From Caryophanales bacterium (lineage in GTDB: Bacteria; Bacillota; Bacilli; JARBTR01): 64,000 nucleotides of DNA. The DNA lies in the NCBI GenBank assembly GCA_029240105.1, contig JARBTR010000005.1, positions 62,001 to 126,000 on the forward strand, written 5' to 3'. How positions within the stretch are numbered: the stretch's first letter is position 1; each line of letters starts with the position of its first letter. Positions 1 to 64,000 of the stretch are shown piece after piece. The position numbers and the translations under genes are program-made. The notes below the pieces were generated by a model. The model ran no database searches, had not been told where the DNA came from, and worked only from the letters and a program-made list of their open reading frames with translations.

Positions 1-2
1 AT

Positions 3-233
3 AACCGTATAGTCAAGTTACTTGAAGTAAAGAGTATTGTAACTTTAATGCTAACAACAACCTTGGTTGCAATTACTTTACTACAAATTAAACCGCCAGA
101 ATTGTTTAACAATGTCACATTAATGGTTATTGGTTTCTTTTTTGGTAAAGCTTCAAACAATGCAAAAAACATTCTGGTACAAGGTAAGATTTCAACAAAG
201 CGTAAAAAATTAGATAATGATGTTGTTGAATAA
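3..233 (+). CDS. Small membrane protein, 5' end outside the window
   Basis: An open frame enters from the left edge and ends at a TAA at 231-233. A start is possible at the ATG at 48, but no ribosome binding site precedes it and the frame stays open upstream, so the gene probably starts before the window. The visible part has one or two hydrophobic segments (about residues 14-25 and 35-50 of the visible part), followed by a lysine-rich tail ending KKLDNDVVE. Small proteins of this build occur near prophage lysis genes and also as stand-alone proteins; I do not recognise the family and assign no function. A strong hairpin follows the stop. Confidence 0.5.
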   Translation, partial: NRIVKLLEVKSIVTLMLTTTLVAITLLQIKPPELFNNVTLMVIGFFFGKASNNAKNILVQGKISTKRKKLDNDVVE

Positions 234-244
234 AATATTCTATT

Positions 245-307
245 AAAAAAGGCTGGGACAAACCTCTAAGAGCAACACTGCCCTTATTGAGCTTATCCCA
301 GCCTTTT
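245..307. terminator. Hairpin of the GGCTGGGACA repeat type, probably a bidirectional terminator
   Basis: AAAAAGGCTGGGA (from 246) pairs with TCCCAGCCTTTT (ending at 307), with about 35 bases between. It lies between convergent genes, with A-rich and T-rich flanks on both sides. The same GGCTGGGACA core bounds a larger element at 59679-59877. Confidence 0.7.
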
Positions 308-331
308 AATTTAAATTAAAAAACTTATGTT

Positions 332-1594
332 TTAACGAATAGTTTGACCAGCATTCATTCCTGCTATTCTGCCTGTCACCATCGCAGCTGTTATGTTATA
401 ACCGCCTGTATAACCGTGGATATCTAAAATTTCTCCACAGAAATATAAGTTAGGGACAAGCTTACTGCCCATAGTTTTGGGGTCAATTTCTTTTATTGAA
501 ACGCCTCCACCAGTAACAAATGCCTTTTCGATCGGCAGAGTCCCGTTAACAGCAATTTCAAATCGTTTCATTAACTTTGCTAGAGTACGTAATTTCTCTT
601 GTGAAACAGAATTGCACAATTGATCAGCATCTATAGTTGCTCGTTCCAATAGAAACAATAAGAATCTTTCTGGTAAAATCCCACGAAAACCATTTTTCAC
701 AGATTTTTTACCATCATCTTTTGTTATTGAATGTAGTTTTTGAAAAAGCTGTTCTTCTTTCTTATCAGGACAAACATCAATGGAAACAATGACTTCTTCA
801 ACTTCGAACTTTTTTATGGCTTGTACTACAAATTGGCTACACCGTAAGATAGCTGGCCCAGATAGGCCAAAATGAGTAAAGATCATATCCATTCGATGTG
901 AGATCAGTGCTTTTCCTTTTGGATTCCAAACTGTGACCGCTACATCCTGAAGAGACAACCCTTGTAAAACCTTATTTCGAATAAACCATTCATTAGATGT
1001 CATTGGTACTTCTGTTGGAAATAGGTCTGTTATGGTATGCCCTGCCTTTTTTGCCCATTTGTAACCATCACCAGTGCTACCTGTTTGAGGAACTGATTTA
1101 CCTCCAACAGCAATCACAACAGCTTTCGCTTCAAACACTTGATTATACTGCAATAAAACATAGAATGGGTGACCTTCTTTGCTATGTACATCTTTTACGG
1201 GAGAGTCCGTAAGAATAGTTCCTTTAAGTTCTAGAAAACGATTCGTCAAGGCATCTACGACAGATTGCGCATCGTTATTCACTGGAAACATTCGACCATG
1301 ATCTTCTTCTTTAAGCTTAACACCCAGTTTATTGAAAAATTCAATGATATCTTGATTGTTAAATTGGGAGAAGGCGCCATACAAAAACTTTCCGTTACCA
1401 GGAATGTGCTTAATAACTTCTTCAACCGGTAGAGAATTTGTTACATTGCATCGTCCACCGCCTGAAATAGCCAATTTTCGTCCAAGCTTATTTCCTTTAT
1501 CAACAAGTAAAATACGCTTCCCTTTTTCAGCCGCAGCAATACTTGCCATTAAACCGGAGGGTCCTCCACCAATAACAATTACATCAAATTTCAT
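332..1594 (-). CDS. ytfP: FAD-dependent oxidoreductase, HI0933/YtfP (BaiN-like) family
   Basis: A flavoprotein of about 420 residues, the usual length for this family. The N-terminus holds the dinucleotide-binding GGGPSG motif (residues 9-14), followed by the family blocks [13 protein letters not shown] and, near the C-terminus, [15 protein letters not shown]. The frame could start upstream at 1663, but the ATG at 1594 has a good ribosome site (AAGGGTG, 6-7 bases upstream) and puts the FAD motif at the normal distance from the start. Bacillus YtfP and relatives are conserved but their substrate is uncertain; some homologues in gut clostridia act on bile acid intermediates. It is transcribed alone, between two hairpins. 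Confidence 0.85.
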
Positions 1595-1663
1595 AATTAC
1601 ACCCTTCATTTTAATTTTATTTTTAATTTTAATTTGATAATACAATTGTAACCATAAAAACAA

Positions 1664-1693
1664 TGAGGAATGTAGGTTAATCTACATTCCTCA
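1664..1693 (-). terminator. Terminator after ilvE
   Basis: A perfect 12-bp inverted repeat (TGAGGAATGTAG and its complement) with a 6-base loop. On the minus strand it is followed by TTGTTTTT. It lies 38 bases beyond the ilvE stop. Confidence 0.8.
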
Positions 1694-1731
1694 ACTTACA
1701 TTTTAAAGTTAATCTTAAAATGACATCAATT

Positions 1732-2793
1732 TTAAATTTTAACGATCCAATTATATTTATCTTCTACTTCGCCATTTTGAATACCAGTCAATGTTTCATA
1801 TAATTCGTGAACGATAGGCCCAATTTCACCTTTGTTTATTGACATGATATGACCATCCCACTCTAATTCACCAATTGGAGAAATAACAGCAGCTGTTCCT
1901 GTACCAAATGCTTCTTCAAGCAATCCCTGTTCAAATGCCTCATATACTTCGTGGATTGAAATTTTACGTTCAGTAACCTTTAGACCCATATCCTTTAATA
2001 ATTGGATTGAAGAATCACGAGTTACCCCAGCTAGAATACTTCCATTAAGAGCAGGAGTAATGATTTCCCCGTTAATTTTAAAGAATACATTCATGGTTCC
2101 AACTTCCTCAATGTACTTCTTTTCAACGCCGTCAAGCCATAAAACTTGCGCATATCCTTTTTCTTTTGCATCCATTTGAGGTTTGATACCAGCAGCATAG
2201 TTTCCTGCCGCTTTAGCGAAGCCAATGCCTCCTTTAACGGCACGTACATAGTGATTCTCTACATGAATTTTTACAGGATTAATTCCTTCTTTATAATAAG
2301 GACCTGACGGTGACAAAATAATCATGAATTTATAAGTTAATGAAGCACGAACGCCAACAATTGGTTCCGTTGCAATCATAAATGGGCGAATATATAGTGA
2401 AGTGTGTGGAGCACTAGGTACCCAATCAGCTTCTAATTCTAATAATTTTATAAGAGCTTGAATCACAAAATCTATATCCACTGTTGGCATAGAGAGTCTT
2501 TCACAAGAAACATTTAATCGTGCAAAATTTACTTCTGGTCTAAATAATTGTATTTTCCCATCTGCTGTTCGATAAGCTTTTAAACCTTCGAAAATCGCTT
2601 GACCGTAATGGAAAACCATTGCAGATGGTTCAAGTGCAATTGGGCTATACGGTAAAATTTGTGCATCTTGCCAACCTTTACCCTCTGTATAGTCCATCAT
2701 AAACATATAATCAGTAAATGTTAGTCCAAATCCTAAGGTACTTGAATCTTGCTTTTCTTTTCCTACTTGCACTTCAGTTATTCTAATGTCCAT
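1732..2793 (-). CDS. ilvE: Branched-chain amino acid aminotransferase
   Basis: A class IV PLP-dependent aminotransferase of 353 residues that interconverts leucine, isoleucine and valine with their 2-oxo acids, using 2-oxoglutarate/glutamate. Lysine 194 in AKAAGNYA is the expected Schiff-base lysine, and the family blocks VFHYGQAIFEGLKAYR and EVGTMNVFF are present. The start ATG follows GAGGTG. It belongs to the longer (about 350-360 residue) Firmicutes type. It stands alone, with its own terminator downstream and the amino acid transporter upstream on the same strand behind a hairpin. I saw no T-box motif in the 158 bases upstream. Confidence 0.93.
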   Translation of the reverse strand: MDIRITEVQVGKEKQDSSTLGFGLTFTDYMFMMDYTEGKGWQDAQILPYSPIALEPSAMVFHYGQAIFEGLKAYRTADGKIQLFRPEVNFARLNVSCERLSMPTVDIDFVIQALIKLLELEADWVPSAPHTSLYIRPFMIATEPIVGVRASLTYKFMIILSPSGPYYKEGINPVKIHVENHYVRAVKGGIGFAKAAGNYAAGIKPQMDAKEKGYAQVLWLDGVEKKYIEEVGTMNVFFKINGEIITPALNGSILAGVTRDSSIQLLKDMGLKVTERKISIHEVYEAFEQGLLEEAFGTGTAAVISPIGELEWDGHIMSINKGEIGPIVHELYETLTGIQNGEVEDKYNWIVKI

Positions 2794-2849
2794 GATGCAC
2801 CTCTTCTTAAAAGTCTCTCAGGATAAAAATTTTATCATTTTATGTAAAA

Positions 2850-2900
2850 AAAAGAAACGATAAAAGCCTAAAAATGTAATTTCTTACAGTGTTAGGCTTT
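2850..2900 (-). terminator. Probable terminator of the amino acid ABC operon
   Basis: AAAGCCTAA and TTAGGCTTT form a 9-bp stem around a 20-base loop. On the minus strand the stem is followed by a T-rich run (complement of 2850-2862). It is moderately strong because of the long loop. Confidence 0.55.
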
Positions 2901-2951
2901 AAATTTCATTATATTTTATTCATTATTATTGCTTTGGTTAATCTTAGTATT

Positions 2952-3689
2952 CTAAACTCCGATAAAACGGCTTAAGAATTGTTTCGTTCGTTCATTTTTT
3001 GGAGATTCAAAAATGACTTCCGGAACATCCATTTCAACCATTACACCATCTGCCATATAAGCAACACGATCTGAAACTTCTTTAGCAAATGCCATTTCGT
3101 GCGTCACGATAATCATGGTAAGTCCTGTTTGTGCTAGATCTTTTATAACCTTCAAAACTTCTCCAACCATCTCTGGATCTAACGCAGAAGTTGGTTCATC
3201 AAAAAGAAGTGCATCTGGTTCCATTGACAAAGCACGAGCAATTGCAACACGTTGTTTTTGTCCACCTGAAAGATGATGAGGCTTCGCATTGATATAAGGT
3301 GCCATTCCAACCTTTTCAAGATATTTTAAAGCCACTTTTTCTGCTTCAACTTTATTTTTCTTTCCAACTTTCACTTGACCAACAACACAGTTTTCTAAAA
3401 CAGTTAGGTTTTGAAAGAGGTTGAATGATTGGAAAACCATACCCATTTTCGCGCGATATTTTGTTATATCGTACCCAGACTTTAAAACATTTTCACCGTT
3501 GTAAAAAATCTCACCAGAAGTCGGCCACTCAAGCATGTTAATACAGCGTAAAAAAGTCGACTTACCCGATCCACTTGAACCAATGATTGAGATAACCTCT
3601 CCGCGATTTACAGTTAAGTCTACACCTTTTAAAACTACGTTTTGCCCAAAGGTTTTATGCAAATTCTTAATTTCAACTACGATATTCAT
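2952..3689 (-). CDS. Polar amino acid ABC transporter, ATP-binding protein (GlnQ family)
   Basis: The ATPase of a polar amino acid importer, 245 residues. Walker [10 protein letters not shown] is at residues 37-45, the signature LSGGQ at 140-144 and Walker B LLFDEP at 161-166; all are intact. The ATG overlaps the stop of the permease gene by one base (TAATG), which indicates translational coupling. The specificity (glutamine, cystine, arginine or other) cannot be read from the ATPase. The upstream binding-protein gene appears damaged, so the transporter may depend on another receptor. Confidence 0.9.
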
Positions 3690-4471
3690 TAAACAATTTG
3701 CTCCCCTCTCTTTAAAATCTGCTCAGGCATTGTGGATGAACCGAAAATTGTATATGAAGATGGGCCATCCATCCTTTTTTCAACATATCGTAAAATCCGT
3801 GTAATGACTAATGTTAAAAACAAATAAATTGAAGCCGCTACTAAGAACGGTTCATAAGTTTTATATATAGCACCTGAAACAGACTTTGTCATGAAGAATA
3901 ATTCTGTTACTGTGATTACATTTAATACGGCAGTATCTTTTATGTTTATAACAAATTCATTTCCAGTAGCCGGCAGAATATTACGAATTGTTTGTGGTAA
4001 TACCACATGAAGCATCGTTTGCCAATGTGTCATTCCAATCGCGTGTGCCGCTTCTGTTTGACCTTTGTCAACGGATTGAATACCACCGCGAACAACTTCA
4101 GACATATAGGCCCCCGTGTTGATCGAAACAATGAAAATACCAGCAACGATTGGATCCCAATTAATTCCCCAAGCTTCAGCTATACCGTAATAAATGACAA
4201 TAGCTTGAACAATCATAGGGGTTCCACGGAAAACTTCAATATATATTGTTAATAAAATATTAACTAATTTAAGACCAATTCTTTTTGGCGAAAAACGGCC
4301 AACATGATTGCTTAACGGAATCGTTTTTATGATCCCAATCAATAAACCAAAAATTGAGCCTATTATTGTTCCAGTTAAGGCAATAAGTAATGTGACTCCG
4401 GCGCCTTTTAAGAACCAAACGCCGTAATTTTCAATTATATAAACAACCCAATCGTAGAAAGTTTTTTCCAT
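3689..4471 (-). CDS. Polar amino acid ABC transporter, permease (GlnP/HisM family)
   Basis: A permease of 260 residues with an N-terminal membrane segment (about 18-45) and the conserved EAA loop, here [21 protein letters not shown], for contact with the ATPase. The motif [12 protein letters not shown] is typical of His/Glu/Gln permeases. Its C-terminus is somewhat extended ([16 protein letters not shown]), which may be family-specific. It is coupled to the downstream ATPase gene by a one-base overlap and lies behind a hairpin that separates it from the binding-protein gene. Confidence 0.9.
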
Positions 4472-4511
4472 TTTAATTCTTCTCTCTATAAAAATTCATA
4501 AAATTTATTTT

Positions 4512-4564
4512 AACATAAAAAAGTAGCCGGAAAGCAAATTGTAAAATTTACCTCCCAACTACTT
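4512..4564 (-). terminator. Hairpin between binding-protein and permease genes
   Basis: AAGTAG with its complement CTACTT, extended by G-C and G-T pairs, is followed on the minus strand by TTTTTTATG. Such hairpins after a binding-protein gene usually let only part of the transcripts read into the membrane genes. Confidence 0.6.
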
Positions 4565-4578
4565 CATCTAATTGTGTT

Positions 4579-5361
4579 TTATTCAGCTGAAGGTTGGTTT
4601 TCAACAGCAGTATTCATCAGTTCATCGCGATCCGCTTGAGAAATACCTGCTAAAACTTCATTAATTTTATCAGTTAGGTCACTTTTCTTTTTCAAACCTA
4701 CCGCAACAGCAACATCATCATCAGATGCCTCAAACCCTTTGCCATCTTCAAAAGAAACAAATGTTAAGTCACTGTTTGATGCTACAGCTGAAACAGCGCC
4801 TGGCTTTTCAGAAATGTATCCGTCAATTGTACCTGAATTTAAAGCAACAATCATAGTAGGGAAAGTATCCATTGCCGTTTGCTTTTCAACTTTAGTCAAT
4901 TGATCAATTACTGAGTAGTGGAATGTATTTAATTGTGCAGTGATCTTTGCACCACCGAAATCCTCTAAACTTTTTGCAGCAGCAAATTTACCATCTTTTT
5001 TCACAACAACTACTAACTCAGATTTGTAATAGTTATCTGTGAAATCAATCGATTCTTTTCTTTCAGCTGTTGGTGACATACCTGCAATGATTGCATCAAT
5101 TTTTCCTGATGTTAATGCTGGTAAAAGTCCATCCCATTCTGTTTTAACAATAACTAGTTTCTTTCCTAAACCTTCTGCAATTTGCTTTGCGATCTCTACA
5201 TCGTAACCGCCAGCATAGCCGCCACCTTTAATAGGTACAGCTCCGTTTGAATCGTCAGTTTGAGTCCAATTGAAAGGAGCGTAAGCACATTCGAGTCCTA
5301 CACGGAACTCATTAGAGCTTTCCTTTCCTTCTTTTTTGTCCGGAATTTCTGGAAAAATCAT
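4579..5361 (-). pseudogene. Amino acid ABC transporter binding protein lacking its signal peptide
   Basis: From the stretch SSNEFRVGLECAYAPFNW onward this is a complete family-3 solute-binding domain (about 245 residues) with the usual blocks GGYDVEIAKQIAEGLG, LPALTSGKIDAIIAGMSPT and ERKESIDFTDNYYKS. Gram-positive members begin with a signal peptide and a lipobox cysteine just before a KKEGKE-like linker. Here only nine residues (MIFPEIPDK) precede the linker. No hydrophobic stretch or cysteine is encoded upstream, and an in-frame TGA lies ten codons before the ATG. The start also sits inside an inverted repeat (see 5359-5384) and has no clear ribosome site. I infer that a deletion or rearrangement removed the 5' end, so the product, if made, would stay in the cytoplasm. 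Confidence 0.65.
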
Positions 5362-5384
5362 TATCTTTTTAATGATTTTGAAGA
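5359..5384 (-). other. Inverted repeat at the broken 5' end of the binding-protein gene
   Basis: On the minus strand AAAATCATTA and TAATGATTTT form a 10-bp stem around AAAAGA; the apparent ATG of the binding-protein gene lies within the second arm. It could act as a terminator or mask the start. Upstream (5400-5450), GGTCC...GGACC-like and CCGAAATCGG pairings suggest a structured leader, but I do not recognise a riboswitch or T-box. Confidence 0.4.
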
Positions 5385-5612
5385 AATTTCAAAAGTAGTT
5401 CGAGGAGTTGGTCTGGAGAGCCCGATTTCGGACCTAATATTAAGCTAAATCATCTTTGGATATAGCTGTCAGTAGCATACCATAAAAGAATCTGAAATTT
5501 CTATCATTTTGATAAAATTAATTTCAACAAATAAAAAATAATTTTTCCTTAATTGTTAAAATTTACGAAGATGATCAAAAAGCTAACAAAATATGACGAA
5601 ATATTTCAATAA

Positions 5613-6074
5613 CTATTTAAAAACTACTCTGAATCCTACAAATACAACAGGCATTTCTTCATTAAAACTATATCCTATTTCAGCGCCCTCTTCAGTAAAC
5701 TCCCTTGTACGATTTACTCGCCAAGCCTGCATACTTTCTTCTTCACCCTCGAGTTTTGCAATTTCCCATTTAATATCTTTAAAAGGAATGATCTTTACAT
5801 CTACAATTTCGACGATACAGCCTGGGTTTCCGTCCCAGTCTGTGATAATTTCAAATTCACCTTTTCTAGGGAGGGGTTCTCCAGCTACTTGAAATGCTAA
5901 ATAACTTGAAGAAGTCGCCGTCTTTTTTTCCTCTAGAATCAAATTTAATATTTGTCCCGCTTGGGATTCGTTTTCTCCGAAACAGTACGCTACATCATAT
6001 TCCAAGGTCTCATCTTTGCTTGTACATTTTAAAAATTCTGCCCAGTATTGATCTGCTAATTGATTTGTATCCAT
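5613..6074 (-). CDS. ASCH domain protein
   Basis: A soluble protein of 153 residues with the ASCH fold related to PUA domains. Typical parts are KKTATSSSYLAFQVAGEPLPRKGEFEIITDWDG and, later, FKDIKWEIAKLEGE followed by W-x-V-N-R and the EF-GY pattern at the end. ASCH proteins are thought to bind RNA or act as small hydrolases on modified nucleosides; the role here is unknown. The start ATG has a ribosome site (GGACGAGG). It is monocistronic and lies upstream of the damaged transporter gene on the same strand. Confidence 0.8.
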   Translation of the reverse strand: MDTNQLADQYWAEFLKCTSKDETLEYDVAYCFGENESQAGQILNLILEEKKTATSSSYLAFQVAGEPLPRKGEFEIITDWDGNPGCIVEIVDVKIIPFKDIKWEIAKLEGEEESMQAWRVNRTREFTEEGAEIGYSFNEEMPVVFVGFRVVFK

Positions 6075-6218
6075 ATTTTCCTCGTCCTTTTAAAATTTAT
6101 ATCGTACAAGATTATAACAAATGGGCTAATTAGGGCAACAAAATTAAATTTATTGCATTGTTCAATCTTTTTTTAATTGTCTTTCATAAAGTTGATTGTT
6201 AAATAGGTTATTAACCAG

Positions 6219-6253
6219 AAAAGTCAGGCATCTATTATTTTGCCTGACTTTTT
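6219..6253 (-). terminator. Terminator after the VOC gene
   Basis: AAAAGTCAGGCA and TGCCTGACTTTTT form a 12-bp stem with a 10-base loop, just beyond the stop of the gene at 6259. Confidence 0.8.
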
Positions 6254-6258
6254 AATTA

Positions 6259-7056
6259 TTAACTTTGATTGTATACATTATGTAACGTTTCAATATCAGG
6301 TTTTTTCATTTTTAAAACCGCATCCATTACAGCATCAACTTTTTCTCGATTTTCATCAGTAATCATTTGAATAAAATCTTCCGGAATAATCTGCCATGAG
6401 ACTCCAAATTGGTCCTTAAGCCAACCGCATTCTGACTTCGAACCACCATGTGAAAGTTCTTCCCAGTAGAAATCAATCTCTTCCTGTGTCTTACAATAAA
6501 CACAGAAACTGATAGCTTCTGTAAAAGAGAAGCCATGAGGATAAGCGCTATCAATCGCCTTAAATGATTGACCATTAAGTGCAAAGGATGCAATCATAAC
6601 TGTTCCTTCTGGTTCACTTTGATCCTTCCCATACAATTGAATGTCTTCCACACTTGAATTGTTGAAATTTTTACAATAAAAATCAAGTGCTTCCTTTGCT
6701 TTCCCATGTTGTTCCCCAACAAACATTAAGAATGGTGATATATGTTGTTTACATCTAGTAAGACTAAGCTGCCATGATACACCATATTTATCTTGAACCC
6801 ATCCAAACTTTTCGCTAAAAGGGTAAGCATCTAGCCCCATTAAGGCTACACCACCCTCGCTTAAATTTTTCCAAAGTAGATTAATTTCTTCAACCGATTC
6901 ACAATCTACAAAAAAAGAAATAGCAGGTGTAAACTTGAATAAAGGTCCACCATTTAACGCAACAAATCTCCTGCCACCGATATCAAAATCTACAGTAAGA
7001 ACACTCCCCTCAGGGAACCTTCCGCCAGCCGTATTTTTCAGTTCATTAACTTTCAT
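6259..7056 (-). CDS. Double VOC (PhnB/glyoxalase-like) protein, first module shortened
   Basis: 265 residues with two PhnB-like modules. Module 2 (from about residue 105, SPFLMFVGEQHGKAKEALDFYCKNF) is complete up to FGVSWQIIPEDF. Module 1 begins abruptly at GRFPEGSVLTVDFDIGGRRFVALNGGP and lacks the first beta-alpha-beta unit (about 35 residues, the stretch of the form PFLWF...EEA..FY). The ATG at 7056 has a proper ribosome site (GTGAGGATCAAA), so the gene can be expressed. I infer an in-frame loss near the 5' end. PhnB-like VOC proteins often lack the metal ligands of true glyoxalases, and the substrate is unknown. Confidence 0.75.
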   Translation of the reverse strand: MKVNELKNTAGGRFPEGSVLTVDFDIGGRRFVALNGGPLFKFTPAISFFVDCESVEEINLLWKNLSEGGVALMGLDAYPFSEKFGWVQDKYGVSWQLSLTRCKQHISPFLMFVGEQHGKAKEALDFYCKNFNNSSVEDIQLYGKDQSEPEGTVMIASFALNGQSFKAIDSAYPHGFSFTEAISFCVYCKTQEEIDFYWEELSHGGSKSECGWLKDQFGVSWQIIPEDFIQMITDENREKVDAVMDAVLKMKKPDIETLHNVYNQS

Positions 7057-7106
7057 TTTGATCCTCACTTTATTTCATATTAAAAAAATTGTTGCAATTG
7101 ATTTAA

Positions 7107-8730
7107 TTACTCTTTCATAGATGTCTGATTTTTAATCACAACTTCCACTGATGTTCCTTTGCCAATATCACTTGTGAGTCTTGCGGAACCACCATGTAAT
7201 TGAGCAACATGTTTCACAATTGAAAGACCAAGCCCGGTTCCACCTGTTTTCTTTGAACGAGATTGATCAACCCGATAGAATCGTAATTCCCGTATCTGAG
7301 ACAACTATTTTTACCCCATCATCCATTTTTGACAATGAAATTGTTACATTGCCATTTACTTTATTGTATTTAATGCCATTATCAATCAAATTATAGAGTA
7401 GTTCATCTATCATCCGTTGATTTGCATGAATCTCAAATGGCTCACCTTCAACCGTAATTGATACAGACTTCTCTTGAGCCAATGTTATAAGCCTTTCGGA
7501 TACTTCTTTGGTTAAGTCTAGCAATTCGAATGATTGAAAAGACTTCACTATGTTATTCTCATCAAACTCAGATAAATGAATAATATCCTCAACGAGATGA
7601 ATCATTCGTGTAGATTCACTCTTTATTTTACCTATAAATAATTGCACATCCTCTACTTTGGCCATTCCTGATTCTATTATTTCTGCATAACCATTGATTG
7701 TCGTTAACGGTGTTTTCAACTCATGTGAAACATTCGCAGAGAACTCTCTTCTTATTTTTTCAGCATTTGCTTTTTCAGTGATATCTAAGAATAAAACAAT
7801 AGCACCTACCTGCAGAACAGGGTTAAAAAAGACTTGTACCGTTTTATTTTGATAAATTGCAGTTATTTCCGCATTTTCCCCAGTTAAAGCAGTTTTTACA
7901 CCGCCAACAAAATGAATATCCCTTGATAGTTCTAAAATATTTCTTCCTTCAAAGGATGCAAATTTGCTATTTAAATATGTAATCGCACTTTGGTTAGCAG
8001 ACAATACATTTCCTTCTTGATCGATTAAAAGTAAGCCTTCTTTCATGCCTTCAGTAATCGTTTTAATTGTATTTGCTTTACTTTCCAAATTTGACAATTG
8101 TTCTTCAATAAGTTTTCTTTGGTTCTCAATTGTTTTTGCAAAAGGTGATAATTCATCATAAAATCCGAATTGCATCGCGTTAATTGGTTCGACAATTCTC
8201 TTTGTTAATCGTGATGCAATTAAATTTGAAAATAGAATAACAAGCAATACAGAAAGCCCAATGATAGGTATGACACTAAAGAATACCCCATATATACTGT
8301 TAATTGTCTTGGATACGCGCAATATGCTTCCATCTGTAAGTTTTACTGCATAATAATAGGTTTTTTCGCGTAACGTTTTTGAATAACGAGTATCAATGCC
8401 GTATCCATTTTTCTTGGCTTCTAGGAACTCAGGACGATTCCCGTGATTTTCCATTAATTTGGGATTACTAGAATTGTCTAAGAGAACCGTTCCATCAGTA
8501 GCAATGACGGTGACACGATCCTCTATTTCCGATAGTTTTAAAGTGCTTAAATAACTTAATGGGTCTGACACATACTTCAAACTTTTCTGAAGTAAGATTG
8601 CTTGGCTGTTTACTGCATGTTTCGTTTGAACACTAAAAAGTTCGTAGAAAACAAAACTACAGGTGAATGTTACGGTTAAAACAGAAAGTAACACTAGCGA
8701 CCACATACTTCGATAAATCCGTTTTTTCAT
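7107..8730 (-). pseudogene. phoR: Phosphate sensor histidine kinase PhoR, disrupted
   Basis: The first 487 codons encode membrane segments (about 9-31 and 152-172) flanking an extracellular domain, then HAMP, a PAS domain (about 215-320) and the dimerisation domain with H336 in FSANVSHELKTPL, followed by the N box. The frame then reads VVSDTGITILSG and stops. The rest of the kinase (RFYRVDQSRSKKTGGTGLGLSIVKH, to the stop at 7107) is in another frame. Compared with family members, about 35 bases encoding the GIP motif and the following dozen residues are missing at about 7280. Without the G1 box and with the frame lost, the ATP-binding domain cannot form. The start is 2 bases after the phoP stop. 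Confidence 0.85.
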
Positions 8731-8732
8731 AT

Positions 8733-9413
8733 TTAGACTCCCATTTTATATCCTACACCGCGTATCGTTTTAATTAAGTTACCCGCTGACTCCAATTTTT
8801 GCCTAAGTGATTTGATATGCATATCTATCGTTCTACTCTCACCTTGATAATCAAATCCCCAAATTGCATTCATCAATTTCTCACGGGTCAATACAATACC
8901 TTTGTTAATGATTAGAAATTTAAGTAATTCATATTCTTTTAACGTTAATGTAATTGAGTGATTATCAATTAAAACCTGATGCTTCGTTGTATCCATTTGA
9001 ATATTTCCAAATACTAAGAGAGATGATGGTTTCTCTGTCTCATTAATGCCTCTGCGGAGAACTGACTTTATTCTTGAAATAAGTTCTAAAATAGAAAACG
9101 GCTTTGTCAAATAATCGTCAGCACCTAAATCAAGTCCTAAAACTCGGTCATATTCACTGCCTTTCGCAGTAAGCATAATAATCGGCAAGCGACTTGTTTG
9201 TTGATTGCTTCTTAATTTTTTCAATATGGATAATCCATCTTCACCTGGAAGCATAATGTCAAGTATGACTAAATCGACTTTATCAGACAACATTTTCTCA
9301 AAAAAATCTCTCCCATTTTCAAAACCAAAAGCCTCGAAGCCAGATGACTTCAAGGCATATAAGACAAGCTCGCGAATATTCTCATCGTCTTCGACAATAA
9401 AAACTTTTGGCAT
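8733..9413 (-). CDS. phoP: Phosphate response regulator PhoP (OmpR family)
   Basis: 226 residues: a receiver domain with acidic pair D9-D10, phosphoacceptor D52 in LDIMLPGEDG and K in LTKPF, then a winged-helix DNA-binding domain of the OmpR type (IWGFDYQGESRTIDMHIKSLRQKL). The ATG at 9413 follows GGGGGA and puts the receiver at the very N-terminus; the frame is open further up but that extension overlaps phoU. Its place directly behind pst-phoU and in front of the phoR remnant identifies it as the Pho regulator. It presumably binds the TGTAAA repeats upstream of pstS. With PhoR broken, phosphorylation would need another kinase or acetyl phosphate. Confidence 0.88.
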   Translation of the reverse strand: MPKVFIVEDDENIRELVLYALKSSGFEAFGFENGRDFFEKMLSDKVDLVILDIMLPGEDGLSILKKLRSNQQTSRLPIIMLTAKGSEYDRVLGLDLGADDYLTKPFSILELISRIKSVLRRGINETEKPSSLLVFGNIQMDTTKHQVLIDNHSITLTLKEYELLKFLIINKGIVLTREKLMNAIWGFDYQGESRTIDMHIKSLRQKLESAGNLIKTIRGVGYKMGV

Positions 9414-9438
9414 GGAAATCCCCCATAAAAATGCTTCG

Positions 9439-10086
9439 TTATTTCTCGCTATTATGAACACCCGTGATTGAATAAACTACCCATTCAGCAATATTAACCG
9501 CATGGTCACCTATACGCTCTAGATATTTTGCAATTTGCATGAAATCAATTGCTTGCTCGGCATGAGCTGCATCTTGTTGAATGAGTGCAACAATATCATT
9601 TCGAACCAATCTATAGTATTCATCAACTATATCATCATTTAAAATGACAGATTTTGCAATTTCTAAATCTTTTTTTACAAAAGCATCCACTGCCTCATTT
9701 ACCATCTTTGTAGTAACTTCAGCCATTTTTGGAATATAGACTAGTTCCATTATATACTCTTCTTTGGCAAGTAATTTGGTTAATTCACAAATCCCTTCGC
9801 ACTGATCACCGATACGTTCCATATCGGTAACCATTTTTAGAGCTGAAGAAACTTGACGGAAGTCCCCCGCAACTGGGTGCTGAAGAAGCAATTTCAAACA
9901 TAAATTTTCAATTTCTTTTTCCTTTATATCAATTTCTCTGGCATTTACAATGATTGTTTGTGCTAGTTTTGCATCCTGTTTCACTAAGGCTTGGATGGTA
10001 AACGAAATGACATATTCTAACCATCCACCCATTTCAATCAAAAGATTATTCAATTGTTTCAATTGCTCTTCGTAGCGATGGCTCAT
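9439..10086 (-). CDS. phoU: Phosphate transport regulator PhoU
   Basis: 215 residues with two repeated three-helix PhoU modules, each with the E/D-rich metal-binding pattern: REIDIKEKEIENLCLKLL and VTDMERIGDQCEGI in the first, AKYLERIGDHAVNIAEWV in the second. PhoU links the Pst transporter to the PhoR sensor and restrains Pho signalling when phosphate is plentiful. The start overlaps the pstB stop by one base (TAATG), so the two are translationally coupled. Confidence 0.93.
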   Translation of the reverse strand: MSHRYEEQLKQLNNLLIEMGGWLEYVISFTIQALVKQDAKLAQTIIVNAREIDIKEKEIENLCLKLLLQHPVAGDFRQVSSALKMVTDMERIGDQCEGICELTKLLAKEEYIMELVYIPKMAEVTTKMVNEAVDAFVKKDLEIAKSVILNDDIVDEYYRLVRNDIVALIQQDAAHAEQAIDFMQIAKYLERIGDHAVNIAEWVVYSITGVHNSEK

Positions 10087-10841
10087 TATCCAAATCTCCC
10101 TGTTATATAATCTTCCGTTAGTTTATTTTTTGGCATGGAAAACAACTCATTCGTATCTCCATATTCAATTACTTCACCATGCAGAAAAAATGTGGTAGTA
10201 TCAGAAATCCTTGTCGCCTGTTGCATATTATGTGTCACAATAACAATGCTGTATTTCTTTTTTAATTCGAGTACTAAATCCTCTATTTTGGATGTAGAAA
10301 TCGGATCTAATGCACTTGTCGGCTCATCCATTAAAAGTACTTCTGGCGAAACTGCTAACGCACGTGCGATACAAAGTCGTTGCTGCTGTCCACCTGAAAA
10401 TGATAATGCAGATCTCTTAAGACGGTCTTTCACTTCATCCCAAATAGCAGCATCCCTTAAAGATTTCTCAACTATTTCATCCAATTGAGTTTTTGAATTA
10501 ACGCCATGTGTTCGAGGCCCATAAGCAATATTATCATATACACTCATTGGGAAAGGATTCGGTTTTTGGAAAACCATTCCAACACGCTTCCGAAGTTGAT
10601 TTACATCCATTTGTTTATCATAAATATTATTACCATCTAATAGAATTTCACCCGTCAAACGTGAACCTTCAATCAGATCATTCATACGATTGAGTGTCTT
10701 TAGGAAAGTTGATTTACCACATCCAGATGGACCTATAAAAGCAGTTATATTTTTATCACTAATATTAAAGTTGATGTCTTTTAGTGCATGAAAATCACCA
10801 TAATAAAAGTCTAAATTTTTTATTTCAAATTTTTTCGTCAT
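10086..10841 (-). CDS. pstB: Phosphate ABC transporter ATPase PstB
   Basis: 251 residues with Walker [10 protein letters not shown] (37-45), the signature [17 protein letters not shown] and Walker [14 protein letters not shown]. The PstB-specific features [25 protein letters not shown] and the C-terminal [10 protein letters not shown] are present. It energises phosphate uptake through PstC and PstA. It starts 5 bases after pstA, with GGGGG as ribosome site. Confidence 0.96.
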
Positions 10842-10846
10842 TTACA

Positions 10847-11683
10847 TTACCCCCTTGTAAATCTCTTTGCAACAACTGAAGACAACGTGTTAATACCCAC
10901 AACAATAATTAATAGCACAACCGCTGTTGCATAAGCTTCATTGACATGTAAGCCTTCACTAGAAAGTGTGTACATATGAACAGCTAACGTTCTTCCAGAT
11001 GACATAACATTTGTTGGTATTTCTGCCACCGTACCTGCTGTGTAAATCAAAGCTGCTGTTTCTCCAACTATTCTCCCAATACTTAGAATCACACCTGCTA
11101 AAACGCCAGGAATTGCTGACGGAAGAATTATTCGAAAAATCGTACGAAGTCGGCCAGCCCCTAATCCAAATGAACCTTCTCGAAAAGCGTCGGGCACAGA
11201 TTTCAGTGCTTCCTCTGTTGTACGGATGATTAAAGGCAAAATCATGATTGCAAGTGTACAACTTCCCGCAACTAAAGAGAAACCCCATCCTAAAAAGATA
11301 ACAAAGAAGAGTAGTCCAAACAATCCGTATACAATCGAGGGAATCCCTGATAACGTTTCAGCTGTGATACGTATAATACCAACAAGTCTATTTGATTTAC
11401 TAGCATATTCAACTAGATAAATTGCAGTAAAAATGCCTAGTGGTACTGCGATAAAAAGTGATAGAGCAGTCATGATAATTGTCGAAACAATTGCTGGTAC
11501 AACCGATACATTATTACTTGTATACTCTAATTCGAAAAGTGACAGTTTCAAATATGGTATACCATTAACTAAAATGTAAACCACCAGAAAGATCAATGCA
11601 GAAAAAGTGATTAGTGCTGAACACCATACGAGTACAGAGACCAGCATATCCATAGTTTTTTTTCTCTTAAACATTGTTTTCAT
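10847..11683 (-). CDS. pstA: Phosphate ABC transporter permease PstA
   Basis: 278 residues with six predicted membrane helices and the coupling loop EEALKSVPDAFREGSFGLGAGRLRTIFRIILPSA. The block LSGIPSIVYGLFGLLFFV is typical of PstA/PstC. The gene lies between pstC and pstB in the conserved order, 3 bases after pstC. Confidence 0.95.
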   Translation of the reverse strand: MKTMFKRKKTMDMLVSVLVWCSALITFSALIFLVVYILVNGIPYLKLSLFELEYTSNNVSVVPAIVSTIIMTALSLFIAVPLGIFTAIYLVEYASKSNRLVGIIRITAETLSGIPSIVYGLFGLLFFVIFLGWGFSLVAGSCTLAIMILPLIIRTTEEALKSVPDAFREGSFGLGAGRLRTIFRIILPSAIPGVLAGVILSIGRIVGETAALIYTAGTVAEIPTNVMSSGRTLAVHMYTLSSEGLHVNEAYATAVVLLIIVVGINTLSSVVAKRFTRG

Positions 11684-11686
11684 ATA

Positions 11687-12541
11687 CTAGACCTTCCTTC
11701 TATTCATCACAGAGAATGTGAAGTTTATCAATAATATGAATACAAAGAGAACAACTCCAGTTGCTATCAAGGCTTCTCGATGTAAACCAGATGCATAACC
11801 CATCTCTATAACAATGTTCGCTGTTAAGGTACGTACACCATCAAAAATACCTTCCGGAATTCTCGCCTGATTTCCTGCAACCATTATGACTGCCATTGTT
11901 TCTCCAATTGCGCGACCAATCCCTAGTACGATTGCTGCAAGAATACCAGATTTAGCTGCAGGTAGTATCACACGAAATACACTGCGTTCATGACTAGCGC
12001 CCAGTGCCATTGATCCTTCATAATAAGTATCTGGTACTGAACGAATGGCTTCTTCTGAAATTCCAATTATCGTTGGTAAAATCATCAAACCGAGAAGAAT
12101 GGATGCAGTCAAAATACTACTTCCATTACCATCAAAATTTTCTCGAATGAACGGCACAAGTACGACCATCCCAAAGAATCCATAAACGACAGAAGGAATT
12201 CCTGCCAGTAAATTAACAGCTGGTTTTAAGAATTTATAAATAACTGGCGGGCACACTTTTGCCATAAAAACGGCTGTTAAAATACCAATCGGTACACCAA
12301 TCAAAATGGCACCTGCAGTAATATAAAGACTCCCTATAATCATAGGAAAAATCCCAAATAACGGTGGTGCATCATTTGGAGACCATTCTTTACCGAATAT
12401 AAAATCAGCAAATCCAATTTCTTTTATCGCAGGTATTCCATTTGAAAATAAGAAAAAACAGATAAGCATAACGGCGACAATTGAAGTTATCGCAGAAATT
12501 AAAAATACGACTTGCATGAATTTTTCTCGAAATTTTTGCAT
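11687..12541 (-). CDS. pstC: Phosphate ABC transporter permease PstC
   Basis: 284 residues from the ATG at 12541, which follows GGGG at a suitable distance; an upstream TTG at 12559 is less likely. It has six membrane segments, the block GIPSVVYGFFGMVVLVPFI and the coupling loop EEAIRSVPDTYYEGSMALGASHERSVFRVILPAA. It forms the channel together with PstA. A hairpin at 12595-12618 lies between pstS and this gene and probably reduces its transcription relative to pstS. Confidence 0.95.
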   Translation of the reverse strand: MQKFREKFMQVVFLISAITSIVAVMLICFFLFSNGIPAIKEIGFADFIFGKEWSPNDAPPLFGIFPMIIGSLYITAGAILIGVPIGILTAVFMAKVCPPVIYKFLKPAVNLLAGIPSVVYGFFGMVVLVPFIRENFDGNGSSILTASILLGLMILPTIIGISEEAIRSVPDTYYEGSMALGASHERSVFRVILPAAKSGILAAIVLGIGRAIGETMAVIMVAGNQARIPEGIFDGVRTLTANIVIEMGYASGLHREALIATGVVLFVFILLINFTFSVMNRRKV

Positions 12542-12594
12542 TGTTGCAACCCCAATCAAAACTGATTATCTACCATCTTTTTAAACATAATATG

Positions 12595-12618
12595 GCGCCT
12601 TAAAAATGATTAAGGCGC
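12595..12618 (-). terminator. Intercistronic hairpin between pstS and pstC
   Basis: GCGCCTTA and TAAGGCGC form an 8-bp stem with an 8-base loop, without a long T run. It fits partial termination or protection of the pstS transcript, so that more binding protein than permease is made. Confidence 0.6.
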
Positions 12619-12675
12619 GAATATTTAAGGAGGTATGTGTTTGGGAGACAGAGTATCTGAATCCTATTTTTTAAA

Positions 12676-13569
12676 TTACTTTTCTACATTCCATTTCGTT
12701 GTTTCACCAATGAATATTTTTCTTACTTCATCTTTAGAAATATCAGAAATTGGATTGTTTTTATTTACAATGATTGCCATACAGTCTGTAGCAATTTGTG
12801 TATTTACCACTTTGGCACTTTCTTCATCTTTTAATTTACGACTTGCCATACCTATGTCTGCTGTACCATTTAACGCTGCTTGAATACCAGCAGTGCTATC
12901 TGTTGTCTGTAATTCTACCTTAGCATTCGGATTGATTATCTTATATGCCTCTATTAATTTTTCCATAAGTGGAGATACAGAGGATGATCCTGCAACGACA
13001 ATTTTTCCACTTGGCTTACTACCAGCGTAGGGTGCTGTTTGATCATTGATCGAAACTTGTGTTTTTTCCACTACAGCTTGACCGTCTGTCGATAAAATAA
13101 AGTCGATAAAATCTTTTTTAAGTCCAGTTGCAGCACCTTTGGTAACAACATTAAATGGACGATGCGCAGTATAAGTGTTCTTTTTCACATTTTCAATTGT
13201 TGGTTCAGCACCATCTATTTTTAAAGCTTTCACATCATCATTAACAGAGTCCAATGAAACATAACCAATTGCATACTCGTCTTGAGCAACATTTGTTAAA
13301 ATTATATTTGCTTTGTTTCCAATAATTGCATTTTTAGTTGTCATATCTTTTTTGGAGCCGTCAGCATTTTTAACTTCAACACCGAACAATTCGATAAATG
13401 CACCACGAGCACCTGATCCGTCTTCACGAGATACAACACTAATTTCTTTATCCTTATATGAAACTGCTTCTTTCTTTTCACTTTCTTTTCCGCATCCTGT
13501 AAAAAGTGTTAATACTAGAATTGATATTAATCCTAAAATTACCGATTTTTTTATAGCTGATGTTTTCAT
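12676..13569 (-). CDS. pstS: Phosphate-binding lipoprotein PstS
   Basis: 297 residues. A signal peptide (KKSVILGLISILVLTLF) ends in the lipobox TGC, so the mature protein is anchored to the outer face of the membrane. The binding-site blocks VAGSSSVSPLMEKL and GTADIGMASRKLKDEE match the PstS family, and REDGSGARGAF is a second phosphate-contacting segment. The domain order, with the SSS block in the second half, is usual for the short Firmicutes PstS type. It is the first gene of the phosphate operon, behind PhoP-type repeats. Confidence 0.92.
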   Translation of the reverse strand: MKTSAIKKSVILGLISILVLTLFTGCGKESEKKEAVSYKDKEISVVSREDGSGARGAFIELFGVEVKNADGSKKDMTTKNAIIGNKANIILTNVAQDEYAIGYVSLDSVNDDVKALKIDGAEPTIENVKKNTYTAHRPFNVVTKGAATGLKKDFIDFILSTDGQAVVEKTQVSINDQTAPYAGSKPSGKIVVAGSSSVSPLMEKLIEAYKIINPNAKVELQTTDSTAGIQAALNGTADIGMASRKLKDEESAKVVNTQIATDCMAIIVNKNNPISDISKDEVRKIFIGETTKWNVEK

Positions 13570-13640
13570 TCTTTGAAAACTCCTTTTTCTAAATATTTTT
13601 TCGACGCGTTTATCGTCTTGATTCTAAGATAATTGATATA

Positions 13641-13680
13641 TGTAAAATCAAAATGCGTAGTTTTGTAAAATCTATGTAAA
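13641..13680 (-). promoter_or_regulatory. Pho box: three TTTACA repeats upstream of pstS
   Basis: On the minus strand TTTACA occurs at 13680-13675, 13669-13664 and 13646-13641. The first two are 11 bases apart and the third lies 23 bases (two helical turns) further on. This matches PhoP sites in Bacillus (TT-A-CA hexamers with about 5-base spacers). The repeats end about 70 bases before the pstS start, and a promoter is expected between them and the gene. Confidence 0.8.
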
Positions 13681-14027
13681 ATAAATATGTTTCAATTGCC
13701 CTAGAGCACTTCCCCCCGTTTACTGTTCTCATCATTACTAAAGTCTTCTCATCATCTCCATTTACAATTTCGATACTCGAATTTAGGTTATTATGCTTCA
13801 AATAGTTAATCATATCCAAGCAGGATATCTTGCGCGTATTTTAGTAAAAAACTCTTTTGTTCACAGTAAAATAAATATAAATAGGGATGAGTCTTGGAAC
13901 CTTAACACCTATAAGATAGGGAATTTTTCTGACTTGAGGTTAGGACTATTGAAATCCATTTCCAAGAATGCAGAAAATACTAAAATTAATAAAAGGTAGA
14001 TTTTTAACAATCTTAATAAATAGCAAA
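13681..14027. other. Intergenic stretch without a convincing gene
   Basis: Two short overlapping frames (13610-13819 minus, 13793-13999 plus) run through here, but neither has a ribosome site and one covers the Pho box. I see no RNA gene. The block around 13900-13960 is mildly structured. I regard this as non-coding. Confidence 0.5.
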
Positions 14028-14066
14028 AAACATTCTCCGAATTTGACTTCAGAGAATGTTTTTTTG
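14025..14066 (-). terminator. Terminator after the AraC-type regulator
   Basis: AACATTCTC and GAGAATGTT form a stem with a 14-base loop and have A/T runs on both sides. On the minus strand it ends in TTTTTTGC. Confidence 0.8.
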
Positions 14067-14107
14067 ATTAATTACTTATACTTTTTTCACCTTTAAATGT
14101 TGGTACA

Positions 14108-14986
14108 CTATAGTTTTCTTTTTACTGGGATCCAAATTTCACTTTTGTAATCTGGTTTACTTGTATCAGGGCTTTCATTCCATAAAATTTCTGGCCCACC
14201 CGTTAGTTCATAGCCGGAAGTTGGAAACCATTCCGAATAAATTCTAGCCCATGTGCTTTGCAGTTCCTGCGGAAAAGGACCAACAGCCGTAAATACTGCC
14301 CATGTTGAAGCCTCAACATTCAAAATTTCCCATCTAGAAGGTGCCGATGAAGTTGTAGCAACACCAATGTACTGATCAAGTTCCGTTCCTTCTTCTCTTC
14401 CTTCTGTAAGGTTTGCAGATACACACAATATTCCATTCGGATCAACATTAGAAAGTTGTTTTAGTTCAATGAAATCGTCCATAGTTAAACTTGCCCACAT
14501 GGAATCCATTTGCGTGTTTACACCTTCATACTGAAGAGTGATTCTCTTTTTAATTCCTACAATTTGAAATGTATCTTTATCAACGATACGAAAATTCATT
14601 TCAGTTCCTCCTTGAATGGTTAATTGGAATGTCATTGGTGGAAACGCTTTCACATTCACGCTACTTTTTCTGACTTGTGATGGTGTTACTCCGTGTACCA
14701 TTTGAAAAGCTTTTGTAAAAGAATCAGGTGAATCATACCCAATGCTAAGGGCGATATCAATTATCTTATCTTTATTACCTTTCAGCTTAGTTACAGCTAA
14801 AGTTAACCTTCTGCGACGTACATATTCCCCTACAGACATTCCTGAAAGAAATGAGAACATTCGCTTAAAATGATATTCGGAACAAGCAGCAATTTGCGAC
14901 ACTTCCTTCCAATCAATCTCTTCCGTAAGATGTTCTTCAATATATTTCATCGCTAGGTTCATTTGTTTAATCGAATCCAAATTCAT
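14108..14986 (-). CDS. AraC family regulator with GyrI-like effector domain
   Basis: 292 residues. Residues 8-108 form an AraC-type double helix-turn-helix (AACSEYHFKRMFSFLSGMSVGEYVRRRRL and IALSIGYDSPDSFTKAFQMVHGVTPSQVRK). Residues 125-292 are a GyrI-like small-molecule domain ending in EIWIPVKRKL. This is the Rob/BltR-like layout in which hydrophobic drugs or metabolites may bind the C-terminal half. It is monocistronic, and a membrane protein gene diverges from it. The target is unknown. Confidence 0.88.
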   Translation of the reverse strand: MNLDSIKQMNLAMKYIEEHLTEEIDWKEVSQIAACSEYHFKRMFSFLSGMSVGEYVRRRRLTLAVTKLKGNKDKIIDIALSIGYDSPDSFTKAFQMVHGVTPSQVRKSSVNVKAFPPMTFQLTIQGGTEMNFRIVDKDTFQIVGIKKRITLQYEGVNTQMDSMWASLTMDDFIELKQLSNVDPNGILCVSANLTEGREEGTELDQYIGVATTSSAPSRWEILNVEASTWAVFTAVGPFPQELQSTWARIYSEWFPTSGYELTGGPEILWNESPDTSKPDYKSEIWIPVKRKL

Positions 14987-15123
14987 GACCTCCTTTCAAG
15001 TAAAAGCATATCAAAGCAACACTTTGAAAACCCGACATTTAAGTTGCGAGTTTTTCGGGATTTTAATAAAAAGTATAAACTAACACCATTCTCCAAAAAA
15101 TAGCTTTAACGGAGGATGATTTC

Positions 15124-15648
15124 ATGCAACTATTATTCTATTTTTTTGTTTATTCTTTCGGTGGTTGGCTTTTAGAAAACACATACAATTTCAGCAAGAC
15201 TAGAATCTTTTTAAAGGATAATTTTCTAAAACTTCCACTAAAACCGATGTATGGGTTGACCCCAGTTTTACTAATAATTCTTACAAAGCTGTGTTCACAT
15301 TGGATTTATGTAACGATTCTCTGTTTTCTTATTCCGACCATCGTTGAGCATCTAACTGGAATCTTATTAGAAAAATACACAGGACATAAGTGGTGGAACT
15401 ATGAAGAACTATCCTTAATTATAAAGGTCTCATTTGCCTCCGATTTTCTTTCTATTGGGGATTATTGTGTTTAGCAGTATTTACTATCATACAACCTGCA
15501 TTAAACTCAATTTTATCTACTAGTCCCAGCTCTATGTAATTTTATAACTATAGTTTTATTCATTTCATTTATTATGGACGTTTCGTTCACTCTAGTATTA
15601 ACCTTTGTCATTTTTTACTTTGTCAGAGAAAGGGACATCGTACAATAA
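15124..15648 (+). pseudogene. PF06541-type membrane protein (putative ABC permease), two frameshifts
   Basis: Frame 1 (15124-15412) encodes FFVYSFGGWLLENTYNF and LEKYTGHKWWNYEEL, which are hallmarks of this multi-pass family. A one-base shift at about 15412 is needed to continue as NYKGLICLRFSFYWGLLCLAVFTII. A second shift at about 15538 is needed to continue as a membrane segment, FIMDVSFTLVLTFVIFYFV, ending RERDIVQ at the stop 15646-15648. Joined, the product would be about 175 residues, close to the family length. Unrepaired, it stops at 15474 after 116 residues. It diverges from the AraC-type regulator and has a good ribosome site (GGAGGATG). Confidence 0.8.
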
Positions 15649-15771
15649 GTGCATACAAACAATTTATCCATGAAAAAAATTAATTTTTCATATGTTTACT
15701 TTTAAAAATGCAGATATATCATATTGTAAAAGGACTACGCCTTGTTACAAAATATAAATACAACCCAATAA

Positions 15772-15806
15772 AGAGAGGATTTCACCTAACTAGTGTAATC
15801 CTCTCT
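15772..15806 (-). terminator. Terminator after the GIY-YIG gene
   Basis: AGAGAGGATT and AATCCTCTCT form a perfect 10-bp stem with a 15-base loop. Confidence 0.75.
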
Positions 15807-15812
15807 GTTTGT

Positions 15813-16205
15813 TTAATCCTTAAGTTTGTTATATCCCTTCTCCCCATAAGGTTGAAGTTTATCGAGCCAAACCTTTAATAATTGCTTTGTTTCCCAACGA
15901 ACATCATATAAATCAGTCGTATCTTTTTCTTCTAGAACAGTGTATTCGAACACAGCTTCACCAAATGAAATCCAATCTTTTTGTAGTTCACTGTTTGCGT
16001 GTTGCTTCATATCAAGCTGCATTTTTAATGTTATCCATTTGTTTTTAATGTTTGGAAACGCATCTATAAAAATTTTCCCATTTATATTATTTCTGATTTG
16101 GTAGACTCCCATATAGGTTTTAACCAATTTAAATTGCTCTTGTAATTCTTTTTTCTTCATTTTATCCATTTTAAAATTCCTATCTAACCACTTAGGCCTT
16201 TCCAT
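15813..16205 (-). CDS. Small GIY-YIG-like nuclease family protein
   Basis: Up to 130 residues; the likely body starts at MDKMKKKELQEQFKLVK. The stretch GVYQIRNNINGKIFIDAFPNIKNKW resembles the GIY-YIG core with a shortened first motif. It is followed by LQKDWISFGEAVFEYTVLEEKD and W-x-x-K-LQPYGEKGYNK, a pattern common in a Bacillus family annotated as GIY-YIG nuclease. Whether it still cuts DNA is unclear. It is monocistronic. The exact start (16205 or 16169) is uncertain. Confidence 0.7.
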   Translation of the reverse strand: MERPKWLDRNFKMDKMKKKELQEQFKLVKTYMGVYQIRNNINGKIFIDAFPNIKNKWITLKMQLDMKQHANSELQKDWISFGEAVFEYTVLEEKDTTDLYDVRWETKQLLKVWLDKLQPYGEKGYNKLKD

Positions 16206-16470
16206 TAGTAACTGATTTAGTTATCTTATCATGATTTCATAGGGTTGATACACTGGTCATAAATTACCGAAGTAAATATATTTAATAAAAGCACCTGCTT
16301 TTTGGATTTTATTAACCTAAAAAACCAATAAAAAAGAAAGAATTGTAAATACTTAAAACTATGTGATAGCACATAGAAGTTAATCAATTTTTTAATTTAT
16401 AAAATTATCAAAATTGATAGCTTTATTCCAATCTTTTTAGTTTCTGGATTTTTTAAAAGGAGATGAGTGT

Positions 16471-17328
16471 ATGGACCTTTCGAATTGTAGTTTGGTTTTG
16501 GAAGGTGGCGCTGCTAAAGGGGTGTTTACTGCTGGTGTATTGGACTACTTAATGGAACAGGATTTCTATACTCAATATGTCGTTGGTGTTTCAGCAGGTG
16601 CCTGCAATGCTGTCGACTATGTTTCTAAACAAATTGGACGTTCGAAAAAATGCTTTATTCCTACTTTAAAAGAGGAGCAATACATAAATAAAAGAAATGT
16701 TTTTTCTAGAAAACGAATTTACGACATGGATCTCATTTTTGAAATATTTCCTTTGGAACTGCATCCGTTTGACTTTGATGCCTATCATGCTTCTAGAATG
16801 GATTGTGAAATAGTAGTTACTAATTGCCTTACTGGAAAGGCAGAATATATGAAGGGGCACAAGGATCGGGATACTTTCATGAAAATATGTAGAGCATCAA
16901 GTAGCATGCCATTTTTCTCAGATATTGTTTATATAGATGATATCCCCTACATGGATGGTGGAATGGCTGACTCAATTCCTTTAAAACGGGCTATTGATAA
17001 AGGATATAAAAAGCATGTCGTTATATTAACTAAAAATAAAGGGTATCGAAGAAAGAAGGAAAGACTAATGTCCCTCATATCAGACCGAATATATGCAGAA
17101 CATCCAGAATTTCGGAAATTAATTAAAAACGGATGGGAACAATACAATGAGACAATGGAGCAAATAGATAAAATGGAAAGGGAAGGTTCATTATTTGTTA
17201 TTCAACCTAATGTAAAAACGATATCAAGCTTTGAGCAAAACAAAAGAAAAGCAAATGCATTTTATCAAAATGGTTATGAACTTATGAGAGAACGTTTCGA
17301 TGAACTGAAAGATTATCTAAATGCTTAA
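16471..17328 (+). CDS. Patatin-like phospholipase
   Basis: 285 residues. The oxyanion loop GGAAKGVF (12-19), nucleophile elbow GVSAG with S41 and the dyad aspartate D162 in DGG are all present, so the Ser-Asp hydrolase site is complete. The family (RssA/YjjU-like) hydrolyses acyl esters of lipids in the cytoplasm or at the membrane. There is no signal peptide. The start has a strong ribosome site (AAAAGGAGATG) and the gene ends at a terminator, so it is monocistronic. Confidence 0.9.
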   Translation: MDLSNCSLVLEGGAAKGVFTAGVLDYLMEQDFYTQYVVGVSAGACNAVDYVSKQIGRSKKCFIPTLKEEQYINKRNVFSRKRIYDMDLIFEIFPLELHPFDFDAYHASRMDCEIVVTNCLTGKAEYMKGHKDRDTFMKICRASSSMPFFSDIVYIDDIPYMDGGMADSIPLKRAIDKGYKKHVVILTKNKGYRRKKERLMSLISDRIYAEHPEFRKLIKNGWEQYNETMEQIDKMEREGSLFVIQPNVKTISSFEQNKRKANAFYQNGYELMRERFDELKDYLNA

Positions 17329-17335
17329 ACAGTTA

Positions 17336-17367
17336 AAAATGCTGGGATAAAAATCCCAGCATTTTTT
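17336..17367 (+). terminator. Terminator after the patatin gene
   Basis: AAAATGCTGGGA and TCCCAGCATTTTTT form a tight hairpin followed by T's, 8 bases after the stop. Confidence 0.85.
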
Positions 17368-17470
17368 ATTGTTTTCTTTATACCTAAACGAGACTATTAA
17401 TAAAAAATAAAATATTTGTTGAAAATTCAGTAGAAAAGTCTTGATAAACAAAAGTAGATTATTTTAAATA

Positions 17471-18571
17471 TTAAACTTCTACAGGTTTTAATTTATTCGC
17501 CTTCCTTACCTTTATTTCTGCGACAATCCAAACGATTACAGGAAAAATAACTTCCATAGGAAATGCATAATATGGATAAACCTTAAAGGCCCAATAAGTC
17601 ATTAACATGATATTGTCATATACAATATAAGACAAAAAAATCATTAATAATCCTGTTTGAATTACAACAGACCTATATTCTACTAAGTTAAATATTTTTT
17701 TTATTCCTCTACACGCAACTAACAAACAGACTGAGCTTTTCACAAAAACATTAAACACGAGTGTGATTGCAACAGTGACTTCTATTCTTTGTATAAAATC
17801 CCCCACACTAATCATACTTACAGCAACATGTGCTGGAAAGTATAAACTACCAGCTAGACCACCTAATACCAATGTGTTTCTGGTTGATAGACTTATTATT
17901 ACAATGGCGCCTATCAAAAGTCCAAAAAAACTGATTTTATAGGCGGATTTTTTTGTTTTTAAGGAAGAAAATACCCCTAATAATACCACTGTTTCCGTAA
18001 ATGGAAATGCAAAGGCAGTAAATGCACCTTTAAATACTGGTTTTAATCCATTAGCTAAAAATGGTTTTAAATTTTCGAAATGAAGATTGGGAATTGTAAG
18101 TAGTTGTACTATAAAAATCATTATAAGTAATAGTGGAAAAAAAAGTCCTATTGTTTTCGATAAAGACTCAATCCCTAACCTTACAGCATAAATACAAACC
18201 AAACCTAAAAAAAACATGGATATGATAATAGGAGTTTCAGGCATGGCAGCTGTATTAATGAACTGCGCGAAATTATGAATGACTAAAGCTCCGAGATGAA
18301 ACGAAAATAAAGTGTAAATGATTGAAACAATCTTTCCTAGAATTTTACCTAATATTTCGTCTAAAATATCGAATAAATCCCTACCAGGGTAAAGATTGCT
18401 TAATCTTGAGTAGATAAGTAACATCGGGATTGACATAATAACCCCAATGATTCCCGCAAGCCATGCATCGTTTTTTGCGTCTCCTCCAATACCAACAAGG
18501 GCAGTACTACCTAATAGAAATGAAGCATACAAAAATATAGCTTCCTTGTCGCTTATTTGCTCCTTTTGCAT
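17471..18571 (-). CDS. Spore germination receptor subunit B (GerAB/GerKB family)
   Basis: 366 residues with about ten membrane helices, in the amino acid-polyamine-organocation superfamily used by germinant receptors as the nutrient-binding subunit. Family features include the N-terminal KEQISDKEAIFLY and the block LPFTETVVLLGVFSS-like (here FAFPFTETVVLLGVF). The ATG at 18571 follows GGAAAGTAGG. A TTG six codons up (18589) would overlap the D gene. It is the last gene of the A-C-D-B operon and acts in the inner spore membrane. Confidence 0.88.
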   Translation of the reverse strand: MQKEQISDKEAIFLYASFLLGSTALVGIGGDAKNDAWLAGIIGVIMSIPMLLIYSRLSNLYPGRDLFDILDEILGKILGKIVSIIYTLFSFHLGALVIHNFAQFINTAAMPETPIIISMFFLGLVCIYAVRLGIESLSKTIGLFFPLLLIMIFIVQLLTIPNLHFENLKPFLANGLKPVFKGAFTAFAFPFTETVVLLGVFSSLKTKKSAYKISFFGLLIGAIVIISLSTRNTLVLGGLAGSLYFPAHVAVSMISVGDFIQRIEVTVAITLVFNVFVKSSVCLLVACRGIKKIFNLVEYRSVVIQTGLLMIFLSYIVYDNIMLMTYWAFKVYPYYAFPMEVIFPVIVWIVAEIKVRKANKLKPVEV

Positions 18572-18578
18572 GATAAAC

Positions 18579-18788
18579 CTACTTTCCAAATAGCATAGTA
18601 ATGAGTTCTCTTATTGGTTTTTCAGGACTTGGGATCTTAACACCAAAACTTAATAACATAGCCATTGTGAATGTGACTACCCCAATAAATGTATTAACCC
18701 AAAAATCACTCCACCGTTTTTGCTTGTATAACGGTTTAAAGTCAATAAAAAACAATAATATGTATCCTAATATGGGTAATAAAAACAT
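18579..18788 (-). CDS. Spore germination receptor D subunit (small two-helix protein)
   Basis: 69 residues with two hydrophobic segments (about 2-15 and 32-50) joined by FKPLYKQKRWSDFW. Small two-helix D proteins of this size are encoded in many GerA-type operons and modulate receptor function. Its ribosome site (GGAAG) lies in the end of the C-subunit gene, only 3 bases separate the genes, and the B subunit starts 7 bases later. Position and topology support the assignment; sequence alone would not. Confidence 0.75.
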   Translation of the reverse strand: MFLLPILGYILLFFIDFKPLYKQKRWSDFWVNTFIGVVTFTMAMLLSFGVKIPSPEKPIRELITMLFGK

Positions 18789-18791
18789 TTG

Positions 18792-19946
18792 CTACTTCCA
18801 CACCTTCAATGTTCTAGATAACTCTGCACTATTTCGAATATGAACTTTTGCATCAACACTTACTTCTAAATTTTCAAATTTTTTATCCCAGTCTTTTTCA
18901 ATTTTCTTCCAAACTTTCGGATCCTCTTGGTTAACTTTTGAACCAAATCCGAATACATCAGCTTTGTATTTATGTTGTACTTTTTTAATTACTTCCGTAA
19001 CCTGTTTTTTTAATTTTTCCTCCGCAAGATTTTCTACTTTCTCGAACCCCTTTTGATTAATAATATTTATATCACTGGTAACTTCATCAATGGCAGTTTC
19101 CGTTTCGATTTTTATACTCATTTTTATATTTTTTCCATCTATAATAGGTTTAACTTCTGTTTTACTTTTAAAAATTTCAAGTGAAACTGATGTTGATTTA
19201 TCTTTTTCCTTCACATCTACTACCAATACGCCACCCTTTACTTCGTCTTTTACGAAAAGAAGATTCATTGTTTCATCACCATCTATGTATCCTACTACTT
19301 TGTCAGCTTTAAAAATTCCGGTCCCCATAATAGTTGGAATTTTACTATTAGCAATTTTCTTAAGTTCTATTGTAGGAAGGACAGGTTGAATACCTTCTCC
19401 TTCTAATTGATTACAATACACTACCATATTTGATTGAGGAGCTTTACTTAAATTCTTTTGATTTTTTATCATATTACTCAATTCAAATGACATAATTTGA
19501 TCGGTTAATATTTTGCCGGTTAGTATTTCTGCTGCACAATCCCCCTTGGAGATAAGAAGGTTTACATCGAATCTCGTCTCAGAGTCGCGTTTATACCAAT
19601 CCATAATGGGTATGACATCCTTTTTAGCTAGTTCCTTACTTATAATAAGTACTTTCACATGACTCCAATAAAGCTTTTTACCTACTATGGATATCGCATT
19701 CCTTGCAGCATCAAAAATTGTTTTTCCTTCCGTTGTGATTACTTTCGGTGATGTTACTGAATTACTACCCCCACTAACTTGTATAATTTCTACTGTTAAT
19801 CTAATTTTTTCTTTTTTCCCTTTATCAACAGCTACGCCTGATACTATTGCCATCTTATCTATTTCTTTGTAATTCCAACAACCCGTAACAAGAAAGGACG
19901 TTACCAATATCATTAAAACCAAAAAAGATATTTTTACAACTCTCAT
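18792..19946 (-). CDS. Spore germination receptor lipoprotein subunit C (GerAC/GerKC family)
   Basis: 384 residues with a signal peptide ending in the lipobox TGC followed by WNYKEIDKMAIVSGVAVDK, the hallmark start of Ger(x)C lipoproteins. The C-terminal half is the usual three-domain fold, ending EKDWDKKFENLEVSVDAKVHIRNSAEL. The lipid-modified protein sits on the outer face of the inner spore membrane. It starts 16 bases after the A subunit. Confidence 0.92.
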   Translation of the reverse strand: MRVVKISFLVLMILVTSFLVTGCWNYKEIDKMAIVSGVAVDKGKKEKIRLTVEIIQVSGGSNSVTSPKVITTEGKTIFDAARNAISIVGKKLYWSHVKVLIISKELAKKDVIPIMDWYKRDSETRFDVNLLISKGDCAAEILTGKILTDQIMSFELSNMIKNQKNLSKAPQSNMVVYCNQLEGEGIQPVLPTIELKKIANSKIPTIMGTGIFKADKVVGYIDGDETMNLLFVKDEVKGGVLVVDVKEKDKSTSVSLEIFKSKTEVKPIIDGKNIKMSIKIETETAIDEVTSDINIINQKGFEKVENLAEEKLKKQVTEVIKKVQHKYKADVFGFGSKVNQEDPKVWKKIEKDWDKKFENLEVSVDAKVHIRNSAELSRTLKVWK

Positions 19947-19962
19947 TTATTTATTTTCCCTC

Positions 19963-21507
19963 TTATTTTTCTGTTGATTGTCTCGTTAGATTTTTGGACC
20001 CAATCATTTTTGGTCTTAACGTCATTACCCACCAAGGCGCACGAATCCACGCATCTTGACCATTGTGGTCACGCACAGTAGTCACACTCATCATATAAGG
20101 AACCCCAAATGATTTAATGCTCATTAAATGCAAAACAACAATTATAAACCCAAAAAAGAAACCGTAGAACCCATAAAAGGATGTTACTAATAATAAAAAA
20201 GAACGGACTACAATTATTGGTCCTATAAAACCAACATTCATTAATGAGGTAATACCTGTTATAGCAGTTATGATAATAACTGGAGCAGACACTAATCTTG
20301 CTTCAACTGCTGCTTGACCTAGCACTAAAGTACCCACAATATTAATTGCCATTCCTATAGGTCCTGGCATTCTTGTAGCAGCCTCTCGCAGAATGTCAAA
20401 AACAAAGAGCATGACAAATAACGATAATGATGTTGGAAAGGGTACGCCTTGTCTAGATGCGGATACACTAACAAGTAGCGGTGTCGGCAACATTTCCTGA
20501 TGGAATGTCACTAGTGATAAAAAGAGTGATGGTATAGCAACAGATGAGACTGCTGTGATCGTTCTGATGATTCGATTGAAACTTGAATATATATAATTGG
20601 TGTAATAATCTTCGTTAGACTGTAAGTTCTCTATACCAAGGAGTGGAACCGTTAAGACAAAGGGGCTACCATCTACAAATAAAGCGACTCTTCCTTCTAG
20701 CAGCTTTGCGGCAACTACATCTGGTCGTTCGCTTGCACCTACAGTTTCAATTGGAGAATAAGGTGCGTCTTTAATCAGTTCCTGAATATACCCCGAATCT
20801 AAAATAGCATCTATTTTTATACTATCGAGACGTTGTTCTAATTCTTCAAGTACGCCATCCATAACTAAGTCATCAATATAACAAATACAGACTTTGGTAA
20901 GCGTTCTTTCTCCCATTACTCTAAACTTGAACTTTAGATCTGCGGTTTTTATTTTACGTCGCAACATGGTTAGGTTGATTATTAGCGATTCATTAAAACC
21001 TTCCCTCGGCCCTCTAATGACCTTAGATGATTCCGGTTCAGTGATTGCCCTTGTCAACCACAATTTTGAACTAATGATTAATGCTTTATCATAACCATCT
21101 AGTAAAAATAGAGTATCCCCATATATAATTGAACTAGTGATTTTATCTATATCGCTCTCGATAGTTACATCATTCGAAACAATTACTTTTCTTTTTAATT
21201 CTTCCAGTAAATTATCACTTTCGATATCTACTGATAAATCAGTACGAAGGACAGGCTGAATAATATTCTCATTTACTATTTCGGTATTCACCATGCCATC
21301 AATATAGATAATGCAACAATTCGCTTCTTTTAATTGCTTATTTTGAAAATCTCGTATAATTATTGTTTCATCATCTTTAAAAATGTATTTGAATAAAGCA
21401 ATATTATCGTTTAGGGATTTTACTAACTTCTGCTTCTTTGGAATAGCTATATTATCATTTTCGTTATTATTATCGTGCTTATTTTTTTTGAATAGATTTT
21501 TAAACAT
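19963..21507 (-). CDS. Spore germination receptor subunit A (GerAA/GerKA family)
   Basis: 514 residues: a large soluble N-terminal region (about 1-290) followed by a membrane region of several helices. Family blocks include RGPREGFNESLIINLTMLRRKI, GRVALFVDGSPFVLTVP and MPGPIGMAINIVGTLVLGQAAVEA. The ATG at 21507 follows GGGTGATG and is preferred over the upstream start at 21543. It is the first gene of the receptor operon; expression late in the forespore (sigma-G) is expected from the family but I did not identify a promoter. Confidence 0.92.
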   Translation of the reverse strand: MFKNLFKKNKHDNNNENDNIAIPKKQKLVKSLNDNIALFKYIFKDDETIIIRDFQNKQLKEANCCIIYIDGMVNTEIVNENIIQPVLRTDLSVDIESDNLLEELKRKVIVSNDVTIESDIDKITSSIIYGDTLFLLDGYDKALIISSKLWLTRAITEPESSKVIRGPREGFNESLIINLTMLRRKIKTADLKFKFRVMGERTLTKVCICYIDDLVMDGVLEELEQRLDSIKIDAILDSGYIQELIKDAPYSPIETVGASERPDVVAAKLLEGRVALFVDGSPFVLTVPLLGIENLQSNEDYYTNYIYSSFNRIIRTITAVSSVAIPSLFLSLVTFHQEMLPTPLLVSVSASRQGVPFPTSLSLFVMLFVFDILREAATRMPGPIGMAINIVGTLVLGQAAVEARLVSAPVIIITAITGITSLMNVGFIGPIIVVRSFLLLVTSFYGFYGFFFGFIIVVLHLMSIKSFGVPYMMSVTTVRDHNGQDAWIRAPWWVMTLRPKMIGSKNLTRQSTEK

Positions 21508-21591
21508 ATCATCACCCAAATTTAGTATTTGTAAGTTTCCCAAAAATACACAACAATTAGGAGATTTTAGCCAAGTAATATAATCATTTTT

Positions 21592-21624
21592 ACAAAAAAA
21601 TAGACAAGTTTCTTTAGACTTGTC
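21592..21624 (-). terminator. Terminator after the CoA-binding protein gene
   Basis: AGACAAGT and ACTTGTCT form a stem with a loop of about 7 bases; on the minus strand it is followed by ATTTTTTT. Confidence 0.8.
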
Positions 21625-21677
21625 TTCTTTGTGAGTGAAAAATATCTATAAATGCAATCAATGTTATTATCTATTTG

Positions 21678-22127
21678 CTATTTTGGTAACTTCTTTAGGA
21701 CCTTCCACAAGTAACGGTGACATTTGTGTAAGGATGTTGGGTCGGCAAACATAAGGATACAATGATGATGAATGACATTCATCCCTTTGCTTTTACAAAA
21801 TTCAATGGCGGCAGTAGATTGAGCCCCCTGCTGAATCCATACATGTTCAATTCCAGCAGTAAATGCCTCTTTCACTATCTGTTCCGTCTGATTTGGTTTA
21901 ACGACTATAACAACTCCATTTACTTTTTGTGGAATTGATTGAATATCAGCATAACAAGGTTCTTCACCAATGCTGCTTGTATTTGGATTGACGGCAAATA
22001 GTTGGTATCCTTTTGACTTTAAATTTTTATATAGTATATTTGAAAACTTTTTTCCCGACCTCGAAACACCAACTACTGCTAATGATTTTTGATCTAGAAA
22101 CTTAGTAACCTCAGCCATTGTAACCAA
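21678..22127 (-). CDS. CoA-binding protein (YccU family)
   Basis: 149 residues with the small Rossmann CoA-binding fold: SLAVVGVSRSGKKFSN at the nucleotide site, VNPNTSSIGEEPCYADI, and the family block EHVWIQQGAQSTAAIEFCKSKGMNVIHHHCILM. The TTG at 22127 has AGGGGTG eight bases upstream and lies one base past the stop of the preceding gene, so the two are probably co-transcribed. An ATG at 22118 is an alternative. Function is unknown; the family resembles the CoA-binding part of acyl-CoA synthetases. Confidence 0.85.
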   Translation of the reverse strand: MVTMAEVTKFLDQKSLAVVGVSRSGKKFSNILYKNLKSKGYQLFAVNPNTSSIGEEPCYADIQSIPQKVNGVVIVVKPNQTEQIVKEAFTAGIEHVWIQQGAQSTAAIEFCKSKGMNVIHHHCILMFADPTSLHKCHRYLWKVLKKLPK

Positions 22128-22128
22128 A

Positions 22129-22944
22129 TTACTTACACCCCTTTGATTTCATATTTACAAGCAAAAGCACTGAAACAATTGAACCTGCCACGGTTAAAGT
22201 TATCCATAAGGGTAATTCAGCTGAAGCTTCTGAAAACCCTGCATTAACTGCGAACAAAGAGCCCATAGTTAAAACCAGTGTATACACTGCACCTTTTATA
22301 CTCGTTAAGGTTGCTAGAATGTACCCCCAAGGTTGACGTTTGAATATTAATATTGCTCCTAAAACAAGAGCTGGTATCAATAAAGTTAAATCCAAAGCAA
22401 AGATTATGCTAGTTGGATGACCAGATTTTTCAACGATTGCAGGGATCTTATCGTTAACTATAAATAGAACTGATTGGGCTATATAAACAATACTAAGACC
22501 TATAGCCACAAACAACATATAACCGCCAATGATTTTCACTGGTGTTTTGCGTGTAAATTGGGCACCAATCTGATTACTATCAATGCCAATCATTACAAAA
22601 ATCATAGCATAAATTGAAAGTGCTAAAAGGGCAACATACAATAGAAAAAAGGTATTAAAGGATGCACCAAATAAGTAGAAAGCAAAATTATAAAGCATGT
22701 AATCAAGGAGCCCTAACCAAATTAATTGAGCCTTATGGGAACCACGTTTGGAAAAAATTAAAGTTGCAATTAAAACAGGTACTGCTACAAACAACGTCAC
22801 TAAATCGTTGCCATGCCATGCCGACTTTACAAATGTATTGTCTTGGTAGAGATTATCTATCAATAATCCCCCAATTGACGTTACAGAGGACAAGATCACG
22901 ATTAGAATTGATAAGTTATACGCAGTTTTAAGTTTAGAGTTCAT
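22129..22944 (-). CDS. Hypothetical multi-pass membrane protein
   Basis: 271 residues with about eight hydrophobic segments (near 12-28, 46-62, 72-92, 97-120, 139-160, 180-200, 207-232 and 245-265) and short charged loops. The C-terminus ends MKSKGCK. I do not recognise a named family. The start has GGAGAG upstream, and the stop nearly touches the CoA-binding gene. Similar proteins are sometimes found beside DUF6544/MarR genes as here, but no role can be deduced. Confidence 0.7.
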   Translation of the reverse strand: MNSKLKTAYNLSILIVILSSVTSIGGLLIDNLYQDNTFVKSAWHGNDLVTLFVAVPVLIATLIFSKRGSHKAQLIWLGLLDYMLYNFAFYLFGASFNTFFLLYVALLALSIYAMIFVMIGIDSNQIGAQFTRKTPVKIIGGYMLFVAIGLSIVYIAQSVLFIVNDKIPAIVEKSGHPTSIIFALDLTLLIPALVLGAILIFKRQPWGYILATLTSIKGAVYTLVLTMGSLFAVNAGFSEASAELPLWITLTVAGSIVSVLLLVNMKSKGCK

Positions 22945-23005
22945 GTTTTTTCTCTCCGTTTTTTACTTAATACTTGATTGGCTTTTCATAGAAATAAAAT
23001 AGGGC

Positions 23006-23417
23006 TTAATATTTGAAAGGTTTGTTATACTCAACGTCTGTAATTTCCCAATTAAACCAGGTGAAATCACCTTTTTTTAGTTTCCATGTTAAATCACCTT
23101 TAGTAGGTATTTTAATATCTTCAAAAATTTTATAATCTTTCATCGAAACTGACCAATCTTCCAATGAGTATGTACCATTATTGTCCATATACCTTTGTGC
23201 AGTAAAATTAACTGCCTCACCTTTTTCATTAAAAGTAAAAATACCTGACGCTGATACAAATAAATCCACCCTCATTCTTTTTAGAATGAGTAAAAAGAGT
23301 TTCAACTTCCCTCAACGCTTTTTTCGTAAACAAGGTATTAGCTATGTATACAAGGATGGTCAATAAAATTAGTAACAAAAATAACAATCCCAAGATTAAT
23401 AATAAAATTTTTAGCAC
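23006..23417 (-). pseudogene. DUF6544-type protein with a large internal deletion
   Basis: The first part (from a GTG at 23417) encodes a membrane helix (LLLILGLLFLLLILLTILVYI) and the start of the soluble region, REVETLFTHSKK. The sequence then jumps, in another frame, to SASGIFTFNEKGEAVNFTAQRYMDNNG and the family C-terminus, KIPTKGDLTWKLKKGDFTWFNWEITDVEYN. From memory of the family about 150-180 central residues are missing. The junction near 23277-23297 is a small perfect inverted repeat (CTCATTCT and AGAATGAG around AAAA). The gene cannot make a normal product. Confidence 0.7.
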
Positions 23418-23455
23418 TTTAAAGTATCCTTTCTCGGTTAATAACTACCTACCTA

Positions 23456-23797
23456 TTACAACAAGAACAGAGCTATGATAACTAGAATGTTGGGTATGGT
23501 ACCTATTTTAGCCGCTGGCCACCAAGCAATGATAAGGATTTGCGACAATAACACCGCCGCAAATGCGACGGATTTCCACCATGATTGATTTGTAAGTAAT
23601 CCGAAACCAGCGACTAAAAAGACTAATACAGCTAAAAACCATGTAACTCCATAAATAGTTTTAACCCATCCATCCATTGAAATGATGGTTGGCTGGGATA
23701 GTTCTTCAATCTTAGCTATTCCTAACACATGAACACCACCCATTAAATGTATGAGTCCGTGTAAAATAATCATTGCAGCAAATACGTATTTCATCAT
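23456..23797 (-). CDS. Small four-helix membrane protein
   Basis: 113 residues with four hydrophobic segments, beginning YVFAAMIILHGLIHLMGGVHVLGI and ending AKIGTIPNILVIIALFLL. The HGLIHLMG start and the KxGTI-N end are also seen as the N-terminal membrane part of some DUF6544 proteins, which fits its position directly before the DUF6544 remnant. The protein stops straight after the last helix without a cytoplasmic tail. The ribosome site is GGGAGGAG. Function unknown. Confidence 0.65.
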   Translation of the reverse strand: MMKYVFAAMIILHGLIHLMGGVHVLGIAKIEELSQPTIISMDGWVKTIYGVTWFLAVLVFLVAGFGLLTNQSWWKSVAFAAVLLSQILIIAWWPAAKIGTIPNILVIIALFLL

Positions 23798-23850
23798 ACT
23801 CTCCTCCCTAAAATAAACGTATGTTTTTAAAAAATAAACTAGTCTTAAAC

Positions 23851-24258
23851 CTACTTTTTCATTTCAATTTTTTCAGACATTTGGTCTGCACCCTGCATTA
23901 ATTTAAATAGACTTTCTTTTAAATGCCTTATTTCCTCATTTGATAAAAGTTGAAAAACTTCAACAAGATTCGATTTATCGACATCCTCTCTTGCTTGCCA
24001 TAGAGCTTGACTTTGCGTTGTTATTGCAAGGCGAGTTACCCTGCGGTCTTTAGGATCCTTTTTCAATTGTAAAAATCCGCGTTTTTCTAAATTTAATGCA
24101 ATGGCCTTCACATTTTGATGGGAAGTAGACAATTGTCTTGCCACATCTTGGATTGTTGGTTCACCACCTAAAATTTTTCCGACTGCTGCAAGAACAAGCC
24201 ACTGCTTGGATGTTATATTTTCTGGTGCAAGAATTCGCCATTTATTTGTTTTGGACAT
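23851..24258 (-). CDS. MarR family transcriptional regulator
   Basis: 135 residues with a winged helix-turn-helix: ITSKQWLVLAAVGKILGGEPTIQDVARQLSTSHQNVKAIALNLEKRGFLQLKKDPKDRRVTRLAIT. The DxRxxR wing is intact. Only about 15 residues precede the DNA-binding domain, shorter than the usual first dimerisation helix; an in-frame loss near the start is possible. The ribosome site GGAGG lies 11 bases upstream. Two palindromes just upstream (24284-24321) are probable autoregulatory operators. It is likely the regulator of the two membrane genes downstream. Confidence 0.85.
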   Translation of the reverse strand: MSKTNKWRILAPENITSKQWLVLAAVGKILGGEPTIQDVARQLSTSHQNVKAIALNLEKRGFLQLKKDPKDRRVTRLAITTQSQALWQAREDVDKSNLVEVFQLLSNEEIRHLKESLFKLMQGADQMSEKIEMKK

Positions 24259-24283
24259 TGATTTGAATACCTCCGAAGATAAA

Positions 24284-24321
24284 TAGGTAATATATAACCT
24301 ATTTAGGTATTATATTACCTA
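24284..24321. promoter_or_regulatory. Twin palindromic operators upstream of the MarR gene
   Basis: TAGGTAATATATAACCTA (24284-24301) and TAGGTATTATATTACCTA (24304-24321) are two 18-bp palindromes with centres 20 bases apart (about two helical turns). Size, symmetry and position fit tandem MarR dimer sites controlling the gene at 23851-24258. Confidence 0.7.
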
Positions 24322-24361
24322 TTTGTGATTTTTACAAACAAAATAATAAAAAATAATATAT

Positions 24362-24598
24362 AAATTAATTTCATAATGTTTTTAAATAGGTTGCTGTACA
24401 AAATATTCTAAAAATCTCCCCTCCTTTCCTAAGGCGGGGGTGGGAAACGTATACGTTTCCTCGTTTTAGGGTCACACCTTACCCTTTATTCCTTCAGGAG
24501 TTCGGGCGATTTTTAAGAAAATTTTTTGGGGGTTCACTTTTTCAACATTTTTTTAACCATTGCAACGCAATGTTTTAGAATATGAAATTGATTCAATT
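24362..24598 (+). repeat. Small inverted-repeat element, copy A
   Basis: About 237 bp bounded by imperfect terminal inverted repeats of the AATTGAATCAATTTCAT type (left AATTAATTTCAT, right ATGAAATTGATTCAATT). The inside holds the perfect 18-bp palindrome GGAAACGTATACGTTTCC at 24443-24460 and the blocks CCCCTCCTTTCCTAAGGCGGG and CAGGAGTTCGGG. Copy B at 38707-38944 is the same sequence in the opposite orientation. No open frame. Confidence 0.75.
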
Positions 24599-24698
24599 CT
24601 AGGCACAAAAAAATCATGGGCCTCTTTTCCCTTTATTTTCAAAAGGGAAAGCACAGTCCATGATTAATGTTCATGCTGATATTACGATACAAGAATGT

Positions 24699-25643
24699 TT
24701 ATGAAGCCACATCTCTACGTGTAAAAATAAGCCAGGAAATCAAATTAAACAGTGTAAAATAAACAATGAGTACAGTTATAGAAAAGGATAATGTCATTCC
24801 CTCCTGGAATGGTAGTCCAGATAGATATTGGGTAAGGTCAGTGTTGGCGAACAACAGGTACTTACTCCAATCGAATCGTTGCAATGCCTGCATAACAATA
24901 TTCCCTGCAAATAGCGAGACGATGGAAAGCCCGATAGCCATTGCACTACTACGAAAAGCAGACGATATCATAAATGCCATAGAGACATACATGACTGTAG
25001 ATACACTGTTTAGCATATAAGTTTTCCATAAATTTAGGAGCATATTGCTTTCGACAACTTGACCTTCAGCTGTCGCTTTAATCAAAGGTAGATCCATGTG
25101 TCCAAAACCAAACAAAATTCCATTTATAACAACGGAAACAACAAACAGGGTGAGTAGCAACAAGATACCGAATAGTAATAGAGAAATATATTTGGATACG
25201 AGTATCTTAGTCCTACTTGCCGGTCTGATGAGCAGTAACTTGATAGTGCCCGATGAAAATTCGCCAGCTACACTATCACCTACAATAATGATTGTGAAGA
25301 TAGTAATTACGATCATCATACCCGCAGAGCCATTCACACCATCCCACAATGTACCTTCTGTCGAACGAATATTTTGCTCTAGATGATACTCATTTATAGC
25401 AATTTGCTGTTGATAGTATTTTTTTGTCTGCTTATCTAATTTAGGCTGCTTCAAAACTTCATTCCACTGCGTTATCTCCTTTTGCAGTTCTGTGCGCCAA
25501 CCTTTTCCTTGTGCACTTTTTCCATCAAAATGCCAATTCATTATATTTACAAAAAGCACAAATGCAATCATTAAACCTATAAGGATCCACGTGCGTAAGC
25601 GTCGGTAAATCTTCATGTTTTCATTGAGTACTAGATTAACCAA
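24699..25643 (-). CDS. ABC-2 type transporter permease (bacitracin/lantibiotic-resistance type)
   Basis: About 314 residues with an N-terminal helix (RTWILIGLMIAFVLFVNIM), a long external loop (about 35-105) and five further helices. The block GDSVAGEFSSGTIKLLLIRPASRTKILVSKY is typical of ABC-2 permeases. The TTG at 25643 is placed 9 bases after GGAGG and overlaps the ATPase stop by 8 bases; a GTG at 25652 would touch the Shine-Dalgarno. It works with the ATPase encoded just upstream and probably exports a peptide or lipid. Confidence 0.85.
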   Translation of the reverse strand: MVNLVLNENMKIYRRLRTWILIGLMIAFVLFVNIMNWHFDGKSAQGKGWRTELQKEITQWNEVLKQPKLDKQTKKYYQQQIAINEYHLEQNIRSTEGTLWDGVNGSAGMMIVITIFTIIIVGDSVAGEFSSGTIKLLLIRPASRTKILVSKYISLLLFGILLLLTLFVVSVVINGILFGFGHMDLPLIKATAEGQVVESNMLLNLWKTYMLNSVSTVMYVSMAFMISSAFRSSAMAIGLSIVSLFAGNIVMQALQRFDWSKYLLFANTDLTQYLSGLPFQEGMTLSFSITVLIVYFTLFNLISWLIFTRRDVAS

Positions 25644-26568
25644 TTTGACCACCCTCCGTTATTTCCAAGAATCGATCTTCTAATGTCTGACAAACCAACT
25701 GTACTCCATAGATGCGGACTTGGTTTTGCATTAGCCCTATAAGAATATCCGGGATTTGCTCCCTATCTGTTGTGACTTCAATTTTTTCATCCTCAACAAG
25801 ATTGACTCTTCTAACTCCATCCATGTTCTTTATGGTTTCCAAGGCTTGTTCAGATGGCTGTGCTTGGATTAGATACGTTTGATCTTGGTCGTCACCCTGA
25901 GTAAAATGCTGAATCGGCATGACATTGACAAGTTTCCCTCGCTGAATGATTGCAACCCGGTCACACATGAGCTCCATTTCCGATAACAAATGACTTGATA
26001 CGACAACCGTGATTCCTTCTGTACGGGTTAAATTTCGTAAATAATCACGAAGTTCACGTATTCCTGCTGGATCTAGACCGTTAGTCGGTTCATCAAGAAT
26101 TAGTAAGGAAGGTCGATGCAGTAGTGCCTGTGCCACACCTAAACGTTGGCGCATGCCAAGTGAGTACTTTTTGACCTTATCATGGATTCGATTTTCCAAC
26201 TTTACAAGCGAAACAACTTCGTCAATACGATCCTTGGTAACTCCTGGCACCATGCGGGCGTAATGAACTAAATTCTGGTACCCGCTTAGATATTTGTACA
26301 TTTCTGGGCTTTCCACAATAGCTCCAACATGTCGGATTGCTTGCTCGAACTCAGTTTTAATATTTTTCCCCTTAATCAATATCTGCCCTTTTGTAATCGA
26401 CATTAGTCCAACAATCATACGTATTGTGGTCGTTTTACCAGCTCCATTTGGACCAAGAAAACCAAAAATTTCTCCTTGGGGCACGTCAAATGTAAGATCA
26501 TCAATGATATTGGTTCGACCAATACGTTTTGTTACACCAATTAAACTGATAACAGGTTCGGTGTTCAT
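25636..26568 (-). CDS. ABC transporter ATPase (BcrA/YtrB-like)
   Basis: 310 residues with Walker A GPNGAGKTT (about 38-46), the signature YSLGMRQRLGVAQAL and Walker B LLILDEPTNGLDPAGIRELRDYL. The C-terminal 90 residues are the accessory domain common in BcrA-type exporters. The start has AAAGGAGG upstream. No histidine kinase/regulator pair of the BceRS type is adjacent. The substrate is not known. Confidence 0.88.
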   Translation of the reverse strand: MNTEPVISLIGVTKRIGRTNIIDDLTFDVPQGEIFGFLGPNGAGKTTTIRMIVGLMSITKGQILIKGKNIKTEFEQAIRHVGAIVESPEMYKYLSGYQNLVHYARMVPGVTKDRIDEVVSLVKLENRIHDKVKKYSLGMRQRLGVAQALLHRPSLLILDEPTNGLDPAGIRELRDYLRNLTRTEGITVVVSSHLLSEMELMCDRVAIIQRGKLVNVMPIQHFTQGDDQDQTYLIQAQPSEQALETIKNMDGVRRVNLVEDEKIEVTTDREQIPDILIGLMQNQVRIYGVQLVCQTLEDRFLEITEGGQIG

Positions 26569-26791
26569 ACATTTCCTCCTTTAATGCACAATTTGAATGT
26601 TTCTTTTGCTTTTTTAACTAAAAATTTAACTCTTCACAAAAGATATCATGATTTTTATCGAATATCAATAAAATTTTATTGTAATTAGTTATATTTTTAT
26701 TGAATTTATCTTCATTTAAATTTTAACATATATATTTTTAAAAGTCCTAAACCAAGATTGAAAGTTTTTAATACTCCCGATTAGGCAAAAA

Positions 26792-26816
26792 TCCCTCAAA
26801 CTATTCGTCTGAGGGA
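26792..26816 (-). terminator. Terminator after the small suffix-domain gene
   Basis: TCCCTCA and TGAGGGA form a stem with an 11-base loop, followed on the minus strand by TTTTTGCC. Confidence 0.7.
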
Positions 26817-26860
26817 ACATAACTTCATTATTAAAAATCTTCAAACAATGCACAGGGTTA

Positions 26861-27097
26861 TTAAACCTCTGCCTTGTCTTTTTTCTTCAGTAACTTACTA
26901 AAAAATCTTTTTACAATTTCTTTACCTATAAGCAAAGAGCCGCTCCAGAAAAAAACTTCACCTATAATAACCAATAAACCTCCAACAGAAACCTTAATTC
27001 CTGCAGAGAGATTAAAAAGTGGAAGTGCAAATATTCCTCCCCACGCAATGAAAGAAAATATAATAAGTATAATTCCGATAATTTTTAATTTATTCAT
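26861..27097 (-). CDS. Transporter-suffix-domain small membrane protein
   Basis: 78 residues with two hydrophobic segments (about 5-28 and 38-58), ending in a basic tail KRFFSKLLKKKDK. The pattern IIGIILIIFSFIAWGGIFALPLFNL and VGGLLVIIGEVFFWSGSLLIGKE matches the short family that is otherwise found at the end of transporters. Ribosome site GAGGTG. Function unknown. Confidence 0.75.
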   Translation of the reverse strand: MNKLKIIGIILIIFSFIAWGGIFALPLFNLSAGIKVSVGGLLVIIGEVFFWSGSLLIGKEIVKRFFSKLLKKKDKAEV

Positions 27098-27191
27098 TTA
27101 ACACCTCATATTTATTAAGTCTTGATTTGCCATGGATTTCAGTAGTGGTTAGGGGCGAATATCAATTTTATTCATTGGTATTAGATTCTTA

Positions 27192-27626
27192 TTACATTTT
27201 CTCTGCTAGAGTTTTTATACGCTCCAGAGCTCTGGGAAGCCTGATAGTAAATGTTTCTTCTAGTTCTTGTGGAACATCGGTTTTAACAATCAATGTGGTT
27301 ACTCCATTTTTTTCGGTAAGAGAATAACTCTCTGACCCACCAGTCCACTCTTTTTTCCGTTCCTGCTGTCCACTTTCTTTTGTGTCTGCACTGTGCCTGA
27401 AAAATACAAACTCATTCGAAATAAGTTTCTCTATCAGACTTGTAACACCGTAACCATTTACAGATGATATAAACTGGATTTCTCTTCCTTCTTTCATAAC
27501 ACCCTTCATATATGTGCCCTCATCAATAATATTTGCCCAGTCACGGAATGTTGTATCTTCCCAAAGAGTTCTCCAGACTTTTTCATTAGAGGCATATATC
27601 TCGATAGAGAATTGAATTTCTTTCAT
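27192..27626 (-). CDS. SRPBCC (START-like/AHSA1-like) domain protein
   Basis: 144 residues from the ATG at 27626, which has AAGGAGC upstream; an extended start at 27683 lacks support. The first strand IQFSIEIYASNEKVWRTLWEDTTFRDW, the central GREIQFISSVNGYGVTSLIEKLISNE and the final long helix (RLPRALERIKTLAEKM) follow the helix-grip fold with a hydrophobic ligand pocket. The ligand is unknown. It is monocistronic. Confidence 0.8.
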   Translation of the reverse strand: MKEIQFSIEIYASNEKVWRTLWEDTTFRDWANIIDEGTYMKGVMKEGREIQFISSVNGYGVTSLIEKLISNEFVFFRHSADTKESGQQERKKEWTGGSESYSLTEKNGVTTLIVKTDVPQELEETFTIRLPRALERIKTLAEKM

Positions 27627-27730
27627 ATACTGCTCCTTAAGATAGAAAGTTTTACACACTAGAAATGTTTCTTTATATGACATAATCCAATTGTCTGGAA
27701 ACCGTTTGTTAATGGGCCCTTATAGGCGTT

Positions 27731-29125
27731 TTACTTCTCCAACCTTTTCAGCAAGACCACACACTCGACCTGGCTCGTATGTCCAAACATATCTACCGGT
27801 TGAATATAAATCACTTTGTATTCTCGGCTTAAATAATGTAAATCCTTCGCCATTGTTGAAGGGTTACACGAAACATAAACCATACGTTTTGGCATTGAAC
27901 GGAGCACACTGTCCATAAACTTACGATCCAACCCAGTACGGGGAGGATCAACCACTAAGACATCTGGTTTCCATCCTTTTCGTGACCAGATTGGTAAGAC
28001 CTCTTCTGCTTTCCCTACTTCATAATAAGTATTCTTTTTTCCATTTCGTTTTGCACTTTTTACTGCATCATCTATTGATTCTGGAATAACATCCATTCCT
28101 CGAACTTCCGATGCATCGTCAGCTAGCCATAATCCAATCGTACCGACACCACAGTATGCATCAACCACACGTTCTTTTCCTGATAGGTTAGCAGCTTTCT
28201 TTACTTCGTCATACAATTTTACTGTCTGCTTCGGATTCAATTGAAAGAAGGTGCGAGTCGATAAATCAAACTCTAGCTTTCCAAGTTTCTCAGTAATGGT
28301 CTCTGTACCCCATAAATGGATCGTTTTCTCACCAAAAACAAGGGAAGTCGCCTCGGAATTAATATTTTGGAATATTGAAACTACCTCAGGCAAGCGTTTG
28401 TTTATCATTTCTATAACTGCTCTTTTTCCAGGGAATTTTTCAGTAACTGTTACAAAAGTTACTTGAACTTCACCCGTTGAAAAACTTACTCGAGCCACAA
28501 CTGTTTTCACAATTCCACTCTTGCGTTTCTCATCATAAATTGGCACTTCATTTGCTTGTAAAATTTCTTTCATAACACGATTAACTTTGTTTAACGCATC
28601 ATGTTGAACAAAGCAGGTATCAATATCGACTAATTCATGGGAATTTGTATTATACAATCCAGAGATGACGTCCTCATCATCGTCTATTCCAATTTGAAAT
28701 TGGCTCTTATTACGATAATTTGCTGGCTTATCCATCCCAATACAATCACGGATTTCAACCTTTTCAGGTGAAATATGACTGTGACGCAACAATGCTTGTA
28801 CTACAATTTCCCGCTTCTCAGCTAATTGAGAGGAGTACTCGAGGTGTTGCAATTGACAAGCACCACATTCATTGTAGACTGCACATGATGGTTTCGTACG
28901 ATGCTCTGAGCGTTTTTTTATTCTTACAAGTTTTGCTTCGCAATACTTTTCATGAAGTTTTGATACTTGAACAACAACTTCTTCACCAGGAAGGGCACCA
29001 TTTACAAACACTACTTGGTGTTTGTAATAGCCAACCCCTTCTCCATTAATCCCCAATTTTTTGATCGTTATAAGGAACTCTTGTCCAATTGTAACGTTTA
29101 TTTTCTTGTTTGAATGTTGTCTCAT
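27731..29125 (-). CDS. rlmCD: 23S rRNA (uracil-C5)-methyltransferase, RlmCD/TrmA family
   Basis: 464 residues. An N-terminal TRAM domain (about 10-70) is followed by an iron-sulfur cysteine set (C82, C88 and C91 in CAVYNECGAC, and C163 in DTCFVQ), the SAM motif VVDAYCGVGTIGLWLA, and the catalytic region RMVYVSCNPSTMAKDL with its nucleophilic cysteine. In B. subtilis the homologue YefA (RlmCD) makes m5U at two positions of 23S rRNA. The ribosome site AAAAGGAAG supports the start. Full length. Confidence 0.92.
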   Translation of the reverse strand: MRQHSNKKINVTIGQEFLITIKKLGINGEGVGYYKHQVVFVNGALPGEEVVVQVSKLHEKYCEAKLVRIKKRSEHRTKPSCAVYNECGACQLQHLEYSSQLAEKREIVVQALLRHSHISPEKVEIRDCIGMDKPANYRNKSQFQIGIDDDEDVISGLYNTNSHELVDIDTCFVQHDALNKVNRVMKEILQANEVPIYDEKRKSGIVKTVVARVSFSTGEVQVTFVTVTEKFPGKRAVIEMINKRLPEVVSIFQNINSEATSLVFGEKTIHLWGTETITEKLGKLEFDLSTRTFFQLNPKQTVKLYDEVKKAANLSGKERVVDAYCGVGTIGLWLADDASEVRGMDVIPESIDDAVKSAKRNGKKNTYYEVGKAEEVLPIWSRKGWKPDVLVVDPPRTGLDRKFMDSVLRSMPKRMVYVSCNPSTMAKDLHYLSREYKVIYIQPVDMFGHTSQVECVVLLKRLEK

Positions 29126-29167
29126 TTTTTAACTTCCTTTTCAGTTATTCGTTCTACAACAGCTATT

Positions 29168-30079
29168 TTAATTTTCTAAACCTTTATTTTTTTTTGTTTT
29201 TTTCTCAATACTCCGCCATAAATACAGGGATGCGTAACTTAAGTACGGTGACCAACCCTTGTTGTAGCATTCCATTTGAGCAAATGAAGGTTTTTCATCT
29301 AAACCATACATAATCTTTAAAGCATTTTGAATTCCAATATCGGCTAAAGGAAATAGGTTTTGTCGACCTAATCCAAACAAAAGGAAGCAACCAACTGTCC
29401 AATTACCAATCCCACGCATTTTGACCAATTGTGCAGTAATATCTTCGTCAGACATTTCTCTTAGTGATTCCAAGTCTAGTTCGCCTGAATTTATTTTCCT
29501 AGATATATCAATGACATATTCCGCCTTACGAGTACTAAATTGTAGTGCCCGTAGGTCTTCAACGTCTAAATTTGCAATTACTTTAGGCTTTGGAAAAAAG
29601 AGAACTCCATCAATTTGTTCTCCGTACGACTCTGCAAATCTTCTAGTCAGTGTCATTGCAAAGGACATATTCAATTGTTGATGAATCAAACATCTTATCA
29701 AGCATGTATACAATCCAAAATCTAGAATTAATGGTGTTCCGCGAAAATCCTCAAACATTTCCCTTAAATCAGTTTTTTCAAAGTGTTTATGGATATCACT
29801 TAATGAGATATTCCATTGCAAATAATCAGACACCTTTTCTACAGCTATATCAATATGACTTTTACAAAATACAATAAAAGATGGATTTTCAGTTTCTCCA
29901 ATTGCCTGTACCTTCACTACAAGAGGTTCGTTCTGAATATGTACCGGGATTTTCACCCATCGTTCATCTATATTAACTACATTTAGTGGATCCATATTTA
30001 AACGATCCAATACTGAATCAAAATTATAGGGGCCCTCAATATGTATAACTTTTTCTATCATTGTTTCACCATTTTCCAT
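29168..30079 (-). CDS. DNA-3-methyladenine glycosylase, AlkA (HhH-GPD) family
   Basis: About 303 residues from the ATG at 30079; 30061 is an alternative and a start at 30130 would overlap the ZIP gene. The helix-hairpin-helix LVKMRGIGNWTVGCFLLFGL and the catalytic aspartate in PLADIGIQNAL are present, as is a preceding LIHQQLNMSFAMTLTRRF helix. It removes alkylated purines from DNA. B. subtilis YfjP is a probable relative. It is close behind the ZIP gene and may be co-transcribed. Confidence 0.85.
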   Translation of the reverse strand: MENGETMIEKVIHIEGPYNFDSVLDRLNMDPLNVVNIDERWVKIPVHIQNEPLVVKVQAIGETENPSFIVFCKSHIDIAVEKVSDYLQWNISLSDIHKHFEKTDLREMFEDFRGTPLILDFGLYTCLIRCLIHQQLNMSFAMTLTRRFAESYGEQIDGVLFFPKPKVIANLDVEDLRALQFSTRKAEYVIDISRKINSGELDLESLREMSDEDITAQLVKMRGIGNWTVGCFLLFGLGRQNLFPLADIGIQNALKIMYGLDEKPSFAQMECYNKGWSPYLSYASLYLWRSIEKKTKKNKGLEN

Positions 30080-30110
30080 AAAAATTATAACTAAACTACA
30101 TCTTTTCTTC

Positions 30111-30899
30111 TTATAAAATACCATCGACAATGATCATTGTAATAAATCCAATGATTAGAGAATACGTTGCTATTTTTTCAAATCCATGGCTATGTGTTTC
30201 AGGAATCATATCATGACTAATCACAAAAAGCATTGTTCCTCCTGCCAATGCTAATGTAAAAGGTAGCATAAGGGTAATTGAACTTGCCATTGCATAGCCA
30301 ATTATTACTCCAATTACCTCTGTTAACCCCGTCGCAAAAGCGATCATTACGGCTTTTTTCTTCTCCACTCCAGCTGAAATAAGTGGTAATATCGTGATTA
30401 ATCCTTCCAGTATGTTTTGCACCGAAATTCCAAATGCAACAGCGTAAGCATTGTTACTATTCCCACTACCAAAGCTGACGCCAACTGCTATACCCTCTGG
30501 AAAGTTGTGTATTGCAATGGCAATAAGAAAAAGTATTACCTTATTTAAACTTTCCTTTTTGTCATGATCTACCTTTATGTAAGAATGCACATGTGGAACA
30601 AAACGATCTAATGCATTAATTAGTAATGCCCCAGCAAATATCCCTGCACAAGGCAGCCAATAATTTCTTCCTGAATCTTCAACAGCAGGAAGGATTAAAC
30701 TGAAAAACGTTGCACCAAGCATGATCCCTGCTGCAAAGCTTAGAACCATGTCACTTGTTTTATGTGAAATTTGTTTAACGATAAAGGCAAATAAAGATCC
30801 AACAAAGGTGGAACCGCCAACTACAAAAGCTGTTATTAAAACTGTCGAAAGAGTGATTACCATTCCAAACTCCAAACCAAATTTACTTTTATTTTTCAT
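30111..30899 (-). CDS. ZIP family metal transporter
   Basis: 262 residues with eight membrane helices. The metal site is formed by IAIHNFPEGIAVGVSFG (helix 4) and the helix-5 block ISVQNILEGL; H-N-x-P-E-G is the ZIP signature. A variable cytoplasmic loop HVHSYIKVDHDKKES contains histidines. It imports zinc or other divalent metals. No Zur-type box was recognised upstream. Confidence 0.92.
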   Translation of the reverse strand: MKNKSKFGLEFGMVITLSTVLITAFVVGGSTFVGSLFAFIVKQISHKTSDMVLSFAAGIMLGATFFSLILPAVEDSGRNYWLPCAGIFAGALLINALDRFVPHVHSYIKVDHDKKESLNKVILFLIAIAIHNFPEGIAVGVSFGSGNSNNAYAVAFGISVQNILEGLITILPLISAGVEKKKAVMIAFATGLTEVIGVIIGYAMASSITLMLPFTLALAGGTMLFVISHDMIPETHSHGFEKIATYSLIIGFITMIIVDGIL

Positions 30900-30988
30900 T
30901 TTATTATAGCATCTTTAGAGATTCTTTTTATTTATGAATCGACATAAATAGTTCATAAAGCCTCAAATCCCTTATTTTTTACAGTAAA

Positions 30989-31017
30989 AAAACCAACCAT
31001 TGATGAAGGTTGGTTTT
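30989..31017 (-). terminator. Terminator after pdaA
   Basis: AAAACCAACC and GGTTGGTTTT form a 10-bp stem with a 9-base loop and flanking A and T runs. Confidence 0.8.
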
Positions 31018-31118
31018 TTAGTAAATATATTGTATTAAAACAGTCGAGAATCTTCCTTTTCCGTAAAAAAGGTCGAAAAATATTTCTCGGGAAATAATTT
31101 GACGAAAATCGCCGTCGA

Positions 31119-31877
31119 CTATTTGAACTCATCTAAGCTTTTAAAGGTATACCCTTTATTCTTTAAATCTGTAATAACCTTTTCAAGGATAACTGCATTA
31201 TCCTTTGAAACACTGTGCAATAAAATAATTGCACCGGGGTGGATCTGGGTCATGATAGCATTATAGGCAAATTCTGGTCCTTTTTGTTGTCCCGTAATCC
31301 AATCTACATAGGCAACTGACCAAAATACATTTTTATATCCCAATTTATTGGTATAATCCAATACCTTTTCACTAAACGTTCCTCGCGGGGTGCGTAGATA
31401 CTTCATTTCCTTTTGCCCTGTTAATTCAAAAGTCCTTGCCTTTACTTTTTCTAAATCTCTCTTAATTTTTTGATTTGAAGTAACAGTATAATCATAATGC
31501 CCCCAAGAATGGTTGCCAATAATATGGCCTTCTTTTACCATTCTTTTCACTAGGTCTGGAGCACTTTCCAAGTAATGGCCAGTCACAAAAAAAGTTGCAG
31601 GCACATTTGTTTTCTTTAATATATCTAACACATTTACTGTATATCCATTTTCATATCCATTATCAAATGTTAAATACAATACTTTTTTTGATGCATCTCC
31701 TTTATAAATCGCATTATATTTAGGAAGAATTTGATTGTAATTTTTCCCAGCATCTGCCTGTTGCTCATTAACCCCCCTCTTAAAACCCCAATTATAAGGT
31801 GTAGATGACGGTGCAGCAATTGAACTATTCGTATGAATAAAGAAAATACATAATACTAAAAAAACAATTTTTTTCAT
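31119..31877 (-). CDS. pdaA: Delta-lactam-biosynthetic de-N-acetylase PdaA
   Basis: 252 residues with a signal peptide (VFLVLCIFFIHTNSSIAA) and a NodB-type polysaccharide deacetylase domain. Motif 1 is TFDNGYENG, where TFDD is usual and N is characteristic of PdaA; motif 2 is GNHSWGHYD (H-x-x-x-H); motif 3 is RTPRGTFSEKVLDY. PdaA deacetylates muramic acid in spore cortex peptidoglycan so that muramic delta-lactam can form, which is needed for germination. Its presence supports a spore-former. Monocistronic. Confidence 0.93.
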   Translation of the reverse strand: MKKIVFLVLCIFFIHTNSSIAAPSSTPYNWGFKRGVNEQQADAGKNYNQILPKYNAIYKGDASKKVLYLTFDNGYENGYTVNVLDILKKTNVPATFFVTGHYLESAPDLVKRMVKEGHIIGNHSWGHYDYTVTSNQKIKRDLEKVKARTFELTGQKEMKYLRTPRGTFSEKVLDYTNKLGYKNVFWSVAYVDWITGQQKGPEFAYNAIMTQIHPGAIILLHSVSKDNAVILEKVITDLKNKGYTFKSLDEFK

Positions 31878-32126
31878 GAAAAACCATCCTTAGTACATTT
31901 TTTATTATTTTTAGATAAATTTTCCTAATTAATCTGCCAAATTTATGAAATTTTTTTATTTAAAAAATAAAACGTTATTTGGGCAAACTAAAGTCCTAAA
32001 ATTTCTTGAAACCTTAATTCACTTCATTCGTATTAAAAAATGATGTTCATTAATACGCATGTTTGTTAGAATGTTAAAAGTTATAATGACATGTACACAA
32101 ATTAAAAAAGTTATTGGAGATTTAAA

Positions 32127-32891
32127 ATGATTAATTCAATTATTGAAAGTTATTCAGCATTCTTTTCTATGGCTGAGTTTAGGGAAGCCTTTTTCCACTC
32201 ATCCAGTCTTGGAATTATCGTAACATTAATTATTTTAGAAGGCTTATTATCTGCGGATAATGCCATTGTATTAGCCATAATGGTCAAACATCTACCAACC
32301 GAACAGCGTAAAAAGGCTTTAATGTATGGTCTTATAGGAGCTTATGTTTTTAGATTTATCGCTATCGGTTTAGCAGTTTATCTTGCCGATTTTAAACCAG
32401 TACAAATTGTTGGTGGTGGCTATCTTGTTTATTTAGCATTGGCACACTTTTTCAAAAAGCCACATGATGAAAATATTGATAATAAAAAGCCAGCAAGAGG
32501 ATTTTGGCAAACTGTTATCATGGTTGAGTTGATGGACATTGCATTTGGTATTGACAGTATTCTTGCAGCTGTAGCACTTGCAACACCAAAAGCAGGGGAA
32601 TCTGCTAATGTTTGGATCTTATTTACTGGTGGTATGGTCGGAATTCTAATGATGCGAACTGTCGCACAAGTTTTTCTAAAAATAATTGATAAAATTCCTG
32701 AACTTGAAGCTGCAGCTTTTGTTTTAATCCTAGTAATTGGTTTGAAACTTCTAGCAGGTGTTTTAATCAACTTCCACTTAGGACATGGACCATTCTTAGC
32801 GATTGTGGCAACCATCTTCGCTGTCGCCTTTGTTATTCACTATATTAAAAAAAAGAAATTGATTAAAAAACAAAACCAAAAGCAAGAATAA
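32127..32891 (+). CDS. TerC family integral membrane protein
   Basis: 254 residues with seven or so helices. The family signature is present as EGLLSADNAIVLAIMVKHLP and the second acidic helix VELMDIAFGIDSILAAVAL. In Bacillus such proteins (YceF, YkoY) are linked to manganese export and metalation of exported proteins. The ribosome site GGAG supports the start. I looked for a yybP-ykoY manganese riboswitch in the 250 bases upstream and did not recognise one. It ends at a bidirectional terminator. Confidence 0.9.
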   Translation: MINSIIESYSAFFSMAEFREAFFHSSSLGIIVTLIILEGLLSADNAIVLAIMVKHLPTEQRKKALMYGLIGAYVFRFIAIGLAVYLADFKPVQIVGGGYLVYLALAHFFKKPHDENIDNKKPARGFWQTVIMVELMDIAFGIDSILAAVALATPKAGESANVWILFTGGMVGILMMRTVAQVFLKIIDKIPELEAAAFVLILVIGLKLLAGVLINFHLGHGPFLAIVATIFAVAFVIHYIKKKKLIKKQNQKQE

Positions 32892-32894
32892 GTA

Positions 32895-32923
32895 AAAGCT
32901 TCTAACCACCGGTTAGAAGCTTT
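32895..32923. terminator. Bidirectional terminator between terC and fumarase genes
   Basis: AAAGCTTCTAACC and GGTTAGAAGCTTT form a 13-bp stem with a 3-base loop between two convergent genes. Confidence 0.85.
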
Positions 32924-32928
32924 TTTTC

Positions 32929-34479
32929 CTAAAACACCTTTTCTGCAAATTGTTTTAATTTTTCAAAAGAAGATTGATCAACCTCTGCATGCAAACTATT
33001 TCCGTGAGAATCCATGGTGACAACTGCTGTAAAACCATCCACGGATAAATGCCACATCGCTTCTGGCACTCCAAAGTTCAGAAAGTCAACTCCATCTACT
33101 GATTTTACACATTCAGCATAATATTGGGCTGCACCTCCAATAGCATTGAGGTACACTCCTCCATGTTCCCCAAGTGCCTTTAACGTATTGGAACCCATAC
33201 CACCTTTCCCAATTACTGCACGAATACCAAACTTTTTCATGACATCTCCTTGGTATGGCTCTTCACGACCACTTGTTGTTGGCCCGGCAGCTTTCACATG
33301 CCATTTCCCTTCTGAATCCTCCAACATAACTGGGCCGCAATGATATATAATTTGACCGTTTAAATCTATAGGACATTGCCCTGTTGTATGTAGATGTTTA
33401 TGAACTGCATCTCTCCCTGTATAAATACGACCGTTTATACGAACAACATCACCAACTTTGAGGCTTCTAATTTGTTCTTCTGAAATTGGAGCTTTTAAAA
33501 TAATTTCTTTTTCAGGGGGGCTGAATTCTTTCTCGAACATATTGGGTATGTCTGGATTCTTTTGCTCAACTTTATCACCATCATTGTATAGCCATTCTTT
33601 TATTTCTCCTGTAGAGGCCTCAACCTTGACTCCTGTTCGACGAAAAGCCCAACAGTTATATGCCACACTAACAAAAAATGATGCAGGCAATCGGTTCGCT
33701 ACGCCAATTTTACAACCAAGTAACGTTGACTCTCCTCCAAAACCCATTGTGCCTATGCCCAACTTATTTGCATTTTCCATTACATACGCCTCTATCATTG
33801 CTAAATCATCGACAGGGTTTACATCCTCTAAACTACGGAACAGCTGATCTTTTGCCAATTCATATCCTGAAGAACGATCACCTCCAATGCCAACACCAAT
33901 AAAACCGGCGCTACAACCATGACCTTGCGCCTGGTAAACTGAATGAATCATGCATTTACGGATACCGTCTAAATCTCTACCTGCTTGACCAAGACCCTCT
34001 ATTTCACAAGGCAGACTGTATTGAATATTCTTATTCTCACAGCCACCACCTTTTAACAAGAGTCTCACTTCAATATAATCCTTTTCCCACTGTTTAAATT
34101 TTATTACAGGGGTTCCTGGACCGAGATTATCACCTGAATTTTTTCCATTTATTGAATCGACGGAATTTGATCGAAGTTTTCCTAGCTTTGTTGCATCTGC
34201 AATTGCCCGTTCAATGGCTTTTTCCAACTCTAACTGATTTGCACCAACAGGCGTACAGATTTTAAAAGTTGGCATGCCTGTGTCCTGGCAAATTGGCTGG
34301 TTAAGTGTCTCAGCCATTTGAATATTTGTATTTATTGTTGAAAGCCCCATGGCTGAACGAGTTCCGGCAATTTCTTTTTCATATGCTTTTAGAACTGCAC
34401 GGCGAACATCTTTTGGTAAATCAGACGAGGTGCGAACAATCAATTCAAACATACTGTTTTGAAAGGTTTGAATATTCAT
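32929..34479 (-). CDS. Class I (iron-sulfur) fumarate hydratase
   Basis: 516 residues with the alpha and beta halves fused, as in E. coli FumA/FumB. The N-terminal half carries the cluster cysteines (NQPICQDTGMPTF, RLLLKGGGCENKN, and further on GGESTLLGCK). The C-terminal half has KVGDVVRINGRIYTGRDAVHKHL and GGMGSNTLKALGEHGGVYL. It interconverts fumarate and malate with an oxygen-sensitive 4Fe-4S cluster. Many Bacillus use the class II enzyme, so this may be a second or low-oxygen fumarase, which fits the nitrite reductase locus in the same window. Ribosome site GGAG. Confidence 0.92.
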   Translation of the reverse strand: MNIQTFQNSMFELIVRTSSDLPKDVRRAVLKAYEKEIAGTRSAMGLSTINTNIQMAETLNQPICQDTGMPTFKICTPVGANQLELEKAIERAIADATKLGKLRSNSVDSINGKNSGDNLGPGTPVIKFKQWEKDYIEVRLLLKGGGCENKNIQYSLPCEIEGLGQAGRDLDGIRKCMIHSVYQAQGHGCSAGFIGVGIGGDRSSGYELAKDQLFRSLEDVNPVDDLAMIEAYVMENANKLGIGTMGFGGESTLLGCKIGVANRLPASFFVSVAYNCWAFRRTGVKVEASTGEIKEWLYNDGDKVEQKNPDIPNMFEKEFSPPEKEIILKAPISEEQIRSLKVGDVVRINGRIYTGRDAVHKHLHTTGQCPIDLNGQIIYHCGPVMLEDSEGKWHVKAAGPTTSGREEPYQGDVMKKFGIRAVIGKGGMGSNTLKALGEHGGVYLNAIGGAAQYYAECVKSVDGVDFLNFGVPEAMWHLSVDGFTAVVTMDSHGNSLHAEVDQSSFEKLKQFAEKVF

Positions 34480-34525
34480 TTTTTCTCCAATAAGTTTATA
34501 AGTTTTCCATTAGTTACTAGTAGTT

Positions 34526-35137
34526 TTGGGGCCACTTAGAACAAATTGTTATTTATTTTTAAAAGAAAAAAACTGTTTGATTTTCGATCCGGGCGCTGAA
34601 GGGAACAAATTGGTTCAATATATTAAAGAGCAAGCATTAAACCCATTAGCTATTCTGCTAACACATGGTCACTTTGATCACATAGAAGCTATAGATGATG
34701 TTAGAAATGCTTTCGGAATCCCTTGTTACGTACATCAAGGGGATAGTAAATGCCTATATGATTCTAATCATAATTTGGGGAATAAATGGCTTTCGGAACC
34801 ACTTGTTTTGAAAAGAGCGGAGCACGTTATTGAAAAGGAAGAATCCATTAAAATTGGCGATTTCAAACTTGAAATCATTCATACACCGGGTCATTCTCGT
34901 GGATCAGTTTGCTATTTTGATGCCGAAACACGCACTTTGTTTTCAGGGGATACCCTATTTAACAGAGCTATTGGCCGAACAGACTTACCGACAAGTAATG
35001 AATCGCAGATTTATGAAAGTATTGTAAATAAACTATTCAAATTACCAGATGATACTCTTGTCTTGCCTGGTCACGGTCCAGAAACGACAATCTTAGATGA
35101 AAAAGAAAAGAATCCATTTTTGAAACATTTACGTTAA
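34526..35137 (+). CDS. MBL-fold hydrolase (YqgX/glyoxalase II-like), start codon region apparently lost
   Basis: About 203 residues with all metal motifs: THGHFDHIEA, HTPGHSRGS, FSGDTLF and LPGHGPET. The family normally starts with 6-9 residues before LGPLRTNCY; here the frame reaches a TAG five codons before the only near-start, a TTG at 34526, and no ribosome site is visible. Only 46 bases separate it from the divergent fumarase start, which leaves no room for its own promoter and leader. I infer loss of the original 5' end. The catalytic body is intact. Confidence 0.65.
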   Translation: MGPLRTNCYLFLKEKNCLIFDPGAEGNKLVQYIKEQALNPLAILLTHGHFDHIEAIDDVRNAFGIPCYVHQGDSKCLYDSNHNLGNKWLSEPLVLKRAEHVIEKEESIKIGDFKLEIIHTPGHSRGSVCYFDAETRTLFSGDTLFNRAIGRTDLPTSNESQIYESIVNKLFKLPDDTLVLPGHGPETTILDEKEKNPFLKHLR

Positions 35138-35143
35138 CAAAAA

Positions 35144-35284
35144 AGGTTTAGATAAAACTGTTTTTCAACCGAATATTTACTGTTACAAGTTTTCCTATGC
35201 GGACATGGCCTAAGCCTTCATTTCCCGTTGAAGTCTCGTAATGTATAAATAATCGAAATTGATACCACAGAGTTATCTAAACCT
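35144..35284. repeat. 141-bp element with 12-bp terminal inverted repeats
   Basis: AGGTTTAGATAA at 35144-35155 is exactly repeated in inverse at 35273-35284, and both arms continue with a CTGT-like match after two mismatches. The inside (about 117 bp) is non-coding with weak internal pairing. It could be a miniature element or a very long-armed terminator between the convergent hydrolase and permease genes. Confidence 0.5.
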
Positions 35285-35314
35285 CTTCTATTTTTATGGA
35301 GTATCTGAAAACTT

Positions 35315-36569
35315 TTATTCTCCACCAAACATGAAATTAAGTAGGAATATAACAGCCAATACATACATAATTGGATGAACTTTTTTCGCTTGACCTGTTG
35401 ATACCATTGTAATTGGATAAAAAATGAAACCCATTGCGATACCATGTCCAATTGATTTCCATTAGTGATTGAGCCATTAATACTCCTACAATAATCAAGG
35501 CCGGAGCTGTTACCGGAGCTGTTACAATAGATAAAACTGGAGAGAAGAACAGTGCAAGAAAGAAAAATAAAGCTGTTACTATCGATGCAAATCCCGAACG
35601 AGCGCCTGCAGCAACACCAGCTGTAGACTCAACATAAGCTGTCGTTGTAGATGTTCCAAAAATGGCTCCTAGGATACTTGCTAAAGAGGATGCAAAGAGC
35701 GAACGTCCAGCTCGATTTATTTTTCCGTCTTTCACAAAACCTGCTTGATTCGCTACTGCTACCAGAGTACCTGCACAGTCAAAAAAGCTGATAAATAAAA
35801 GCGTGAAAACTGCAATAGCAAAATTTTTCGTTAAAATTTGATCACTAAAATGGTTCATAATAGGATCAAATGCAACCCCAAATGTAGGTTTTAAACTAGG
35901 TATGCTACTCACAATTTGCTTAGGTAGTTCAATTTGATTAAAAAGAATACCTACTATTGTTGTTAAAGCCATACCATAGAAAACTGCTCCGTTTATTTTT
36001 CGAAGCATCATGATGATCGTTACAACCAATCCTAAAATTGTTAATAGAACAGGGGCACTGTGTAAATCTCCTAATCCTACATAAGTCGCTGGATTTGCAA
36101 CAATAATACCTGAATTTTTTAATCCTATAAAAGTGATAAATAAACCAATACCAGCACCAACTGCATGTTTTAAATCTGTTGGAATTGCATTGACGATTTT
36201 ATCACGTAGACCTGTCAAAGTTATAAGAGCGAAGATAGTACTAGAAATTAAAACAGCAGTTAAAGCAGTTTGCCAAGGAAATTTCATTCCTAAAACAATT
36301 GTAAAAGCAAAAAATGCGTTTAATCCCATTCCTGGCGCTTGAGCAATTGGGTACTTTGCGATAATTCCCATTAACAAAGACCCTACAATCGCCGCTAGTG
36401 CAGTTGAAACAAATACGTCATTAAAATCCATTCCCGCTTCTTTCAACGTAAGTGGATTTACAACTAAAATATAGCACATAGCTAAAAACGTTGTTAAACC
36501 GCCCATAATTTCTTTTCTAAAATTTGTGCCTAGTTCATCAAACTCAAAATACTTCTTAATAAAATTCAT
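35315..36569 (-). pseudogene. pbuG: Guanine/hypoxanthine permease gene, third copy, with a 3' deletion
   Basis: The first 370 or so codons match the intact copies at 36824-38146 and 38966-40288 closely. At about 35458 the frame breaks: after MAQSLMEINW the intact copies have 25 residues (from NKLEIAIPAFL to IANG) that are missing, with 7 unrelated bases at the joint, a net loss of 68 bases. The remaining end (IAMGFIFYPITMVSTGQAKKVHP... to the stop at 35315-35317) is out of frame. The usual frame instead stops at 35337. The leader also lacks a recognisable purine aptamer, unlike the other copies. Confidence 0.85.
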
Positions 36570-36604
36570 GCTTTTATAATCCCCTATTTTGTTTTTACGA
36601 GTAG

Positions 36605-36710
36605 CATTTCAAATTTTTTAAAAAATTTCGCATAAAAAAAGCTCAGACAACTGTCCAACGAATCATCATGATTTAAAAATCAGGCCGTTATCTGAAGTTT
36701 TTAATCAAGT
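36605..36710 (-). promoter_or_regulatory. Leader of the decayed permease gene: terminator-like hairpin, no purine aptamer seen
   Basis: On the minus strand CAGATAAC pairs with GTTGTCTG and is followed by AGCTTTTTTTATG, which resembles the terminator part of the leaders of the sister genes. The conserved purine-riboswitch cores (TATAAT, TCTACC, GACTACG) are not found upstream of it. Confidence 0.45.
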
Positions 36711-36765
36711 TTAAAGTGATAAGAATTGCTATTCAATTTTAAGACCTCAAATATAGTACCATAAC

Positions 36766-36803
36766 AAAAAAGCAAGTCAACTCAAAAAGTTAACTTGCTT
36801 TTA
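36766..36803 (-). terminator. Terminator after the second permease gene
   Basis: AAAAGCAAGT with ACTTGCTTTT, extended inward by AACT/AGTT with one bulge, followed by T's on the minus strand. Confidence 0.75.
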
Positions 36804-36823
36804 AAAATGATTATATATGGAAA

Positions 36824-38146
36824 TTATTCCCCGCCGAACGCGAAGTTAAGTAAGAAGATAACAGCTAATACATACATAATTGGGTGAACTTTTTTAGCTT
36901 GTCCAGATGCTACCATAGTGATTGGGTAGAAAATGAAGCCCATTGCAATACCGTTTGCGATACCAAAAGTTAATGGCATTGAAATAATTGTTAAGAATGC
37001 AGGAATTGCAATCTCAAGCTTATTCCAGCTAATATCCGTTAAAGACTGAGCCATTAAAACACCCACGATAATCAACGCAGGAGCCGTTACTGCAGCCGTT
37101 ACGATTGATAAAACTGGTGAAAAGAATAGTGCAAGGAAGAAAAATAAAGCTGTCACAACTGAAGCAAAGCCAGAACGAGCACCTGTAGCAACGCCTGCTG
37201 AAGACTCGATATATGCTGTAGTTGTAGATGTTCCGAAAATTGCACCTGTAATACCTGCTAGTGAATCAGCGAATAATGCACGACCTGCACGAGGTAATTT
37301 ACCATCTTTTACGAAACCAGCTTGGTTTGCAACTGCTACCAAAGTTCCAGCACAGTCAAAGAAATCAACAAATAAGAATGTAAATACTACAATAGCAAAA
37401 TCTTTTGTTAAAATTTGACCAGCGAAATCATTAAAAATAGGATCAAGAGCTACACCAAAAGTTGGCTTTAAACTTGGAATACTACTTACTATTTGCTTCG
37501 GAAGTTCAATTTGGTTAAAGATAATACCTACAACTGTTGTAATAACCATTCCGTAGAATACAGCTCCGTTTACTTTGCGAAGCATCATAACGATTGTTAC
37601 AACTAATCCTAGAATTGTTAATAAAACTGGTGCGCTATGCAGGTCTCCTAAACCTACAAATGTAGCAGGGTTAGCAACGATAATGCCTGAATTTTTAAAA
37701 CCAATAAAAGTAATAAATAGTCCGATACCAGCTCCAACTGCGTGTTTTAAATCAGTTGGGATTGCATTAATAATTTTTTCACGAAGACCTGTTAAAGTTA
37801 AAAGTGCAAAGAAAACGCTTGAAATAAGAACTGCTGTTAAAGCTGTTTCCCAAGGAATTTTCATTCCCAAAACTACTGTAAACGCGAAGAAAGCATTTAA
37901 TCCCATTCCCGGTGCTAAAGCTAGAGGATATTTTGCAATAATCCCCATAAATAAAGAACCAACAATTGCAGCTAATGCAGTAGCCACGAATACAGCATTG
38001 AAATCCATACCTGCTTCTTTCAAAGTCAGTGGATTTACCACTAGGATGTAACACATTGCTAAGAATGTTGTTAAACCACCCATGATTTCTTTTCTGAAAT
38101 TTGTGCCTAGTTCATCAAACTCAAAATACTTTTTGATAAAATTCAT
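36824..38146 (-). CDS. pbuG: Guanine/hypoxanthine permease (NCS2, AzgA-like), copy 2
   Basis: 440 residues with about 12 membrane segments. It begins FDELGTNFRKEIMGGLTTFLAMCYILVVNP and contains the substrate-site blocks GMGLNAFFAF, VDFFDCAGTLVAVANQAGF and GTSTTTAYIESSAGVA. It imports guanine and hypoxanthine with protons. Its leader carries a guanine riboswitch with terminator (38211-38359), so expression should fall when guanine is high. It is intact and very similar to copy 3 over its whole length. Confidence 0.93.
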   Translation of the reverse strand: MNFIKKYFEFDELGTNFRKEIMGGLTTFLAMCYILVVNPLTLKEAGMDFNAVFVATALAAIVGSLFMGIIAKYPLALAPGMGLNAFFAFTVVLGMKIPWETALTAVLISSVFFALLTLTGLREKIINAIPTDLKHAVGAGIGLFITFIGFKNSGIIVANPATFVGLGDLHSAPVLLTILGLVVTIVMMLRKVNGAVFYGMVITTVVGIIFNQIELPKQIVSSIPSLKPTFGVALDPIFNDFAGQILTKDFAIVVFTFLFVDFFDCAGTLVAVANQAGFVKDGKLPRAGRALFADSLAGITGAIFGTSTTTAYIESSAGVATGARSGFASVVTALFFFLALFFSPVLSIVTAAVTAPALIIVGVLMAQSLTDISWNKLEIAIPAFLTIISMPLTFGIANGIAMGFIFYPITMVASGQAKKVHPIMYVLAVIFLLNFAFGGE

Positions 38147-38210
38147 GCTTTAAAGTCTCCCCATTTTTGTTTTTTCTGAATATCAAACTATATTTCTAGA
38201 AATCAACCCA

Positions 38211-38359
38211 ATAAAAAACGTCTCGAGCAAGCGCTCAAGACGAGAAATAGCAAAGTAAACACCTCAAAAAAAGTGAAAGACTTTTCTTATCCTCGTAGTC
38301 AAGCCATTACGGTGGCTTGGTAGAGACGCTTGGGCCAATTCCCAAAATTATACGAAGTT
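38211..38359 (-). promoter_or_regulatory. Guanine riboswitch (purine class) with terminator, copy 2
   Basis: On the minus strand the aptamer (38359-38291) reads CTTCGTATAATTTTGGG, then GCGTCTCTACC, a P3 stem CCAAGCCA/TGGCTTG, and GACTACGAGG closing P1. The C in GACTACG is the specificity base expected for guanine. Downstream, CGTCTTGAGC/GCTCGAGACG (38219-38242) followed by TTTTTTATT is an intrinsic terminator: an OFF switch for the permease gene. Confidence 0.9.
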
Positions 38360-38464
38360 GTTATTCAGTTATAAAGACCTCATTATAGTAACATAACAAA
38401 ATATCAAGTCAACCTATTTTTCAAATTTTTTCGACATAAATTTTAATAACAAATCAATTTTCGT

Positions 38465-38710
38465 AATTGATTCAATTTCATAATTTAAAAGTGTTGTGCC
38501 ACAATGGTTCTAGGGCCACAGAAAAGTGTCTACTCCCCAAATTATGAAAAACACGCTCGCTTTCTGTTGAATTTGTAAAATCGATTAAGTATCGATTTTA
38601 CAAAGAGGCGCTGAGCCTAAGGTCTCAGCTTTCTCGCTTTCATGCAGGAGTCTCGCTAGTTTTCTATAATTTGGAACCTTTTTTTGAACCATTATGAAAT
38701 TGATTCAATT
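38465..38710 (-). repeat. Small inverted-repeat element, copy C
   Basis: 246 bp bounded by AATTGATTCAATTTCAT (38465-38481) and ATGAAATTGATTCAATT (38694-38710), an almost perfect 17-bp inverted pair. It shares the blocks CAATGGTT, AAAAGTGT and CTCCCCAA with copy B. In place of the 18-bp palindrome it has a 14-bp hairpin (TTTGTAAAATCGAT around TAAGT, 38572-38604). No open frame. Confidence 0.7.
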
Positions 38711-38944
38711 AAATAATTTCATAATTTAGAAACCCTGCAATGGTTTTAAGCTGGGTGAAAAAGTGTAGCTCCCCAAGATTTTCTTGAAAAATCCCCCGAA
38801 CTCCTGAAGTAGTAAAGGGATAAGTGAGACTACAAAACGAGGAAACGTATACGTTTCCCACTCCCGCCTTAGGAAAGGAGGGGTGATTTTTCTGAAAATT
38901 TTGCATCGTATCTTGTTAGAAAACATTTTGAAATTGATTTAATT
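38707..38944 (-). repeat. Small inverted-repeat element, copy B
   Basis: About 238 bp abutting copy C and sharing its border repeat. Read on the minus strand it matches copy A (24362-24598) closely, including the palindrome GGAAACGTATACGTTTCC (38841-38858) and the block CTCCTTTCCTAAGGCGGG. The distal border is AATTAAATCAATTTC. No convincing open frame. Confidence 0.75.
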
Positions 38945-38965
38945 CCTTCTCAGTTTCAAACTAAG

Positions 38966-40288
38966 TTATTCGCCAGTAAATACGAAATTCAAAATAAAGA
39001 CTACCGCCATCGCGTACATAATTGGATGAACCTTTTTGGCTTGACCTGAGGCAACCATTGTTATTGGGTAGAAAATAAAGCCCATTGCAATCCCGTTTGC
39101 AATACCAAAAGTAAGAGGCATTGAAATAATAGTTAAGAAAGATGGAATAGCGATTTCGAGCTTGTTCCAACTAATATCTTTCAAAGATTGAGCCATTAAA
39201 ACACCAACAATAATCAAAGCTGGTGCTGTTACAGACGAAGTAATCACTGACAGTACAGGAGAAAAGAATAGCGCCAGTCCAAACAATACTGCTGTTACAA
39301 CAGAAGCGAAACCAGTTCTTGCACCAGCTGCGATTCCTGCAGATGATTCCATAAATGCTGTTGTTGTAGAAGTACCAAAAATAGCTCCTGTAATTCCAGC
39401 TAATGAATCTGCAAATAACGCACGACCAGCACGAGGTAATTTACCATCCTTTACAAATCCTGCCTGATTTGAAACAGCAACTAATGTTCCCGCACAATCA
39501 AAGAAATCAACAAATAAGAAAGTAAAGACAACGATAGCAAAATCCTTATTTAGAATTTGGCCACTAAAATCATTTAAAATCGGATCAAGCGCAACACCAA
39601 AAGTTGGCTTTAAGCTTGGAATACTTCCTACAATTTGTTTTGGAAGTTCAATTTCACGGAACACAATCCCAATGATTGTAGTGATGACCATTCCGTAAAA
39701 TACGGCTCCATTTACTTTTCTGATCATCATTATTACTGTCACAACTAATCCAAGAATAGTTAATAAAACTGTTGGACTATGCAAATCACCTAACCCAACA
39801 TAAGTTGCTGGATTAGCAATAATAATTCCTGAATTTTTTAGACCAATAAAAGTAATAAAAAGACCAATACCTGCAGCTACTGCATGCTTTAAATCAACCG
39901 GAATTGCATTGATAATTTTTTCGCGAAGACCCGTTAATGTTAACAATGCGAAAAACATACTCGAGACCAAAACAGCTGTTAAAGCTGTTTGCCAAGGTAT
40001 TTTCATCCCTAGAACAACTGTGAATGTAAAAAAGGCGTTAAGACCCATTGCTGGTGCTAACGCTAAAGGATAGCGAGCAATGATTCCCATAAATAGACAG
40101 CCCACAATGGCAGCCAATGCCGTTGCAACAAAAACTGCGTTATAATCCATACCCGCTTGTTTAAGCGTCATAGGATTAACAATTAATATATAGCACATTG
40201 CTAGGAAAGTCGTTAACCCCCCCATTATTTCTTTTTTAAAATTTGTTTCCAACTTGTCAAACTCAAAATACTTTCTAATAAAATTCAT
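38966..40288 (-). CDS. pbuG: Guanine/hypoxanthine permease (NCS2, AzgA-like), copy 3
   Basis: 440 residues from the ATG at 40288 (MNFIRKYFEFDKL), which matches the start of the other copies; a frame extension to 40390 runs through the riboswitch terminator and is not real. All family blocks are intact (AMGLNAFFTF, VDFFDCAGTLVAVSNQAGF, GTSTTTAFMESSAGIA). It has its own guanine riboswitch (40339-40488). In B. subtilis pbuG follows yebA and guaA; here it directly follows the transglutaminase gene (yebA-like) with no guaA between. Confidence 0.93.
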   Translation of the reverse strand: MNFIRKYFEFDKLETNFKKEIMGGLTTFLAMCYILIVNPMTLKQAGMDYNAVFVATALAAIVGCLFMGIIARYPLALAPAMGLNAFFTFTVVLGMKIPWQTALTAVLVSSMFFALLTLTGLREKIINAIPVDLKHAVAAGIGLFITFIGLKNSGIIIANPATYVGLGDLHSPTVLLTILGLVVTVIMMIRKVNGAVFYGMVITTIIGIVFREIELPKQIVGSIPSLKPTFGVALDPILNDFSGQILNKDFAIVVFTFLFVDFFDCAGTLVAVSNQAGFVKDGKLPRAGRALFADSLAGITGAIFGTSTTTAFMESSAGIAAGARTGFASVVTAVLFGLALFFSPVLSVITSSVTAPALIIVGVLMAQSLKDISWNKLEIAIPSFLTIISMPLTFGIANGIAMGFIFYPITMVASGQAKKVHPIMYAMAVVFILNFVFTGE

Positions 40289-40338
40289 TTTAATAAGTCC
40301 CTCTTTTTGTTTTTTACATTTTTCATTAAATTTGAAAT

Positions 40339-40488
40339 AAAAAAACCCAACCAAGATTAAATGGTTAGGACGAGAGTATGCAAAAACCATACACGTTAAA
40401 AATGTGTATAATCATGCAACTTTCCGTAGTTAAACTGTTATGGCAGTTTAGTAGAAACTCTCGGGCCAAATCCCAAAATTATACGAAA
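40339..40488 (-). promoter_or_regulatory. Guanine riboswitch (purine class) with terminator, copy 3
   Basis: On the minus strand the aptamer (40488-40421) reads TTTCGTATAATTTTGGG, AGTTTCTAC, the P3 stem TAAACTG/CAGTTTA and ACTACGGAAA. The base before TACG is C, as for guanine. The terminator is CCTAACCA/TGGTTGGG followed by TTTTTTT (40339-40369). Confidence 0.9.
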
Positions 40489-40594
40489 TATGTATGAAAT
40501 ATAAATTTTATCTAGTTTAACACGGATACAAAGTTAGTCAACCTTTTTTCGACTTTTTTCGACAACTAATTAATACCAATTGCAAGCATCACCA

Positions 40595-40640
40595 TATAAA
40601 ATCCCCTTTGAAACGATCCATTTCAAAGGGGATAACTTTA
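40595..40640 (-). terminator. Terminator after the transglutaminase gene
   Basis: ATCCCCTTTGAAA and TTTCAAAGGGGAT form a perfect 13-bp stem with a 7-base loop. Confidence 0.85.
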
Positions 40641-40684
40641 GTAATAGTAAATCTTGTTTTTGCTAAATTTTTTATGTTATTTTT

Positions 40685-43006
40685 TTACATATTCAATGTA
40701 CAGCGCATTATTCGCTCCCATTTTGCATGCCACTTATCTTTTGTAATTGATTCTATATTTCCACGATACATGTATTTTTCATATTCTAAGGTTAATTGTT
40801 CCATAATCCCTAATGTGTGAAAATATTGATCAACATATTTGGAATGTTCTCGTAAAGTGATGCCAGGTTTTCTCTTCAACTTACACCTTTCCAATTGTTT
40901 TAAAAGTACATGATACGCTTTTGGAAAAGCGGACTCCCCTTTTACCCTTTTAAATATGAAAATCCATATAATGGGCATAAATTTCCCTCGTATAGGATAC
41001 AAAATTGCACCTAATAGACCTAAAATACCCACTATGTACAAAACAATTTTTGAATATTTTAGTAATAGATCCTTTGAAGACAGAGGTCCTTTATCTGATT
41101 TAGGTTTATTTTCAGGGCCCAGATCATCTGAACCAGTCGGTTTATTAGGTTTATTAATTGGATTTGGTTGTTCCGGTGAATTTGGGTATGTTATTTCTGA
41201 TGTTTTTTTAAACATCGAATCATTTGTAAACCCTGGTGTCGGTTCAAATGGCACCCAGCCATATTCATTAAAATAAACTTCTCCCCAAGAATGCGCATCT
41301 AAATTTGTGATTTCAAATATTTTTTTATCCAATTCACCTTTCTTAAATGTGCCCTCATTGAAACCTCTAACCCAGCGGGCCTGAAAGTTTAAAGATCTGC
41401 AAAGAATGACGAATGCGGATGAAAAATTATCACAATACCCTTTTTTAGAATCAAATAAAAATTGATCGACATAATCTTGGTTTTTTTTAGGATCTGGAAC
41501 ACCTGTCAGGGAATACTCAAAATCACCGTTTTTTAGATAATCTTCAATAGCTTTTATTTTATCGTAATCGTTTGGAATGTCTTTGGTAATCTCTACAGCA
41601 AGCATTTTCACACGATGGGAAAACCCTTCCGGAAGTTGCACATATCTAGAATCAGGAGAATAGACATCAGGAACCGCATTCGGATCAACTGTCCCACCTT
41701 CCTTATAAAGCAGGTCTTGAGAAAAACTATTTGCACTCTTTAACGCTACCTTCTTTAACTTATCAATATCAAACTCTATTAACTTATATTGGTACTCTGC
41801 GTTTGTAAAACTATCTCCACTTTTTGGAGTTACACTGAAGATTTTATTTTCGTAATCTGCTTGGTACCACAGACCACCTTTTTTCTTAGATAAGATATTT
41901 ACTTTAACTTCTCGATAAGGATATGGATAAGGTAATCTAGTCAATTTCGTTTTAATACTAATGCTTGAATTTGTATATTTTTCTTCTTCTAATCCGTCTA
42001 CTACAATAGAATCATTTATTACAGTGTGCTCTGTTGGTGTTAAAGTATTAGAAGTTCCACTTACCGGATCAGCATTATTTATCCAACCTTGGCCAGTGTA
42101 CGTATTTAAATCATCTATTTTCCAATAATGTGACATCCCATCTGTTGCAATAAAAGCAATAGAATCATCCGCTTCCAAGTTCCCGCCAAGTTCAGAAGCA
42201 TCTACATCGTATCCTGAAGTAGCAGTAGTAGCCATCTTACTAGCTCCTTCTGCTCCATCTCCTTTTCCACTACCGTATCCAAACCAATCCAGTTCCTTTA
42301 TTACAGCTATTGGATCACTCCATTGAGCTTCTTGTTTTGGACCAGCAAATCCTAATCCAATACCAAGTGCGAGAATAATCACAGAAGGTATAACCCATCT
42401 TAGTGTTGTCACAACATCAAGTTCAAAATGTTCTTTTTTGGAAAACCGTAGAGCATTCGTCAACACAATAAGCACAACACCTACAATCACAACTCGTATG
42501 AAAGAATTTTTTGCGTTATAGTCATAAAATTCACCAAGTACAGCAATGATTGAAATAGTGCATACACTAACAGGCAACATGCTCCATCTGTTACGAATCC
42601 ATACATGTAAGGCACTTGTTATTGCGTATAAAACATAAAAGAAAATAAATGTATTAAATGGGCTTGAATAACTGTCCCATGTCCCATTTATGAGTAGGTC
42701 AATGTTTTTCGTAATATTCTTCAAAAACAATTGAATCCAATGTCCTAAAAAATCGCTTTGTCCTTTATAAAATTCATTAAAGGTTACATACAAAGCGTAA
42801 ATAGTTAGAATCGGAAAGGAAATGTACTTTTTAATACCAAATGTATAAAAGACGATCGATAGAAAAGTAAAGAAAATGTAAGCTGACAACACTTCTTTTG
42901 TTGCTATACCATTAAGAGGAAGTAAACATTGCCAAATAAGAATAAATAGAAGGGCATAATTAATCATTTGAATCGTCCTAGGAATTCTAACTTTATGTTT
43001 ATCCAT
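40685..43006 (-). CDS. Transglutaminase-like membrane protein (TgpA/YebA type)
   Basis: 773 residues from the ATG at 43006, which follows GGGAGG. The N-terminal 220 residues hold five or more helices and a sixth lies near the C-terminus; between them is a large extracellular transglutaminase domain. The catalytic cysteine is in KKGYCDNFSSAF (about residue 525), the histidine in DAHSWGEVY (about 572), and the acidic partner region is PFEPTPG. In B. subtilis yebA sits in the same order with yeaC and yeaD. The role is unknown, possibly peptide or cell-wall protein modification. Confidence 0.9.
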   Translation of the reverse strand: MDKHKVRIPRTIQMINYALLFILIWQCLLPLNGIATKEVLSAYIFFTFLSIVFYTFGIKKYISFPILTIYALYVTFNEFYKGQSDFLGHWIQLFLKNITKNIDLLINGTWDSYSSPFNTFIFFYVLYAITSALHVWIRNRWSMLPVSVCTISIIAVLGEFYDYNAKNSFIRVVIVGVVLIVLTNALRFSKKEHFELDVVTTLRWVIPSVIILALGIGLGFAGPKQEAQWSDPIAVIKELDWFGYGSGKGDGAEGASKMATTATSGYDVDASELGGNLEADDSIAFIATDGMSHYWKIDDLNTYTGQGWINNADPVSGTSNTLTPTEHTVINDSIVVDGLEEEKYTNSSISIKTKLTRLPYPYPYREVKVNILSKKKGGLWYQADYENKIFSVTPKSGDSFTNAEYQYKLIEFDIDKLKKVALKSANSFSQDLLYKEGGTVDPNAVPDVYSPDSRYVQLPEGFSHRVKMLAVEITKDIPNDYDKIKAIEDYLKNGDFEYSLTGVPDPKKNQDYVDQFLFDSKKGYCDNFSSAFVILCRSLNFQARWVRGFNEGTFKKGELDKKIFEITNLDAHSWGEVYFNEYGWVPFEPTPGFTNDSMFKKTSEITYPNSPEQPNPINKPNKPTGSDDLGPENKPKSDKGPLSSKDLLLKYSKIVLYIVGILGLLGAILYPIRGKFMPIIWIFIFKRVKGESAFPKAYHVLLKQLERCKLKRKPGITLREHSKYVDQYFHTLGIMEQLTLEYEKYMYRGNIESITKDKWHAKWERIMRCTLNM

Positions 43007-43080
43007 TCGGTACCTCCCTCTCTTATTCTCAAACCGTATAAAATTCATAAATTACAAATAGACAACAATCATGAATAAAG

Positions 43081-44358
43081 CTACTGAACAAACTGAACAT
43101 AAATACCCCGACCTTTAGCCAAATCTACAGCTTTTCGACCCAATGGAGATAATTCCTCAGAGTTTGTAAAGTAAACAACATGTATACTTAAATTCTTATC
43201 CAAAATAGATGAAAGTCGCTTCACAATGTCCACCGAAAGTTGATCGGTTATAAAAACGAATGAACAATGTCCTGATAAGGTTCCTTTATTTAATGTGAAA
43301 AACTGTTCGCACAATTCCCTCGAGTCAGCCTCTATCTTTGCGAGGGCTAACATGCATTTATTACGCTGTTCTTTACTATTGCGTGATGGTATTAAATAGG
43401 ACGTTTTACTAATTAATAATAATCCTGCTTTTCCATTTGTTCGAATTTCCGCATCAATGAGTGAAGCAGCATGAGTAACCATTTCTTCAAATACTTCACG
43501 ATTCGCAAAAGAATTGACCGCAACTAATAAATCTTGGCTATTCTTATCTTCAAAATCCTTAGACATGAGTTCTGCTCTTTTTGCTGTTGATTTCCAGTCT
43601 ATCGTTGAGAGACGATCACCAGGTTGGTATTCTCGAACATTGGATACAACAGAAGATTCTCGATTTCTTCTAATCACATTTACATGCTTACCAAGCTCGT
43701 AATCTGATTGAAATTCCTGAAAATAAGTTTTTTTCAAGATCGGGTAGACAACAAGTGTATCCTTTATTAAAAAAACCTTTCTTTTTTCAATAAGGGATAG
43801 TGGATCACGAATTTTAAGTTGAATTTTCGAAAATTGGTGCTCTCCGCGTGGCATGTTTGGTATTTCATATGAGACGGAGAATTCTCGTAATAACAACGGT
43901 AAACATGCAACCTTTCCAATCGTTGATTTATTATAATGAAGGATTTTTTCCGGCAACCACTCTACTACTCCTATAAAAAACAATGGAAAGTTTTGCTTTC
44001 TACGAATTTTTATATGTAGGGTAGCAGCTTGCCCGGCATTTAAATTTGAACTAGTAACCACTCTTTCTATGTAAAAGTCAGACATTGGGTAAACAAACAA
44101 AACAAATGCGTAAAGCAAGAAAGGTAAAAGTGTATAAAACAAAAACCAACTGAGAAATCCTCCCTGCAGTTTGGCATAGGCAAAAAGTCCAAAAGATAAC
44201 CCAATTAGAAAAAGAAAACGACTCCACTTGATAACGGGAAAAAAGGATTTTTTCAGAAGTTTATGCAAAATAGGTACTGAATTCAACTTGCGCGTTAGGA
44301 AGCCCTTTTGTTCTTTGGGGTTCATGAATTTACTAGATTTATTTAATTTCTGCAGCAC
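43081..44358 (-). CDS. DUF58 domain protein (YeaD type)
   Basis: 425 residues from a GTG at 44358 preceded by GGGGGTGA. Two helices (about 40-85) are followed by an extracellular-type beta region and the DUF58 core VSNVREYQPGDRLSTIDWKSTAKRAELMSKDFEDK, a von Willebrand A-like fold. It lies between the MoxR ATPase and the transglutaminase, the usual MoxR-DUF58-transglutaminase set thought to assemble or mature membrane complexes. Confidence 0.9.
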   Translation of the reverse strand: MLQKLNKSSKFMNPKEQKGFLTRKLNSVPILHKLLKKSFFPVIKWSRFLFLIGLSFGLFAYAKLQGGFLSWFLFYTLLPFLLYAFVLFVYPMSDFYIERVVTSSNLNAGQAATLHIKIRRKQNFPLFFIGVVEWLPEKILHYNKSTIGKVACLPLLLREFSVSYEIPNMPRGEHQFSKIQLKIRDPLSLIEKRKVFLIKDTLVVYPILKKTYFQEFQSDYELGKHVNVIRRNRESSVVSNVREYQPGDRLSTIDWKSTAKRAELMSKDFEDKNSQDLLVAVNSFANREVFEEMVTHAASLIDAEIRTNGKAGLLLISKTSYLIPSRNSKEQRNKCMLALAKIEADSRELCEQFFTLNKGTLSGHCSFVFITDQLSVDIVKRLSSILDKNLSIHVVYFTNSEELSPLGRKAVDLAKGRGIYVQFVQ

Positions 44359-44456
44359 GCTTGTTCACCCCCTTCTACTTTTATTTCTTAAAGAAGTTCA
44401 TAAAGTATAAATAAAATTTCTATTAGACTATTACATATGAATAAAACTTCAACTAA

Positions 44457-45425
44457 TTAATGTGAAAAAAAGCTCTTTTTTTCTTTACGAATTGGTACAG
44501 GTGTTACTTGAATAATGTCATGAATAATTGTTTCAGTACTAACTTTTTGCAAGTTCACATCTGGTTTTAAAATCAAACGATGCGATAATACAAAAGGTGC
44601 AAGATATTGAACATCATCTGGAAGCACAAAGTCACGGCCTCTTGTAAAGGCTAAAGCTTGAGAGGCTTTCATTAAAGCAATTGAGCCCCGTGGGCTTACA
44701 CCAAGGTGGATTCGATTATCATGTCGGGTTTTGTTGACAAGTTCAACGATATATCTAGAAATAGATTCATCCACTGTTATCGTTCTTACCATATTTTGAA
44801 TCTGTATGATATCATCTGTTGAAAGGACTGGTTCCAAAGCTTCAACAGGTGTTGAATGCCGTGCTTTATCAAGAATGATCAATTCATCTGCCAAAGCAGG
44901 GTAACCCATTCTAATTTTTAGTAAAAAACGATCAATTTGTGCTTCGGGAAGTTCATATGTACCTTCATAATCAATTGGATTTTGTGTAGCCATTACGAAA
45001 AATGGCTTCGGTAGCTCATTTGTTACACCGTCAACAGTAATGGAGTGTTCTTCCATAGCTTCTAGTAGAGCAGATTGGGTTTTGGGAGAAGTCCGGTTGA
45101 TTTCATCTGCAAGAATAATATTCCCTACGATCGGACCTGGTTTAAAATGAAAATCTCCCGTTTTTGGGTTGAATACCGAAACACCAATTACATCCGAAGG
45201 TAACAAATCTGGCGTAAATTGTATCCTTTTATATGTAGCTGAAATTGATCTCGCAATAGATTTTACCAGCATTGTCTTACCGACACCTGGAACATCCTCT
45301 AATAGGATATGCCCCTGTGCAAGTATCCCCACTAAGGCAAGCTCTGCTACATCTCTTTTTCCGATAATGACTTTTTCAATGTTATCTAGTATTCTCACAA
45401 CTTGCGGATTTGATTGGTAATTCAT
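44457..45425 (-). CDS. MoxR family AAA+ ATPase (YeaC type)
   Basis: 322 residues with Walker A DVPGVGKT (about 44-51), Walker B IILADEINR, sensor 1 MATQNPIDYEGTYELPEAQIDRFL and sensor 2 GVSPRGSIALMKAS. The block TQSALLEAMEEHSITVDG is the MoxR insert region. It is the first gene of the three-gene operon and probably acts as a chaperone for partners with VWA-like domains. Ribosome site GGGGGAG. Confidence 0.93.
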   Translation of the reverse strand: MNYQSNPQVVRILDNIEKVIIGKRDVAELALVGILAQGHILLEDVPGVGKTMLVKSIARSISATYKRIQFTPDLLPSDVIGVSVFNPKTGDFHFKPGPIVGNIILADEINRTSPKTQSALLEAMEEHSITVDGVTNELPKPFFVMATQNPIDYEGTYELPEAQIDRFLLKIRMGYPALADELIILDKARHSTPVEALEPVLSTDDIIQIQNMVRTITVDESISRYIVELVNKTRHDNRIHLGVSPRGSIALMKASQALAFTRGRDFVLPDDVQYLAPFVLSHRLILKPDVNLQKVSTETIIHDIIQVTPVPIRKEKKSFFSH

Positions 45426-45877
45426 TCCTACTCCCCCATAACTAAAATTTATTCATAATTATTTATCTGATATTCATCTGAATTTTCTAACAATTATACC
45501 ACCGTTCAGGAGATGATTGTAAAATTTTACAAAGTATCTGATGAATATTCGAGATTTTGTAAACAACATCCTGTGGTTTCCTATTTGGTTAATGGTACTA
45601 TATAATTCAAGGCTTCTTTTTGCGTTGATGTAATACGATTATTCGGATGCTAGAGATACACTTTAATTAGACACTCTTTTTTAGCTTAATAATACTTATT
45701 GCTCTAAATTTTACGGGAAAAGAACGTAGAAAAATGTCGAAAAAACTGAAACTTATCTTGCATAACTTTGCCTATCCTGATAGCAAAAGGTATTTTTTTG
45801 ATTTAAATCTACTAAAATAAGTAAAATATTTGATAAACTTGCACTAGATAAATTTTTAATTATAAGGAGAAATATTC
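45426..45877. promoter_or_regulatory. Divergent intergenic region with a 16-bp palindrome
   Basis: It contains the start signals for the moxR operon (minus) and the Fnr-like gene (plus). A perfect palindrome TTGTAAAATTTTACAA lies at 45517-45532, about 90 bases before moxR. No gene or RNA was recognised in the rest, which is very AT-rich. Confidence 0.4.
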
Positions 45878-46582
45878 ATGCCTATAGAGTTCAATTCAAA
45901 TATAACCATACCTAATATGTCTGTACTTCTTAAGATGGATCACCGTAAGGTTCAATATAAAAAAGGCGATTTATTATTCAGGGAAGGAGAGCCAGGACAT
46001 CAATCCTTTCTAGTACTTTCTGGTAGAGTGCGTATAAGTAAAATTCATTCTGATGGTTCAGAATTCACTTTACGGATTTGTCAGGAAGATGAACTATGCG
46101 GAGAACTAATTTTATTTAATCCAGAGAGCCGTTATTTCTATAATGCAGAAGCCATTACTGACTGCGAAATTGCAATTTTAGAAAAAACAACTATGGAAAA
46201 TGAGATTGTTGCTAATCCGACTGTCGGTCTAGAATTCCTCATTTGGATGAATAATCATATTCGAAAGACGATGACACGATTCTGGGGACTAACTTCTTGC
46301 GGAAAGAAAGGAACTCTGTATGCAACATTAATTCGTCTGGCTAACAGCTTCGGTATAAAAAATGAAGATGGAAGTATTTTAATTGATTTACATGTTACAA
46401 ATCAGGACCTTGCAAGTTTTTGTGCCTCTACACGTGAAACTGTCAATATCTTCTTAAATGAATTAAAAAAAGAGGGAATTGTAACTATTGAAAAGGGAAA
46501 AATTACGATTCGACATATAGAACATTTACGTAAAATTATGGGATGCGACAACTGTGTCGCAGTCTATTGTACGATTCATTAA
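45878..46582 (+). CDS. fnr: Fnr-type oxygen-sensing regulator (Crp/Fnr family)
   Basis: 234 residues: a cyclic-nucleotide-binding-type beta barrel (about 15-130), a long dimer helix and a C-terminal HTH (NQDLASFCASTRETVNIFLNELKKEGIV). At the extreme C-terminus C223, C226 and C231 (GCDNCVAVYC) have the same CxxCx4C spacing as the 4Fe-4S cluster cysteines of B. subtilis Fnr, rather than the N-terminal cluster of E. coli FNR. It directly precedes nrfH-nrfA in the same direction and is the likely activator under oxygen limitation. Strong ribosome site AAGGAGAAA. Confidence 0.82.
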   Translation: MPIEFNSNITIPNMSVLLKMDHRKVQYKKGDLLFREGEPGHQSFLVLSGRVRISKIHSDGSEFTLRICQEDELCGELILFNPESRYFYNAEAITDCEIAILEKTTMENEIVANPTVGLEFLIWMNNHIRKTMTRFWGLTSCGKKGTLYATLIRLANSFGIKNEDGSILIDLHVTNQDLASFCASTRETVNIFLNELKKEGIVTIEKGKITIRHIEHLRKIMGCDNCVAVYCTIH

Positions 46583-46589
46583 TTCTTTT

Positions 46590-46614
46590 TCGCCCTGCTT
46601 ATGCAGGGTTTTTT
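46590..46614 (+). terminator. Terminator after the Fnr-like gene
   Basis: CCCTGC and GCAGGG with a TTAT loop, followed by nine T's. Confidence 0.85.
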
Positions 46615-46657
46615 TTTATTAAATTCCATTCCATAATCCATTTTTCCCTCATCTTTT

Positions 46658-46726
46658 ATGTGTCTAAAGCACACATCTTCTTCACAATTCCGTCATAATT
46701 AGAATTCAGATTGTTAGAATTCTAAC
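46658..46726 (+). promoter_or_regulatory. Palindromic operators upstream of nrfH
   Basis: ATGTGT-N7-ACACAT (46658-46676) resembles an Fnr box (TGTGA-N6-TCACA) but has one base less between the arms. Downstream, GTTAGAATTCTAAC (46713-46726) is a perfect 14-bp palindrome, and a partial copy TTAGAATTC lies 15 bases before it (46699-46707). The pair probably binds regulators of nitrite respiration; the second motif is not one I can name. Confidence 0.5.
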
Positions 46727-46789
46727 ATTTTTTTAATCGATATTTTTATAAATTTTATTAGAGAAAAAGATTTGGAGGGAGGCCGAACT

Positions 46790-47314
46790 TTGAAAAAGCT
46801 AAGAGAAATTTTTAGTAATAGAAAAACATTCTGGTTCCTTGGAACCTTTATTGCTGGAGTTGTTTTCTGGGTAGGATTCACATCTGCTGTTCACTATATG
46901 GATACACCTGAATTCTGCGGGACTTGTCATATCATGGATGATGTTGTTAATTCACATGCCGCTTCAGCACACGCAGATCTTGAGTGCGGTAGTTGCCATG
47001 TACCTGCAGGAAATATTGCAACCAAGATGATTTATAAAGCGAAGGTTGGTACGGGTCACGTTTATTACAATCTATTCGCTCAAGAAGATATTCCAAATTT
47101 ACTTAAAGCAAAAGAAGAGACAAAAGAAGTAGTTGAAGCTAACTGTATTAGCTGCCATAAGGCAATGTTAGGAAATGTTGAACATACAGCAAAAGAAGAT
47201 TGTGGAAGTTGCCATCGTGGTTTACCGCACGGACAACAATCATTCAAAACAAAAGAATGGAACAAAGAGCCTAAGCCAGGTGAACTTTTGAAGAATAAGG
47301 AGGGAGTATTTTAA
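46790..47314 (+). CDS. nrfH: Cytochrome c nitrite reductase small subunit (quinol dehydrogenase)
   Basis: 174 residues of the NapC/NirT family. One N-terminal membrane anchor (about 14-36) is followed by four CxxCH haem sites (CGTCH, CGSCH, CISCH, CGSCH). It takes electrons from menaquinol and passes them to NrfA. Start: the TTG at 46790 lies 7 bases after GGAGGGAGG; an in-frame TTG at 46772 would be upstream of this site. The stop overlaps the nrfA ATG by one base, so the two are coupled. Confidence 0.93.
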   Translation: MKKLREIFSNRKTFWFLGTFIAGVVFWVGFTSAVHYMDTPEFCGTCHIMDDVVNSHAASAHADLECGSCHVPAGNIATKMIYKAKVGTGHVYYNLFAQEDIPNLLKAKEETKEVVEANCISCHKAMLGNVEHTAKEDCGSCHRGLPHGQQSFKTKEWNKEPKPGELLKNKEGVF

Positions 47315-48759
47315 TGAGAAATTTAAAACTACTTTTAATTGCATTAGTCTTAATCATCATTACCTTTTCATTATCAGCATGCAATGATAAAGAACAAGAT
47401 GCTAAAAATTTAACAACAGGATTGAAAGCTACTGAAATTAATAATGAAGCCTTCAAAAAACTGTTCCCATTACAATATAAAAGTTATATGAGCAACATGG
47501 AAATGGAAGATACAACATATGGTGGTTCTGAACCAAGAAGTAAATTCTCTGATGATAAAGAGCCATTACTGCCTATCTTATTTAATGGATACCCATTTGC
47601 GACAGATTATAATGAAGATCGCGGACACACATACGCTATGGTAGATATCGAGCGTACACTTCGCGTTACCGACAAAACAGCTGGTGGTTGTCTATCTTGT
47701 AAGTCAACTGTAGTTCCTCAACTTATTGCAGATATGGGCGAACATTATTGGAAAGCTGGAAGTTTCAAATCAGAAGTATTACCAAAAGCGAAAGCAGCGG
47801 GGCACAGTGCGGTCGGATGCTCTGACTGTCACAACCCTGTAAACATGGATTTGCGCGTTACTCGACCAATGTTTATTGATGCAATGAAAGAAAAAGGTAT
47901 AGATGTTGCTCATGCAACAAAGAATGAAATGCGTACGTATGTCTGTGCACAATGTCATTCTGAGTATTTCTTTAAAGCGGAAACAAACGTCGTTACATTC
48001 CCTTGGAAAGACGGTTTATCGGCTGAAGCAATGTATGGCTACTACGATAAAGAAAGAGCGAACCCAACAAGTTTCCAAAAAGACTATATCTCTAACATTT
48101 CAGGTGCTCCAATCCTGAAAGCACAACACCCAGATTATGAAAACTACACACAAGGTACTCATGCAAAAGCCGGTGTTTCTTGTGCAGATTGTCATATGCA
48201 ATATGAGAGAATGGATAACGGCAAGAAAATCTCTTCACACCAATGGACATCTCCACTTAAATCGATGGACACTTCTTGTGGAACATGTCATAGCAGTCGC
48301 GATATGAAAGATTTAGAAAAACAAGTTCAAGGAATTCAAAAAACGTATAAAGAAGCGTTAGATCATGCTGAAGAAATTTCAATGAACGCACACTACTATG
48401 TAAACAAAATGATTACATCTGGTGTGGACACAGCGAAGGTTAAAGAAGCACAAGAACAAATTCGTCTTGGTCAATGGTTATGGGATTACAATGCCGCTGA
48501 AAACTCAACTGGTTTCCACAACCCACAAGGTGCAATGGATACTCTTATGAAATCAGCTAACGCATCAAATAAAGCAATCCAAATTGCAACTGAAGAACTT
48601 GTTAAAAAAGGCGTAAATATAAGCGAGTTAAAAGCTGAAATTGAAAAAGCAAAAAATGCTGTTATTACTGAAAAAGATACAACAAAGAAAAAGAATTCGG
48701 CTGTGAATGCATACTTCCCTGGTCAACAACCAGTAGTTCCTGCAACGCCAGCAAAATAA
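47314..48759 (+). CDS. nrfA: Cytochrome c nitrite reductase, catalytic subunit (lipoprotein form)
   Basis: 481 residues. A signal peptide ends in the lipobox LSAC (C23). Five haem sites are present: the catalytic CLSCK (126-130) and four CxxCH (CSDCH, CAQCH, CADCH, CGTCH). The block YNAAENSTGFHNPQGAM is conserved at the haem interface. NrfA reduces nitrite to ammonium with six electrons at the outer face of the membrane. It is coupled to nrfH by an overlapping stop-start and ends at a terminator. Confidence 0.95.
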   Translation: MRNLKLLLIALVLIIITFSLSACNDKEQDAKNLTTGLKATEINNEAFKKLFPLQYKSYMSNMEMEDTTYGGSEPRSKFSDDKEPLLPILFNGYPFATDYNEDRGHTYAMVDIERTLRVTDKTAGGCLSCKSTVVPQLIADMGEHYWKAGSFKSEVLPKAKAAGHSAVGCSDCHNPVNMDLRVTRPMFIDAMKEKGIDVAHATKNEMRTYVCAQCHSEYFFKAETNVVTFPWKDGLSAEAMYGYYDKERANPTSFQKDYISNISGAPILKAQHPDYENYTQGTHAKAGVSCADCHMQYERMDNGKKISSHQWTSPLKSMDTSCGTCHSSRDMKDLEKQVQGIQKTYKEALDHAEEISMNAHYYVNKMITSGVDTAKVKEAQEQIRLGQWLWDYNAAENSTGFHNPQGAMDTLMKSANASNKAIQIATEELVKKGVNISELKAEIEKAKNAVITEKDTTKKKNSAVNAYFPGQQPVVPATPAK

Positions 48760-48769
48760 TTTATAATCT

Positions 48770-48803
48770 TAAAGAGGTTGGACGAAAGTCCTACCTCTTT
48801 TTC
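48770..48803 (+). terminator. Terminator after nrfA
   Basis: AAAGAGGT-GGAC with GTCC-ACCTCTTT around a GAAA tetraloop, followed by TTCT. It separates the nrfHA operon from the second nrfA. Confidence 0.85.
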
Positions 48804-49025
48804 TACTTCTTCTTATCGGTTTACTTCTCTTGGGCTGCTGCCCCAAAGCTAAATTATCTATTGCCCTAAAAACATCATCCTATGGGATTCCAATTTAATT
48901 TTATTTCAAACAATAAATAACCCAGGCACAAAAATGTTAACTTTTTAGTCACTGTTAGAACACATTAAAACCATATCAGGGGTGTTACAATTTGAATGCA
49001 TAATTTTAATAAGAAAGGCATGAAT

Positions 49026-50450
49026 ATGAAGAAAAAACATTTATTTATTATTGCAGGTGTTATAGGTATTATTCTAGCGGTTGGGGTTTCTGTTTATTTT
49101 CTAATGAACCAAAAAGAGGAGATTGCCGGACCAAAGTTAACTGGGCTGAGTCAAGATGAAATTCGTATAGAACCATTCATGAAATTATTCCCAAATCAAT
49201 ATGAAGGATATTTAAGTAGTGAAGCAATGGCGAATACAGAGTTTTCAGGTTCTGAACCAAAATCAAAGTTTGCGGCTGATATGGAACCTTTATTACCTAT
49301 CTTGTTTAGCGGTAGTGCTTTTTCTACTCAGTACCTAGAGGACCGCGGGCATGTTTATGCTCTTAAAGATTTAGATGAATCGCTACGTGTTACAGACAAA
49401 TCACCTGGTGCATGTTTACAATGTAAATCAACAGCTGTACCACCACTTGTAAGCAAGTATGGAGAAAAGTTTTGGACAGCAAGTTTAAGACAGGAAATTT
49501 TTCCGGCTGGAGAAGAAATGCACCAAGGAGCTGTCGGATGTTCCACTTGCCATAAACCAAACACAATGGAATTAACAGTAACTCGACCAGGCTTTATCGA
49601 AAAAATGACTGAAATCGGTATTGATCTCGAGCACGCGTCTCAGAAGGATATGAAGAACTACGTTTGTGCACAATGTCATGTTGAATACTATTTCCGCGGT
49701 GATAACGGAGAAGTTACACATCCTTGGAACTCTGGTTTCAAAGCAGTAGAAGGATTTATATACTATTCATCCCGCGCTCGTCAAAATGGATTTGAAAAGG
49801 ACTACGTTTCTAACGTCTCTGGAGCGCCAATGTTAAAAGCACAGCATCCTGATTATGAAATGTATAGTAAAAGCGCACATGCGAAAAGCGGTGTAACGTG
49901 TGCTGATTGTCATATGCCTAAGATGACAAAGAACGGAAAAAAGATTTCCTCACACCAAATGACTTCACCGTTGCATGACATGCAGGGTGCATGTGGTAAA
50001 TGTCATAAAGATTTGGACAAAAAGAAAGCTCAAGTATCATCCATTCAAGGGGAATTTAAAACAGAGCTTCTTGATGTGGAGGCACAATTAGCAAAAGCAC
50101 ATTACTATGTAAATCGTATGATAACGACAGGGTGTACACCTGAAGAAATTAAGGAAGCTCAAACACAGATTCGATTCGGCCAATGGTTTATGGACTTCAA
50201 CGCGGCTGAAAATTCAACTGGTTTCCATAACCCTGAAGGTGCAAAAGACAACTTCCGTATCGCCAAGAATGCAATTAAAGAATGTATGTCTATCGCTGAG
50301 CCTGCTTTAATAGCAAAAGATGTCGATTTAAAGCTACTTGATTCACAAATTGAGCAAACTATTGCAAATGTATTAAATGAACCTGATCATACAAAGAAGA
50401 AGTTATTTGTAAATAATGAGTGGTTTCCTTCTCAAGCTCCAGCGAAGTAA
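49026..50450 (+). CDS. Second NrfA-type nitrite reductase (membrane-anchored form)
   Basis: 474 residues from the ATG at 49026, which has AAGAAAGG upstream (49020 and 48996 are alternatives). It contains the same five haem sites (CLQCK, CSTCH, CAQCH, CADCH, CGKCH) and the block FNAAENSTGFHNPEGA, so it is a full paralogue of the preceding gene. Unlike that one it has no lipobox cysteine; an N-terminal helix (about 5-26) presumably anchors it. It has no nrfH of its own and an independent leader of about 220 bases, so it may share NrfH or accept electrons differently. Confidence 0.9.
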   Translation: MKKKHLFIIAGVIGIILAVGVSVYFLMNQKEEIAGPKLTGLSQDEIRIEPFMKLFPNQYEGYLSSEAMANTEFSGSEPKSKFAADMEPLLPILFSGSAFSTQYLEDRGHVYALKDLDESLRVTDKSPGACLQCKSTAVPPLVSKYGEKFWTASLRQEIFPAGEEMHQGAVGCSTCHKPNTMELTVTRPGFIEKMTEIGIDLEHASQKDMKNYVCAQCHVEYYFRGDNGEVTHPWNSGFKAVEGFIYYSSRARQNGFEKDYVSNVSGAPMLKAQHPDYEMYSKSAHAKSGVTCADCHMPKMTKNGKKISSHQMTSPLHDMQGACGKCHKDLDKKKAQVSSIQGEFKTELLDVEAQLAKAHYYVNRMITTGCTPEEIKEAQTQIRFGQWFMDFNAAENSTGFHNPEGAKDNFRIAKNAIKECMSIAEPALIAKDVDLKLLDSQIEQTIANVLNEPDHTKKKLFVNNEWFPSQAPAK

Positions 50451-50515
50451 ATCCTTAATAATTACAATTACCCCTATTTAACAAATATAATTAAGTCAAA
50501 AAACGAACAATTTAT

Positions 50516-50545
50516 GACTCTCGATAAATACATCGAGAGTCTTTT
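50516..50545 (+). terminator. Terminator after the second nrfA
   Basis: GACTCTCGAT and ATCGAGAGTC form a perfect 10-bp stem with a 6-base loop, followed by TTTTTAT. Confidence 0.85.
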
Positions 50546-50770
50546 TATATTTTCAATGGTATCAAACACCAAATAATCGTTATAGAATCAAGTAAATAAC
50601 GTATTTATATCCTTTTTATGACCGAAAGTCATGAAAATTCAGAATATTTTGCGTTTATCCGAAAATATTGCTAAAAGATGAATAGCAGAATAAAATTTAC
50701 ATACCGGCGTTTTGCTGGACATAAAATAATCATGTGTTGGGAACGTTAGTCGTATCACCCCGAATTACAT

Positions 50771-50805
50771 ATGCAAATCGTCGGTTTGCAACAGATCGTT
50801 GCAAA
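50771..50805 (+). promoter_or_regulatory. Three TGCA-centred repeats upstream of the sugar-binding protein gene
   Basis: ATGCAAA (50771-50777), TTTGCAA (50785-50791) and TTGCAAA (50799-50805) occur with TGCA centres 15 and 13 bases apart; each adjacent pair forms an inverted repeat. They lie 46-80 bases before the start codon and are likely operator sites for a sugar-responsive regulator not encoded in the window. They do not fit the cre (CcpA) consensus well. Confidence 0.45.
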
Positions 50806-50850
50806 AAAACAAAAATGGCGTCAAGCCAATCTTCTAAGGAGGAAGTACCC

Positions 50851-51984
50851 GTGAAAAATTTCACAAGATTATTTGCTATCGTGATTGCATTATTCATGTT
50901 AGCAACAGTTGCTGTTGGTTGTAACAAAGATAGCGACAAAGAAGAAGGCAAAAAAGAAAGCAAAGAGATTCAAGTAGGTATCGTATTACCAACTAAAGAC
51001 GAGCCGCGTTGGATTCAAGACAAAACTCGTTTTGAAGATGCTTTAGACGAAGCTGGTTATACTTCTGAAGTATTATTCTCTCAAGGAGATTCTGCTAAAG
51101 AAAAAACGAACGTAGAAGCTCTTATCGCAAAAGGAATAGAAGTTTTGATTATCTGCCCTCATGATGGCGCTGCTGCTGCTGCATCTGTTGAAGCTGCTGC
51201 TGCTGAAGGTATTAAGGTTATCGCTTATGACCGTTTAATCACTGGAACTGATAAAGTTGACTACTATGTATCTTTCGATAGCATTTCAGTTGGTAAAGCA
51301 CAAGCTCAATACCTTGTAGACAAAGCTTCTGGTAAAAAAGGTCAACCTTTATACCTTTATGCAGGTGCTGCATCTGACAACAACGCATTCTTATTCTTCG
51401 AAGGCGCTTGGACTGTTCTTCAACCAAAAATCGCTGATGGTACTTTCGTAGTTGCTAACTCAACTGAAGCAATTACATTGAAAGATAAGGCAAAATTATC
51501 TCGTGAAGAATTAGGAAAAATTATCGGTCAAGTAACAACTGACTGGAAACCAGAAGTAGCTAAATCACTTGCTGAATCTAACTTAACATCTGCAAAAGCT
51601 GATGCTAAAGGTGAAGTTCTTATCTTAGCTCCAAACGATGGAACTGCTCGTGCAATTGCTGATACTTTCAAATCTGATACTGCGGTAACTAAGTTTACTG
51701 TAACTGGTCAAGATGCTGAAGTTCCTTCAGTTCAATACATCATTGATGGAAAACAATCTATGACTGTATTCAAAGATGTTCGCACACTTGTTAAAGATGC
51801 AATCTCTATGGCAAAATCAATTCTTGACAAAAAAGATGTTGATGTAACTGCAAAAACAAATAACGGTAAAAAAGATGTTCCAACAAAACAAACTGAAGTT
51901 GTCACTGTAGATCAAGCTAACGTAAAAGCTGCATTAGTTGACTCTGAATACTACAAAGCTGATGAATTTCAAAACCTTAAATAA
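50851..51984 (+). CDS. Monosaccharide ABC transporter substrate-binding lipoprotein (ChvE type)
   Basis: 377 residues from a GTG at 50851 with an ideal AAGGAGG seven bases upstream; the longer frame from 50734 has no ribosome site. The signal peptide ends in AVGC (C24). The mature part is a periplasmic-binding-protein-I fold: GIVLPTKDEPRWIQDKTRFEDAL, EALIAKGIEVLIICPHDGAAA, AYDRLI. It resembles ChvE-type receptors for several aldoses. A strong terminator follows, so the binding protein is probably made in excess over the ATPase and permease. Confidence 0.9.
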   Translation: MKNFTRLFAIVIALFMLATVAVGCNKDSDKEEGKKESKEIQVGIVLPTKDEPRWIQDKTRFEDALDEAGYTSEVLFSQGDSAKEKTNVEALIAKGIEVLIICPHDGAAAAASVEAAAAEGIKVIAYDRLITGTDKVDYYVSFDSISVGKAQAQYLVDKASGKKGQPLYLYAGAASDNNAFLFFEGAWTVLQPKIADGTFVVANSTEAITLKDKAKLSREELGKIIGQVTTDWKPEVAKSLAESNLTSAKADAKGEVLILAPNDGTARAIADTFKSDTAVTKFTVTGQDAEVPSVQYIIDGKQSMTVFKDVRTLVKDAISMAKSILDKKDVDVTAKTNNGKKDVPTKQTEVVTVDQANVKAALVDSEYYKADEFQNLK

Positions 51985-52004
51985 TTAACCGAGATCTTAC
52001 AACA

Positions 52005-52045
52005 AAATAGTGGCAGCTTTTCCTGTCACTATTTTGTTTTTTTTG
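52005..52045 (+). terminator. Terminator between binding-protein and ATPase genes
   Basis: AAAATAGTGGCAG and CTGTCACTATTTTG form a long stem with one bulge and a short loop, followed by TTTTTTTTTG. Confidence 0.85.
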
Positions 52046-52385
52046 TTAAAATATATATCTGATTTAGATTTGACTAAGGTTATGTATCCGGTATTTTTAA
52101 GCTTTTCATTACTTAAAGTCCGACAGGTTTAAAAAGGCACTTGGACTCTAAATTTATTTAATTTAGGTAAATGTAATCACATTTATAAGGGCATACCTAA
52201 TCTTATTGAAATCATAAAATTTTACAAACGGGCTTATGAAATCCAACGTCCTTTCAGCTCCCTTAATATAAACAAGTAGGCTACTCACACAAACCTACGA
52301 TAATGCTTATTCAGTCTCAAAACATTACTGTCTTAAGGTGGAGTTAAGCGGATTTCCAAGTACCTAAACTCAAGGAGAATCATCT
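52046..52385 (+). other. Intergenic region inside the sugar transporter locus
   Basis: 340 bases without a gene. A hairpin is possible at 52163-52200 (TTAGGTA/TACCTAA outside, AAATGT/ACATTT inside). A separate promoter for the ATPase-permease pair is plausible but I could not fix its position. The ATPase ribosome site is CAAGGAGAATC. Confidence 0.4.
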
Positions 52386-53933
52386 ATGAGTCAATACATC
52401 TTAGAAATGGACCAAATTACAAAGGAGTTCCCAGGTGTTAAAGCACTGAACAACGTGTCTTTTAAAGTTAAAAAAGGCGAAATACACTGTCTTGTTGGTG
52501 AAAATGGCGCTGGAAAGTCAACTTTGATGAAGGTCTTAAGTGGTGTGTATCCTTATGGTACATACACAGGAAACATCATTTTTAATGGAGGCACATCTGC
52601 AAATACAACCAACGGAGTACAAAAATTCACTGGCATTGCTGACAGTGAAAGGGCTGGTATTGCGATTATCTATCAAGAGTTGGCATTGTTCCCAGAACTA
52701 ACTGTATACGAAAATATCTTTATGGGACACGAAATTAAAAAGGGTGTAACAGTCAACTGGAATGAAACCATCATGAAGGCGCAAGAAGCCTTAAAAAAAG
52801 TCAAATTAGAAGTTAACCCTGCAACAAAAATTAAAGAGCTTGGTGTTGGTAAGCAACAACTTGTAGAAATTGCAAAGGCACTTTGTAAAGACGTAAAGTT
52901 AATCATTTTAGATGAACCTACAGCTGCACTTAATGAAAACGACAGTGAAAACTTACTATTCTTGATGAAAGAATTAAAAAAACAAGGCATCACTTGTATT
53001 ATGATCTCACACAAATTAAAAGAGGTTATCTCAGTTGCTGACACGGTAACCGTTTTACGTGATGGACAAACGATTTGTTCACTTGACAGTGAAACTGGAG
53101 AAATTACAGAACCAACAATAATAAAAAATATGGTTGGACGTGACATCGAAGACATTTATCCAAAACGCCCTAATCAGAAGGTTGGCGAAAAAGCAATCGA
53201 AGTTCAAAACTGGAGTGTTTATGACAGCAAACTTGGACGCAAAACAAATGATGATGTAAACTTCCATGTTCGTAAAGGTGAAATCGTTGGTATTGCAGGG
53301 CTTATGGGTTCTGGTCGTACGGAGTTAGCACAAAGTATTTTTGGAAACCCTAAAAATTGCAAGCTTAGCGGTACTATTTTGATTAACGGAAAAGAAATGA
53401 AACATTTCAAACATCCTAAGAACGCGATTGATGCGGGTATTGCTTACGTAACTGAAGACCGCAAAGGTGATGGTCTCATTTTGATACAAGACATCAAGAA
53501 CAACATTACAATATCAAACTTATCCAAACTTTCAAAAGGCGGCATTATTAACCAAAACGATGAGGTTGTTGTTGCAAACGATTACTTAAAAAATATAAAT
53601 ATTAAAGCGCCATCCATTGCACAATTAGTAGGAAACCTTAGTGGTGGTAACCAGCAAAAGGTTTCATTAGCGAAATGGCTATTCACATCGCCAAATATCT
53701 TAATACTTGATGAACCAACACGTGGAATTGATGTTGGTGCAAAATATGAAATCTATACTTTTATGAATGCACTTGTTGCACAAGGAATGAGTATTATTAT
53801 GATTTCATCAGAGCTTCCAGAAGTTCTAGGCATGAGTGACCGGGTTTATGTAATGGCGAACGGAAAAATAACTGGTGAACTCAGCCGAAATGAAGCAACG
53901 CAAGAAAAAGTAATGGAAATGGCAACTGTTTAG
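52386..53933 (+). CDS. Monosaccharide ABC transporter ATPase (GguA/XylG type)
   Basis: 515 residues with two ATPase halves, as in carbohydrate importers of the CUT2 class. The N half has GENGAGKST, LGVGKQQLVEIAKAL and LIILDEPTAALNEND; the C half has the degenerate GLMGSGRTE, LSGGNQQKVSLAKWL and ILILDEPTRGIDVGAKYEIY. It drives sugar uptake with the permease encoded 53 bases downstream. Confidence 0.94.
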   Translation: MSQYILEMDQITKEFPGVKALNNVSFKVKKGEIHCLVGENGAGKSTLMKVLSGVYPYGTYTGNIIFNGGTSANTTNGVQKFTGIADSERAGIAIIYQELALFPELTVYENIFMGHEIKKGVTVNWNETIMKAQEALKKVKLEVNPATKIKELGVGKQQLVEIAKALCKDVKLIILDEPTAALNENDSENLLFLMKELKKQGITCIMISHKLKEVISVADTVTVLRDGQTICSLDSETGEITEPTIIKNMVGRDIEDIYPKRPNQKVGEKAIEVQNWSVYDSKLGRKTNDDVNFHVRKGEIVGIAGLMGSGRTELAQSIFGNPKNCKLSGTILINGKEMKHFKHPKNAIDAGIAYVTEDRKGDGLILIQDIKNNITISNLSKLSKGGIINQNDEVVVANDYLKNINIKAPSIAQLVGNLSGGNQQKVSLAKWLFTSPNILILDEPTRGIDVGAKYEIYTFMNALVAQGMSIIMISSELPEVLGMSDRVYVMANGKITGELSRNEATQEKVMEMATV

Positions 53934-53986
53934 GTACACATGTATTTATATAATTTTTATAGATTAACTCTTTGGAGGAATTTTAA

Positions 53987-55162
53987 ATGGCTTTTATCAA
54001 CGAAGGCATTACACTTTTCAAAAAGAACATCCGTGAATACGGTATGTATATCGCTCTTGCAGTGATCATGGCAACATTTTATTTCCAAACAGACGGATTA
54101 TTCATGTCGTCTCGTAACCTTTCTAACCTAATCAACATGACAGGTTATATAGCAGTACTAGCTGTGGGTATGACGCTTGTTATCGTTATCCGGCATATTG
54201 ACCTTTCAGTTGGTTTCGTTGCTGGTTTCGTAGGTGCCGTTGCAGCTATCCTGTTAACGCAACATGACATGCCGGTATGGCTTACAATTGTGATTGCTTT
54301 GATACTTGGATGTGTGATTGGTTTAATTAATGGATTTTTTGTTGCAAATCTTGGTATTCCAGCATTCGTAGTATCTCTAGCAGGTATGTTGATTTTCCGT
54401 GGTTTATTGCAATTATCACTAGTTAAAACTGGAACAATCATTATTCCGAACCAAGCATTCAAAGATATCGGTAATGGTTATATCCCAAGCCTTTTCATGG
54501 TAGATACTTTCCAAGGTCTCACACTTGTAATTGGAGTATTGGCAATTATCCTTTTCATTTGGAGCGAAATCAAAACGCGCATTAACAACAAAAAATACGG
54601 GTTTGAAGTACTTTCTATCCCAATGATGTTTATCAAAATTGCCTTTATATCTTTCATCATTGGTTATATCTTTTACACATTAGCCGGATACCACGGTCTA
54701 TCCTGGACAGCAGTTATTGTTCTTGTTATAGTGGCACTTTATCACTTTATTACAACAAAAACACCACTTGGTCGTCATATCTATGCGGTTGGTGGAAACC
54801 CAGAAGCAGCACAACTTTCTGGTATCAGCGTTAAGAAAATTACGTACATCGTATTTGCTTCAATGAGTACACTGGCAGCTTTGTCAGGTATCTTATACAC
54901 AGCACGTCTAAACTCAGCAGCACCTACAGCTGGGGTTATGTTCGAACTTGATGCAATCGCTGCAGCATACGTTGGTGGCGTTTCAGCAGCCGGTGGTGTT
55001 GGTAAAGTAACTGGTTCAATCATCGGTGCGTTTGTAATGGCATCATTGACATCAGGTATGAATCTTATGTTCATTGACGTCTCATGGCAGTACATTATTC
55101 GTGGTGCTGTACTCGTTCTCGCAGTAGTGTTCGACGTTATGACTCGTAATAAAGCAAAATAA
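53987..55162 (+). CDS. Monosaccharide ABC transporter permease (GguB/XylH type)
   Basis: 391 residues with about ten helices. CUT2 permease blocks are present: MTGYIAVLAVGMTLVIVIRHIDLSVG, NGFFVANLGIPAFVVSLAGMLIFRGL and GRHIYAVGGNPEAAQLSGISVKKI. The ribosome site TTGGAGG supports the start. It is the last gene of the transporter locus and ends at a strong terminator. Confidence 0.94.
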   Translation: MAFINEGITLFKKNIREYGMYIALAVIMATFYFQTDGLFMSSRNLSNLINMTGYIAVLAVGMTLVIVIRHIDLSVGFVAGFVGAVAAILLTQHDMPVWLTIVIALILGCVIGLINGFFVANLGIPAFVVSLAGMLIFRGLLQLSLVKTGTIIIPNQAFKDIGNGYIPSLFMVDTFQGLTLVIGVLAIILFIWSEIKTRINNKKYGFEVLSIPMMFIKIAFISFIIGYIFYTLAGYHGLSWTAVIVLVIVALYHFITTKTPLGRHIYAVGGNPEAAQLSGISVKKITYIVFASMSTLAALSGILYTARLNSAAPTAGVMFELDAIAAAYVGGVSAAGGVGKVTGSIIGAFVMASLTSGMNLMFIDVSWQYIIRGAVLVLAVVFDVMTRNKAK

Positions 55163-55189
55163 GCTTTTCTGATCGGAAGTTAATAGTCT

Positions 55190-55238
55190 GAAAATCCTTT
55201 TAAGATTCTTATTTAGAATCTAAAAAGGATTTTTTTTC
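55190..55238 (+). terminator. Terminator after the sugar permease gene
   Basis: AAAATCCTTTT-AAGATTC and GAATCT-AAAAAGGATTTT form a long stem, followed by a run of T's. Confidence 0.85.
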
Positions 55239-55559
55239 GTTATATGGGTAAACCATCCCCTCCTAAAAGTCTGTTTATCATTCTCCGCCCAACCCACTTC
55301 TAAACATAGAATAATTAGCTCATGCAACATATGTCAGTTCAATACTTTAAGGCTCTCTATAATTTAATTAAATTAATAGGTGTTTTGGGTTTAGCATTTT
55401 TTTAAAATAAAAGTTTTTATAAAGACGCACTCATTAGACATAAGTAAAGAAGGTGTAAAATGTTGGTAAAATCTTTTGTAATGTGTTGAATGGCCCTGAT
55501 AATCAATGTTACACTCCTTTTGAAGTCCAATATATTATTAAATATTTTAGGAGTTTTAA
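55239..55559 (+). other. Leader region of the first chemoreceptor gene
   Basis: About 320 bases without a gene. The ribosome site TAGGAG lies before the ATG at 55560. I did not find a sigma-D-type promoter that fits the consensus here, in contrast to the two receptor genes on the minus strand. Confidence 0.4.
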
Positions 55560-57251
55560 ATGAAATTAAAAATAAGAACAAAAATTATTTTAGGTTTTTC
55601 AATTGTTCTATTAATTACTGGATTGATTTCTGTTATTTCATATAAAAACGTTAAAGATTTGGTGGAGAAATCTACGGTTACCGTAAACACTGATATTCCA
55701 ATGCTTCAAAAGTTAAGCATGGTAAAATATAACCTTGCTTTTCAAACAGCTAATGCAAGAGGGTACTTATTCTACAAAGATGAAAGTATGTATAGGGAAT
55801 ATACACACCTTGTTTCTGAAAATAATAAATTAATCAAGGAATTAATAGCGACTTCTAAAACAAAAGCTGATAGAGATGTAATGATTGAGTTAAAAAAGCT
55901 AAACTTGGAAGCTAATAATGTTATAAGTAATGATATATTTCCCTTATACTATACGGGAAATATGGATGAAGTAATTTCAACTTTGAAAACGAAAGAAGTA
56001 CCTATTTCTGCAAAAGCAGCTAAGTTACTTGATGAATTTAGTAAGAAAAAAAACGATGCATTGAAGCAAACCTCAAGCACTTTAATTAATACTAGTAGTA
56101 AAGCAAAAAGTGCAGTCATTATTTTTAGTGTTGTAGGATTACTAGCTGGGATTTTGATTAGTTATACAATCTCCAGAATGATATCGAGACCAGTTGTTTC
56201 ATTAGCTGAAATTGCTGACCAGGTTTCTAATGGAGATTTAACTCTTGTTGTAAAAAGCAAATCAAAAGATGAAATTGGTGATCTAAGCTATTCTTTTAAT
56301 ACAATGATACAAAATTTAAGAAAAGTAATAAGCGATGTAGCTGAAGCATCTATTCAAGTGGCAACTTCAAGCGAGGAACTTTCTGCATCTTCTGAAGAAA
56401 CTACTGCAGCAGCTAAACAAGTGACTGCAACTATAAGTCAATTAGCTGAAGGAGCAACCCGACAAGCTGAAGCTGTTGAAGTAACAAGCGTTGTGGTTAA
56501 TCAAATGTCTGCAAGTATATTACAAGTAGCTGAAAATACTGAAAAAGTGTCTCAAGCTTCAATTAGAGTGTCTCATGCAGCAAATCAAGGCTCTAATGAA
56601 GCTAAGAATGCTATTATGAAAATTAACCAAATAAAAAATACTGCATCAGATACAGCTGAAGTAGTTAAAACCTTGGGTGATGAATCAAAAAAGATTGGAC
56701 ATATCATTGATGTTATTAAAGGAATTGCAGATCAAACTAATTTATTAGCTTTAAATGCTGCCATAGAAGCAGCAAGGGCTGGTGACCAGGGTCGTGGTTT
56801 TGCCGTTGTAGCAGATGAAGTTCGTATGTTAGCTGAACAATCTGCATCTTCAGCTCAGCAAATTGCGCTATTAATATCAAAGATTCAAGATGAAACAACT
56901 AAAGCAGTACAGGTGATAGAAGTCGAAACAAAAGTAGTAGATGAAGGCGTAATAGCCGTAAATAAAGCTGGCGAGTCCTTCCAAGCTATTGTTCAAGAAA
57001 TAGATCAAGTTGTTGATCAAATACATCAAGTAAGTTTGGCAACTAAACAAATGTCTGAAGGAAGTAAAGAAGTCGTACGTTCAATAAAGGAAATTGCCGA
57101 AGTTGCAGAACAAACTGCGAATTCTGGACAAGAAGTAGCAATAGCCGCTGAAGAGCAATCCTTGTCAATTCAAGAAGTGACTAATTCTGCAGGACAATTA
57201 GCAAATTTAGCTGATCAACTTAGAAAAACTGTTTCTCAATTTAAATCTTAG
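55560..57251 (+). CDS. Methyl-accepting chemotaxis protein with four-helix-bundle sensor
   Basis: 563 residues. TM1 (about 8-28) and TM2 (about 182-204) flank a helical periplasmic-side domain of the 4HB/TarH type; HAMP follows (about 205-257) and then a long coiled-coil signalling domain with the conserved tip [34 protein letters not shown]. It senses an unknown ligand outside the cell and signals to CheA/CheW, which are not in the window. It diverges from no gene and has its own leader; a shared terminator separates it from the next receptor. Confidence 0.93.
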
Positions 57252-57270
57252 TCGTAACATTATTTACAAG

Positions 57271-57320
57271 AAAAGCTGGTAATCCCCTGTCGTATAGACT
57301 GAGGAAAAACCAGCTTTTTT
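57271..57320. terminator. Terminator between two convergent chemoreceptor genes
   Basis: AAAAGCTGGT and ACCAGCTTTT form a 10-bp stem with a loop of about 28 bases and T's on both strands. Confidence 0.7.
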
Positions 57321-57386
57321 AAAACGCCCTGTTATTGTGTAAATAATCTAAAAAATTCCTTCTAGCAATTTATTTCATTTTTTTTA

Positions 57387-59405
57387 TTATTTCAATTTAA
57401 ATTTTAGAATTTCTTGTTCTAGTTGTTCTGATAGTTCTTTTAATCCATTCGATTGTTGAATGTAGATTTGCATTGTAGACGAAATTTCATCTGCTGCTGC
57501 AGATACTTCTTCAGTCGCAGCTGCTGTTTGTTGAGATACAGCTGTAATATTTTCCATCTCTTCACTGACTTTATCTTTATTGGACTGACTATCCTTCACA
57601 GACTCTTCTACTTTTTTAACCTCTTTAGCTAATTCACTGACAGTTGATAAGATATCATTAAAAATTGCTTCCGTTACTTTCACAGCTTCATCTTGCTGCT
57701 CAACCGCTTCGCTTGTTTTTTTCATTGCATCTACTGCTGTATTTACAACATCCTTAATGTTGTCTATGATGCGTTTGATTTGCTCTGCTGATGTTTTGGA
57801 TTGTTCTGCTAATATTTTAACCTCATTAGCTACCACAGCAAAACCACGTCCATGTTCCCCTGCTCTAGCAGCTTCAATAGAGGCATTTAGAGACAATAGG
57901 TTCGTTTGTGCCGTTATTTGAGTAATCACTTGAATAATTGCGTTGATTTCCTCCATACGATCTGACACATTCTTTACAATTACAGAGACTTCATTTGTGG
58001 AAGACTTTGTCTCAGCTGATTTTTCTGTCAATAAATGGACAATTTCTAAACCGTTGTTACTTAATGTTAAAGACTGTTGTGAAACAGTATTCATTTCTTG
58101 TGTAATTGTAGAGATACCATCTAATTGATAAGATAATTCTTTCATTTGATCAGAACTAGTTAGAACATTTATTGCTTGTGAATTAGCTCCTTTTGCGATT
58201 TCACTAATACTAAGAGCTACCTCATTAAGTGATGTATTGGCTTCTTGCGTCATCGAATCTAAGTTAGAAGATGTTTCCCTTACCGCTTTTGACGTTTGAT
58301 CTACTTTTTGTAGAGCATCTGAAAGTTGTTCCATCATACCATTAAAACTCTGTTCCAACTCTTTAAACTCATCATTCGTTTTAACCGAAACTCTTGTAGT
58401 AAAATCACCTTTTGAAGTCATTTTTAAAGCTTCGTTAAATGAAATAATATTTTTTGACATGCGAGTTCCGAATAGGAATGCAACTAAAGCAGAAATAACT
58501 GTAAAAATTGCTAATAAAATTAATCTGATAGATTGTAATTCTTCCGAACCTTTTGTAATTTCTGCATAATCTAAAGTCGATATGAATTTCCAACCTGTAA
58601 GCTCATACGTAGAGTAGGCTGAAAATGTATCTTCCCCATTTAAAATGTACTTCTTATAGCCATTTGAATTTTTTTGCATAGAATTCCAAATAGCAAGTTT
58701 TGTTATAGACTTACCAACCTTACTTTTATCAGGATGTGCAATGTAGCCTCCATCCTGGTCAACAATTGTCATATAACCGTTTTCACCTATTTTCATTCGA
58801 CTGATAGAGTCTGAAAATCGGCCAAGATCTATGTCAATAGCAGTAACTCCCACTAATTTTCGACCTTGATCATATACAGCACGTGATAAAGTTACAACCA
58901 TTTGTTTTGTAACTGCATCCGGATATGGTTTTGAAATGAACGTTTCACCATTTTTTGATACAGCTCCTTTATACCAATCACGACTAGTAGGATCGTATCC
59001 ATCAGGTAATTCCTGTTTTGGTGCTATGATCATATCCATATTAGTAGATCCAAAGTATACAGACGAATAATCTTTATTCGTTTGCAACGTTCCTTCTAAA
59101 ACGTCAAAACCATACAGTTGATGTGATGGGTCACCATAAAAGTCTATAAAATTAGCATTGCTAGCAATAAGTTCTACTTGATTTTCTATCCCTTTCAAAT
59201 AATAATCAAATGATTGTTGGGCTTGTTTGGTCGTTTGAAGTGTAGATTGAGATACTTGTTTTGACATTGTGCTTTGTATCTTATCGTTTTCAATGATTGA
59301 TAGTAAAATTAAAGGCACTAACCCTACAAGCACCATACTCATTATTAACTTTACTCTTACACTTTTCCATTTGATTCGACTCTTCTGTTTTACTACATTT
59401 TCCAT
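57387..59405 (-). CDS. Methyl-accepting chemotaxis protein with dCache sensor
   Basis: 672 residues. TM1 (about 18-37) and TM2 (about 291-312) enclose a double Cache domain; [42 protein letters not shown] is the typical ligand-pocket region. HAMP follows, then the signalling domain with the tip [33 protein letters not shown]. dCache receptors in Bacillus (McpB/McpC type) bind amino acids or similar small molecules. A sigma-D-like promoter lies upstream (59593-59621). Confidence 0.93.
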
Positions 59406-59592
59406 TATTAACCTCCTAAATTATGTCTACCTTACTTTTAGAAACTGTAATTTTTTTAAATAACTCAAAATAACTAAGATCTTTTCATTGGATGACACTT
59501 TTTGTACTGAATATTCTGCAAACTTTGTGCAAAAATTCCTTTACATGTTTATGCTATGTGCCACCTCCGACTAATTATATGACAAAATACAA

Positions 59593-59621
59593 ATATTCGA
59601 CATACTTTGACAAAGATTTTA
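59593..59621 (-). promoter_or_regulatory. Sigma-D-like promoter of the dCache receptor gene
   Basis: On the minus strand TAAA (59621-59618), 16 bases, then GTCGAATAT (59601-59593). The sigma-D consensus is TAAA-N15-GCCGATAT. The same arrangement is found before the receptor at 59891-62356. Confidence 0.55.
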
Positions 59622-59678
59622 CATAAAATATTTCATTTTGGATATTGGGAATTCATACCTATTAACTAAAATTAATAA

Positions 59679-59877
59679 GAGGCTGGGACATAACACTCTA
59701 AAATCGTTTTCTGTTTGCTTTTAGCGGGCGAAGTTTCGAGCCTCTGCGCCTGAGAATTGCATTCTCAGGTTTCAGGGTCTCTCACTCCACTCTTCAACTG
59801 GACTGGTACCAATGGGTCCAGTTGAATTCAATCCCGCAGGAGTCAAACAGATGATTTTGAGTATTATCCCAACCTCC
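59679..59877. repeat. GGCTGGGACA-type inverted-repeat element, long form
   Basis: About 199 bp. The left end GAGGCTGGGACATAACACTC and the right end (complement GGAGGTTGGGATAATACTC) are imperfect terminal inverted repeats continuing as AAAATC and CTGTTTG on both sides. Inside are TGAGAATTGCATTCTCA, a CAACTGGAC/GTCCAGTTG hairpin and CCCGCAGGAGTC, a block that resembles repeats widespread in Bacillaceae. The hairpin at 245-307 is a short relative. Non-coding. Confidence 0.65.
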
Positions 59878-59890
59878 ACTGTAGTTAAAA

Positions 59891-62356
59891 TTATTCTTCG
59901 ATTATTATATCTTCATATCTCATTAAACCTAATGGGCTTTGCTTAGTTCCTAAAATTCCCTCTCTATGAACATGTCCCATCTGTGGATGATACAAGAAAA
60001 TCCAAGGAATATCATTTACAATTTTCCTTTGAACTTCTTTATATATATCCATTCTTTTTAAAGGGTTTATAACTCCTTTAGCCTCATTCATTAAGTGCGT
60101 TACCTCAAAATTATCATATCTAGTAAAATTAGTTATAGTTGAATGGTTAAACAGAGGTTGAAGGAAGTTATCTGGGTCACCAGTATCTGCTATCCACCTT
60201 GAAATAAAAAGATCACACTTTTTTATTGTTTCAGGTTTCAAATATCTATCAAGTGGAACCTTTTCAACATCACACTCAACGCCCACAGCCTTCAAGTCTT
60301 CCACTACATACTTTGTAATTTTGTTAAATACAGTGTCTTCACTGCCTTCTCTAGAAATAACTTTTAGTTTTATAGGAGATGTCCATTTTTTCCTGATTAT
60401 ATCCTTAGCAAGCGATGGGTTATAAACAAAGCCTTGAAGGTTATCGTTAGGAATCATGTCAGGTGGAACGGGACCTTTAGACTCAACAGCCATTCCCCCT
60501 AATATTTCATCAATTATTTTCTTTTTATTAACGGCGTGGTTAAGTGCTTTTCTAATATCCAAATCCTTTATCGCTAGTGAATTTGATTCAAGATTAAAGC
60601 CTACATAGTAGCTCCCTAATATACTTCTCATCTTAATACTTGAAGAAACGTCTCTTAGTTTCTCTCTATTTTCCTTACCATCTACAAGAACAAAGTCGTA
60701 TGTACCATTTATAAACTTATCTGCAGCATGATTTTCATTAAACTTGATGTTTACTTTATCAATATAAGGGGTTCCTGCGTAATAATCTTTAAAAGCCTTT
60801 AATACGCACCCTTCATTATTCCTGCTTTCAATAATATAGGCACCACATCCTATAACTGCTCCATTTTCCCCTTCTCCCTTGCTAATAATTGAACAAGAGA
60901 ACTGGGCAAGGTTAAGTAAAAAGCCACTATATGGGCTGGAAAGCTTTAGGGCTATTCTGTATCTATCTAAAATTTTGATTCCGCTAACTTCCCGAGTTCT
61001 TCCAGAAACAAAATCCTGATAACCTTCAAGTTGTTCAAGATACCAATTGTTTGGTGATCCCACGTCCGGATCTAGTAGTCTTTTGTACGTATACTTTACA
61101 TCTTCAGCGGTTATCTCAGCACCATTATGAAATTTTGCACCTTTTCTAAGATTAAAAACCCAAGTTAGATTATCCTCTTCTACATACCAGCTTTTTGCAA
61201 TACCAGGAAGTATTTCACCAGAAGCGCCTATAGTGAGAATTCCTGAATGAACGTTCACAAGTATTTGTCCGCTTTCTTGATCATAAGCCATAGCCGGATC
61301 ATAATTTAGTGGCGCAGTAACAAAAGCGGTGTTTAGCGAACATTCTGATCTTTCTCCTACACTCAACCTTGCAAGAAGCTTCCCAGATATTAAATCAAGA
61401 TTTCTAGAAACCTCGGATAATTTTTGAAGTGCAGCTTTTGTATATTGGGTATCCATTGAAGCAATTTCTATCATTGCAATAACATTTCTTGAAACTGCAT
61501 TCATCTCTTCCGTTGAAGCTAGAATTTCTTCAAGGCTCTGGGTCTGTTTTGATACAGCTAAATTAATTTCTTGCGTAATACTTGCAGAAGTAGTGACGGC
61601 ATTAATAATATTGTTGAAAACTTCCAACGTATTGTTTGCTATATCAGAACCTTCATTAACCTTTTCTCCACTTTTGTTCATGGCTTCAATGGTATCTGAA
61701 ATACTCCTGTTTATTTCTTCAATTGTCTTAGAAATATCTTCTGCAGACTTAGCACTTCTTTCTGACAAATTCTTTACTTCTTGAGCTACTACTGCAAAAC
61801 CTCTGCCTGCTTCGCCTGCTCGCGCTGCCTCTATTGATGCATTGAGAGATAAAAGATTGGTATGCCCAGCTATATCTTTAATTGCCTTAAGCATATCATC
61901 TATATGCACAGCCTTTAAACTAAGCCTCATAACTACTTCTTTTGCATAATCTACAGAGGATTGAATTTCACCCATTGCTTCAATAGACTTATGTACAGCC
62001 TTACTTCCCTCTTGTGCTGCTTCCATTGTATGATCAGCTATCTTTTTCGAATTTTCAGTACTAGCAAAGACCTCTTCTGTCAAAACAGAATAGTTTGCGA
62101 TTTCACTCGCTACTTTACTAATAGATTCCATTTGTACTTCTACTGATTGAGCGACCTTTTGAGTAATACCTATTAGATTCTCTACTGCAAAACCAGTTTC
62201 TTCAATTTTTCCTGATATCCTATCTACAGTAACCTTTTGATTGTATTTCAAAAGCGCAATTTCATTTTCAGTATTGATAGTTTCGAAATCTTCTGAAAAT
62301 TTAACATCTACAAAATTGGCATCTTTAAGTTTTTTATTTAATAACCATTTCAACAT
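59891..62356 (-). CDS. Soluble chemoreceptor fused to a family-5 (oligopeptide-type) solute-binding domain
   Basis: 821 residues without signal peptide or membrane helix. Residues about 45-330 are a methyl-accepting signalling domain; the tip is [34 protein letters not shown] (161-194). Residues about 342-821 form a complete SBP_bac_5 domain: [33 protein letters not shown]-like [63 protein letters not shown], and [22 protein letters not shown]. Such domains normally work outside the cell in Opp/Dpp importers; here the domain should be cytoplasmic and replace the usual sensor, at the C-terminus. It could sense imported peptides. It has a sigma-D-like promoter. The fusion is certain from the uninterrupted frame; the function is inferred. 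Confidence 0.9.
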
Positions 62357-62782
62357 GTACTTTCACCTTCAATTGAATTTATTTTTTTAATTTTTCATTC
62401 CTATATCGACGTCTTTTGACAAATTTTACATGAAAAAATTCATTTTGACTATATATTTACAACACTTGATATAGGTACAATCATTGTTTTAATCATGATT
62501 TTTTAAAATATGAGATTTACTTTATAAACTAGTATCTAAAAATTACGTTTCAGGATTTACTAGTTTTCATTTGTTTTGATAACTTTATATTATTTATTTC
62601 TGCTTCCACAGATATAACGGATATTACTTAAAACCCTAATTACTTATGTAGGTTAGTTACTTATTGAAATTTTCCGTATCGACAAATCTAATTTTTCAAT
62701 TAAATAAAATTATTTTCATGTTATAATAATTATAATTAAGTATTTTTACCATTAGATATTAGTATTCGTCCAGGAGGTTTAT
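62357..62782. other. Divergent intergenic region between two chemoreceptor genes
   Basis: It contains the sigma-D-like promoter of the minus-strand gene (62403-62428) and, for HemAT on the plus strand, a TTATAATAATTATAAT stretch near 62718-62736 that may include a -10 box. Nothing else recognised; very AT-rich. Confidence 0.4.
62403..62428 (-). promoter_or_regulatory. Sigma-D-like promoter of the receptor/binding-domain fusion gene
   Basis: On the minus strand TAAA (62428-62425), 14 bases, then GTCGATAT (62410-62403): one mismatch to the -10 consensus GCCGATAT. It ends about 46 bases before the start codon. The core and flanks (TAAAATTTGTCAAAAG) resemble the promoter at 59593-59621. Confidence 0.6.
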
Positions 62783-64000
62783 ATGTTAAAAGTTAAAAAG
62801 AGTACTATAAAGGTATTTGATGACCTATCTACCATTGAAAAGGAAGTCATATTAGATACATCACAACTTGAAGATCTTACAAATCAATTGTTGATAATTG
62901 GATTAGGAAATAGAGATTTAGCAATAGCTAAAAAGATTCAACCATTTATACAAGAACACTTGGATACAATTACCACTAATTATTACAACGAAATTCAAAA
63001 AGAAGCATCACTTTTAAAAATTATAAAAGACAACAGTACTGTGGATCGATTGAAAAAAACATTAACCAGACATTTATTTGAACTTTTTGATGGCAAAATT
63101 GATCATAATTTTATTAATCAGAGAATCACAATAGCCCATGTTCATGTAAAAATTGGTCTAAAAACAAAATGGTATATGGCTGCCTTTCAGAGTTTGTTTA
63201 GTACATTCGTTGAGATATTAAACAAATACATATTGGATAAAGATGAACTTCTAGAAGCTATACACGTCGTATCTAAACTTTTGAATCTTGAACAACAGTT
63301 GGTTCTAGAGGCGTATGAAGAAGAAGTTGAACGTATTAAAAAAGAAGAACAAGCAAAAAAGCAAATTCGTGAACGAGTAACGCAAAACGTACAAGACTTA
63401 TCTGCTATTGCGGAGGAAACAAGCGTTTCTGTACTATCCCTATCTAAAAAAACAGGGTTATTAGTAGAATTAGCGACATCCGGTGTACAATCTGCTGAAA
63501 AAGTAGAACACCGTTCTAAGGAAGGGAAACTTGGTATAGATGAACAACTAGCTCAAATGAACACAATTTCTGAAAATTCCATCCACATCACAAAAGAAGT
63601 TGAAGATCTACAAAGAATTTCTTCAGAAATTAATGAAGTGGTCATTCTCGTTAAAGAAATAGCTGATCAGTTAAATTTACTAGCTTTGAACGCCTCTATT
63701 GAATCTGCTAGAGCAGGAGTTGAAGGAAGAGGATTTTCAGTAGTGGCAAACGAGGTAAAGAAACTGGCAGAAAAGACCAAATCATCTGTTTCAAATGTAA
63801 GTGATTTAATTAAAAAGACCAATGTACAAATTGAAAATGTTAATTCGATTTCTATTGGAGTTAATGAATTGGTGCAAACAGGATTCCAAAACATGAATAC
63901 AATTGCCCGATTCTTTGATAGTATTTTAAAAGAAGTAGAACATAGTAAATTAGAAAATAAAGAAATGGAATCAGAGCTTCTATCTTTTTCACATCATTTT
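62783..64000 (+). CDS. hemAT: HemAT-type globin-coupled aerotaxis receptor (3' end outside the window)
   Basis: 406 codons visible, still open at the window edge. The ATG at 62783 has CAGGAGG upstream. Residues about 25-185 are a sensor globin: tyrosines at 67-68 lie near the distal position, H121 in HVHVKIGL is the expected proximal haem ligand, followed by [14 protein letters not shown] coiled-coil signalling domain follows (tip [34 protein letters not shown]). There is no membrane segment. In B. subtilis HemAT binds oxygen and directs aerotaxis. The visible part is complete through the signalling tip. Confidence 0.93.

Follow-up and report, generated by a model that had tools for sequence, protein, structure and literature searches.

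Organization of the locus

The gene under study is encoded on the minus strand of the window, the whole stretch of 64,000 nucleotides that was analyzed, and reads from an ATG start through a frame without interruption (Table 1). Pfam profiles assign residues 106-288 of the protein to MCPsignal (E 4e-42; 144 bits against a cut-off of 34.6) and residues 382-740 to SBP_bac_5, the latter covering positions 2-365 of a profile of 368 (E 8e-73; 246 bits), and no third domain was found by Pfam along the 821 residues. The preliminary description had proposed one unbroken frame of 821 codons joining a chemoreceptor signalling domain to a complete family-5 solute-binding domain, and both points were borne out, the completeness of the domain also by the structural model and by Foldseek. 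The start codon is preceded by a ribosome-binding-like element. The candidate sigma-D/sigma-28 promoter farther upstream, TAAA-N14-GTCGATAT, is not significant alone, as 23 of 200 shuffles score equally well, and most homologues are without the motif; it was therefore given no weight.

Four receptor genes are adjacent at this locus, encoding a 4HB-HAMP receptor, a dCache-HAMP receptor, the fusion and a protein of the protoglobin/HemAT type (from 62783 onward). Shortly past the end of the window the contig encodes a sigma-28-type factor, followed by FlhF and FlhA, about 4 kb from the fusion gene; the four-receptor cluster and this flagellar run span positions 55560-64000 of the window and 8819-14425 of L053. 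CheA, two CheW and the flagellins are encoded further along the contig, and a CheW-domain protein of 306 amino acids, which is probable CheV, on another contig. A broken CheA was considered and rejected, the apparent stop being the gene's own stop and CheA being intact in the stretch read. Since one CheA gene was found in the genome, flagellar taxis would be the obvious output of the fusion receptor, and the link to the flagellar motor suggested earlier is supported, as far as gene content can indicate, by the adjoining flagellar genes and by CheA, CheW and flagellins on the contig.

Across the fusion-carrying lineages no conserved neighbour family was found, the adjoining genes examined being unrelated housekeeping or transport genes, and no conserved transporter or peptidase that might hint at the ligand was found across the homologue loci. 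As no neighbour family recurs, an operon-based guess at the ligand was dropped. Receptors are usually without conserved neighbours. The tetranucleotide profiles and GC content of the window lie inside the range of the other contigs of the source assembly (2.48 Mb, 15 contigs), in which no 16S rRNA gene was found. Elsewhere in the window, positions 45878-50450 form a nitrite-reductase locus in which the catalytic subunit is duplicated: two cytochrome c552 genes of the NrfA type stand side by side, together with genes for a NapC/NirT-type cytochrome and a Crp-type regulator.

Table 1. Features of the fusion gene and its upstream region (window coordinates)
Feature	Position	Strand	Basis or remark
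MCP-SBP_bac_5 fusion gene, 821 aa	59891..62356	(-)	ORF, Pfam architecture, homologues
Ribosome-binding-like GAAGGTG	62364..62370	(-)	Sequence; 7 bases upstream of the fusion ATG
Candidate sigma-D/sigma-28 motility promoter, TAAA-N14-GTCGATAT	62404..62428	(-)	72 bases upstream of the ATG
Signalling hairpin of the chemoreceptor (residues 30-329; a pair of long antiparallel helices)	61370..62269	(-)	AlphaFold2 and MCP alignment
CheA/CheW-binding hairpin tip, residues 166-194	61775..61861	(-)	Conservation and identity with neighbouring MCP tips
Short linker, residues 330-339, receptor C-helix to binding domain	61340..61369	(-)	Model; junction common to all homologues
SBP_bac_5 binding domain, residues 340-821, complete fold	59894..61339	(-)	Pfam, model, Foldseek
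Codon of C504 in GCG motif	60845..60847	(-)	GTG in the free family members compared
Codon of R669, possible equivalent of DppA Arg355 (R383)	60350..60352	(-)	Register uncertain
Codon of D724, equivalent of DppA Asp408	60185..60187	(-)	phmmer/hmmsearch alignments to DppA

A full-length receptor hairpin in the cytoplasm

In the AlphaFold2 model (mean pLDDT 77.7 over the whole model) a disordered start of low confidence, residues 1-27, leads into the two helices of the signalling hairpin, residues 30-183 and 185-329. The hairpin tip is the most conserved stretch of the fusion family, and alignment with the three neighbouring MCPs showed that the MCP tip is conserved in it. From the position after HAMP to the C-termini the hairpin aligns nearly without gaps with the adjoining 4HB and dCache transmembrane receptors, which demonstrates its full length; the C-helix ends about 22 heptads past the tip, and the length class is the one named 44H. 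HAMP and membrane helix are absent from it, so that it is a normal full-length receptor hairpin minus the HAMP and membrane parts. One consensus-like methylation site was noticed, at residue 274 (SLEEILAS), as a sequence match only.

The highest hydropathy of the fusion over 19 residues (Kyte-Doolittle) is 1.36 and is located within the SBP fold, and the maxima of the full-length homologues tested range from 0.98 to 1.48. No signal peptide or membrane helix was found in the fusion or in any homologue tested, and the model contains no N-terminal signal helix with a cleavage region, the receptor helix being continuous from residue 30 to residue 183. The earlier statement that the protein lacks both a signal peptide and a membrane helix is thus confirmed, and exported homologues, named beforehand as evidence that would speak against an internal sensor, were not encountered among those tested. 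Since the MCP tip must reach the cytosolic CheA and CheW and no membrane crossing lies between the tip and the SBP domain, the domain is cytosolic, as had been supposed. The SBP domains of the fusions carry about seven cysteines, against one to three in the three free SBP_bac_5 precursors of the genome, a count that includes the lipobox cysteine; the high cysteine content agrees with a cytosolic location. The sensor stands at the C-terminus, as previously described, but the order, then regarded as the reverse of the usual one, poses no mechanistic problem: both ends of the hairpin lie together at one pole, and a C-terminal sensor hence sits where an N-terminal sensor usually would.

Fold and pocket of the binding domain

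Residues 340-821 were modelled as a two-lobed domain, with a confidence mostly of 80-95. Foldseek related it to GbpA (3m8u, E 2e-37, TM(target) 0.84) and further to OppA/MppA, which bind peptide and murein peptide, and to DppA. The top ranks of a profile search with the SBP domain were GbpA, a Mesorhizobium peptide binder and DppA, and NikA/NikZ were also among the relatives found. The nearest free relatives in the carrier genomes are DppA/GsiB-like, and in C. carboxidivorans the gene of the nearest one is followed by a DppB/Opp-type permease gene.

In DppA, D436 and R383 (D408 and R355 of the mature protein) bind the dipeptide by its amino and its carboxyl end, respectively, and charge reversal of both Asp408 and Arg355 abolishes dipeptide binding (PMC12136057). 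The equivalent aspartate of the fusion, D724, is invariant (51 of 51 fusions), and so is the pocket-type residue W721. This Asp is common among SBP_bac_5 proteins, and hence it is no proof of peptide binding. Arginine occurs at position 669 in 37 of the 51 fusions and was lost mainly in divergent forms. phmmer aligns R669 exactly with the Arg of GbpA, but the DppA profile alignment is two residues off, and because of this shift R669 was rejected as a firm equivalent of Arg355; given the conflict of register, only D724 is to be relied on. At the position of C504, cysteine is found in 46 of 51 fusions, against threonine in all three free SBPs compared. The cysteine might reflect life in the cytosol, or it might be a redox-sensitive site.

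Distribution and selection

At least 50 further sequences share the junction between the two halves. When one genome per bacterial species was scanned, 21 other full-length fusions were obtained from clostridial genomes; the genera represented include Clostridium, Caloramator, Fervidicella, Alkalithermobacter and Marinisporobacter, and Tissierellia carry the fusion as well. The frames of two of these homologues are broken (L016 and L021). With these left out, 20 intact sequences, the window and 19 others, align end to end, the identity to the window being 47-59%. A search for proteins with MCPsignal followed by SBP_bac_5 and no membrane helix had been proposed as a check in the preliminary description; in the genome searches the same order and junction came up in dozens of genomes, and both chance and a chimeric assembly at about residue 335 are excluded by the same junction in independent genomes.

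Whole-genome searches of the class of C. carboxidivorans detected the fusion in 9 of 391 genomes, and those of its family in 38 of 208. All 38 carriers have CheW-domain proteins, which are present in 176 of the 208 genomes of the family, a co-occurrence with a chance of 0.0009 when kinship is ignored. In the window's own class the fusion was found in this genome only, among 400 sampled. The source genome is the sole representative of its order in the genome set compared. The sampled genomes of the window's class and those of the C. carboxidivorans class have none in common, which suggests that the source organism is probably outside the Clostridium class and that it may have gained the gene by horizontal transfer. 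In the tree, the window sequence forms its own branch among the clostridial sequences, with a placement that is not strong.

In five close pairs dN/dS was 0.07-0.19 in the SBP part and 0.03-0.11 in the MCP part, so that purifying selection acts on each of them and both are kept. With such selection and a fold that is intact in the model, the binding domain shows none of the degeneration that would have argued against a sensor. Several genomes have two or three copies of the fusion, some from a divergent subfamily with 30-39% identity in the SBP domain (about 30-35% for L047 4995-7445, L048 4992-7457 and matches of the family search at 580-685 bits). The members of this subfamily are without Arg at 669, GAG replaces GCG in some, and their ligand is, judged from these sequences, probably different. 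Two genes of the divergent subfamily are nearly adjacent in genome G970. Some copies seem degraded or truncated, with internal stops in G956, about 470 amino acids matched in G936 and the C-terminal end missing in L050.

Proposed mechanism and alternative readings

The reading favoured here, with some reserve, is that of a cytoplasmic flagellar-taxis receptor that would report a small internal ligand, most likely one resembling a di- or tripeptide. From the features described, entry into the array, the class of ligand, the direction of the signal and the physiological role are inferred as follows. The receptor would dimerise through its full-length signalling hairpin, and the conserved tip would allow it to enter the flagellar CheA-CheW array of the cell. 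Two binding domains would then sit on the free end of the hairpin, in the place that HAMP and the membrane segments occupy in membrane receptors. Closure of the clamp on a small cytosolic ligand would be transmitted by the short linker as a shift of the C-helix, changing the activity of CheA and, through it, the swimming bias. The likeliest ligand would carry both a carboxylate and a free amino terminus; a di- or tripeptide, arising from import or from the turnover of peptides, would fit, and the receptor would thereby report the internal supply of peptides or nutrients. Points against this reading are the commonness of the Asp among SBP_bac_5 proteins, the incomplete conservation and uncertain register of R669, the lack of a conserved transporter or peptidase nearby, and the restriction of the fusion to one of the 400 genomes sampled in the window's class.

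A peptide-type ligand is preferred on account of the invariant amine-binding Asp and the intact fold. The same cytoplasmic receptor might instead read a non-peptide metabolite, as is supposed for SgrR, candidates being an amino acid, a sugar phosphate, a glutathione-like thiol or a metal chelate. Proteins of the SBP_bac_5 family also bind nickel chelates, glutathione and opines, with GbpA and NikA/NikZ among the relatives of the domain; SgrR and DsvR are thought to read sugar-like molecules, and SgrR reportedly binds glutamate (PMC13060122); moreover, the loss of R669 in divergent fusions would allow ligands to vary by subfamily. However, the best profile matches are binders of dipeptide, glutathione and peptide and the Asp is preserved in every fusion, so that a non-peptide ligand appears rather unlikely, although it deserves serious consideration.

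That the SBP domain has lost small-ligand binding and serves as a spacer, or as a docking module for a partner in the array, would be in keeping with the absence of conserved neighbours. It is improbable in view of the strong purifying selection across the whole fold, the invariance of W721 and D724 and the completeness of the fold in the model. An assembly chimera, or export of the SBP part, would be brought to mind by the fact that members of this family normally act outside the cell, but it has a negligible probability: dozens of independent genomes share the junction, every homologue tested is devoid of signal peptide and membrane helix, and in composition the contig resembles the other contigs of the assembly.

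The ligands known for chemoreceptors are mostly detected extracellularly, and few cytoplasmic receptors have an established cue. The fusions form a conserved family of cytoplasmic receptors, and because the ligand-binding fold of their sensor is well understood, the ligand should be findable by ordinary binding screens. If a cytoplasmic receptor for internal peptides is indeed encoded here, peptide import and turnover would be tied directly to flagellar taxis, and proteolytic Clostridia would navigate by the peptides available within their own cells, a form of taxis that a direct sensor would link to metabolism. The wider proposal, that the fusions constitute an undescribed class of chemoreceptors by which motile Clostridia and scattered Firmicutes steer according to internal peptide concentration, is advanced tentatively, as one that may or may not hold.

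Comparison with known systems

Cytoplasmic chemoreceptors with a C-terminal sensor are known from Helicobacter pylori TlpD, which carries a CZB domain (PMC12871147, PMC8262984). TlpD and the fusion have in common the lack of a membrane helix and an order in which the hairpin comes first and the sensor is at its far end. They differ in that the sensor of TlpD is a small zinc-binding helical bundle and that of the fusion a 480-residue SBP_bac_5 clamp, and in that the TlpD hairpin is about half that of Tsr (PMC12871147, PMC8262984) whereas that of the fusion is of full length; Pfam gave no match to CZB in the fusion.

Binding proteins and chemoreceptors also act together in the systems, reviewed elsewhere, in which chemoreceptors are stimulated by separate periplasmic binding proteins (PMC9602780). 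There, a separate external protein docks on a transmembrane receptor, whereas in the fusion the binding protein is a covalent part of a cytoplasmic receptor. With the DppA, GbpA and GsiB type of SBP, its closest free relatives by profile, the fusion shares the fold (TM about 0.8) and the amine-binding Asp. Proteins of this type serve ABC importers as exported proteins or lipoproteins, in contrast to the cytosolic, MCP-linked domain of the fusion, which has GCG instead of GTG and no permease neighbours; the marks of an importer SBP (export signal or lipobox, cognate permease operon) were not found at the fusion.

According to a survey, Pfam profiles of the SBP type pick up sensor domains of cytosolic signalling proteins as well (PMC9602780), and the transcription factors SgrR and DsvR combine an HTH with a C-terminal SBP_bac_5 domain that acts as a cytosolic sensor (PMC13060122). 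The cytosolic family-5 sensor, regarded as unusual at the outset, is therefore confirmed as cytosolic but is not unprecedented. In both cases a signalling protein ends in an SBP_bac_5 domain used for sensing in the cytosol, the output being a DNA-binding domain in SgrR and DsvR and a chemoreceptor in the fusion, in which Pfam found no HTH and MCPsignal stands in its place. The match of the fusion to the SgrR NCBIfam profile is weak (36 bits against a cut-off of 476). In the literature searched, no account was found of an MCP to which a cytosolic SBP_bac_5 domain is fused, although a mention in the domain table of a review is possible. Cytoplasmic receptors with a C-terminal sensor and cytosolic SBP_bac_5 sensors are thus each known, and it is their combination that was not found described. 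If the reading favoured here is correct, importer binding proteins could be recruited as internal sensors for movement, as they have been for transcription in SgrR.
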